Assembly: GCA_937974135.1 (NCBI GenBank)
Contig: CALJIH010000006.1
Span: forward strand, 1-44,015
DNA length: 44,015 bases
Source of the DNA: an uncultured Cocleimonas sp.
GTDB lineage: Bacteria > Pseudomonadota > Gammaproteobacteria > Thiotrichales > Thiotrichaceae
Direction of reading: 5' to 3'
Shown: positions 1 to 44,015 of the stretch, piece by piece
How the letters are laid out: each line of letters starts with the position of its first letter
Position numbering within the stretch: the stretch's first letter is position 1
Notes under the pieces: model-generated
Database searches by the model: none
Told to the model about the DNA's origin: nothing
The model's input: the letters and a program-made list of their open reading frames with translations, nothing else
Made by a program: the position numbers and the translations under genes

Positions 1-1
1 C

Positions 2-265
<264 letters not shown>

Positions 266-274
266 AAAACCATC

Positions 275-320
275 AAAAGTAGGGGGGTGTATTCGACAAG
301 CTCAACAGAACTGTCTTTTT
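275..320 (-). repeat. C6-box intergenic repeat copy 1 (long form)
   Basis: AAAAGTAGGGGGGTGTATTCGACAAGCTCAACAGAACTGTCTTTTT; reverse complement matches copy 4 over the whole element. Confidence 0.9.
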
Positions 321-344
321 AACGGAATGATTATCAAATTTTAC

Positions 345-1577
345 TTATTTGATAATAGCAAGCGCTCTACTGGCACTAATTAAACCTTCGCCATACTCTT
401 GATCGCGACCAGGTTTACCCAAATCAACAGCTGTCTGTTTAAGCACATTATTTATATTTTTATTGCCTTTGCGTGATAATAATAATGCCGCGACACCACT
501 CACATGCGCAGATGATATTGATGTGCCTGTTGCTAATTTGTACTTACCTTGAGGTGCAAGGGTCAAAATATTTACCCCAGGTGCAGCGTAATCAATAAAT
601 TGTCCTTTATCAGCCATATCAAAAAGCTTTTGGTTTTCATCAACCGCTGTCGCTGTTAACACACCAGGAATTAATGCAGGATAAATTGTACTTCCCACTC
701 TTCCACCATTGCCTGCTGCTGCTACAACAATAATGCCTTTGTTAATCGCTTTGTTAACCATTTTCTCAACTAGAGAGTCTTTACCCCCAGTAAAACTGAG
801 ATTGATAACATCCACTTTATGCTGAATGCATGCATCAAGTGCTTTAGCGACATCTGAAGATGTACCTTTTAAATCATCCGGACGACTTGAATCAGCTTTA
901 AAAGCACCTACTGCAAATAGTTTTGCTCTTGGAGCAATACCAATATGTTTATTCTGACTTACCAACACTCCCGCCACACTTGTGCCGTGCAACATTGATT
1001 CTGGACTTTTCTCGTCAAAATCAAAAAGATCTAAGGTTTCAATTAATGCATTCGATAACGAAGGGTGATATATATCTACTGGTGTATCGACCATGCAAAT
1101 AGTGATACCTTGGCCTTTCGTAGTGGCATGCACATAACGTACACCCGTTTCATACATTGAATAAGCGTTATTAAATGTAGTTGCTGCAGTCTTAAACACA
1201 TTATTAGTTGCTGCCTCAACACTTTTCTCTTTTTGATTAATTGTTTTACTTAGATTTAGTGGGTTTTGTCCTTTTGTTTTCGCGACTAACATCCCTGTAT
1301 TGACAGATGATAAAACGACCTTGCTGCTTGTCTCTAAACCATACTTTTTTGTGATATTTTTTACAGACCCCGCTTTATCCGCAGGATAAAGAAGCACTAC
1401 TTCATCTTTGACAAAATTTGTTCTTGGAGGAATTGGTCTATCTGGCTCATAGATAAAGTCAAAATAAACTGGATCAGCTGACTCATCTTCAACGAGATAA
1501 TTTTCCGCACTTAAACTTGCCACTGACAATGTGACAAATAGAGTAACTAATAAATGTATTAAATTAAAATGCTTCAC
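345..1577 (-). CDS. Exported S8 (subtilisin-like) serine peptidase
   Basis: N-terminal signal peptide; Asp motif (ICMVDTPVD), His motif (LHGTSVAGV), Ser motif (ATGTSISSAHVSGVAALL). Confidence 0.92.
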   Translation of the reverse strand: MKHFNLIHLLVTLFVTLSVASLSAENYLVEDESADPVYFDFIYEPDRPIPPRTNFVKDEVVLLYPADKAGSVKNITKKYGLETSSKVVLSSVNTGMLVAKTKGQNPLNLSKTINQKEKSVEAATNNVFKTAATTFNNAYSMYETGVRYVHATTKGQGITICMVDTPVDIYHPSLSNALIETLDLFDFDEKSPESMLHGTSVAGVLVSQNKHIGIAPRAKLFAVGAFKADSSRPDDLKGTSSDVAKALDACIQHKVDVINLSFTGGKDSLVEKMVNKAINKGIIVVAAAGNGGRVGSTIYPALIPGVLTATAVDENQKLFDMADKGQFIDYAAPGVNILTLAPQGKYKLATGTSISSAHVSGVAALLLSRKGNKNINNVLKQTAVDLGKPGRDQEYGEGLISASRALAIIK

Positions 1578-2328
1578 CAGCGAACCATATTATTTCTTTT
1601 TGGGCGAGTAATGAATCAATCGTTTGTTTAATTTGCTCATTATTCATCGTTTCTTTGAAACTGATTTGAAAAATGCCTTCTTTATCAGGAACACTTTCTA
1701 TTTTTAATACCTTTCCTTTAAGAACAGTATTATCACCTAGCTCCACTGATGAACCATTGAAGCCAACCAATAACGTTGTTTTTGTTGAATTCGTTAAAGT
1801 AGGTTGATTTGCCTTGGATTGAGTGACTGCTGAGGCAGGTACAAAATCACTTTTATCGTTAAACAAAGGTGCAACAAAAGCTGTTAAAACGGCTACAGAC
1901 AAAACAAGAATACCAACACTAGCTAAACGTGCATACTGAGGCATACCGTTTGTATTAGGCATTAGTACATCAAATGCACTTTTGAATTTGTCTAGAATAG
2001 AGTTACTTTGCTTAGAATTGTCGCGAGCATCTTCAGCATCAATCATATTTAATACAGATTTCAGTCGCTCTTCTGTTGGTGCAATAGCGCTTTTATCCAG
2101 AATGGAATGATCTGCAGAAACTGCTTGTTGCATCTGCTGTTCAATTTCTATTTGCTTTCGCAGAGAAGGATATGACACCAATGCTTTTTCAAAAAACACC
2201 TGATCATCTACTGAAAGTTTGCCAATAGCGTACCATGGTATCAGTTCTAAAACCTTTTCAGGTATAAAACCTTCACTGTTGTTAGTATTGTTATTCATGT
2301 TATGTAATAAAGTCTTCATTGCTGACAA
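1564..2328 (-). CDS. Putative anti-sigma factor, single-TM membrane protein
   Basis: Lies directly after and overlaps an ECF sigma gene; cytosolic N-terminus with LELIPWYAIGKLSVDDQ..FEKAL anti-sigma-like motif, one TM, periplasmic C-terminus; start may be 2328, 2319 or 2298. Confidence 0.75.
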   Translation of the reverse strand: MSAMKTLLHNMNNNTNNSEGFIPEKVLELIPWYAIGKLSVDDQVFFEKALVSYPSLRKQIEIEQQMQQAVSADHSILDKSAIAPTEERLKSVLNMIDAEDARDNSKQSNSILDKFKSAFDVLMPNTNGMPQYARLASVGILVLSVAVLTAFVAPLFNDKSDFVPASAVTQSKANQPTLTNSTKTTLLVGFNGSSVELGDNTVLKGKVLKIESVPDKEGIFQISFKETMNNEQIKQTIDSLLAQKEIIWFAGEAF

Positions 2329-2893
2329 TAGCTTTTAGGTGTTTTCTAGCGTAAAACATTCGGGTTTTAACCGTGTTTTCCGAAACATCTAACATCTCTG
2401 AAATATCTTTAATTGAAAGCTCTCGAAAATAAACAAGCTCTATAACTTCTCTGTGCTTGTCACTTAATTTACCGATATCTTTAACTAATTGCTCGTTCCT
2501 TTCAGAGACAGCCATTTCATCATCTGGCTGAAGATCAGTATCCTCAATATTTAATTGCTCAAAATTATCGTCTTGTAATACTTCTTTATTCTTTCTCAGG
2601 TACCCAATCATGCGGAACCTTGCGATAGAATGTATCCATGTAGAAGGTTGGGATAAACCAGAAAATGTACCTGCTGATTTCCAAACTTCAATCATCGCTT
2701 CGTCAGCAATATCTGCTGCTAAGGCAATGTCATTCTTTAGCATACGGCTACAAAACTTAATCAACCGAGGTTGAAAAATCGTATATAGCTCGGTGAATGC
2801 ATCTCTGTCACCGTCGGCAATTCTTTTGAGAAGTATCGCGTCTTTCTCCGCTCTACTTCCTGCCGGCTGTTTATTGTTTTTATCTGCACTCAT
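2300..2893 (-). CDS. RNA polymerase sigma factor, ECF/sigma-70 family
   Basis: Region 2 (AFTELYTIFQPRLIKFCSRML...STWIHSIARFRMIGYLRK) and region 4 (HREVIELVYFRELSIKDISEMLDVSENTVKTRMFYARKHL). Confidence 0.95.
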   Translation of the reverse strand: MSADKNNKQPAGSRAEKDAILLKRIADGDRDAFTELYTIFQPRLIKFCSRMLKNDIALAADIADEAMIEVWKSAGTFSGLSQPSTWIHSIARFRMIGYLRKNKEVLQDDNFEQLNIEDTDLQPDDEMAVSERNEQLVKDIGKLSDKHREVIELVYFRELSIKDISEMLDVSENTVKTRMFYARKHLKAIVSNEDFIT

Positions 2894-3125
2894 TAACTAT
2901 GTGATCTCTACGCAATAAAATGTTCAAAAATATTGTACTATTTTTTAAATAAAAAAAGTTTCCGTAATTTACCACAAATATATGAACCTTTTTCAAATGA
3001 ATTGTTACTTAGTGTGCGTGAGATGAGTTAAGTGGGCTTAATTAATCAAAGGGGATTTAGTTGACCGACCAAATTTAAGTATATTTTTACTAAAAAATGT
3101 ACTTTACCTTCTCCCTCGCAACTTT

Positions 3126-3152
3126 AAGCGGACTTTATGTCCGCTTTTTTTT
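3126..3152 (+). terminator. Intrinsic terminator
   Basis: AAGCGGAC-TTTAT-GTCCGCTT followed by a T-run; lies between divergent genes. Confidence 0.8.
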
Positions 3153-3205
3153 GCTTAATCAAAATTTCCGTTACAATAAAACATTAATCTTTAAGGTTTA
3201 TAATA

Positions 3206-4183
3206 ATGCGGAAAAACAGTACTCAACACCTTAGCTTCGGATTCGTTATGGATCCTATCAGCGACATCAATATAAAAAAAGACAGCACTTTTGCAATGAT
3301 GTTAGAGGTACAACGCAGAAACCATGATCTCTTCTACATAACTCAATCGGATATATTTTTAGAGAATCATATAGTTTATGCAAATGTTACGCCTATAAAG
3401 GTAGTAGATAATTCAGATAAATGGTACGAATTAGGAAAACCTAGTGTAATACCACTTCACGATTTGTCGTGTGTGTCGATGAGAATAGATCCGCCTTTTG
3501 ATATGGAATATATCTATTCCACATATCTTTTAGAATTAGCAGAAAAAAAAGGATGTTTAATTATCAATAAACCTTCCAGTATACGGTCTGCTAATGAGAA
3601 ACTCTTTACGGCACAATTCCCAGGCTGTGGTCCAGAAACTCTAGTCAGCAGTGATATGGAGCGTATCAAAGCATTTCATGAGAAATTAAAACATATTGTG
3701 GTAAAGCCATTAGATGGCATGGGTGGTTCGATGGTTTTTCAGATTCGAGAAAATGACGCGAACCGTAGTGTAATTCTTGAAACAATCACTCAACACGGGA
3801 ATCAAACGGTCATGGCGCAACGCTTTCTTCCTGAATTTAAGCAAGGTGATAAGCGCATATTGATGATAAATGGCAAGCCTTTTCCGCATGGTTTATCTAG
3901 AATACCCGCAAAAGGTGAAAGTAGAGGCAACCTAGCCGCCGGTGCTACTTCTGAAGGCAGAGACTTAACTGAACGTGAAATTGAAATCTGTAACATCGTA
4001 GGACCAACCTTAAAAGAAATGGGATTAATGTTTGTTGGTTTAGATGTAATCGGTGATTATTTAACGGAAATCAATGTTACCAGCCCAACTTGTATACGTG
4101 AATTAGATACAATCTATTCCGCAAACATTGCTGGCTTACTCATAGACGAAATAGAGCAAGAACTAACAGGAAAAACAAAATGA
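3206..4183 (+). CDS. gshB: Glutathione synthase
   Basis: FGFVMDPISDINIKKDSTFAMMLEVQ; VVKPLDGMGGSMVF; GDKRILMINGKP; FVGLDVIGDYLTEINVTSPTCIREL. Confidence 0.97.
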   Translation: MRKNSTQHLSFGFVMDPISDINIKKDSTFAMMLEVQRRNHDLFYITQSDIFLENHIVYANVTPIKVVDNSDKWYELGKPSVIPLHDLSCVSMRIDPPFDMEYIYSTYLLELAEKKGCLIINKPSSIRSANEKLFTAQFPGCGPETLVSSDMERIKAFHEKLKHIVVKPLDGMGGSMVFQIRENDANRSVILETITQHGNQTVMAQRFLPEFKQGDKRILMINGKPFPHGLSRIPAKGESRGNLAAGATSEGRDLTEREIEICNIVGPTLKEMGLMFVGLDVIGDYLTEINVTSPTCIRELDTIYSANIAGLLIDEIEQELTGKTK

Positions 4184-4596
4184 ATACACGTGTGAAATGG
4201 TTAGATAATATGAGTTTTGTTGGTGAATCACCAAGCGGGCATTCTGTTGTCATGGATGGACCACCAGAAGCAGGCGGGCGAAACCTAGGGGTTCGACCTA
4301 TGGAAATGTTGCTGCTTGGCTTGGGTGGATGCTCTTCCTTTGATATCGTTTCAATGTTAAAAAAAGGCAAACAGGATCTTGTTGATTGTGAAGTCGAAAT
4401 CACAGCAGAACGAGCAGACTCAGAGCCAAAGGTATTCACCAAAATTCATCTGCATTTTATAATTTCAGGAAACGATCTCTCAGAAAAAAGAGTGGCTCGT
4501 GCTATAGACTTATCGGCGGAGAAATATTGCTCGGCATCGATCATGTTAGGAAAAACCGCTGAAATTACACATGATTACGAATTAAAACCAACTTAA
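4180..4596 (+). CDS. OsmC family protein
   Basis: RPMEMLLLGLGGCSSFDIVSMLKKGK...KYCSASIMLGKTAEI; ATGA overlap with gshB. Confidence 0.9.
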   Translation: MNTRVKWLDNMSFVGESPSGHSVVMDGPPEAGGRNLGVRPMEMLLLGLGGCSSFDIVSMLKKGKQDLVDCEVEITAERADSEPKVFTKIHLHFIISGNDLSEKRVARAIDLSAEKYCSASIMLGKTAEITHDYELKPT

Positions 4597-4615
4597 AAGA
4601 CACCCCCCTACTTTT
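4595..4615 (+). repeat. C6-box intergenic repeat copy 2 (short form)
   Basis: AAAAGACACCCCCCTACTTTT; overlaps the TAA stop of the OsmC gene. Confidence 0.9.
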
Positions 4616-4797
4616 ATAAGGTTTTACAACTTCACTCTTTGAGCAGTCATTGATTGTCACATAATGTAATTTCCGTTAACGTTATAACAATATATTAATA
4701 GTCCTCTATTAATTATTTTATGTGGAAGGTGAGAAAATATAAGAACCCAACATATTTTGCATATATTAAAAAAACTGATAGCAGGTAGTGTCTAGAT

Positions 4798-4826
4798 TTG
4801 GCCTAAGCTTCCAACTCATCTATAAT
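4798..4826 (+). promoter_or_regulatory. Candidate sigma-70 promoter for the NlpC/P60 gene
   Basis: TTGGCC - 17 nt - TATAAT, upstream of 4885. Confidence 0.4.
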
Positions 4827-4884
4827 GCCACCGCCGAATAAAATCAATAATTAAATTAAGGCATTTCAGGGGATACATCTTCTT

Positions 4885-5445
4885 ATGAAGTCATACACTA
4901 AAATCTATATTTGCTTGGTGCTTTTATTTTTACAAAGCAATGCACTGGCCACCAAAAATATTCATGACAAGCAAATAATACAAGCATATAACCTGCTAGT
5001 TAAAAAGCCCGTAGAAAAAATTGCGATTAAGAACAACAAGACTAAGCTAGTTAATGTAAAAAGACAAAATAGAACGCCACAAATAAATGCTACCTTGATG
5101 GCAAAAAAACAAATCAATAAAAAATATCGTTGGGGAGGTACAAACCCACATACGGGTTTTGATTGCAGTGGATTAATGCAATATGCCTACAAAGCTTCAA
5201 AAATATATTTACCAAGAACCGCAGCAGCTCAGTACAAACATACTAAGCGTATCGCAATGAAGAATTTACAAGTAGGTGATTTGATATTTTTTCATACGCG
5301 CAGAACTCGCGCTCGAGTGAATCATGTTGGGATTTATTTAGGAGGGGGTAAATTTATACATGCACCTCGAAGAGGCAAATTAGTATCTATTAGCGATTTA
5401 AATAGCTATTGGCGAAAAAAGTTAATTGGCGCAGGGCGTGTTTAA
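4885..5445 (+). CDS. NlpC/P60 family (C40) peptidoglycan endopeptidase
   Basis: Signal peptide; YRWGGTNPHTGFDCSGLMQYAYK (Cys), RVNHVGIYLGGGKFIHAP (His). Confidence 0.93.
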   Translation: MKSYTKIYICLVLLFLQSNALATKNIHDKQIIQAYNLLVKKPVEKIAIKNNKTKLVNVKRQNRTPQINATLMAKKQINKKYRWGGTNPHTGFDCSGLMQYAYKASKIYLPRTAAAQYKHTKRIAMKNLQVGDLIFFHTRRTRARVNHVGIYLGGGKFIHAPRRGKLVSISDLNSYWRKKLIGAGRV

Positions 5446-5810
5446 ACGATTCATTTCACCCGTGATTCTCTTTCTAAGATATACACTTTCAGACCTCAAA
5501 TATAATCAAAAAAGCAGCAAATTCTGATTTTATTATCACTCAAAAATTCACAAAACAAAAAACTCATCAGAGTTATCAGTCTTTACACGTTTACTTTTTA
5601 CCATTCTCCTATTACTAAAATTCAGAAATAAAATTTTAGTTTTGGATTAATACTTCGCCATGGGTCTTATGGAGAAAATAATAATTTTCATTTCTTCCTG
5701 AAAAAATTTGGTTTTACACTATATTCTTTATGGATACATAACTTTTAATTATTACGTATCGTTATTTGAAATCATTTGAAGTGAATTAAATTATAATTTA
5801 AGGAGGCAAG

Positions 5811-7823
5811 ATGAGTACAATCGCATTATTACCAATGCTTTTAGGGCTATTCGGCTTAGGTGGTGCTTTTTATCTATATAGTGAGATAAAGAAGTATCCT
5901 GGCGGTGAAGATAAAATAGCAAAAATAGCTGATCAAATACATTTAGGTGCAATGGTTTTCATGCGCCGCGAATATAAAATTCTCGGCATCTTTTGTGCTG
6001 TAATCTTAGTGTTAATATTGTTTTCTGATCTTGGATGGAAAACTGCACTTTCTTTTATTGTTGGTGCACTAACTTCGGCGTTAGCCGGATATATAGGAAT
6101 GTATACCTCAACCAAAGCCAATGTCAGGACTGCGGTAGCTGCCTCAACAGAGGGTGTATCTAGCGCTCTAACAGTGGCCTTCTTTGGTGGCTCAGTAATG
6201 GGATTAACGGTTGCCTCCATGGGCTTACTTGGACTAGGTTTTTTATACTTGCTGTTTGGTGGAGACCCGCACACAGCTCACGTAATTCACGGTTTTGGTA
6301 TGGGTGCGTCTAGTGTTGCTTTGTTCTCTCGCGTTGGTGGTGGCATCTTTACTAAAAGTGCGGACGTAGGTGCTGATCTAGTCGGCAAATTAGAAGCTGG
6401 TATACCTGAAGATGATCCTCGCAACCCAGGTGTTATCGCAGATAATGTGGGTGATAATGTAGGTGATGTGGCTGGCATGGGCTCAGATATTTTTGAATCT
6501 TATTGTGGTTCAATAATCGCTACTATTGCTCTAGCTTCAACAATGACTGCAACATCTTTAACTCAGTTAAGTGCGAGTCAAGATCAGTTGATGTTTTTAC
6601 CATTAGCGTTAGCATCCTTTGGCTTAATTTGTTCAATGATTGGTATATTTATTGTTAAACAATCATCTGAAAAATCTCCGGAAGTGGCACTTAGGACTGG
6701 AACGATTGGGTCCTCTTTGTTATTCATTTTAATTGCTCTTGCGTTAATTGCAGCAATGGGAATGAGTGCAAAAGTCTGGGGGGCAGTTTTGGTCGGCGCG
6801 GTTGGTGGAATCATCATAGGCTTGGTAACTGAATACTATACGTCAGGTTCTCCAGTAACTAAGGTGGCTAAGGCAGGTGAAACGGGGCCTGCGACGGTAA
6901 TGATTTCAGGTCTCTCAATAGGTATGGAATCAGTTGTAATTCCTGTATTAACTATCTGCGGAATTATCTTGATCTCTAGTTATCTTTCAGGCTTGTATGG
7001 AGTTGCAATATCTGCTGTTGGAATGCTTGCCACGGTAGGTATCACAATGGCTATCGATGCTTATGGTCCAGTAGCAGATAACGCCGGTGGCATTGCTGAA
7101 ATGGGAGGAATGGGTGCTGATACCAGAGAAATTACTGATTCGCTAGATGAACTAGGAAATACTACCGCGGCAATTGGTAAAGGTTTCGCTATTGGTGCAG
7201 CCGCTTTGGCAGCATTAGCAATTATCTCAGCATTTATCGAAACCATATCAAGTCAGAAAACTGATTTTAGTTTGCAAATTAACGACCCATTGGTTTTAGC
7301 TGGCATGTTTTTAGGTGGCATCTTCCCTTTCTTAATCTCTGCAATCACCATGAATGCTGTGGGTGAAGCAGCTTTTGATATGATCAAAGAGATTCGCAGA
7401 CAATTCAAAGAAATCCCAGGACTTCTTGAAGGTACTGCAGAACCAGATACGGAGAGATGTGTGGATATTGCCACTACAGCAGCGTTAAAACGAATGATAC
7501 TACCGGGTGTTTTAGCTGTTTTCTCACCAGTAATTGTAGGCTTTGTTTTAGGGCCAGAAGCCTTAGGCGGAATGCTTGGTGGAGCCTTAATCTGCTGTGT
7601 ATTATTAGCGCTGACAATGGCGAATGCAGGTGGAGTTTGGGACAACGCAAAGAAACATGTTGAAAAAGGCAACATGGGTGGTAAAGGCTCAGAAGCTCAT
7701 GCGGCAGTGGTGGTAGGAGATACTGTTGGCGATCCTTTCAAAGACACATCTGGCCCATCAATGAACATTCTGATTAATGTAATGGCGATTGTTTCGTTAG
7801 TAATCGCACCATTACTGGTGTAA
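5811..7823 (+). CDS. hppA: Membrane-bound ion-translocating pyrophosphatase, K+-dependent type
   Basis: [21 protein letters not shown] and [12 protein letters not shown]-PPase motifs; [14 protein letters not shown] has Ala/Gly at the K+-dependence positions. Confidence 0.97.
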
Positions 7824-7846
7824 ATTTTGTTAATCAGAGTATTACC

Positions 7847-7884
7847 AATACAGTTCGTATCTCAATGGAGGTACGGGCTGTATT
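7847..7884 (+). terminator. Hairpin terminator-like structure downstream of hppA
   Basis: AATACAG-tt-CGTA...TACG-gg-CTGTATT followed by GTTATT. Confidence 0.6.
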
Positions 7885-7888
7885 GTTA

Positions 7889-8341
7889 TTAGTTCTTGAA
7901 AGATTCGATAAAACCAAACAACATTCCAATTAGAATTAGAATAAGCGCTACAAACCAAAGATAAAAACCAGATCCAAATTCTTGGATAAATACTTTTTCG
8001 TAATTAACTCCAGTTGGAATTTCATAAAATATAAACGAGCAACTAGCTAATGTGATTGCTAGTAAACTTAGTAGTAATGCAACTCTAGGATGATCATTGA
8101 CTAACAATAAAGCCAAGAGATTTAAGGGGTTAGCATACCAAGCAACTTGTAAAAAGACTAAACCCATCCAACCCGTCACTAACACCCAAAAACCATAAAT
8201 ATCTTCAGCTGAAGTAAAAAATATCGGCAAGAAAAGTGATATTGAAAAACAAAGTAAGCCTAAAAATATCAGCAAATTCATACAGAGCCTACAAAAAGAA
8301 ACTTGTTTAACTTTAGGGCAATTTAAATAATTTGCATTCAT
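7889..8341 (-). CDS. Hypothetical multi-spanning membrane protein
   Basis: 150 aa ORF with about four hydrophobic segments; no recognised family. Confidence 0.6.
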   Translation of the reverse strand: MNANYLNCPKVKQVSFCRLCMNLLIFLGLLCFSISLFLPIFFTSAEDIYGFWVLVTGWMGLVFLQVAWYANPLNLLALLLVNDHPRVALLLSLLAITLASCSFIFYEIPTGVNYEKVFIQEFGSGFYLWFVALILILIGMLFGFIESFKN

Positions 8342-8534
8342 CGTATTAACTTAAATGAAATAGAAAAATGATTCTGTAAAGTTATTTCAAATGGTCTAAT
8401 TATTATGACAAAGCCCATAGAACATGCACACAACAGACCATCTGTCGCATTTTAGGTTATGTGTTAGGCAAATTATCTTATAATTGGAATCATAAAAAAT
8501 TTAATACAAAAATAACAATAACTATCAGTATTTA

Positions 8535-10493
8535 ATGAAAAGTTTCTTCACACAATCGATAAGTCGAATGGTAATGGCGAGTTTTGTCTTCGTTCTATTG
8601 TTACCGCTTGGGTTTATTATTTCATATTTGAACCAACATTCATGGAATAGTGCAAAACAAGAACTTCAAGAAAAACATCTGCTTATCGCAAAGAGTATGG
8701 AAAAGCCGATCCTGCAATATGTAGATACTTACCAAAAAGCATTACAAGTATTCTTAGATACTTCCAAATTTGCTAACACTACTGAGGCACAACTAAAACC
8801 ATTAATGGATGAATTCGCTAATTCACTAGATAATATATCGACTGTTTCGTACTCATCTGTCAGTACAGGTAAAACTTACATCAGCATCAACAATAATTAC
8901 AAAGTAAGAGACAGTATCAATATTAAACCTTTCAATTACCACACTACAGAAAGTAAATACCGTAAATACGATGTGTCAAATTCAATTTCGAATGTAATTA
9001 GAAGTAGCGTATCAAGAAAACCCGTTGTAGTGATGAGCAATCATATCATTGCTAATGATAAAAATAAGAAAGGAACAGTATTTGTCGAATTAGAATTGGC
9101 TCCTATTGCTGATATGTGTCGAAAAATACGTTTCGGTAAAAAAGGACATTGTGCGATTACAGATAAAAAAGGCCAAGTTATCGCTCATCCTAATGCTGAT
9201 TTAGAAGCTGAAATCTATAATATTTCTAAAATAGGCATTTTAAATAAATTAAGAGAATCGAAAAACGGTATTTGGTCATTTAAATCACCACATCTAAATG
9301 AAGAGGTTATCGCAGGATATAATACTGTAGAAGGTTTAGGCTGGGGAATCATAATCCCACAGCCTGCATCAGAACTAGAATCCCCTTTCAAAGCAGTAAT
9401 AAATACCGTTTTAACGTGGCTCGCTGTAGGCATAATTATTTCACTACTTGTAGCTTATATTTTAGCGCACCAAATTACTAAGCCTTTGAACTCATTAGTG
9501 ATTAAATCAAAAGAAATTGGAATACGAGCAGATACCTTCAATCTTGGTGCTATCCCTAAAAACAGCCCTAATGAAGTATCGGAATTATGGAATGCGCTAT
9601 CAGCATTGGTAGATAGATTGCACGATTCAAATAAAGAAGTAAGAAAACTAAACTATTCTTTGAGTAAAGACATAGAAAAAGCAACTGCGAAGTTAAGAGC
9701 GACAAATTTACATTTATATAAAATGAGTAGCCTTGATCATCTGACTAAAATTGCAAACAGACGTTACTTTGAAGATTCGTTAAAGAAAATATTCAAAAGC
9801 AAGCCTAATGAGAATGTTGGCATCATCGTGATAGATGTCGATAAATTTAAGTTTATTAATGACCATTATGGCCATGAAGCAGGAGATTTAGCGCTTAAGC
9901 ATATCGCTAATATCATGAAACAAGGAACACGTGGTAAAGACATTCCCGCTAGATTAGGTGGTGATGAATTTGTAGCCTATATTCATAATTGCCAGGATAA
10001 AGCACTTGCTCAAGTTGCAGAAAATCTTCGTAAGAAAGTTCAAAATCAGCCTATTGAATGGGAAGGTGAACAGATTCAATTATCACTATCGGTTGGAACA
10101 GTAAATTGTCATGCAAGTGAGAATTATACGTTAGACCAATTATTAAAATTTGCTGATGAAGCCATGTATGAATCTAAAGAAGCTGGACGTAACAGTGTTT
10201 CTTCATACAAGTTTAAAACCACTGAACAAACAAACCCTAATCAAGAAAAAATGAATAAAATTGAAGAGCTTGAGCGTAAAATTGAAGAAAGCAAAGCTCG
10301 AGAAAAAGCCATGAGAGACGAAGCGAATATAAATGCTTTAATAGCTCAACAACACCAAGATGACTCTTTAGATATTGAAATGCTAATTGATGAATTACCA
10401 CATCAACCAGATGAGCTAACAGAAGAAATACTCGCTGAGAAAGAAGTAACTGCTCCTGAAAATGTGGGTACGCACTGGATACATGCTAAATAA
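8535..10493 (+). CDS. Diguanylate cyclase: Cache-like sensor, HAMP, GGDEF
   Basis: Two TM segments flanking a Cache-like region; HAMP; DHLTKIANRR and RLGGDEFVAY; RGKD I-site five residues before GGDEF; C-terminal coiled extension. Confidence 0.93.
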   Translation: MKSFFTQSISRMVMASFVFVLLLPLGFIISYLNQHSWNSAKQELQEKHLLIAKSMEKPILQYVDTYQKALQVFLDTSKFANTTEAQLKPLMDEFANSLDNISTVSYSSVSTGKTYISINNNYKVRDSINIKPFNYHTTESKYRKYDVSNSISNVIRSSVSRKPVVVMSNHIIANDKNKKGTVFVELELAPIADMCRKIRFGKKGHCAITDKKGQVIAHPNADLEAEIYNISKIGILNKLRESKNGIWSFKSPHLNEEVIAGYNTVEGLGWGIIIPQPASELESPFKAVINTVLTWLAVGIIISLLVAYILAHQITKPLNSLVIKSKEIGIRADTFNLGAIPKNSPNEVSELWNALSALVDRLHDSNKEVRKLNYSLSKDIEKATAKLRATNLHLYKMSSLDHLTKIANRRYFEDSLKKIFKSKPNENVGIIVIDVDKFKFINDHYGHEAGDLALKHIANIMKQGTRGKDIPARLGGDEFVAYIHNCQDKALAQVAENLRKKVQNQPIEWEGEQIQLSLSVGTVNCHASENYTLDQLLKFADEAMYESKEAGRNSVSSYKFKTTEQTNPNQEKMNKIEELERKIEESKAREKAMRDEANINALIAQQHQDDSLDIEMLIDELPHQPDELTEEILAEKEVTAPENVGTHWIHAK

Positions 10494-10509
10494 TCTCAGC
10501 ATTTAATCA

Positions 10510-10530
10510 AAAAGACACCCCCCTACTTTT
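10510..10530 (+). repeat. C6-box intergenic repeat copy 3 (short form)
   Basis: AAAAGACACCCCCCTACTTTT; followed by TTACGTTTTT-gtagttt-AAAAACGTAA hairpin. Confidence 0.9.
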
Positions 10531-10629
10531 GAATGATATTACGTTTTTGTAGTTTAAAAACGTAAATAGAATTTATGCAGTCTAGACTGTTTTACACGCC
10601 ATCATTACAAAACTGTAAATCTTAGATGA

Positions 10630-13446
10630 TTAATGTGCCTCATCCCAATTAATACCAGTATCAGTATCAACTATCAAAGGTACTGCTAACTCTGTAGCGT
10701 TTACCATTCTTTCAATAATACTTCTATTTACAGTTTCTAATTCATCTTCAGCTACTTCAAAAACTAACTCATCATGCACTTGCATGATCATTTTAGTTTT
10801 TGTTTCTCCATAACGAAGCCAATCGCTGACAGCGATCATCGCTATTTTTATAATATCTGCGGCTGTACCTTGCATGGGAGCGTTGATTGCGGTGCGTTCT
10901 GCATGCTGCCTTAACATCCCATTTCGCGCATTAATATTTGGTAAATATAATCTTCGACCAAATAAGGTTTCAACATACCCTACTTCTTTAGCCTGTTCAC
11001 GGGTGTCTTCCATATAGTGTTTTACACCGGGATAGCGTTGGAAATATAGTTTCACGTATTCAGCTGCCTCTGTTCTAGAGACGTTGAGTTGTTTCGCCAA
11101 GCCAAATGCAGACATCCCATATATCAAACCAAAGTTAACGGCTTTTGCAGCACGACGCTGCTCTGTTTTCACACTATCTAATGCAACAGAAAAGATTTCA
11201 GCAGCTGTCGCTTGGTGAATATCTTTACCTTGAGAAAAAGCTTCCAATAAGCGCTCATCATTAGATAGATGAGCCATAATACGTAATTCTATTTGTGAAT
11301 AGTCAGCCGCCAGAATCTTAAAACCCTCAGGTGCAATGAAAGCTTGACGAATCCGTCTTCCCTCTGCGTTTCTAATTGGTATATTTTGTAGATTTGGATT
11401 ACTTGAAGACAATCGACCAGTAGCAGCAACCGCCTGTTGATAGGATGTATGTACTCGGCCCGTACTCGGGTTTATCTCCAGTGGTAACTTATCAGTATAA
11501 GTAGATTTTAATTTGCTTAAGCCGCGATGCTCTAATAACCATCTTGGTACATCATGTTCTTCAGCCAGTTCTTGCAACACATCCTCAGCAGTTGAGGGCT
11601 GTCCTTTAGGTGTTTTACGAATAACGGGGAGATTTAACTTCTCTTCATTAAAGAAAATATCTTGAATCTGTTTGGGCGAACCTAAATTGAATGTCTCACC
11701 CGAAGCTTCAAAGATATCTGATTCTAATTCAGACATTCGCTTGGCTAATTCACCACTTTGCTTTTCGAGCATTTTTGCGTCTACCAAAACACCAGTACGT
11801 TCGATATCAGAGAGCACTTTTGACAATGGGATTTCAATATCTCGATATAGCTGTTCTTGACCTTGCTTTGCCTTTAATTGTGGCCATAAAAAATTATGCA
11901 AGCGAAGCGTCATATCAGCATCTTCTGCTGCATAAAACGCGGCTCCACGCGTAATTTTTGCTTCCTGGCCCTCTACTTCTTCAGTGGTATCCTCTAGATT
12001 CACTTGATTAAACGTTAGTTGCTTTTTACCTTTACCAGCAACATCTTCAAATTTAATATTAGTGTGCCCAAGATGCTTAAAGCATAATGTATCCATATCA
12101 TGCCGGTTAGATACAGAATCTAAAACGTATGATTCAAGCATGGTATCGTGTCGAATGCCTTTTAATTCAATCCCATGATTAAGCAATACAGAACGGTCAT
12201 ATTTAAGATTTTGACCTACTTTAAGTATGGTTGCGTCTTCTAATAACGGTTTCAACTTCGCTATTGTCGATACAAAATCTAATTGCTTAGGCGCACCAAC
12301 GTAATCATGCGCCAATGGTAAATACGCGGCTGTACCAGCTTTGATACAAAAAGACATACCCACAACCTTTGCATTCATATAAGCAAGATCGGTTGTTTCG
12401 GTGTCAAATGCAAAAAGCTTAGATGTTTTTAAGTCTTTCAGCCAATTATCTAGCTGTTCTTCGGTTAGGATTGTTTGATAATCAACTTCATCAATAACTT
12501 CAACTGTTGGAATAACATCGTCATCGACACTTTCACTGTTTTTAGCAGGGTTTTCGCTAAGTTTAATGGGTGTGTCTGAACTGGACTGTAGATTACTTAA
12601 ACGTGTTCTAAAACCATACTTTTGATAGAGTTCTGCAAGAAGTTGTTTCTTTTCTTCATTAAAGCTTAGAGTATTTGGTGAAACATCGATATCAAGATCA
12701 CATTTAATAGTCACAAGATCATAGGACAAAGGTAAAAACTCTAAAGAAGCACGAAGGTTTTCACCAATTTTTCCACTAAAACCATCCGCGTTCTTCATGA
12801 TATTTTCTAAAGAATCATGTTCAGCAAGCCATTTAACTGCCGTTTTTGGTCCTACTTTTGGCACACCCGGAATGTTATCTGCGGTATCCCCCATCAAGGC
12901 TAAATAGTCACGAATTCTTTCTGGTGGAACACCGTATTTATCAATAACGCCTTGACGATCATGAAAACTATTTGACATTGTGTTGATAAGACTGATCTGA
13001 TCATCAACTAACTGGGCCATATCTTTATCACCAGTAGATATAATCACATCCCCATCATATAACTTTGACATCGTACCGATAACATCATCCGCCTCTACAC
13101 CTGGCATGACAATCATCGGATAACCTTGCGCTTCAATGATTTCGTGCAAAGGGGCTATTTGATCGCGTAATTCATCCGGCATAGGGGGGCGAGTAGCTTT
13201 GTACTCGGGATACATATCATTTCGAAAGGTTTTGCCTTTTGCATCAAAAATCACTGCCATATGATCTGGTTGATAATCTTTTCTTAGCTTATCCAACATG
13301 TTTAGCACACCATGGATTGCATTTGTTTGCATTCCATCAGGACTGGTTAAGGACGATGGCAAGGCGTAAAAAGCTCGGAATAGATATGATGAGCCATCCA
13401 CTAAAACAAGTGGTTTCTGTGATTTACTGGATCTGTTTTCTGACAT
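10630..13446 (-). CDS. polA: DNA polymerase I
   Basis: 5'-3' exonuclease N-term; FAFDTETTDL 3'-5' exo motif; SADYSQIELRIMAHLS and VHDELVFEV polymerase motifs. Confidence 0.98.
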   Translation of the reverse strand: MSENRSSKSQKPLVLVDGSSYLFRAFYALPSSLTSPDGMQTNAIHGVLNMLDKLRKDYQPDHMAVIFDAKGKTFRNDMYPEYKATRPPMPDELRDQIAPLHEIIEAQGYPMIVMPGVEADDVIGTMSKLYDGDVIISTGDKDMAQLVDDQISLINTMSNSFHDRQGVIDKYGVPPERIRDYLALMGDTADNIPGVPKVGPKTAVKWLAEHDSLENIMKNADGFSGKIGENLRASLEFLPLSYDLVTIKCDLDIDVSPNTLSFNEEKKQLLAELYQKYGFRTRLSNLQSSSDTPIKLSENPAKNSESVDDDVIPTVEVIDEVDYQTILTEEQLDNWLKDLKTSKLFAFDTETTDLAYMNAKVVGMSFCIKAGTAAYLPLAHDYVGAPKQLDFVSTIAKLKPLLEDATILKVGQNLKYDRSVLLNHGIELKGIRHDTMLESYVLDSVSNRHDMDTLCFKHLGHTNIKFEDVAGKGKKQLTFNQVNLEDTTEEVEGQEAKITRGAAFYAAEDADMTLRLHNFLWPQLKAKQGQEQLYRDIEIPLSKVLSDIERTGVLVDAKMLEKQSGELAKRMSELESDIFEASGETFNLGSPKQIQDIFFNEEKLNLPVIRKTPKGQPSTAEDVLQELAEEHDVPRWLLEHRGLSKLKSTYTDKLPLEINPSTGRVHTSYQQAVAATGRLSSSNPNLQNIPIRNAEGRRIRQAFIAPEGFKILAADYSQIELRIMAHLSNDERLLEAFSQGKDIHQATAAEIFSVALDSVKTEQRRAAKAVNFGLIYGMSAFGLAKQLNVSRTEAAEYVKLYFQRYPGVKHYMEDTREQAKEVGYVETLFGRRLYLPNINARNGMLRQHAERTAINAPMQGTAADIIKIAMIAVSDWLRYGETKTKMIMQVHDELVFEVAEDELETVNRSIIERMVNATELAVPLIVDTDTGINWDEAH

Positions 13447-13522
13447 ATTTTTACATTACTGTTTTGGGGTTTGATGCACAGTTTTGATATACTGATTGTA
13501 CATATATAGTTGAGTATAAAAC

Positions 13523-14593
13523 ATGTCATCTCCAACAGCACCAACCATTCCTGAATTTAAAATCCCTGTTACAGCACAAATTGAGTCTTTATCACCGCAT
13601 TACACTGAAAAAGAAAAAGAAGCCGTTAAAGATGAAATAAAACAGTTATTAAAAGAGCAAGATGCTGTGTTAGTTGCTCATTATTATGTCGATCAAGATC
13701 TACAAGAATTAGCAGAAGAAACAGATGGTTATGTTTCGGACTCTTTAGATATGGCTAAATTTGGTAATGAACATCCGGCAAAAACGTTAATTGTTGCTGG
13801 TGTTCGTTTTATGGGTGAAACTGCAAAAATACTTAACCCTGAAAAACGTGTGTTGATGCCAACGCTCGAAGCAGAATGTTCATTAGATTTGAGCTGCCCT
13901 ATTGAGGAATTTGCACCATTTTGTGATGCAAACCCGGACCATACGGTCGTTGTATATGCAAATACGAGTGCCGCGGTAAAAGCTCGGGCTGATTATGTGG
14001 TCACTTCAGGCATTGCACTTGATTTAGTTACTTGGTTGGGCAAACAAGGTAAAAAAGTACTTTGGGCACCTGATAAACACCTGGGTCACTACATTCAAAA
14101 AGTTTCTGGCATCGAAATGTTACGCTGGCAGGGTGCTTGTATCGTTCATGATGAATTCAAAACACGATCTTTGGGTGATCTAATAGAAAAACATCCAGAT
14201 GCAGGAATTCTAGTTCACCCCGAATCCCCAGAGGAAATTATTGCATTAGCCGATGTTGTGGGGTCAACCACTCAAATCATTAATGCAGCAATGGAATTAC
14301 CCAACAAAAAGTTTATTGTGGCTACTGATAAAGGTATTTTCTATAAAATGCAGCAAAAAGCGCCTGATAAAGAGTTTATTCCTGCACCCACTCATGGCGA
14401 CGGTGCTACGTGTGTCAGTTGCGCCCATTGTCCGTGGATGGCAATGAATGGTCTGCACAATCTTTTAGAAGTGTTAAAAAGTGGTAAAAACGAAATATTC
14501 GTTGATGAAGATGTTCGAGTAAACGCACTTAAATCAACACAAAAGATGTTAGATTTCGCCAAAATGCAGTCTATGAGCAAAATATCTGCTTAG
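13523..14593 (+). CDS. nadA: Quinolinate synthase
   Basis: [67 protein letters not shown]. Confidence 0.97.
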
Positions 14594-14602
14594 ATTAGGT
14601 AA

Positions 14603-14647
14603 AAAAGACAGTTCTGTTGAGCTTGTCGAATACACCCCCCTACTTTT
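14603..14647 (+). repeat. C6-box intergenic repeat copy 4 (long form)
   Basis: AAAAGACAGTTCTGTTGAGCTTGTCGAATACACCCCCCTACTTTT downstream of nadA. Confidence 0.9.
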
Positions 14648-14834
14648 GGGCATTTTATATTCTTGATCAGAAATACCTGTTAATAGTGCCTTTACTAGCT
14701 TAAAGACTATCAGAATAAAACACACGCTTATCGGAGATATATTGAATCTATGAGCCTCACACTGTTTAATTAGCTCTATAAACGTGTGCGTTAAGCACCT
14801 TAATCAATAAATATAATAATTTTGGGTCAATATC

Positions 14835-15644
14835 ATGTATTTAATTCTATCTCTACTTTTAGCTGTTGGAATTTCCGTTTTTGCTGTTAGTAAAATTGCT
14901 GAAATGCTTCATGCAAAAAAACCAGGCATGGAACGTATATTTCTAGCTTCACTTATAGGTGGTGTAGCAGCATTTCTTACGCTTGTAGCTTTAAGTGCGC
15001 TAGTAAAAAATGTTGACCCAATGATAATGATGATTCTGTCTATTTTGGCAATGTTTATCGTTTCAACGTTAGCATTTAAATCAATTAATCAAATGTCTTG
15101 GTCAGGTGCAATCACAACCAATATCGCCAATATTGCCCTTGTGCTTATGACCATTACCGCAGCAGTGGTATTAAATGGAGAGTCTATAGACAAAGTAATT
15201 AAATCTGTTCAAAACACTTTCAATGCGAATACAGTTATTGTTGAAAATATTGCCGAAGGTAATACTGATATCGCTGCAATTACCGATGAAATAAACAGCC
15301 AGACTGAACTTATGGAATCTGATGAAGAAGTTGCTTTGGAGGACGAGGACTATGAACCAACCTTTAAAGAGGTTGATTTACTTCCAGCTGGAACGGTTAA
15401 AGAATTAGAAGCAAAAAAGAATAAAGTCTACAAAGCACCTAAGTTTCGTGTCATTAGTTTAAATAACGCACGGTCAGCAGTTGGAAAAAATATCCGTATT
15501 AAAAATACCAACGGTACAAGTATCACTGGAGCTTTAAAAAATATCAGTGCTAATGACTTGATTATCGAGCAACGCATTAATGGTGGACTTGCTACAACTC
15601 CCATCTCATTTGCTAAAATAGAGAAATTGGAAGTTTATCGTTAG
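14835..15644 (+). CDS. Hypothetical membrane protein with soluble C-terminal beta-rich domain
   Basis: 269 aa ORF; three to four N-terminal TM segments, acidic linker, C-terminal VGKNIRIKNTNGTSITGALKNISANDLIIEQR. Confidence 0.7.
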   Translation: MYLILSLLLAVGISVFAVSKIAEMLHAKKPGMERIFLASLIGGVAAFLTLVALSALVKNVDPMIMMILSILAMFIVSTLAFKSINQMSWSGAITTNIANIALVLMTITAAVVLNGESIDKVIKSVQNTFNANTVIVENIAEGNTDIAAITDEINSQTELMESDEEVALEDEDYEPTFKEVDLLPAGTVKELEAKKNKVYKAPKFRVISLNNARSAVGKNIRIKNTNGTSITGALKNISANDLIIEQRINGGLATTPISFAKIEKLEVYR

Positions 15645-15668
15645 TTTATTAACTATTTAAATACATCC

Positions 15669-15696
15669 AAAAGGCCTGATTAAAATCAGGCCTTTT
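15669..15696. terminator. Bidirectional intrinsic terminator between convergent genes
   Basis: AAAAGGCCTGAT-TAAA-ATCAGGCCTTTT, 12-bp perfect stem. Confidence 0.88.
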
Positions 15697-16354
15697 GTTT
15701 ATCTAACCTAGCTTGATACATTTTTAATAAGGTATTCATCGTCATCGTGGCAACATCACTACCTCCAAGATTGCCTAAGATGGTAATACAAGGAATGTCG
15801 ATATCCTCATGGTGTTTCCATAAATAACTTTTAGACTCACTTGCACCAGAACAACCGACTGGCATAGCAATAATCAATGCGGGGGTTTTAGCGTTCTCCT
15901 CATCTTTTTTTGTTTCTTTGAGTATTTCAATTAATCTAAACAATGCAGTGGACTCTTTTCCAATAACAACACAACTGTCTGCTAAATAAGGTTTCCACAA
16001 CTCTACTGCAACCATACTTCTTGAGAGTTTGCTCGATTTTGCTTGCGAAATTACATTTGCTTTATTGATTAAACAAATCGGCTCATCTGCTAAGTATTTT
16101 TGCTTTATGCCTGCAGCAACCATATCGGTATCACACAATAGGTCAAAGCCTTCCTCGAAAGCCTCAAATGACTTCTCGATAGCATTTTCACTAATACGCA
16201 AATCATCAACAATCGTTAAATCACCAGAAGCAATAACAATATGTTGGGCTAATTCTTTTTCTAATGAAGATAAATGCGATAAATCAGTTTTTTCTTCAAC
16301 TTCTTTTAAAGCATGTTTTTGAATTATTTTTGGGTTTTTTTCGTATTTTAACAT
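15686..16354 (-). CDS. CbiC/CobH (precorrin-8X methylmutase) family protein, divergent
   Basis: LCDTDMVAAGIKQ; IAMPVGCSGASESKSYLW; ITILGNLGGSDVATMTMN. Confidence 0.75.
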   Translation of the reverse strand: MLKYEKNPKIIQKHALKEVEEKTDLSHLSSLEKELAQHIVIASGDLTIVDDLRISENAIEKSFEAFEEGFDLLCDTDMVAAGIKQKYLADEPICLINKANVISQAKSSKLSRSMVAVELWKPYLADSCVVIGKESTALFRLIEILKETKKDEENAKTPALIIAMPVGCSGASESKSYLWKHHEDIDIPCITILGNLGGSDVATMTMNTLLKMYQARLDKQKA

Positions 16355-16637
16355 TCACTAGCATTATCAATTCTTAGAAATCAATAATGATCCGTTGGAA
16401 TAATAAAAGAAATTATAGGGGATAAATTTAGTTTAAGTGCTAAAAAAGAGATGTTTTTATATATTAAAAGCATTCAAATCTTTTATAAATAACTCAAACA
16501 GAAATTTAATATAGCCGCTGTATAGAGTTCATAATAGGGATTTAAAGACTCACTCAATGTATCGTTAACTTTTTACATAGCACTAATGTCAACACTTAGA
16601 TAAAATATAGTCCATTTGGTATTAAATGTGATCACTC

Positions 16638-17522
16638 ATGTCTGACCCTGTTTTTGAAACTAACCTAAAGCATTTAAGCTTAATAACACGAGGCAAAGTA
16701 CGCGATATATATGATATTGATGACAAGCATATGTTACTTGTTACTACTGATAGATTATCAGCGTTTGATGTAGTTTTACCCGAACCAATTCCAAATAAAG
16801 GAATTGTTTTAACAAAAGTGTCAAACTTTTGGTTCGACAAACTGTCTCATATAGTCCCGAATCATTTTGCTGATTTAACACTAAATGATCTCAAGTTAAC
16901 TAAAGCTGAACGCACAATGCTCGAAGGTCGAAGTGTCATTGTTAAAAAAATGAAGACTTTACCTGTGGAAGCAATTGTTCGTGGATACATCATTGGATCT
17001 GGCTGGAAAGATTATCAAGCTACTGGACAAGTGTGCGGAATAGAATTAGCTGGGGATTTGCAACAAGCTGAGAAGTTACCTGAAGTGTTATTTACACCTT
17101 CTACCAAAGCTGAAGTAGGTGGCCATGATGAAAATATCAGTTTCAAAAGAATGCATGCATTAGTTGGTGGTTTTTTAGCGGATGAAGTAAAACGGATCAG
17201 TTTACAACTTTACCAAGAAGCTTCTGAATATGCCTTAAGCAAAGGAATTATCATTGCAGATACAAAATTTGAGTTTGGTTTAGATGAAAATGGACGCCTA
17301 ACGCTGATAGATGAGATATTATCTCCAGATTCTTCGCGTTTTTGGCCGGCAAGCGAATATCAAGTTGGAACAAGTCCACCATCGTTCGATAAACAATTTA
17401 TTCGCGATTATTTAGAAACTTTAGATTGGGACAAAACTCCACCAGGCCCACATTTACCAAGGGAAATTTTGGAAAAAAGTGCTGAGAAGTACCAAGAAGT
17501 AGCCTCGCTATTGATTGGCTAA
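16638..17522 (+). CDS. purC: Phosphoribosylaminoimidazole-succinocarboxamide synthase
   Basis: RGKVRDIYDIDDKHMLLVTTDRLSAFDVVLPEPIPNKG; EAIVRGYIIGSGWKDY; LIDEILSPDSSRFWPASEY. Confidence 0.97.
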   Translation: MSDPVFETNLKHLSLITRGKVRDIYDIDDKHMLLVTTDRLSAFDVVLPEPIPNKGIVLTKVSNFWFDKLSHIVPNHFADLTLNDLKLTKAERTMLEGRSVIVKKMKTLPVEAIVRGYIIGSGWKDYQATGQVCGIELAGDLQQAEKLPEVLFTPSTKAEVGGHDENISFKRMHALVGGFLADEVKRISLQLYQEASEYALSKGIIIADTKFEFGLDENGRLTLIDEILSPDSSRFWPASEYQVGTSPPSFDKQFIRDYLETLDWDKTPPGPHLPREILEKSAEKYQEVASLLIG

Positions 17523-17541
17523 TAAAATAGTGCATGAATGT

Positions 17542-17570
17542 GATAACTATCATTTTACTGTATAGTTATC
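17542..17570 (+). terminator. AT-rich hairpin downstream of purC, possible terminator
   Basis: GATAACTAT-10 nt-ATAGTTATC perfect 9-bp stem; weak T-tract. Confidence 0.4.
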
Positions 17571-17603
17571 TTAATATTATAAAAAAGTAATTAGAGCCTT
17601 TGA

Positions 17604-18521
17604 ATGAGTGCAACAATAGATAAAAAACCAATTTTGCCGGGGTTCATTAGCCTTTTATTGGTTATTGCATTAGGGGTATCACTAGCAAAACTGATGTGGT
17701 TGATAATTACTCCACAACAGCAATTAGTGCTTAAGCCTCAAAACAATAAAGTTGCTTCTCTGAACAAAAAGGAAACAACTAATTACGGCAAGCTCATTGC
17801 AGATCAACATATTTTTGGTGAGGTGGTCATCAAGAAAAAACCTGTTAAACCAAAAAAACAGACTGTAAAAGTTGTAAAGCCAAAAGCACCCAAAGTTAAA
17901 CTAAATGCTAAGCTGCATGGGATAGTAGCTTATAAATCCCAAGAAGGTTTTGCTCTTATATCAAATAATAATGCTCGTCAAAAAGTTTATGCCAAAGGTG
18001 ATACATTACAGGAAGGGGTTACAATTAGCGATATCCTCCCAACAAAAGTCTTAGTTGATAATAATGGTATTGTTGAAGAGTTACTTATTCCAAAGAAGAT
18101 TAAAACAAATAAATCAAGGGCGTCACAAAAATCAGGGACTAGATCACTGGCAAACTTACCTAAATATACGGCTACTCCTTTGCCAACAGGTGATGTTCCA
18201 CAAGCAGGAGCGAAGCCTGATTTAAATCAATTTAGACAAGAAATATTGGCAAATCCACAAAAACTAACGGATATAGTTAGAGCATCACCGGCGGTAATTA
18301 ATGGTGAATTTATTGGATTTCGTGTTCGTTCTGGCAAAAATAGGAAACTCTTTAGGCAGCTCAACTTTCGTGCAAATGACATTATTACTGAAGTTAATGG
18401 CATTGTGTTAGATGATGCTAATAAAGGAGTCCAAGTTCTTGGAGAACTAGAAAGTGCGACAAACCTATCTATAAAAGTAAAGCGTGGTAATCAAGAAGTG
18501 TTTATAGACCATAGTTTTTAA
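17604..18521 (+). CDS. gspC: Type II secretion system protein C (HR domain + PDZ)
   Basis: N-terminal TM; ADQHIFGEV; LNAKLHGIVAY..GFALISNNNARQKVYAKGD; C-terminal PDZ (FRANDIITEVNGIVLDD). Confidence 0.88.
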   Translation: MSATIDKKPILPGFISLLLVIALGVSLAKLMWLIITPQQQLVLKPQNNKVASLNKKETTNYGKLIADQHIFGEVVIKKKPVKPKKQTVKVVKPKAPKVKLNAKLHGIVAYKSQEGFALISNNNARQKVYAKGDTLQEGVTISDILPTKVLVDNNGIVEELLIPKKIKTNKSRASQKSGTRSLANLPKYTATPLPTGDVPQAGAKPDLNQFRQEILANPQKLTDIVRASPAVINGEFIGFRVRSGKNRKLFRQLNFRANDIITEVNGIVLDDANKGVQVLGELESATNLSIKVKRGNQEVFIDHSF

Positions 18522-18555
18522 AATCACAGCCAGACTTGATTAGCAGAAATTTTGG

Positions 18556-19584
18556 ATGAAATTAATCACAGCTTTAACTCTTTATATTCTAATCCTCTTT
18601 TGTAATGCGTGTGAATCTAGCTCTACCCCAAAAACTAACAATGATAATTTGAAAAGCTTATTGTATGGAAAAACAATGGGGACGAGTTATAACATAGCTA
18701 TCATCCATTCAAGCAAACTCAATATAGATAATAAATCACTGCAACAAAAAATAGATAATTTACTTTTAAAGTTAAATCAACAAGTTTCAACCTACATAAA
18801 AAAATCTCAAATAAGTCAATTCAACGAAAATAAAAACACTGAATGGCAAACCATTGATTATGACTTTTTTTCTATTCTAGAAGCCGCTCAAAATATTAGT
18901 AAAGTGAGTAATGGCTCATATGATGCAACTATTTCACCATTAATTGAGCTCTGGGGCTTTGGTGTAAAAGAGCAGAATAAACCTCCAACAAAGATACAAA
19001 TAGATTCTGTAAAGTCAAAAGTTGGCTATAAATTCTTAGAATTAGAACCCACGAAAAACGCTATTAAGAAAATAATTCCTGAGATGCGCATAGACCTCTC
19101 GAGTATTGCAAAAGGCTATGCCGTAGATCTCATTAGTCATTTTTTAACAGAACAAGGTTTAACAAACCACTTAATTGAAATTGGAGGAGAACTCAAAGCT
19201 AATGGTTTAAATCAAGAGAATAAAAAATGGCGTATAGCTGTGGAACAACCAAACTTAAGCGTAAGCATTACTCAAAATGGCATAGAAATAAGCAACTTAG
19301 CAGTAGCTACTTCTGGTGATTATCGTAACTTCTTTATCGAAGATGGAATAAGGCGATCACATATTATTAACCCTAAAACTGGCTATCCCATCAAGCACAA
19401 TCTAGCTTCTGTTACTGTATTACATGAATCAGCAACCATGGCAGATGGTTATGCAACTGCCATTTTAGTTCTGGGAGAAATTGAAGGTAAAAGATTCATT
19501 AAAGAAAATAATATTGATGCGTTAATGGTTATTCGAAAAAACGATAAATATAAGTTCTGGAGCAATTCAGAATTATTTAATTGA
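18556..19584 (+). CDS. apbE: FAD:protein FMN transferase, lipoprotein-type signal
   Basis: GKTMGTSYNIAI; RIDLSSIAKGYAVDLIS; IEIGGELKANG; ATSGDYRNFF; HIINPKTGYPI. Confidence 0.95.
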   Translation: MKLITALTLYILILFCNACESSSTPKTNNDNLKSLLYGKTMGTSYNIAIIHSSKLNIDNKSLQQKIDNLLLKLNQQVSTYIKKSQISQFNENKNTEWQTIDYDFFSILEAAQNISKVSNGSYDATISPLIELWGFGVKEQNKPPTKIQIDSVKSKVGYKFLELEPTKNAIKKIIPEMRIDLSSIAKGYAVDLISHFLTEQGLTNHLIEIGGELKANGLNQENKKWRIAVEQPNLSVSITQNGIEISNLAVATSGDYRNFFIEDGIRRSHIINPKTGYPIKHNLASVTVLHESATMADGYATAILVLGEIEGKRFIKENNIDALMVIRKNDKYKFWSNSELFN

Positions 19585-19607
19585 ATTTATCTTATTCAAA
19601 ACTACTT

Positions 19608-19651
19608 AAAAGTAGGGGGGTGTATTCGACAAATTCACATAACTGTTTTTT
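19608..19651 (-). repeat. C6-box intergenic repeat copy 5 (long form, diverged)
   Basis: AAAAGTAGGGGGGTGTATTCGACAAATTCACATAACTGTTTTTT. Confidence 0.85.
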
Positions 19652-19664
19652 TAACTTTAAAAAG

Positions 19665-19693
19665 ATAAAAAAAGGACACATAAAGCGTCCTTT
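19665..19693 (-). terminator. Intrinsic terminator of fba
   Basis: On minus strand AAAGGAC...GTCCTTT stem followed by a run of T. Confidence 0.8.
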
Positions 19694-19717
19694 AAAATAT
19701 ATTAAAAGTAATAATAC

Positions 19718-20782
19718 TTAAGCTATTTTTTGATCTAACTCTCCACTTGCATAACGTTGTTGCATTACATCCAATGAAAGTGGTGTAATTTTTGCTGCAT
19801 TACCTGCACAACCAAATGCCTCATATCTTGCTTTACAAATTTCGCTCATTGCTTTTGTAGATTCTTTCAAGAATTTACGTGGATCAAAATTTGAAGGATT
19901 ATCACAAAAATTCTTACGAATAGATCCAGTTGAAGCCATACGTAAATCAGTATCAATATTTACTTTAGCCACACCATTTTTCAAACCTTCAACAATCTCA
20001 GGTACTGGCACACCATATGTCTGACCCATATCGCCACCATAGTTGTTGATGATATCCAACCAATCTTGTGGTACTGATGATGAACCATGCATAACTAAAT
20101 GTGTGTTAGGTAGGCGTTCGTGGATCTCTTTAATACGATCAATCCTTAAAACATCACCGTCAGGCTCTTTGGTAAATTTATAAGCACCGTGAGATGTTCC
20201 AATTGCAATGGCTAGAGCATCAACATTGGTTGCTCGAACAAAATCTGCTGCCTCTTCAACAGAGGTAAGTAGCATATCCATATCAAGCTTTCCATCAGCA
20301 CCATGACCGTCTTCTTCGCCCATTTCACCGGTTTCTAATGAACCTAAACAACCCAGTTCACCTTCAACTGAAACACCACCAGCATGCGCCATTTTTACAA
20401 CTTCAGCTGTGACCGCTACGTTGTATTCAAAACTTGCAGGGGTTTTCATATCCGCTTCAAGAGATCCATCCATCATTACCGAAGTAAAACCAGATTGAAT
20501 CGAACGCAAACAAACCGCAGGTTCTGAACCATGATCTTGATGCATTGCTATTGGGATATGTGGGTACATCTCATTTGCAGCCAATATCAAATGGCGCAAA
20601 AAAGGCTCTCCTGCATAAGCACGTGCTCCTGCAGAACCTTGTAAAATAACAGGTGAATTGGTCTCATCTGCTGCTTTCATGATGGCCTGCACTTGTTCCA
20701 TATTGTTTACATTAAAAGCAGGCATGCCATAACCGTTTTCAGCTGCATGATCTAACAATTGTCTCATTGAGATTAATGCCAT
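19718..20782 (-). CDS. fba: Fructose-bisphosphate aldolase class II (Calvin-cycle subtype)
   Basis: [67 protein letters not shown]. Confidence 0.96.
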
Positions 20783-20857
20783 TGTTCTTCCTCTAAAATT
20801 CTTTTCATTCTGTACAGATAATACCCTAAAAAAACGATATTACGTAGTTCCAACTAT

Positions 20858-22303
20858 CTATCTTACATGGTCACCAACGCGTACGACTTTCATTTGGTTG
20901 GTTCCACCATCTGAACCAGCACCCATCAAATCACCCCGTGTAATAATCACTAGATCACCACTATCAACAACATGGTCTTCCAACAAACGATCAACCACAA
21001 TTTTATTTGCTTGTTGTGAATCCGTTATCTTTTTTCTTATCCAAACAGGGTAAACGCCACGATACATAACTGTTTTGCGGCAAGTTTTTTTATGGTTTGT
21101 CATCGCGTAAATTGGAATACCTGAACTAATTCTAGACATCCATAATGCGGTAGAACCCGATTCTGTTAATGCTCCAATTCCTTTAACACCCATATGGTTT
21201 GCAGCATACATGGTAGACATCGCAATTCCTTCATCAATACGATCAAAGCGCTTTCCAATCCGATGTTTTGACTTTTTCGACCATGTTGATTGCTCTGCTT
21301 CTGCGCAAATATCAGACATGGCACTGACAACCTTTTCAGGGTGTTTACCAACGGCAGTTTCACCCGAAAGCATCACCGCGTCTGTACCATCCATTACCGC
21401 ATTAGCGACATCAAAAACTTCTGCGCGCGTTGGAATCGTATTCTCAATCATGGTTTCCATCATTTGCGTGGCAGTTATTACAGCGCAGTTTTTAGATCTA
21501 GCACGCTTAATTAGTTTCTTCTGAGTAAGTGGAAGGCTAGCATCTCCTATCTCTACCCCTAAATCACCACGTGCAACCATAATCACATCTGAAGCTTCAA
21601 TAATTTGATCTAGCACGGGTTGCTCAACTGCTTCTGCTCGCTCAACTTTAGAAACTATAGCCGCATCACCACCAGCATCATGCATTAAGGAACGTGCTAA
21701 ATCTAAATCTTCAGCACTTCGTGGAAAAGAAACTGCCAAGAAATCTACGCCAATTTTTGCCGCAGTTTTGATATCTTCTTTATCTTTTTCTGTCAAAGCT
21801 TCCGCAGAGATGCCACCACCACGTTTATTGATACCTTTATTGTTTGAGAGAACCCCACCAACAATAACCTTTGTATATATTTCATTACCCTTGACTTCAC
21901 TCACTTGCAATACGATTCTGCCGTCATCTAGCAACAGTTCATCTCCTGCTACGACATCTCTTGGTAATTCTTTATAAGCAATACCAACTCTTTCAGCAGT
22001 ACCTGATAACTTATCTAGACTCGAATCAAGAATGAATGTATCTCCATCATTGATGGTTACTTTATCATTCTCAAATCGTTCTATTCTGATTTTAGGACCT
22101 TGTAAATCGCCTAAAATTGCGACGACTTTATCTAATCTGTCCGCTGCGTCGCGTACCATTTGTGCGCGTTTAATGTGATCTTCTGCTTCACCATGTGAAA
22201 AATTCATGCGCACCACATCTACACCTGCAGCCAGCATTTTTTCAATTGATTCGGGAGTATCCGTTGCGGGGCCCATTGTTGCTACTATTTTAGTTCTTCT
22301 CAT
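20858..22303 (-). CDS. pyk: Pyruvate kinase
   Basis: [72 protein letters not shown]. Confidence 0.98.
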
Positions 22304-22364
22304 ATTAATTCTTATCTGTATTTAAAGTAATTAAGTTAAATTTGTTTTATGACGGTGTTATGTT

Positions 22365-23546
22365 CTAGCCCTGTGCACGTTCTTCAAGCATTGCTACAAC
22401 TGGTAGTTTCTTTCCTTCCAAAAATTCAAGAAAAGAACCTCCACCTGTCGAGATATAAGATACCTTGTCAGCAATACCATATTTATCAACCGCTGCTAAA
22501 GTATCTCCACCGCCAGCTACTGAGAAACCTTCTGACTCAGCTATAGCCATTGAAATTGTCTTCGTCCCTTCACCAAATTGATCGAATTCGAATACACCGA
22601 CAGGGCCGTTCCATACGATAGTACCCGCATTTTTTATGACTTCTGCCAGTTCAGCAGCCGATTTAGGGCCTATATCGAAAACCATGTCATCAGCACCAAC
22701 TTCATCAACATTCATTGTGGTTGCTGTTGCGCTTTCAGCAAATTCCTTGGCACAAACCACATCTACAGGTACTGGAATATCACCACCATTTGCTTGTGCT
22801 GCAGATTTTAATTCTCTTGCTGTTTCGACTAAATCTTCTTCATAAAGTGACTTACCAACATTGTGTCCTTCTGCTGCGATAAACGTGTTGGCAATACCTC
22901 CACCCACAATAAGTTGATCAACAACCTTTGATAATGATTCAAGTACGGTAAGTTTTGTTGAGACTTTAGAACCTCCCACCAAAGCAACCATTGGGCGCGC
23001 TGGATTATCTAAGGCTTTTCCAAGCGCTTCTAATTCACCTGCTAAAAGAGGACCAGCACATGCCGTCGGCGCAAACATACCTGCTCCATGTGTAGATGCC
23101 TGAGCACGATGCGCCGTACCAAATGCATCCATTACGTATACATCACATAAATTTGCATACTGTTTTGAGAGGGTTTCATCGTTGGCTTTTTCGCCAGCAT
23201 TAAAACGCACGTTTTCAAGCAGAACTACTTCACCATCTGCAATATCCAGCGATTGATCAAGATACTCAGTAACTAAACTCACATCATTACCTAACAAGCC
23301 ACTCATGTGATCAGCAACCGGTGCTAATGAAAACTCTGCTTCAGGAGAACCTTCAGTTGGTCTACCCAAATGAGACATAATCATCACTTTTGCTCCAGCT
23401 GCAACCGCTTTCTCTATAGTTGGCAAAGATGCTCGAATACGTTTATCTGACGTGACTTTTCCGTCTTTCACAGGAACATTTAAATCCTGTCGAATTAATA
23501 CACGTTTACCTGCAAGATCGAGATCTGTCATTTTAATGACTGACAT
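22365..23546 (-). CDS. pgk: Phosphoglycerate kinase
   Basis: [33 protein letters not shown]-like; [38 protein letters not shown]. Confidence 0.98.
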
Positions 23547-23690
23547 GGGGACTCCCTTTTAAGTTAATCTTTGTAAATAATAATTTATAAAATAATCAAT
23601 CTATACAGATGGTCAAACCGATGCGAAATCAGTGACAACTTGGTAGCGCGAAAATGACAGCCCGTAATGTGTTTGTATTTAAAACCCACT

Positions 23691-23714
23691 AAAAGTGGGG
23701 GGGGTGTCTTTTTT
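23691..23714 (-). repeat. C6-box intergenic repeat copy 6 (short form, C8 variant)
   Basis: AAAAGTGGGGGGGGTGTCTTTTTT; minus strand CCCAC-TTTTA-GTGGG-TTTT hairpin. Confidence 0.85.
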
Positions 23715-23750
23715 AGATTAATTATTGAACGAATGAATTTATCTAAGCAA

Positions 23751-23774
23751 ACAGGACCCATAATAGGGTCCTGT
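23751..23774 (-). terminator. Intrinsic terminator of gap
   Basis: ACAGGACCC-ATAATA-GGGTCCTGT 9-bp stem; minus-strand TTTGCTT tail. Confidence 0.75.
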
Positions 23775-23798
23775 CATTATTCATGATTGAAAGTTAAA

Positions 23799-24794
23799 TT
23801 AAGCTACATGCCCAACTAAACGTAACATGTTACATGTGTAACCATATTCGTTGTCATACCATGAAACTAATTTCACAAAAGTATCGTCTAATGCAATACC
23901 TGCACCGGCATCAAATATTGACGATGCACTAATACCACGGAAATCTGATGAAACCACTTTGTCTTCAGTGTATTGCAAAGTGCCTTTCATTGAACCTTCA
24001 GATGCTTCTTTAACCGCGTTACAAATTTCTTCATAAGTTGCTGGCTTGTCTAGTTCACAAGTAAGATCAACAACAGAAACATCAACTGAAGGAATACGAA
24101 AAGCCATACCTGTTAGTTTACCGTTTAATTCAGGAAGCACTACACCCACAGCTTTAGCTGCACCAGTAGAAGAAGGAATAATGTTTTCAAATACCGAACG
24201 ACCACCACGCCAATCTTTATTCGATGGGCCATCAACGGCTTTTTGTGAAGCGGTTGCAGCATGAACTGTAGTCATTAAACCGCGTTTAAGACCCCAGTTA
24301 TCGTTAATGATTTTCGCGATTGGGGCAAGACAGTTTGTTGTACATGAAGCGGCAGATACAATCTTCTGGTCAGCATAATCTTCGTGGTTAACGCCATAAA
24401 CGAACATTGGCGTTCCATCTTTAGAAGGTGCTGATTGAACGACTTTCTTCGCTCCCGCATCAATATGAGCCTGACAACTTTCTTCAGTTAAAAAGAAACC
24501 AGTACAATCTAAAACTACATCAGCGTCTATATCACCCCACTTTAATTCAGCAGGGTTACGCTCAGCAGATAAACGAATTCGTTGACCATCAATAACAAAA
24601 TAATCACCATCAACTTCAATTTCACCATCAAAACGACCATGAGCCGTATCGTATTTCAACATATAGGCGAGATAATCATTATCTAATAGATCGTTTATTC
24701 CAACCACTTCTAGGTTAGGAAAGTCTTTTTTTATTGCACGGAAAACCATGCGTCCGATACGTCCAAAACCGTTAATGCCGACTTTAATTGTCAT
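23799..24794 (-). CDS. gap: Glyceraldehyde-3-phosphate dehydrogenase, type I
   Basis: [49 protein letters not shown]. Confidence 0.98.
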
Positions 24795-24907
24795 TCGTTT
24801 CTCCTAGTATAAGTTTAATTTAATTAAATATAATATTTTCTGATGTGTTTGGGGTGCAGCATTCTAGCAAACTTTAAGCCTTTGTTACAAATTTAAGTGA
24901 AATTCTA

Positions 24908-26908
24908 TTAGGTAACTTCATTAATTGCTTTAAGTACATTAGATGTTGTAATACCAAAGTGCTCGAATAACTCGGGGGCAGGAGCTGACTCGCCAAAAGT
25001 AGTCATTCCAATCACTTTGCCATGCGTGCCTACATATTTCCACCAACTATCCATTATGGCTGCCTCAACTGCAATGCGTGCGGTTACTGTACTTGGTAAC
25101 ACCGACTCTTTGTATTCATCACTTTGCGCTTCAAATGCATCAACTGATGGCATCGAAACAACGCGAACTTTCTTATCAGATTCTGCAGCTGCTTTCACGG
25201 CTAAATCAACTTCAGACCCAGTAGCAATAACAATCACATCTGGCGTACCATCAGTATCAATCAAAATGTAGCCACCTTTTGCTATATTAGCTATTTGTTC
25301 AACAGTGCGTTCTTGATGCGCTAAATTTTGACGTGAGTAAATTAATGTCGAAGGGCCAGTTTTTCTTTCGATAGCTACCTTCCACGAAACCGCAGTTTCT
25401 ACCGCATCACACGTTCTCCAAACCGCCATATTCGGAATCATCCGTAATGTAGGGATCTGTTCTACCGCTTGGTGCGTCGGGCCATCTTCACCCAAACCAA
25501 TCGAGTCGTGGGTATAAACAAAAATACTTTGTATTTTCATTAATGCAGCCATACGTAATGCATTCCGTGCATATTCTGAGAACATTAAGAAGGTTGCACC
25601 GTATGGCACTAAACCACCATGCAGTGTTATTCCATTCATCATTGCTGACATGCCGAACTCACGCACGCCGTATGAAATATAATTACCTTCAAAGTTCATC
25701 GCTGACGAACCGTTGTTATCATTGATCTTAACGCTAGTATCAACAAAAGTATTATTTGAAGGTGTTAAATCCGCAGAACCCCCAATAAATTCAGGAAGTA
25801 CTGGCGCAAATGCATTCAACGCCATTTTTGATGAAATTCGGGTGGCCTGTGTTGGCGCAGCCTCGTTTATTTCAGCAATTTTTCCTTGTGCATATGCTTC
25901 CCAGTCAGCTGGCAAATCACCTGCTATACGACGCTCAAATTCCGCCGCTTCAGCTGGATAGGCAGCTTTATAAGCGGCAAATTTTTCATCCCATGCTGAT
26001 TCAGCCGCTTTACCCGCTTCTTTTGCATCCCATCCCGCATAGATATCATCTGGAATCACAAATGGTTCGTGATTCCAACCCAAATGCTCACGTGTCGCCG
26101 CAATTTCATCGACACCCAATGCTTCACCATGCACATGATGACCACCACCTTTATTTGGAGCACCTTTACCAATGACTGTTTTACAACAAATGATTGAAGG
26201 CTTATCTGTTTCAGCAATTGCCGCTTCCGTCGCTTTTTTGATCGCTTCAGGATCATGCCCATCTATAGATTGCACATGCCAATTGTATGCTTCAAAACGC
26301 GCAGGCGTATCATCGACAAACCAACCGTCAACATTTCCGTCAATAGAAATATTGTTGTCATCATAAAAACAAATTAGCTTACCTAGGCCAAATGATCCCG
26401 CTAATGAACAAGTCTCATGAGAGATACCTTCCATCAAACAACCATCACCCAAAAAAACATAGGTATTGTGATCGACAATTTCGTGGCCTTCTTTATTGAA
26501 TTGTGCCGCCATAACTTTTTCAGCCAACGCAAAGCCGACTGCGTTAGAGATGCCTTGCCCTAATGGACCTGTGGTAGTCTCAATACCCGGAGCATAACCA
26601 TATTCTGGATGTCCAGGAGTTTTAGAATGTAATTTTCGAAATGCTTTTAAATCATCAATGCCTAAATCATAACCTGTTAAATGCAACACCGAATAGGGCA
26701 ACATCGAACCATGACCGTTTGACATAATAAATCGATCGCGATCGGCCCAATTTGGATTCGTTGGATTGTGCTTCATAAAATCGTTGTACAGCACTTCAGC
26801 AATATCAGCCATTCCCATAGGAGCACCTGGATGACCAGAATTTGGGATTTGGACTGCGTCCATGGTTAAGGCACGAATAGCGTTTGCGAGGGTAGCGCGA
26901 TCAGACAT
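24908..26908 (-). CDS. tkt: Transketolase
   Basis: [65 protein letters not shown]. Confidence 0.98.
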
Positions 26909-26957
26909 TCATTCTCTCCTTGAGAGATATCATTATTAAAACAGACTAAAAACGCAT

Positions 26958-26978
26958 AAAAGTAGGGGGGTGTACTTT
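26958..26978 (-). repeat. C6-box intergenic repeat copy 7 (perfect 7-bp inverted arms)
   Basis: AAAAGTAGGGGGGTGTACTTTT, in a divergent intergenic region. Confidence 0.85.
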
Positions 26979-27031
26979 TATACAGGAATAATTTAATACG
27001 CGGATTTTACCCTAGATAATCATTTTTGCAT

Positions 27032-27050
27032 CCGCTAAATAGCGGTTTTT
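27032..27050 (+). terminator. Intrinsic terminator in divergent region upstream of metK
   Basis: CCGCT-AAAT-AGCGG-TTTTT. Confidence 0.6.
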
Positions 27051-27183
27051 GCGACAATTTAAAGATAATTTGTGAATTACTCTTATGCATCTAAAAAAAT
27101 AGTAAAAATATGTGATAAATCTAAAAAAACTACGACTATTACTACAAATCTTTAATAATTTAGTATAGAATTTCACGCCCAAA

Positions 27184-27280
27184 GTCTGAGGAGCGTTGCA
27201 ATCTGACTAATTCTTCATTATTTATGAAGAAAACAGTTAGGCTAGGCTCAGACAGTTTCAACTTTGCAACGACGCTCAGC
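27184..27280 (+). ncRNA. SAH-riboswitch-like leader of metK
   Basis: P1 GTCTGAG/CTCAGAC; GAGGAGCGTTGCA and AGGCTC conserved segments; P2 TTCTTCAT/ATGAAGAA; pseudoknot arm GAGCG-TTGCA with TGCAA-CGA-CGCTC. Confidence 0.88.
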
Positions 27281-27302
27281 TAATATTTAAGGAGAACTTA
27301 AT

Positions 27303-28457
27303 ATGGCTGGGAATCATTTATTCACATCCGAGTCGGTTTCTGGGGGTCACCCCGATAAGTTGGCAGATCAGGTTTCTGATGCTGTCCTTGATGCAATTCT
27401 AGAACAAGATAAAGATGCACGTGTAGCCTGTGAGACCATGGCTAAAACGGGCATGATCGTACTTGCTGGTGAAATCACCACCAGTGCAGTTATAGATTAC
27501 GAAACAATAGTAAGAAGAACGGTAACCGACATTGGCTATAATTGTTCTGAAGTTGGTTTTGATGGCGAATCATGCGCGGTAATCAATGCGCTTGGTCAAC
27601 AATCACCTGATATCGCAATGGGTGTTGATCGTGAAGATAAAGAGTCACAAGGTGCTGGCGACCAAGGTTTAATGTTTGGTTACGCGAGTAATGAAACTGA
27701 CGTGTTAATGCCTGCGCCAATTACTTATTCTCATCTTCTTGTTGAAAAACAAGCTGAGCTAATGAAAAATGGCACGCTCCCTTTCTTACGTCCCGATGCA
27801 AAAAGTCAGGTTACTTTCAGATATGAAGATGACAAACCTGTTGCAATCGATGCGGTGGTTTTATCTACTCAACATAGCCCTGACATAAGCCTTAAAGATT
27901 TACAAGAAGCAGTTATGGAAGAAATCATCAAACCTATTCTTCCTGCAAACTGGTTAAACTCAGATACGCTTTACCATATTAACCCTACGGGTAATTTCGT
28001 AATCGGCGGCCCTGTGGGAGACTGTGGATTAACAGGTCGTAAGATCATTGTTGATACATACGGTGGAATGGCGCGTCACGGTGGCGGTGCATTTTCTGGT
28101 AAAGATCCATCAAAAGTTGACCGTTCTGCGGCATATGCGGGTCGTTATGTTGCTAAGAACATCGTTGCTGCTGGACTAGCAGAGCGTTGTGAGATTCAAA
28201 TCTCATACGCAATTGGCGTAGCTGAGCCAACTTCGATATCAATTGAAACCTTTGGAACTGGTACGCACTCTGATGAGCAAATTGAAGCATTAGTACGTAA
28301 GCATTTTGATCTTCGTCCATACGGCATTATGACAATGCTTGACTTGCTTCAGCCAATTTACCAGCAAACTGCTGCTTACGGACATTTTGGTCGTGAAGAC
28401 ATCGGTTTACCTTGGGAAAACACTGATAAAGCAGAAGCATTAAAAGCTGACGCGTAA
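27303..28457 (+). CDS. metK: S-adenosylmethionine synthetase
   Basis: [53 protein letters not shown]. Confidence 0.99.
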
Positions 28458-28473
28458 TAATTTTTTAAATACT

Positions 28474-28570
28474 GCTTTTGAGGAACGCTGCACTTTATAA
28501 AGAACGCTATTTATATATAGTTCTATTTAAAGGAGGCTCAAAAGCGGTAAATATTCACAACTGCGTTCCT
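28474..28570 (+). ncRNA. Second SAH-riboswitch-like leader, upstream of ahcY
   Basis: P1 GCTTTTGAG/CTCAAAAGC (9 bp); GAGGAACGCTGCA and AGGCTC; pseudoknot arm GAACGC/GCGTTC. Confidence 0.82.
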
Positions 28571-28612
28571 AATTGAGATCTAAACAGTCTCTTAAACTAT
28601 AGGAAAATTAAA

Positions 28613-30013
28613 ATGACTAAAGCACAAGACTATCTTATTGCTGATATCAAACTAGCCGATTGGGGTCGTAAAGAACTCAATATCGCAGAAAATGAAATGC
28701 CAGGTCTAATGGCACTTCGTGAAAAATACGGTAAAGAAAAGCCATTAACTGGCGCACGCATTGCGGGTTCTTTACACATGACGATTCAAACTGCTGTACT
28801 TATCGAAACGCTAACAGCATTAGGTGCAGAAGTTCGTTGGGCAACGTGTAACATCTTCTCAACGCAAGATCACGCTGCTGCTGCAATCGCGGCATCTGGT
28901 GTTCCTGTATTCGCTGTTAAGGGCGAATCTTTAGATGAGTACTGGGATTACTGTCACAGAATCTTCGATTGGCACGACGGTGGCACACCAAACATGATTC
29001 TTGATGATGGTGGCGATGCAACTGGTTTAATCGAGCTAGGCGTTAAAGCAGAAAAAGATATCTCTGTATTGGATAACCCAGGTTCTGAAGAAGAAATCTG
29101 CATGTTCAATTCAATCAAGAACAAGCTTAAAGAAGATTCAACGTGGTACTCACGTATTCGTCCGAATATCAAAGGTGTTTCTGAAGAGACAACGACAGGT
29201 GTTCACCGTTTATACGAAATGGTTAAGAAAGGCGAATTAGCTTACCCAGCAATCAACGTAAACGACTCTGTAACTAAGTCTAAGTTTGATAACTTATACG
29301 GGTGTCGTGAGTCTCTAGTTGACGGCATCAAACGTGCAACTGACGTAATGATCGCAGGTAAAGTTGCAGTTGTTCTTGGTTACGGTGACGTGGGTAAAGG
29401 TTCTGCACAATCACTTCGTGGTTTAGGTGCGACTGTTTGGATTACTGAAATCGATCCAATTTGTGCACTTCAAGCAGCAATGGAAGGCTACCGTGTTGTA
29501 ACTATGGATGACGTTGCAGGCGAAGCTGATATATTTGTAACAGCTACAGGTAACTACAACGTAATTACTGAAGAGCATATGTTACAAATGAAGCATGAGA
29601 CTATCGTGTGTAACATCGGCCATTTCGATAATGAAATCGCAGTAGCAGATATGGAAAAATACGAATGGGAAGAAATCAAGCCACAAGTTGACCACATCAA
29701 ACTACCTAGCGGCAACAGCATCATTCTTCTTGCTCAAGGTCGTCTTGTAAACTTAGGTTGTGCTACTGGTCACCCAAGTTTCGTAATGTCAGCATCTTTC
29801 ACTAACCAAGTGTTAGCGCAGATCGAATTATTCTGTCACGGCGACAAATATGAGAACGACGTTTACATGCTACCTAAGTCATTAGACGAAGAAGTGGCTC
29901 GTTTACACCTTGAAAAGATCGGTGCTAACTTGACTGAATTGACTGATGTTCAGGCTGATTACTTAAGTATTGATAAGAATGGTCCATATAAAGTAGAGCA
30001 TTATCGTTACTAA
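28613..30013 (+). CDS. ahcY: Adenosylhomocysteinase
   Basis: [63 protein letters not shown]-terminus. Confidence 0.99.
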
Positions 30014-30141
30014 TTTATAGACTCATCTTTACTCGAATCTCGGCGTTGTCGCCGTACTCGAATGCATCGCGTACTTATTGTACGCTTAGACATTCTTCGT
30101 GCGACGACGCCTTGATCTTCGAGCAAATATAAGCCTCTAAA
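30014..30141. repeat. Large imperfect palindrome (about 128 bp)
   Basis: Centre GCGTAC-TTATT-GTACGC; nested arms GGCGTTGTCGC/GCGACGACGCC, CTCGAA/TTCGAG and outer TTTATAG.../...CTCTAAA. Confidence 0.75.
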
Positions 30142-30177
30142 ATTTCCTTATAGTTAGCCCCATTTACAAAAATAATT

Positions 30178-30198
30178 AAAAGACACCCCCCTACTTTT
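30178..30198 (+). repeat. C6-box intergenic repeat copy 8 (short form)
   Basis: AAAAGACACCCCCCTACTTTT; followed by CCGTTTT...AAAACGG hairpin. Confidence 0.9.
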
Positions 30199-30520
30199 AG
30201 CGAACTTACCGTTTTGTTTTTTAAAACGGATAATTCGATTATTTGCCTGTTTTTAGGCATTAAGCACTTTTGCCTATTAGCAAGTAAGTTCTTTATACTT
30301 AATTTAAAAATATTCTAATAAATATAAAAAGACATCCTCAACTCTTTCTTAAAAAACGGGGAAAAGTTTTTAATTTTGCCAAAACATATATCTCGCGCCA
30401 TACATGAGATATTTTCATAATTTCTCTCTTATTTATCATTACCGCTCATATATAAAATTATTTAAAATGTAACCTCATTAAATTAGAAATTTAGTAAATT
30501 GCTGTTGCAAAAGAGATGTT

Positions 30521-31360
30521 ATGCAAAATCATTCATATAGCTTTGAGTTTTTTCCTTCTAAAACAGCTGCGGGAGTTGAATCATTAGCTAAAGTTAGTGA
30601 TGAATTATCGACCCTAAATCCAAATTTCTTCTCTGTAACCTATGGTGCGGGTGGCACGACTCAAGATGCGACTATAGATACAGTAATTAGCACTCAAGAA
30701 AGAACAGGTATACCAACAGCACCGCATTTATCATGTATTGGATCTGAGAGAGAGCAGATTCGTGATTTATTGATGCTCTATAAGGAAAAAGGCATTAATC
30801 GTATCGTTGCACTGCGCGGTGATTTACCATCAGGCATGCGTGATATTGGAGAATTCAATTTTGCAAATGATTTAGTGGAATTTATTCGTAAAGAAACAGG
30901 TGATCATTTTCATATTGAAGTAGCGGCGTACCCTGAAAAACACCCCCAATCTAAAAACTATGATTTAGATATCGAAAACTTCGCCTCAAAAGTCAAAGCG
31001 GGTGCTAATCGTGCAATCACTCAATACTTTTTTAATGCTGATGCTTACTTTCACTTTGTCGATAAATTACAAAAAATGCAGATTGATATTCCTGTGTTAC
31101 CGGGAATTATGCCAATTACAAATTTTACCCAAATGGCTCGATTTTCTGATGCGATTGGCGCTGAGGTCCCGCGTTGGTTACGCAAACAGTTTGAATCGTA
31201 TGGCGATGATCAGGAATCTATTAAACAATTAGGCAATGAATTCATTACCAAGATGTGTCAGCAATTAATGGATAATGGAGCGCCGGGATTGCACTTTTAT
31301 TCTATGAATAAAATAGAACCGAGTAAGACTATTTGGAATAACTTGGGCTTATCTGATTAA
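30521..31360 (+). CDS. metF: 5,10-methylenetetrahydrofolate reductase
   Basis: YSFEFFPSKTAAG; FFSVTYGAGGTTQD; HLSCIG; RIVALRGDLP; TQYFFNADAY; PVLPGIMPI. Confidence 0.96.
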   Translation: MQNHSYSFEFFPSKTAAGVESLAKVSDELSTLNPNFFSVTYGAGGTTQDATIDTVISTQERTGIPTAPHLSCIGSEREQIRDLLMLYKEKGINRIVALRGDLPSGMRDIGEFNFANDLVEFIRKETGDHFHIEVAAYPEKHPQSKNYDLDIENFASKVKAGANRAITQYFFNADAYFHFVDKLQKMQIDIPVLPGIMPITNFTQMARFSDAIGAEVPRWLRKQFESYGDDQESIKQLGNEFITKMCQQLMDNGAPGLHFYSMNKIEPSKTIWNNLGLSD

Positions 31361-31371
31361 ATTTAAGCTTT

Positions 31372-31392
31372 AAAAGACACCCCCCTACTTTT
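31372..31392 (+). repeat. C6-box intergenic repeat copy 9 (short form)
   Basis: AAAAGACACCCCCCTACTTTT, 12 nt after the metF stop. Confidence 0.9.
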
Positions 31393-31473
31393 GACTCGTT
31401 TCACTTGTCTTTCTGTTCGGCGTTCCTTCGTTGTCTCACTAACGTTCGGTCGAGGGTTTTGAGTAAGATACTA

Positions 31474-32616
31474 TCAAACAAATGGGATGGGCTGATGTTG
31501 CTTATTCCACGGATTCGGACGTCTCCAACAACGTTGCGCTAATGTTGCATAAACTGCACGGAAATCAACCGTATGAACTAAATCACCATCTTTAAGATGT
31601 TGTGGCGCTAAACTAGGAGGTCGTCCATGGATGCCTCCACGAACTCTACCACCAATTGCGAAATGCGCCGCGGCTGAGCCATGATCTGTTCCGCCGCTAT
31701 TGTTCTCGGCAACTCGTCGCCCAAATTCAGAATAAGTAATCACCGTTACGTTATTCCACAAACCAGCACGTTTCATTGCATCACTAAACGCTTTTAATCC
31801 ACCACCAAGATGATTCATTAAATTATTATGCTGATCGGTTTGACTAGCATGCGTATCAAAACCTTCGAGAGACACTTTGTAAACAGGTGTATCCATTCCA
31901 TTTATAATCATTTGCGTCACTAATGCTAACTTACGACCAAAGCGACTGGTTGGAAAACGCACAGGTGAACGTTTACCGTAATGAATTTTACCTAATTGAT
32001 TCGCCGCCATATTGATTTGATTTTGCACGTTTAGCATATGCCTAAGCGGATCGTTTGATGCACTAAAATTACGTTTGTTTAGGTACTTTGTTTGGCGCAA
32101 AAATGTTGCAGGATCTTCCATCGCAACTGAGGAGCTATTTGCACCTGACATAGGGCCGAGATTATTATCGCCTAAAACAATGCCATTCACTGATCTTGGT
32201 CTAGCGGGTAAGACACGAGATAACCATCCTTTGTCTTCACCCAAACGAGTTGAAGCCGTTTCCCAAACATCGATAGAATGAAAATGTGAACGGCTTGGAT
32301 TCGCATATCCTACACCTTGAATCCATGCCATTTTACCCTCTTGCCATAAAGGCATTAGTGCCTTCAAGTAAGGGTTCATCGCCATATTATTTTTTAACGG
32401 AATACCATTCTTTACTGCAATCGAAGGTCTAGCACGAAAGTAGTGAGCATCTCGAAATGGAATCAAAGTGTTCAAGCCGTCATTTCCACCTTTCAGCTCA
32501 ACCATAACGACGATGTTGTCAGGTCTTTGACCTTGTTGTGTTCCTGCAAATGCACTAGGTACTACACTCGCGAGCGGAATTAAACTTGAATACTGTAAGA
32601 AATCGCGTCTATTCAT
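31474..32616 (-). CDS. DUF1501 family protein
   Basis: MNRRDFLQYSS Tat-like start; VVMVELKGGNDGLNTLIPF; EFGRRVAENNSGGTDHGSAAAHFAIGG. Confidence 0.9.
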   Translation of the reverse strand: MNRRDFLQYSSLIPLASVVPSAFAGTQQGQRPDNIVVMVELKGGNDGLNTLIPFRDAHYFRARPSIAVKNGIPLKNNMAMNPYLKALMPLWQEGKMAWIQGVGYANPSRSHFHSIDVWETASTRLGEDKGWLSRVLPARPRSVNGIVLGDNNLGPMSGANSSSVAMEDPATFLRQTKYLNKRNFSASNDPLRHMLNVQNQINMAANQLGKIHYGKRSPVRFPTSRFGRKLALVTQMIINGMDTPVYKVSLEGFDTHASQTDQHNNLMNHLGGGLKAFSDAMKRAGLWNNVTVITYSEFGRRVAENNSGGTDHGSAAAHFAIGGRVRGGIHGRPPSLAPQHLKDGDLVHTVDFRAVYATLAQRCWRRPNPWNKQHQPIPFV

Positions 32617-32620
32617 TATA

Positions 32621-33907
32621 TTATTTTAGCTGAAAAACAGGATCGAGCATTAATGCCCTTACCATTCTGCGCTTACCAGGAGTTGATGGCAAAGGAAGAA
32701 CTGGAGATAACGGCAATAACCATTTGATTACCTGCTCTCCAGAAGTTTTAGGTAAGTACGACTGCATCTTAGCCGAGGCTTGGCTATGGCGAGTAAGTTT
32801 ATTCAACAATGACGTTCTTACTAACAATGTTTGTGTATCGATCCAATTATTACCACCAGCCCAGCCTTTTACCGTAGGAGGATCAAATAGGTCTTGCCCT
32901 AATAGTTGTGATATATGCACTAACTCGGTATCAGGTAATTTAGGGAAAGGCAGAGACCGCAATGTACCGACTAGTAAATCAATGGGAGATTTAACTATTG
33001 TTCCTCTATACTTTGGAGACCAAAATGCTTCGCTGTTTAAGACACTCGAATACAGAGTATTGATATTATAATTAGATTTTTTGAATGCAGCTCCCCATGT
33101 TTTTATAAAGCGAGGATCAGGACGAGCATTACTTACAAATTCATGCCAAAACTTTTCAGCAATATATTCTGCGGTTCTTGGTTTTTCTAAAATAATATCG
33201 ATGATTTGATCGCCAGTGAATTTTCCTTTTCTGCCCATAAAAGTAACTGGTCGAAAATCATGTTTTTTCGCATCATAAACATAATTACCATGACGATCGA
33301 CACCCCAACCGGTAAATGCAATGGCCGCTGCTTTGATATCGTTTTCATTATAGTGGCCACGACCTAAGGTGAATAACTCCAGCAATTCACGCGCAAAGTT
33401 TTCGTTAGGACTGCCCTTAACATTCTCTGATCCGTCAAGATAGATCAGCATCGCTGGATCACGTGCTATTTTATGTAAAAGTGTACGAAAATTTCCCATC
33501 GCATTATCGCGCAACAACTTGTTTTGCGAATACATTAATTTAGGTTGTTCAACCTTCTCCAGGGATGAGGTGAAATGATTGTGCCAAAACAAGGTCATGC
33601 GCTCATTAACTGGCGTTTTGTTTTGCAATAAATGCACCATCCACCAACGCTTTAGAATGGTACTCTCACGCATCATAATTCTTCTAGCTTGCTTCTTACC
33701 AGATCCATTTTGCATCGACATACGTTGCATGTTTGCATAAGGTGTTAGTCTTGGCGGCGGTGGGGTTTTGGGCACAACTGGAGAGAGCAGAATCTTTACA
33801 GCTTCTGCACGAGTTTTACCTTCAAGTGCTTTAACACCTCCCCATTGCTGGCCTAATGCCGTACGCGATACGAGGTGCCGTGTATCAGAGAAACTCAGCC
33901 TTCCCAT
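32621..33907 (-). CDS. DUF1800 family protein
   Basis: RMTLFWHNHFTSS; NENFARELLELFTLGRGHYNENDIKAAAIAFTGW; KSPIDLLVGTLR; GWAGGNNWID. Confidence 0.92.
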   Translation of the reverse strand: MGRLSFSDTRHLVSRTALGQQWGGVKALEGKTRAEAVKILLSPVVPKTPPPPRLTPYANMQRMSMQNGSGKKQARRIMMRESTILKRWWMVHLLQNKTPVNERMTLFWHNHFTSSLEKVEQPKLMYSQNKLLRDNAMGNFRTLLHKIARDPAMLIYLDGSENVKGSPNENFARELLELFTLGRGHYNENDIKAAAIAFTGWGVDRHGNYVYDAKKHDFRPVTFMGRKGKFTGDQIIDIILEKPRTAEYIAEKFWHEFVSNARPDPRFIKTWGAAFKKSNYNINTLYSSVLNSEAFWSPKYRGTIVKSPIDLLVGTLRSLPFPKLPDTELVHISQLLGQDLFDPPTVKGWAGGNNWIDTQTLLVRTSLLNKLTRHSQASAKMQSYLPKTSGEQVIKWLLPLSPVLPLPSTPGKRRMVRALMLDPVFQLK

Positions 33908-34088
33908 TCCTTAGTCCTACCCATGTATCCCCGCAATACATAGAGTATTGCCAATTATTGTTGTTATTCATCGATTATTAAACGAAGCAACTCAGCATTG
34001 TTAAATCGTAACCATATCCAGAAATATTGATTTTGGAACGTATAACGCAAGTAACAAAATTATGTTGAACTGGCATTATACAGATGGC

Positions 34089-34427
34089 AGGCATGGAAGC
34101 AAATTTATGCACGATAACAATGAGATAGAAAAATTAGAAAAGGTACTAATTAACTTTCAAAAAGAATGGAAAGAAACCCAAAAAAAACGATCAAACAAAT
34201 GGCGCAAGCATTTTTTGATTAGCTTTATTGTTGCTGTAACGGCCTCCACATTGTTTCCTGCACTATGGTGGGTGAGTCTTGTCATTATTGCTTATTTTGC
34301 AGGCTCTTTATTTACTTTATTGCGTCAAAATGCAAAAACCAGCAATCAGATTCTTGAACATAAAAAACAATTACAACTGGTAAGATTACTTAGAAACTTC
34401 GAATCATCTCCATATTCTCAAAAATAA
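34089..34427 (+). CDS. Hypothetical small membrane protein
   Basis: ORF with a basic region then two hydrophobic segments; ORF track starts at 34062, start uncertain. Confidence 0.5.
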   Translation, partial: RHGSKFMHDNNEIEKLEKVLINFQKEWKETQKKRSNKWRKHFLISFIVAVTASTLFPALWWVSLVIIAYFAGSLFTLLRQNAKTSNQILEHKKQLQLVRLLRNFESSPYSQK

Positions 34428-34539
34428 CGAAAAAACCCTAGAAAACTGAAGCAATGAATTGGTGTATTTAGTTGATACACCTTGTATAATCGCGCGCCTT
34501 GGTTAAATCAACCCGAAAAACAACACAGAGATTACTGTC

Positions 34540-36357
34540 GTGATAGAGAATTTAAGAAACATTGCCATTATTGCCCACGTTGATCATGGTAAAACAACAC
34601 TAGTTGATAAAATGTTAGAGCAATCAGGCACTCTTGGCGAAAGAGCAGATATTTCTGAAAGAATGATGGACTCAAATGCTATCGAGCAAGAACGTGGTAT
34701 AACAATACTTGCAAAGAATACTGCAATTAAATGGAATGATTACCGCATTAATATTGTCGACACACCAGGCCATGCCGATTTTGGTGGAGAAGTAGAACGT
34801 GTGTTATCAATGGTTGATTCTGTATTGTTGTTGGTTGATGCAGTTGATGGGCCAATGCCTCAAACCAGATTCGTTACCTCTAAAGCATTCGCAATGGGTT
34901 TTAAGCCGATTGTAGTTATCAATAAAATTGATCGTCCAGGTGCACGTCCTGATTGGGCGCTAGATCAAACATTTGATCTTTTCGATAAACTTGGGGCAAC
35001 TGACGAACAATTAGATTTTCCTGTTGTTTATGCTTCCGCCATTAACGGTTACGCAGGCATGGAAGATTCGGTGGACAGTGGCGACATGACTCCTCTGTTC
35101 CAGACCATCGTTGACAGTGTCGCCCATCCAGATGTTGATCCTGATGCGCCATTCCAAATGCAAGTTTCTCAGCTTGATTATAACTCGTATACAGGTTTGA
35201 TCGGTATTGGTCGAATCAAGCAAGGCAAAATCAAGCGTAACAGCGCGATCAAAGTAATTGACGCTGAAGGCAAGATCCGTAATGGTCGTATTTTGCAGCC
35301 AATGGGATTCCATGGCCTTGAGCGTATTGAAGTTGAAGAAGCCCAAGCTGGTGACATTATTGCATTTACAGGTATGGATAAACTACATATCTCAGATACG
35401 CTTTGTGATCCAGATAACGTCGTTGCTCTGCCAGCGATGACGGTTGATGAACCTACGGTTAGCATGACTTTTCAGGTAAATAACTCACCCTTCGCAGGTA
35501 AAGAAGGCAAGTATGTTACCTCACGAAATATCCAAGAACGTTTAGATGAAGAACTGCTACACAATGTAGCTTTACGTGTCGAGCAAGGTGATGATATCGA
35601 TAAATTCAGAGTATCTGGGCGTGGTGAATTACACTTAGGTATCCTAATAGAAAATATGCGTCGCGAAGGCTTTGAAGTTGCAGTTTCTCGACCTGAAGTC
35701 GTGGTTCGTGGTGAAGGTGACAGTCGTGAAGAACCTTACGAAAACTTAACGATTGATATCGAAGAAAATCACCAAGGCAGTATCATGGAAAAAATGGGCG
35801 AACGAAAAGGTGCTCTGCAGAACATGGAAACTGATGGCAAAGGTCGAATTCGCCTTGAATATGTTATCCCTTCAAGAGGCTTAATTGGTTTTCAAACTGA
35901 ATTCATGACGCTTACCTCTGGTACTGGATTAATGTATCACTCGTTTGATCATTATGGCCCATTTATCAAAGAAGAAATTGGTCAACGCAGCAGCGGCGTA
36001 TTGGTTTCTAACTCAACCGGTAAAGCCTTAGCCTTTGCTATCTTCAATCTTCAAGAACGTGGCAAGATGTTTATTGATCACGCTCAAGAAGTATATGAAG
36101 GTCAAGTAGTTGGTATTCACAGCCGTGATAATGACTTGGTGGTTAACCCGCTTAAAGCGAAACAATTAAACAATATTCGTGCGGCAGGTACTGATGAAAA
36201 CTTGATATTAGTTAAACCTATCAAATTTACTTTAGAGCAAGCGCTAGAATTTGTGGATGATGACGAACTTGTTGAAATCACCCCTGAAAGCATTCGCATT
36301 CGTAAAAAGATTCTTAATGAAAGCATGCGCAAAGCAGCAACCCGTGGTAATAAATAA
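34540..36357 (+). CDS. typA: Ribosome-associated GTPase TypA/BipA
   Basis: [64 protein letters not shown]. Confidence 0.98.
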
Positions 36358-36393
36358 TTTTTAATGTTAAAACAATCACTATAAAAATAACCT

Positions 36394-36414
36394 AAAAGAC
36401 ACCCCCCTACTTTT
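36394..36414 (+). repeat. C6-box intergenic repeat copy 10 (short form)
   Basis: AAAAGACACCCCCCTACTTTT followed by AAGGGGTTTT. Confidence 0.9.
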
Positions 36415-36768
36415 AAGGGGTTTTGCAAGCATCGTATTTATTGATTGTCATCCTAGCTACTTAGGACAATCCAGGCTCAGCGTGATTAGATTAATAAGCA
36501 CTAAAAGTAGCTGGATAGAAAATTTTATAAAAAAATAAAGATTTATCCGAATTTATAAGCAAATTCCTTGGTTATAAAATACTTATTCTGCAATCAATTG
36601 TTATCTAAAATTCATTCTTTTGTATTAATACCTATGTATTAATTCCTTCTAATACTTTTTCCTTAGCCGTAAAAGGCTATTAATTTAAATCATAAGGGTC
36701 TCTATAGTTTGTTATACGGTGTTGCGAGGGAATCGCTCTCCGTTAAACAAAAATAAATTTTATCTGAT

Positions 36769-36796
36769 TCTGGTTTAACAACAGATCTAAACCAGA
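36769..36796 (+). promoter_or_regulatory. 9-bp perfect inverted repeat in the leader of the small exported protein gene
   Basis: TCTGGTTTA-10 nt-TAAACCAGA, no T-run after. Confidence 0.5.
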
Positions 36797-36847
36797 CACT
36801 GTTAAAAATTATTTTTATTTTTATGTATTTTAATGAAGGAGATCATT

Positions 36848-37192
36848 ATGAAAGTTCAATTATTAACAGCAGTAGCAATCTTAGCTTTAACTTCTACATC
36901 AGCATTTGCTATGAAAGGCTATGGCCCTAAACCACAACCAGCATCTAAAACTACTTTAGATAACTACTCTAAAAATGCGTTAGCTATTGGTGATACAGCA
37001 GGAAGCGCTGGTAGCGGATACACAGGTTTCACTATCGATAGTTCTGGTGGTCGTGCAGTTGCTGGATCTATTTTGCTTACTGGTGGTGCTTGTGCTTGCG
37101 AATTTGACACTATTATCAACACGTCTCATAACGCTATCGCTGTAGGTGATGCTCTAGCAGGTTCTATACAAGTATCTACAATGTCTAAATAG
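36848..37192 (+). CDS. Small exported protein, candidate curlin/HfaA-like subunit
   Basis: GAAGGAGATCATTATG Shine-Dalgarno favours start 36848 over 36833; signal peptide ending SAFA; two related motifs NYSKNALAIGDTAGS and NTSHNAIAVGDALAGS. Confidence 0.7.
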   Translation: MKVQLLTAVAILALTSTSAFAMKGYGPKPQPASKTTLDNYSKNALAIGDTAGSAGSGYTGFTIDSSGGRAVAGSILLTGGACACEFDTIINTSHNAIAVGDALAGSIQVSTMSK

Positions 37193-37246
37193 TCAAAAGC
37201 TAATTTAGTAGAAAACTGATATACGGACGATAGAGGATTTTTAGAA

Positions 37247-37672
37247 ATGAAAATTAAAAGATTAAAAGACATTATCAAATATATGTCATTAAACCTTGGA
37301 TCATTGAAGATTAAAACTTCTATTGTCTGTGTATTTTTATTGTTTTTCTCAAGTATAAGTTTTGCCAATAGGTTTAATCCACCATCATTAGATTTTCCGC
37401 TACAGGAGTTTGATTCACGAATAGACGGAAATATTTTTAATGTGGATTTCCTGATAGCTCACATCGTAAACAATGGCAGAAAAACAGTGAGGGAAACAGG
37501 CGAGATTATCAATTCATTGGAAGATTTATTACAAGACACCGCTATTTTCACAAACAGTAATGACACAGGTACTCCAGCTGCAGGTTCAGTAATAATACCT
37601 CCCGGCACTTCCGCAGATACGATAATTATACTAAATCAAAATGAAGGGGATTCAATAGCAATACAGCGTTAA
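37247..37672 (+). CDS. Small exported protein with curlin-like C-terminal motif
   Basis: Hydrophobic export signal ending SISFA; C-terminus IIILNQNEGDSIAIQR resembles a curlin repeat. Confidence 0.6.
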   Translation: MKIKRLKDIIKYMSLNLGSLKIKTSIVCVFLLFFSSISFANRFNPPSLDFPLQEFDSRIDGNIFNVDFLIAHIVNNGRKTVRETGEIINSLEDLLQDTAIFTNSNDTGTPAAGSVIIPPGTSADTIIILNQNEGDSIAIQR

Positions 37673-37722
37673 TACTATTAATAAATTAAAAAAATAAAAT
37701 TATAACAAACAAGGATAAAGTC

Positions 37723-39081
37723 ATGTGCGAATGGAGAATAAAATTAAATGTGGTCTGCATCACAGTGCTTTTGAGCGCTTGTTCTGCCACAAATACTCGT
37801 AATGAGTTTAGCAATCATATTGAGTACCCTTCTGTTACTCAAACAAGAGCAACAAACATATTAGCCTGTTTTGGAGATATGCTTACTGCTTATCGCACTA
37901 AAGGTAACACTACAAACCCATTAAGATTGGCAGTAATAGATGTAAAAGACGCCACTAGTGTCTCATCTGCAAGCTATCCAAACAATGAGATTCCTTATAA
38001 TTTTACCGATATGACTTTGGGTTTAGTGTCGCGCATAGGTGGCCCAATTCGTATTGCACACATTCCAAAAAGTAATGAATTACTTGATGCTGCAAGATAT
38101 AAAAGCATCGATCCTAAAGGCAACCCTTTCTTAGGCTTATACAAACCATCACATTACAATTACGCAACAATACAACTTTACGGTGCTTTAACAGAATACG
38201 ATCGTATTCTTAGTAATAACAAAAACAGCGCTACAGGCGCATTTGAATTTGGTAGTGGTACGGGCGAAACAAATTTAGAAGCCACATCTAATAAAGTGAC
38301 GAATGTAGCTCGTATGACTATGGATTTTAGAATTGCCAGTTCTAGTGTTGGTGATGTAGTCAACAATAGTAGCTCCACAAATACAGTTCAAGTATATCAA
38401 AAAGGTAAAGACCTATCTTTTGGCTTGAGCGTAGATGGCAACTCAGTTGGATATAGCTCAGAAAGATCCATAGTAGATGCCAGACATAAAGCAATTAGGT
38501 TATTAATTGAATGGGGAATCGTTGAAGCACTAGGAAGATATACCTATGTGCCTTATTGGAAATGCCTTCCAAATTCAAGAAATAGATCTCAAATTGGCTT
38601 TAAAGATATTGTTGCATCTGACAGTTTGTATGATTTTAGCAATATGCTTTTAAGAGCTGGTTCAATTTTCAAGAACCAAGAATCAAATCCAGCCTTAGTA
38701 GATAGGAGAGATAAACTCTTAATTAACGCCGTTATGTCTGACTTTATGAATGCAGAATATATAGATGATGGTGTTCGTAAAACAGTAAGAAGACCTGAAA
38801 AAGACACTCCTTTGGTTCAACGTAAAGTTGTTGACGGTAAAGTTATTGACACAAAGTCTATGATTGATGGAAAAAGTACGGTCAGAAGAAATCTACTGAA
38901 CCATTATCGAGTAGATAATCGCTTTGCTAAAATGTCAGATAGCGTCTTATTAAAAAACCTTCACCAACAATTTATCAAAGCAAGAATTATAGATAAGAAA
39001 GATCCAGTTATGGGGTTAAATACCTATATGGCTCTGTGGTTGAATGTACCCGTAAAAAAAGGAGCTCGCTGGAATCGATAG
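37723..39081 (+). CDS. CsgG/HfaB-like outer-membrane lipoprotein with extended C-terminal domain
   Basis: Lipobox LLSAC; LRLAVIDVKDAT; TIQLYGALTEYDR; ARMTMDFRIASSSVGDVVNNSS; RHKAIRLLIEWGIVEALGRYTYVPYWKCL. Confidence 0.65.
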   Translation: MCEWRIKLNVVCITVLLSACSATNTRNEFSNHIEYPSVTQTRATNILACFGDMLTAYRTKGNTTNPLRLAVIDVKDATSVSSASYPNNEIPYNFTDMTLGLVSRIGGPIRIAHIPKSNELLDAARYKSIDPKGNPFLGLYKPSHYNYATIQLYGALTEYDRILSNNKNSATGAFEFGSGTGETNLEATSNKVTNVARMTMDFRIASSSVGDVVNNSSSTNTVQVYQKGKDLSFGLSVDGNSVGYSSERSIVDARHKAIRLLIEWGIVEALGRYTYVPYWKCLPNSRNRSQIGFKDIVASDSLYDFSNMLLRAGSIFKNQESNPALVDRRDKLLINAVMSDFMNAEYIDDGVRKTVRRPEKDTPLVQRKVVDGKVIDTKSMIDGKSTVRRNLLNHYRVDNRFAKMSDSVLLKNLHQQFIKARIIDKKDPVMGLNTYMALWLNVPVKKGARWNR

Positions 39082-39154
39082 ACTTTTAAATAACTACACG
39101 GGATAGATCAATTATCCTCATGTTTAAAGTCAATACTTCCACTAGAAGAAAGTC

Positions 39155-39538
39155 GTGAATAATTTATATCGAAAAATCGCACAAATTATTTTATCAATCT
39201 TACTGACTTCATTGGTGGTGCCATCGGTATTTGCAGCGATCGCTTTTTCAGGGGATTCAGTTAACTCTCTATCAGTTTCCAGTAATCGCTCAGAAAATAG
39301 CTATCAATATCTCATCGAAATTGATATCAAAGGTATAGATACTTCCAAGGTTACCTTTGAGATCGAGTATCAAACGCTATATCTCTTAGCTTATCAAGGA
39401 AGTATAGTGTCAGAAGTTGCAATTTCAGGAGCACAAGTCATGCGTTTAGCCTATGACTTCCCAACCAATGCCGATCTTAAAAATTATTTCAGAATAAATC
39501 ATCCCAATAAAATTATTATCAGTATTCCAAAGGCTTGA
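39155..39538 (+). CDS. Exported Hsp20/alpha-crystallin-like protein
   Basis: Signal peptide (..VPSVFA), then YQYLIEIDIKGIDTSKVTFEIEYQTLYLLAYQG...MRLAYDFPTNADLKNYFRINHPNKIIISIPKA, matching the sHSP layout; start is GTG. Confidence 0.65.
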   Translation: MNNLYRKIAQIILSILLTSLVVPSVFAAIAFSGDSVNSLSVSSNRSENSYQYLIEIDIKGIDTSKVTFEIEYQTLYLLAYQGSIVSEVAISGAQVMRLAYDFPTNADLKNYFRINHPNKIIISIPKA

Positions 39539-39627
39539 TCGTCTTTTAAGCAATCAATTCAATTCTCAAAACCTCTATATAAACTTGGCATATACTTTAA
39601 CTATCTAATATTAGAAATGAGTTATTT

Positions 39628-40203
39628 ATGTTTAAGAAACTACTGGTCTTTGTATTATTATTTACTTTACCTACCATTTCAGTTTTAGCGCATACTGAAC
39701 ACGAAGAAATTCAAGTAAAAAGTTCATTTGAAGTTAATAGTCGGCAGCAATTAAGCGCAATTTCAATGGTATGGTTGTATGACACTTTTTCTAGTGAAGA
39801 TATGCTTCAACATGAAAAAGACATCAATCGCCTTGCCAAGGTGCTCATTAGCGATCTATCTCGGTTTAATTTTTACACGCGCTTAAATTCTGGAGATCGT
39901 CGTTTAGTAGCCAATAGAATCAATAAATACAAACTGAGAAAAGTGAAAGATAAGGACAACAACCTTGCATTAGAATTAAGTTTCACCTTGTTAATTAATA
40001 AACCGATTGATATTTCTAAAATAAAAAACATTAAGATAGATCATTCAGACCCAACGGGCAGAGGCATTCTTTTTTATGACAAAGCAGAAGATATCAGTCT
40101 AGCTACAGTCTTAAAATCCAAGTGCAGGTCTAAGCTAAAAGAGAAGGCTGAGTTTATAGAAGGACAATTTCCACAAATTGCTAATGTCACTTGTCGAACT
40201 TAA
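39628..40203 (+). CDS. Exported DUF1007-like protein
   Basis: Signal peptide; AHTEHEEIQVKSSFEVNSRQQLSAISMVWLYDTFSSEDML is a DUF1007-type N-terminus. Confidence 0.65.
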   Translation: MFKKLLVFVLLFTLPTISVLAHTEHEEIQVKSSFEVNSRQQLSAISMVWLYDTFSSEDMLQHEKDINRLAKVLISDLSRFNFYTRLNSGDRRLVANRINKYKLRKVKDKDNNLALELSFTLLINKPIDISKIKNIKIDHSDPTGRGILFYDKAEDISLATVLKSKCRSKLKEKAEFIEGQFPQIANVTCRT

Positions 40204-40251
40204 TGTGATAATTAAGATACTAACTAAAGAATAAACCACAGGATTAGCTCT

Positions 40252-41442
40252 ATGAATATCAGAAAACTTCATTTTTTTGCGTTTCTACAATTGTCCTTAA
40301 TTCTATTCTTGACGGCATGTGGAGGTGGCTCATCAAACGACTTTACCGAGCCTGAAGATCCGCCAGCTTCTGAACTAAATCGTGGCGACCTAATCAGTAG
40401 CAGCTTTATAAGCAACAATCAGATTCTGCTTCGACCATACTCAGTTGATTCTTATAAAATTATTTATTCAACGGTTGACACCAATAATAATCAAATAAAC
40501 GCATCAGGTTTGTTAAGTATCCCTAAAAAAGCCTTAGGAGCGAAAAGTCCGTTAGTAAGTTACCAACATGGCACCATTTTTACTGATGCTAGAGCCCCTT
40601 CTAACGATATTAGCTCAATCCAAGGTATTGGAGTATTAGCAGGAGCAGGCTATATCGTAAGTTCACCAGATTACTTGGGTTACGCTGAATCTACAGCAAT
40701 TTTGCATCCTTATGTTCACGCAGATAGTTTGGCCAGCGCATCTATAGACATGCTTCGTGCCAGCAAAGCGTTTTTGGCTAACCAAAATATAGAAATAAAT
40801 GATCAGTTATTTCTTGCGGGCTATTCAGAGGGAGGTTACGCAACCATTGCTTTGCAGAGAGAACTCCAAAATAGCTTTTCTTCTGAATTCACCGTAACCG
40901 CATCTGCTGCAGGCGCTGGCCCATACAGTTTATTGGAATCAGCAAGATTCTTTGCAAACCTACCAATTAACAATAACCCTTCTTATATGAGTTTTGTGAT
41001 CAAAGCCTACGATACAATTTACTCGTTAGATCAAATTGATGAAATATACCAAGCGCCATTCCGTGACATCATTAATACTTCATTTGATGGCTCAAGATCT
41101 GGCAGTCAAATAGATGCACTATTAACATCGACAACAGCCGATTTATTCGAACCAGAGTTTTTGAGTATTCTACAAGGCTCCGAAAGTCATCCGCTTAAAG
41201 ATGCATTAGCATTAAATAATGTTTTTGATTGGAGACCAAATGCACCGACACGTTTATATCATGATGTTCAAGACGAGATTGTGCCTTATAGCAATACCGT
41301 AAAAGCATTAGAGAGCATGCAAGCAAATGGGGCTACGGATGTTAGTTTGAGAACATGCCCTTTAAATGGACATGTCGCATGTGCGGTCCCTTATGTGTTA
41401 GATGCGTTGAGCTTCTTAAATACCTATGCAGAAGATTTATAG
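40252..41442 (+). CDS. Lipoprotein alpha/beta hydrolase (secretory-lipase-like)
   Basis: Lipobox LTACGGG; SYQHGTIF; FLAGYSEGGYATIAL (GxSxG); late His in NGHVAC. Confidence 0.85.
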   Translation: MNIRKLHFFAFLQLSLILFLTACGGGSSNDFTEPEDPPASELNRGDLISSSFISNNQILLRPYSVDSYKIIYSTVDTNNNQINASGLLSIPKKALGAKSPLVSYQHGTIFTDARAPSNDISSIQGIGVLAGAGYIVSSPDYLGYAESTAILHPYVHADSLASASIDMLRASKAFLANQNIEINDQLFLAGYSEGGYATIALQRELQNSFSSEFTVTASAAGAGPYSLLESARFFANLPINNNPSYMSFVIKAYDTIYSLDQIDEIYQAPFRDIINTSFDGSRSGSQIDALLTSTTADLFEPEFLSILQGSESHPLKDALALNNVFDWRPNAPTRLYHDVQDEIVPYSNTVKALESMQANGATDVSLRTCPLNGHVACAVPYVLDALSFLNTYAEDL

Positions 41443-41471
41443 TATTAGCTGTTAAAAGAATACATTCTTTT

Positions 41472-42173
41472 TTATTCGTAGCGATAACCCGCACCATGAA
41501 CTGTTTTAATCAGTTGCGGATCAGTAGGATCTTCTTCTATCAGTTTACGCAATTTTGAAATATGTTGATCCAAGGTGCGACTATTTGGCATGTGGTCGTA
41601 CCCCCAACATTCGTTAAAGAGTAGATCACGACTGACCACTTCACCTTGATGATTTGCTAGCGTTTGTAATACTTTGATCTCGCGTAAGCTCAAATCGATA
41701 CAATCATCACCTCTTTTCGCACGCAATTCGTTTGGTAATACTTCCAGTTCGCCAAAATTAAACGACGTTGATTGTGAGTCATTATTATCTGCTGTTTCAG
41801 AATGTGAATCTTTAAGGTAACGTCGTGTTATTGCCCGAATACGGGCTACAACCTCGCGAGTTCCAAATGGCTTGCTGATATAGTCGTCTGCACCAAGTTC
41901 CAAGCCAATGACTCTATCAATCTCTTCTGATTTTGCACTCAAGAAAACGATGGGAATATCATTATCTACAGCTCGTATTTCACGACAAACAGAATAGCCG
42001 TCCATCTCAGGCATCATAATATCGAGAATCACAAACTGTGGTTTTGAATTTTTAAAAAGATCTAGAGCGATCTTGCCATTTTCCGCAGCTTCGATTTCAT
42101 AGCCTTCTTGTGCAAGCAAATCAGATAAGCCTTGTCGAATATGCATATCATCTTCAGCAATTAATATTTTCAT
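41472..42173 (-). CDS. OmpR/PhoB-family response regulator
   Basis: ILIAEDDMHIRQGL; VILDIMMPEMDGY; FLSAKSEEID; winged helix LREIKVLQTLANHQGEVVSRDLL. Confidence 0.95.
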   Translation of the reverse strand: MKILIAEDDMHIRQGLSDLLAQEGYEIEAAENGKIALDLFKNSKPQFVILDIMMPEMDGYSVCREIRAVDNDIPIVFLSAKSEEIDRVIGLELGADDYISKPFGTREVVARIRAITRRYLKDSHSETADNNDSQSTSFNFGELEVLPNELRAKRGDDCIDLSLREIKVLQTLANHQGEVVSRDLLFNECWGYDHMPNSRTLDQHISKLRKLIEEDPTDPQLIKTVHGAGYRYE

Positions 42174-42196
42174 TTGGAATACCCTAAATGGAGTTT

Positions 42197-42219
42197 AAAA
42201 AGACACCCCCCTACTTTTT
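42197..42219 (+). repeat. C6-box intergenic repeat copy 11 (short form)
   Basis: AAAAAGACACCCCCCTACTTTTT between HK and RR genes. Confidence 0.9.
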
Positions 42220-42338
42220 GAGTGTTTTCAGAGCGTTGTTTTGACCTTCCCCGGCATTTCCTGACGGAAATAGCTCTACTACCTCCTTGTCTCCTAGGGA
42301 GACTAAAGAGGCACTCTACTTTTAAAGGTTTTTGCATA

Positions 42339-44015
42339 TCAAACCTCTCCTAAGGGCAGTTTTAACTCAAAACATGCACCTTCTTTAACATCAGCATATT
42401 CCAAAGAACCGCCTAGATATTCCGCTTGCTGACGAGCAATCGTCAAACCAATTCCCGTTCCACTCACCCCTTCCGTTATCTTGTCATCAATACGATAGAA
42501 TGGTTTAAAAATCTGTTTACGCTCCATTTTAGAAATTCCAGGGCCGTAGTCACGAATGGTGACAACATAGGATTCATTTATTAATTCACTGTTGATATCT
42601 AAACGTTTCCCATCGGCAGCATACTTTTCAACATTACTGAGTAAATTATTTAGTATTTGTTCGAGTAAATCAGGATCAGTATTTAACAATCCATCCATTT
42701 TTAAATCAGCATTAACGACTAAATTTTTTGCTTTAAACGAAGGCTGAAAATGTTCGATTGATTGTCGAATCACAGCATCTGCATCAATCTCTCTTTTATG
42801 TATTCGAGGCTCCCGAGAAAAATTTAATACATTTGAAATCATTCGTGTTAACCGCTTGCTCTCATCGGTAATCACTTGCAGATAACGCTGAGGTTGCTCG
42901 GCATCATCAACTTGTGATTCCAACATTTCAGCGTACATACGAATATTCGTCAGCGGTGTTTTTAGCTCATGCGACACTTGGCTAACAAACTGTACACGTT
43001 TCTCAGCAAGACGCATTTCACGAGTTTGTTCTCGATATAAAAACCAAGCTAAACCAGCGAGCAGTAAGGCAAAGGCTAATAAACTTAGGAACAAATTAAA
43101 CCGAGAAAAGCCTTTCTGGTTAAATGGATCGCCGTAGTATTCCAACATCCAACTAGACAAGGGGTAGCTTAAACCAAGTCGTTGTTGTGGTTTGTTTTGA
43201 GATTCTATGATTTCATAATTGCCCCATTGGTAAACCACCTTAGCAGCGGTGTCGAGCAAACGTAGACGAAAGTCTAGATTCTCACCAGGAACAGTATCTG
43301 GCAAACGACTGATTAAATCAGCCTTGACCCGAATCGGTTCCATTTCAACACCAACGATACTGTTGTCTTTACCTTCTTGCCAAAAAATAAGATTGGCGTC
43401 ATTACCCCAATGCCACATATACCAGCCTTGTTTATTAGCATCTAACAAAGACGTTTGTGCGCTTGGCTTAGCGTCAAGATAAGACTGGGTTTTTCGTGCT
43501 TTTTTAGCAATTTTAGGTTTTGCTATTGATTGCTCTAATGACGAATTCAGGGCAATCGAATCGCTAGCAGCTATATTTGCCGAAGGTTCTATAATAGCCA
43601 TTTCTTCAACCGCAGAGCTTTGTGAAGACTCCTCAGAGAATGACGATAATGTAGATTCTTTACTACGTGGTACACTTGCGATGATGGAATCTTTATCCAA
43701 TCTCTTTCGAATACCATCAGCCTGTTCTAAATCAGCATTATCAGATTGACTGGAAAATAAAATTTGAGGATCTTTCAATACCGAGGCTAAACGATCCACA
43801 AAGACTTTTTCAGCAGCAGTAATATCTGCATCTTGCGGAGGAAAACTGCGAATACGTTGGGGGTCGAGCACAAAAATTTGGCGAATATTACCGTCATTAT
43901 TTATCCGTTTTCTGGTAGATTCACTATCAAGTTCCCATTGCGGGATGGATAAACTCCACTTTAATTGCATCTCTTCAAAATAACTTTGCACAACCGTATC
44001 GACTTGATTTAAACG
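42339..44015 (-). CDS. Sensor histidine kinase (N-terminus beyond window)
   Basis: FVSQVSHELKTPLTNIRMYAEML; NLLSNVEKYA; IRDYGPGIS; GTGIGLTIARQQAEYLGG; frame open to the window edge upstream of 43991. Confidence 0.95.
   Translation of the reverse strand, partial: RLNQVDTVVQSYFEEMQLKWSLSIPQWELDSESTRKRINNDGNIRQIFVLDPQRIRSFPPQDADITAAEKVFVDRLASVLKDPQILFSSQSDNADLEQADGIRKRLDKDSIIASVPRSKESTLSSFSEESSQSSAVEEMAIIEPSANIAASDSIALNSSLEQSIAKPKIAKKARKTQSYLDAKPSAQTSLLDANKQGWYMWHWGNDANLIFWQEGKDNSIVGVEMEPIRVKADLISRLPDTVPGENLDFRLRLLDTAAKVVYQWGNYEIIESQNKPQQRLGLSYPLSSWMLEYYGDPFNQKGFSRFNLFLSLLAFALLLAGLAWFLYREQTREMRLAEKRVQFVSQVSHELKTPLTNIRMYAEMLESQVDDAEQPQRYLQVITDESKRLTRMISNVLNFSREPRIHKREIDADAVIRQSIEHFQPSFKAKNLVVNADLKMDGLLNTDPDLLEQILNNLLSNVEKYAADGKRLDINSELINESYVVTIRDYGPGISKMERKQIFKPFYRIDDKITEGVSGTGIGLTIARQQAEYLGGSLEYADVKEGACFELKLPLGEV

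Follow-up and report, generated by a model that had tools for sequence, protein, structure and literature searches.

A Cocleimonas operon that may couple HfaB/CsgG-type export to its own exported alpha-crystallin-type chaperone

Results and Discussion

Layout of the locus

Four consecutive genes of an uncultured Cocleimonas, here called p1 to p4, appear to encode a variant of the CsgG/HfaB export system that includes an exported chaperone of the alpha-crystallin type; we did not find this combination described. The genes were found in a 44,015-nucleotide stretch of DNA (the window) from a genome assembly of 2.7 Mb in 313 contigs. They are proposed to encode a surface subunit (p1), a second subunit, nucleator or pore partner (p2), an outer-membrane exporter (p3) and a periplasmic holdase (p4).

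The four open reading frames lie on the plus strand at positions 36848-39538 and encode proteins of 114 (p1, 36848-37192), 141 (p2, 37247-37672), 452 (p3, 37723-39081) and 127 (p4, 39155-39538, with a GTG start) amino acids, separated by gaps of 54, 50 and 73 nt. By inspection, Sec-type signal peptides were recognized in p1 (..STSAFA/), p2 (..SSISFA/) and p4 (..PSVFA/), and p3 carries a lipobox, which agrees with the original prediction of four consecutive plus-strand genes with export signals. A scan for promoter- or terminator-like patterns between the genes found none that stood out, which is weak evidence. Upstream, typA ends at 36357 and, downstream, a gene for a DUF1007 protein starts at 39628; the interval between them (36358-39627) contains p1-p4 only.

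Conservation and mobility within Cocleimonas

The four genes were detected in identical order in Cocleimonas flava DSM 24830 and in one uncultured Cocleimonas isolate (G007). The window proteins were, respectively, 73 and 70% (p3), 62 and 60% (p2), 60 and 61% (p1), and 38 and 37% (p4) identical to the C. flava and G007 orthologs. None of the four proteins had a match in the other nine Cocleimonas genomes searched, five of which are at least 90% complete. Among 64 genomes of the family, p1 was present in three, namely the three operon-bearing Cocleimonas genomes, to which p2 also was limited. Matches to p2 or p4 in other genomes (E values of 0.001-0.05) were rejected as partial, broken by stop codons or without an adjacent p3-like gene. 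Strict co-conservation within Cocleimonas answers the earlier concern that the four genes might never be conserved together.

The chromosomal position of the operon differs among the three genomes. The C. flava and G007 operons adjoin a serine dehydratase gene, away from typA. In these two genomes and in a third relative (G011), the DUF1007 gene comes directly after typA, less than 240 bp separating the matches, and is itself followed by a response regulator gene and a histidine kinase gene. The operon occupies two unrelated chromosomal sites, and the typA-DUF1007 site is empty in three relatives. The occurrence of the same four genes at two unrelated sites, one of which was seen empty in relatives, argues that the unit was moved or lost as a whole, and this comparison of sites is the best evidence that p1-p4 are one functional unit. 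A lipoprotein-type, alpha/beta-hydrolase-like gene (40252-41442) lies between the DUF1007 and response regulator genes of the window. Since the latter two genes are adjacent in C. flava, G007 and G011, the 40252-41442 gene looks like a second insertion beside the operon.

An HfaB/CsgG-superfamily lipoprotein

The lipobox of p3 (LLSAC) places the lipidated cysteine at residue 20 (position 37780), and Cys20 did not vary across 20 aligned relatives. The region assigned to the HfaB/CsgG superfamily spans about residues 8-284 (37744-38574). It is followed by a C-terminal region of 168 residues (38575-39078) without a family match; the corresponding region of some relatives has marginal peptidoglycan-binding matches or a DUF4384 domain.

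As a single sequence, p3 scored 12.1 bits against the Pfam CsgG model (PF03783), below the cut-off of 20.8, matched no NCBIfam model, that for HfaB included, and retrieved nothing in a sequence search of the PDB. When p3 and twelve of its relatives were combined in a profile, this matched a set of HfaB-like proteins with a probability of 98.8 and an E value of 5e-17 over 241 colinear columns. With hhalign, the three Cocleimonas p3 proteins matched the HfaB-like set at an E value of 2e-6 and their Thiothrix-family relatives at 2e-14, and these relatives matched the HfaB-like set at 3.9e-14. The HfaB-like set in turn matched CsgG (6e-13). All controls (one reversed and ten shuffled) gave E values of 0.19 or worse. 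The profile of the HfaB-like set matched solved CsgG structures (3e-12). Direct comparison of p3 with CsgG of csg loci by hhalign gave 80% over only 60 columns; the 13-sequence p3 profile ranked CsgG chains first in the PDB, at E values of only 0.07-0.11, and a 20-sequence profile performed more poorly. Two cysteines of p3 that are near-invariant in the 13-sequence alignment, C49 and C281, align with invariant cysteines of the HfaB-like proteins.

These data indicate that p3 almost certainly belongs to the HfaB/CsgG superfamily. The original description of p3 as CsgG/HfaB-like is thereby supported at the profile level, and its placement is inside the superfamily rather than outside it, where the original prediction would have failed. 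We conclude from the sequence comparisons that p3 is closer to HfaB than to CsgG and that its relation to CsgG runs through HfaB. An AlphaFold model of p3 built from a six-sequence alignment had a pLDDT of 36, the alignment being too shallow. Membership in this superfamily suggests that p3 probably functions as an outer-membrane pore.

An exported Hsp20-fold protein

The signal peptide of p4 covers about 39155-39232 and its domain about 39272-39532. The Pfam HSP20 model (PF00011) did not detect the window p4 by itself. It matched the C. flava ortholog at 21.3 bits, neighbouring segments included, against a curated cut-off of 20.8, and the G007 ortholog just under the cut-off; hmmscan gave values of 0.0016 and 0.0024 for these two proteins. 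AlphaFold predicted a beta-sandwich whose residues 41-80 and 101-127 had a pLDDT of about 82-93. When the model was compared to the PDB with Foldseek, the best 50 matches were all small heat-shock proteins or crystallins, 35 of them with E values of 0.001 or less. The only PDB sequences matched by a p4 profile, and these weakly, were plant small heat-shock proteins. The likeness to a small heat-shock fold noted earlier was upheld by the HSP20 match of the C. flava ortholog, the predicted beta-sandwich and the uniform Foldseek result, and p4 is very probably an Hsp20-fold protein.

Known bacterial members of the Hsp20/alpha-crystallin family are mostly cytoplasmic. The alpha-crystallin domain is common to p4 and these small heat-shock proteins, from which p4 differs by its signal peptide and its place in an export operon. 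We consider it somewhat more likely than not that p4 is a periplasmic chaperone dedicated to p1 and p2. No Hsp20-like gene was present in the p3-related loci that were read outside Cocleimonas, which argues that p4 is not generally needed by such systems and is, so far, particular to Cocleimonas. A search of open-licence papers, which is weak evidence of novelty, yielded no description of this operon, nor of any operon of curli- or Hfa-like type that includes an Hsp20 protein.

Two small exported proteins

The p1 protein contains two related units of the form N-x-S-x-N-A-[LI]-A-[IV]-G-D (36962-36994 and 37118-37150), as the original prediction had stated. The repeat was statistically robust: when the two halves of the mature protein were aligned, none of 2000 shuffles scored as well, and this was so for each of the three orthologs. 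The motifs were kept between orthologs, one substitution aside. The best-conserved part of p2 is its C-terminal TIIILNQNEGDSIAIQR, in which 17 of 17 residues were identical in the three orthologs. This end had been likened to a curlin repeat and to the end of CsgB; the likeness did not gain statistical support, and neither p1 nor p2 matched the curlin models in Pfam and NCBIfam.

No significant homology of p2 was detected outside the genus, where the comparison included CsgF, HfaA-like and p2-like proteins. Candidate relatives, namely the Thiothrix-type p2 proteins, CsgF, the HfaA-like proteins and two gammaproteobacterial p2-like proteins, were rejected after none of them beat shuffled sequences. 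A p1 profile retrieved no protein like HfaD or HfaA from the fetched loci, and its matches in G058 and at other places in G000 (L073, L074) appear to be due to chance. It weakly matched (E value of 0.009 among 2329 open reading frames) a G316 repeat protein (L084) that occupies the p1 position of its locus; we treat this match as a lead only.

Related modules in other taxa

Even samples of the class and of the phylum contained a p3 relative in 8 of 387 genomes (E <= 1e-6) and in 20 of 399 genomes (E <= 1e-10), respectively. Repetitive and small exported proteins are encoded directly upstream of the p3-like gene in related loci of other taxa. In the Thiothrix family, the gene upstream of the p3 relative encodes an exported protein of about 110 amino acids (A8) that ends like DEVIVLIDGDVIQSNNCR, and farther upstream lie genes for small exported proteins whose repeats, for example QIQTGLLNEQ, are Q/N-rich. 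These modules (Q/N-repeat protein, A8 and CsgG/HfaB-like lipoprotein) resemble the Cocleimonas operon in their homologous p3 and in having small exported proteins upstream of the lipoprotein gene. They differ in that the long C-terminal region of Cocleimonas p3 is missing in most of them, Hsp20 is lacking, and the small proteins do not have demonstrable homology to p1 or p2.

The same three-part order was found in the proteobacterial loci L090, L091, L093, L120 and L121, and in an Elusimicrobium metagenome-assembled genome (L078:4982-8107), in which a 360-residue exported repeat protein with many VGxxAxANQxS-type units is followed by a 102-residue exported protein and a p3-like lipoprotein. 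We regard the Elusimicrobium locus as a distant version of the p1-p3-type module. In high-GC Proteobacteria of family f108 (L120, L121, L129 and L130), the p3-like lipoproteins are about 600 amino acids long, and the exported proteins encoded ahead of them contain Q-N-[LIV]-[AS]-[ST]-N units in repeated copies.

Several family mates encode other systems. Away from the loci of p3 relatives, they have HfaB-like proteins (NF037935, 198 bits, E value of 1.6e-58, the cut-off of 300 not being reached). Hfa-like operons were seen in the Thiothrix-family genera g8 and g3 (L039-L049, e.g., L042:809-3106); in them, an HfaB-like protein stands between a small exported protein containing SANNISVVLAGDNSSVTL and a protein that has NVTAVGNN repeats and takes the HfaD position. 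Members of g5 and g8 (L035, L036 and L037) have an apparent true csg locus with CsgF-like and CsgG genes, accompanied by a CsgE-like gene in L036 and L037 and by long curlin-like repeat proteins in L036.

Comparison with curli and Hfa systems

In curli biogenesis (csgBAC-csgDEFG), CsgA is kept unfolded by CsgC while in the periplasm, ahead of its export through CsgG (PMC8729806). The logic is likely common to the Cocleimonas operon: exported small subunits, a lipoprotein exporter of the CsgG superfamily and a small periplasmic beta-sandwich chaperone. The components differ, however. The chaperone has the CsgC fold in curli and the Hsp20 fold in p4; the curlin repeats are unmatched in p1, which has two units, fewer than curlins; and CsgG is only distantly related to p3. 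Models for CsgE and CsgF did not match any of 12 Cocleimonas genomes, the E. coli control being positive, in line with the earlier remark that neither was recognized in this DNA. As judged from sequence, p1-p4 are not a curli system, because the genus is without CsgE and CsgF and because p1 and p2 do not match any curlin model.

The HfaABD system of Caulobacter crescentus has small exported proteins and an outer-membrane lipoprotein of the HfaB/CsgG superfamily, as do p1-p3, and likewise lacks CsgE and CsgF. The alignment of p3 with HfaB-like proteins over 241 columns, which includes the pairing of C49 and C281, adds to this similarity. On the other hand, p3 carries an additional long stretch at its C-terminus and falls below the HfaB model, p2 is unlike HfaA-like proteins, and the operon adds an exported Hsp20 protein. 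By these comparisons p1-p4 are Hfa-like in p3 and at most a candidate Hfa system.

Proposed mechanism and alternatives

On balance, we favor the interpretation that p1-p4 form a self-contained operon for outer-membrane export and assembly of the HfaB/CsgG type. The p1 and p2 proteins would reach the periplasm by the Sec system, where p4, as a small heat-shock holdase, would keep them unfolded, by analogy with the job of CsgC in curli but with an unrelated fold. The p3 protein would oligomerize to form an outer-membrane pore that exports p1 and p2. At the surface, p1 would assemble into a short structure of amyloid-like character, by which the cell is attached or an adhesin anchored; p2 would act as the nucleator of this assembly or as a partner close to the pore. 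Of this scheme, the homologies of p3 and p4, the p1 repeat and the joint conservation of the four genes are established by the sequence data, and the other steps are inferred. We consider it reasonably likely that p1 and p2 are the cargo of p3; for an amyloid-like assembly of the two at the surface, we consider the chances to be even.

A strict Hfa-like anchor, in which p1 and p2 make a surface patch that binds a separately made polysaccharide adhesin and do not form fibres of their own, is the alternative with the most in its favor. It is consistent with the closer relation of p3 to HfaB than to CsgG, with the absence of CsgE and CsgF, and with the small exported and repeat proteins that flank the HfaB-like proteins of sister genera (NF037935, 1.6e-58, below the cut-off). 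Nevertheless, p2 is unlike the HfaA-like proteins of those sister-genus loci (E value of 0.1, no better than shuffles), p1 matches nothing there, and no polysaccharide genes adjoin the operon in the window. We consider a strict anchor unlikely.

It is less probable still that p1 and p2 are not cargo, with p2 a CsgF-like pore partner, p1 an accessory factor and the substrate encoded elsewhere. By inspection, p2 has an extended N-terminus, a helix-like middle and a beta-like C-terminus, the order seen in CsgF, and the csgF gene of family mates immediately precedes csgG, which matches the position of p2. However, the match of p2 to CsgF (E value of 0.027) was equalled by shuffled sequences, and the CsgF model found nothing in the genus. 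The presence of p1-p4 alone in the typA-DUF1007 block favors a self-contained unit over a substrate encoded elsewhere, and long repeat proteins occupy the p1 position in other taxa, as cargo would.

We regard as very improbable a third alternative, in which p3 is not an exporter but a periplasmic outer-membrane lipoprotein with a CsgG-like domain, the operon acts in envelope stress or repair, and p4 is a chaperone of general use in the periplasm. In its favor, CsgG-type domains are known from proteins that do not belong to curli loci (PMC3521004), AlphaFold did not yield a p3 pore, and the usual role of small heat-shock proteins is that of general chaperones. Against it, p3 is colinear with HfaB-like proteins over the whole domain, and the p3-like genes of many taxa are paired with genes for small exported proteins that bear repeats.

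Taken at its broadest, the favored interpretation of a self-contained export operon describes an amyloid or anchor export system in which an exported alpha-crystallin chaperone has replaced CsgC by convergence. The system would be part of a broader, as yet unnamed class of HfaB/CsgG-like repeat-protein modules that spans Proteobacteria and Elusimicrobia. We advance this broad form tentatively, as slightly short of an even chance. Amyloid exporters must hold their cargo unfolded in the periplasm, as CsgC does in curli. If p4 is the holdase of p1 and p2, two unrelated small beta-sandwich chaperones, CsgC and alpha-crystallin, have been recruited for one job, and the operon would provide a bacterial system in which to test control of functional amyloid by an alpha-crystallin domain. 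The repeat-protein and HfaB/CsgG-like modules suggest that export of this type is more diverse than the named curli and Hfa systems, and they may yield further CsgG-type nanopores.

Defence-system models had no match. At the other end of the window, an exported subtilisin-like protease gene (345-2893, minus strand) is located downstream of genes for an ECF-type sigma factor and a probable anti-sigma factor.

Follow-up and report, generated by a model that had tools for sequence, protein, structure and literature searches.

An exported alpha-crystallin domain protein tied to a CsgG/HfaB-type operon in the genus Cocleimonas

Background

CsgC and CsgH, the periplasmic inhibitors of curlin aggregation, are seven-stranded beta-sandwiches. 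Both families carry disulphide cysteines, as a CxC motif in CsgC and as a distant pair in CsgH, and CsgC works via positive charge (PMC4838910). CsgC is restricted to Enterobacteriales and Aeromonadales, so that curli-like systems of other groups mostly do without it (PMC3521004). Nucleation of CsgA and FapC is also inhibited by monomeric transthyretin and DNAJB6, which are unrelated beta-sandwich or holdase proteins (PMC8729806). Another related arrangement is the HfaA-HfaB-HfaD system of Caulobacter, in which a CsgG-like protein, HfaB, goes with small exported subunits. The passages considered from a paper on this holdfast anchor (PMC6707917) mention no alpha-crystallin domain (ACD) protein. 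We found no report of a periplasmic or secreted bacterial small heat-shock protein (sHSP) in the literature within reach, which covers few subscription journals, and no literature on Cocleimonas with curli.

Here we analyze a stretch of 44,015 nucleotides from an uncultured Cocleimonas sp. of the Thiotrichaceae (contig CALJIH010000006.1), referred to below as the window. It encodes an ACD protein that is exported, tied to a CsgG/HfaB-type operon and known from one genus.

Results and discussion

The exported protein and its fold

The open reading frame at 39155..39538 (forward strand, GTG start) encodes 127 aa, with a predicted mature form of about 100 aa. Sequence comparison indicates that it is a real gene, because two further Cocleimonas genomes have, at the corresponding position, orthologs with 37-38% identity over the alignment (39-40% in the search), and because dN/dS is about 0.16 between these two, Cocleimonas flava and an uncultured Cocleimonas. 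A Sec signal peptide of the non-lipoprotein type is predicted at residues 1-27 (39155..39235, forward strand) from the sequence and its orthologs. The N-terminus, MNNLYRKIAQIILSILLTSLVVPSVFA/A, can be read as n-, h- and c-regions with a V-F-A cleavage site (VFA/A), and the lipobox cysteine is absent. In the alignment, both orthologs also begin with a signal peptide, although its letters differ, which bears out the Sec signal proposed in a preliminary description of this DNA. The protein is probably periplasmic. Its mature part is free of cysteines in all three orthologs and is mildly acidic (pI 5.2-6.1).

Residues 40-126 (39272..39532, forward strand) are predicted to form an alpha-crystallin-type beta-sandwich of seven strands. 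The single sequence matched neither PF00011 (Hsp20) nor the CsgC and CsgH models of Pfam at E <= 10, and gave no meaningful match to NCBIfam or, by phmmer, to PDB sequences. Its best Pfam line was C2_TCB1 (E 0.035), far under the cut-off, and this candidate was dropped after the fold search. A profile built from the three orthologs was then used over 369 genomes of the class at E <= 0.1. Hsp20 proteins made up 14 of its 34 non-self places, and the 13 of these that were checked lie above the Pfam Hsp20 cut-off. Hsp20 genes are a handful among thousands per genome, so this proportion is not due to chance. Profile-profile alignment (hhalign) of the orthologs gave E = 2.6e-8 with cytosolic and E = 1.5e-12 with exported Hsp20s, the strands corresponding one by one, compared with E 0.39 for CsgG, an unrelated control; the Hsp20 rows used here were themselves matches of the ACD profile, which somewhat favours the match; the fold search does not depend on how these rows were chosen. 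Among PDB sequences the profile ranked chloroplast sHSPs first, at a non-significant E of 0.32.

The AlphaFold2 model, obtained from a three-sequence input, has a mean pLDDT of 71.7 (about 82-93 in most of the core) and a pTM of 0.57. Its strands (40-47, 51-59, 67-71, 74-81, 94-101, 112-116 and 119-126) follow in ACD order. When this model was compared with the PDB by Foldseek, the best 50 matches were all sHSPs (best E 4.4e-5), and neither CsgC nor CsgH was among them. That the mature part folds as an alpha-crystallin domain, as the preliminary description had read from a few motifs, is well supported by the profile searches and the predicted structure. The Pfam check proposed there gave a divided answer: the Hsp20 relationship emerged through the three-ortholog profile, while the single sequence missed PF00011 as well as CsgC/CsgH.

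The protein shares strand order with the Hsp20/alpha-crystallin family, and with exported Hsp20s it also shares export and a signature, FP/LP-x-x-A/V-D plus a terminal I/L-P-K/R. Unlike members of PF00011, it escapes detection by that model and has a reduced build. About a dozen mature residues precede the domain, which leaves no N-terminal arm. The canonical place of beta6 is taken by a short beta5-beta7 loop, the region being about 10 residues shorter. The C-terminal I-X-I/V motif is missing: the window chain ends in SIPKA, and the ortholog ends read IPKINQK... Because arm, beta6 and IXI tail are missing or shortened, large oligomers of the sHSP type are unlikely.

Other Hsp20 proteins, exported and cytosolic

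A clear signal-peptide-like start was seen in half of the 14 Hsp20 matches (L038, L040, L043, L051, L053, L065 and L078). The ACD alignments start after the signal peptide, and thus this enrichment in exported Hsp20s is not caused by it. A Sec signal on an sHSP, which had been noted as unusual, is therefore uncommon but not unique. The signal-peptide-bearing Hsp20s are spread over several gammaproteobacterial families. No CsgG-like neighbour was found within 7-13 kb around the seven genes; linkage to a CsgG-like operon sets the Cocleimonas protein apart from these relatives. Regular pairing of exported Hsp20 and CsgG outside Cocleimonas was considered and rejected, as it was seen neither among the exported-Hsp20 loci nor among the non-Cocleimonas CsgG-like loci examined. 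When the whole phylum was searched with a mixed profile, most of the top loci held ordinary cytosolic Hsp20s, and 2 of the 29 had a membrane-anchor-like N-terminus. In L101 and L112, the Hsp20 appears to be membrane-anchored. Further Hsp20s, without signal peptide, are encoded by C. flava and the uncultured Cocleimonas, which suggests that the exported copy is specialised. A PF00011 search of the window's own genome gave no match.

The operon and its conservation

Three genes on the forward strand precede the ACD gene. P1 (36833..37192) encodes a small exported protein of 119 aa, rich in Gly, Ser and Ala, which is a candidate major subunit. It has degenerate N-A-x-A-x-G...A-G-S-I repeats and a C-x-C motif that is invariant in all five copies (window, L027, L028 and L069). 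P2 (37247..37672) encodes a strongly acidic exported protein of 141 aa with the conserved tail GSVIIPPGTSADTIIILNQNEGDSIAIQR, and is a candidate export substrate or nucleator. The third gene (37723..39081) encodes a putative CsgG/HfaB-like outer-membrane lipoprotein pore of 452 aa, with an extra C-terminal region, a lipobox LLSAC and a Cys20 that is invariant over 11 aligned sequences. Directly downstream of the ACD gene lies a gene for a DUF1007 protein with a signal peptide (39628-40203), followed by one for a lipase-like lipoprotein (40252-41442). The DUF1007 gene is missing from this place in the two other Cocleimonas genomes.

Detection of the pore protein by library models was poor. PF03783 reached E 0.12, under the cut-off, and NCBIfam, its HfaB model included, gave no match for the window protein; the HfaB model touched 6 of the 11 aligned relatives, every time below the cut-off. 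The HfaA and HfaD models were unmatched. Its profile found only CsgG chains among PDB sequences, each at E of about 0.25. Alignment with E. coli CsgG by hhalign gave E 3.1e-5, and the model, of low confidence (mean pLDDT 49), had 22 PDB matches at E <= 0.001, all of them CsgG. By profile and predicted structure, then, the neighbour of the ACD gene has the CsgG fold, in agreement with the preliminary description, and the two genes have stayed neighbours in three genomes of Cocleimonas.

Among the 11 other genomes of the genus, convincing ACD orthologs were found in two, Cocleimonas flava DSM 24830 and the uncultured Cocleimonas. The CsgG-like protein encoded directly upstream of each is 70-73% identical to that of the window, and homologs of P1 and P2 precede it. 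Thus, the order P1-P2-CsgG-ACD is kept in all three genomes carrying this CsgG type. This CsgG type and the ACD gene occur together in 3 of the 12 genomes and neither occurs in the other 9, a count from which one ACD line in G005 (E 0.006, within a 591-aa frame) was left out. The gap from CsgG to ACD is 25-73 nt across the three genomes. It measures 73 nt in the window, where a scan of the gap found no terminator-like site; in the promoter and terminator scans, site numbers were no higher than in shuffles. The four genes are probably co-transcribed.

The operon of Kangiella sp. HZ709 (L069) is similar, with P1 in two copies, P2 and a CsgG-like gene (41% identity) in the same order. It differs in that ACD is absent from the operon and undetectable in the genome. 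Therefore, ACD is not obligatory, and the system functions, or at any rate survives, in its absence. CsgG/HfaB-like genes beside small exported proteins are widespread in the family and class, and ACD was found in none of the non-Cocleimonas CsgG-like loci examined, which include the nearest relatives of this CsgG outside the genus. In L029 and L090, the pore gene is followed by the gene of a different small exported protein, Pfam-unmatched where tested.

Exchange between Cocleimonas species

Compared in 100-nt steps, the C. flava and uncultured Cocleimonas sequences are 53-84% identical over P1, P2 and most of CsgG. Identity climbs to 92-99% where roughly 100 codons of CsgG are left and stays there across the whole ACD gene, after which come one step of 84%, one of 92% and then unrelated sequence. 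The tract is about 0.9 kb long (L027, C. flava, about 6825-5923, vs L028, uncultured Cocleimonas), and the rest of the operon is 70-80% identical. The dS of ACD is 0.12, compared with 1.1-1.5 for sdaA, aat, trxB, CsgG and P2. Both the high identity of the block within a more diverged operon and the low dS indicate a recent exchange between species of ACD together with the C-terminal part of CsgG. Such exchange fits an accessory gene spread by CsgG-anchored recombination and co-adapted partners alike. A second tract (L027 8972-8772 vs L028) with 87-97% identity lies just upstream of P1 and includes its signal peptide; beyond it, the identity of mature P1 falls to about 60%.

Comparison with curli

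The Cocleimonas protein resembles CsgC and CsgH in being exported, about 100 residues long and made of a single seven-stranded beta-sandwich, and in the position of its gene beside exported-subunit genes and a CsgG-type pore, although these subunits are candidates and P1 does not qualify as a curlin from its sequence. It differs from both in having no sequence or profile similarity to them, in lacking the disulphide, and in charge: ACD is mildly and P2 strongly acidic, which is not the basic pattern of CsgC. Kinship with CsgC/CsgH was rejected, since Pfam gave no match (PF10610, PF21112) and both hhalign, with E 0.085 over 19 columns against E. coli CsgC, and the cysteines speak against it. 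The CsgE and CsgF models showed no similarity to ACD. In the three Cocleimonas genomes and that of Kangiella, CsgC was not found over the cut-off and CsgH had no match; nor was CsgE found over its cut-off in the Cocleimonas genomes. A classical curli system was also rejected: CsgE is lacking, no curlin-repeat model is matched, and P1, which has no curlin repeats, could not be aligned with CsgA.

Possible role of the exported protein

Nearly all ACD proteins that have been characterised are chaperones. The reading we favour, with a probability of roughly 45%, is that the exported protein acts as a periplasmic holdase dedicated to the secreted subunits of the operon, doing the job of CsgC/CsgH with a different beta-sandwich. 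A stripped-down ACD, without arm or tail and with a short beta6, would be exported to the periplasm. Its beta-sandwich groove would transiently hold unfolded P1 and/or P2, independently of ATP, and would delay their aggregation until the CsgG/HfaB-type pore takes the subunits out. P1 and P2 are assumed here to be amyloid subunits; as clients they are putative, as is the anti-aggregation activity of ACD. With no CsgC, CsgH or CsgE over the cut-off in these genomes, the anti-aggregation slot would otherwise be empty. The ACD fold, the CsgG fold of the neighbour, the kept gene order and the co-occurrence in 3 of 12 genomes count for the holdase, and the precedent of transthyretin and DNAJB6 (PMC8729806) may be added to them. 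Against it count the Kangiella operon without ACD, the exported Hsp20s that stand alone elsewhere, the non-curlin nature of P1, the acidic ACD and P2 as opposed to the basic CsgC, and the 73-nt gap to CsgG in the window, where the downstream genes are close too. More tentatively, we suggest that in this operon type the exported ACD replaced CsgC/CsgH, a functional amyloid being guarded by an eye-lens fold.

Several other explanations were weighed. The protein may be a general periplasmic small heat-shock protein with no specific client, whose gene came to the end of the CsgG operon by chance or insertion. The exported Hsp20s without CsgG neighbour in other Gammaproteobacteria, the Kangiella operon without ACD, and the movement of ACD and the CsgG C-terminus between species as a block, like an accessory gene, would all agree with this. 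Nevertheless, we regard it as somewhat unlikely: in 12 Cocleimonas genomes ACD never occurs without the CsgG operon, and gene order was kept despite divergence of ACD to 38% identity. It is also unlikely that the sandwich serves as a binding module rather than as an anti-aggregation holdase, either in a pore partner whose role is structural or in gating, comparable to CsgE/CsgF, or in a substrate of CsgG displayed at the surface. The different small exported proteins that L029 and L090 encode right behind the CsgG-like gene, the undetectable CsgE and the exchanged block, which links ACD with the C-terminal part of CsgG as co-adapted partners might be, point in that direction. The lack of similarity to the CsgE and CsgF models and the usual chaperone nature of the fold speak against it.

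The marked divergence of the gene raises a different reading: an accessory gene that evolves fast and can be exchanged, serving for example subunit-type specificity or coding for a surface protein particular to a strain, with an ACD fold that is incidental to what the protein now does. Between the window and C. flava, identity is 38% for ACD and 73% for CsgG, and the C. flava and uncultured Cocleimonas proteins are 96% identical next to genes of far higher dS. Gene exchange is common, however, and does not in itself imply an incidental fold, and the low dN/dS in the recent pair indicates constraint; this reading seems quite improbable to us. Least credible is another Ig-like sandwich in place of the alpha-crystallin domain. 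The protein was missed by every HMM library and single-sequence search, and its model was built on three sequences with a modest pTM, but the Hsp20 profile matches, the hhalign values and the sHSP matches of Foldseek all stand against a different fold.

If the dedicated holdase is real, ACD would be a ready answer, in one lineage, to the question of what, if anything, prevents subunit aggregation in the periplasm in many curli-like systems without CsgC, and the sHSP fold would gain a defined role outside the cytoplasm. The system would also make a small and clean test case, with an ACD reduced to its minimum, lacking both arm and tail, and only two candidate clients.

Related loci in other genomes

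Other CsgG/HfaB-like loci show further small genes. In L092, a small exported protein similar to those after the pore gene in L029 and L090 is found a few genes further on. Within the family, a terminal GCDC is frequent in the small curlin-like proteins encoded beside related CsgG genes. DUF2807 (head GIN domain) proteins are encoded a few genes from CsgG/HfaB-like genes in two unrelated genomes (L090 7562-8344 and L092 7366-8139). A recurring three-gene unit is present in L030-L034, of the same bacterial family, and is mostly unannotated by Pfam and NCBIfam. It consists of a curlin-like protein of about 95 aa, a protein of about 100-120 aa ending in EGDVIQxNNC(R), and a CsgG/HfaB-like lipoprotein.
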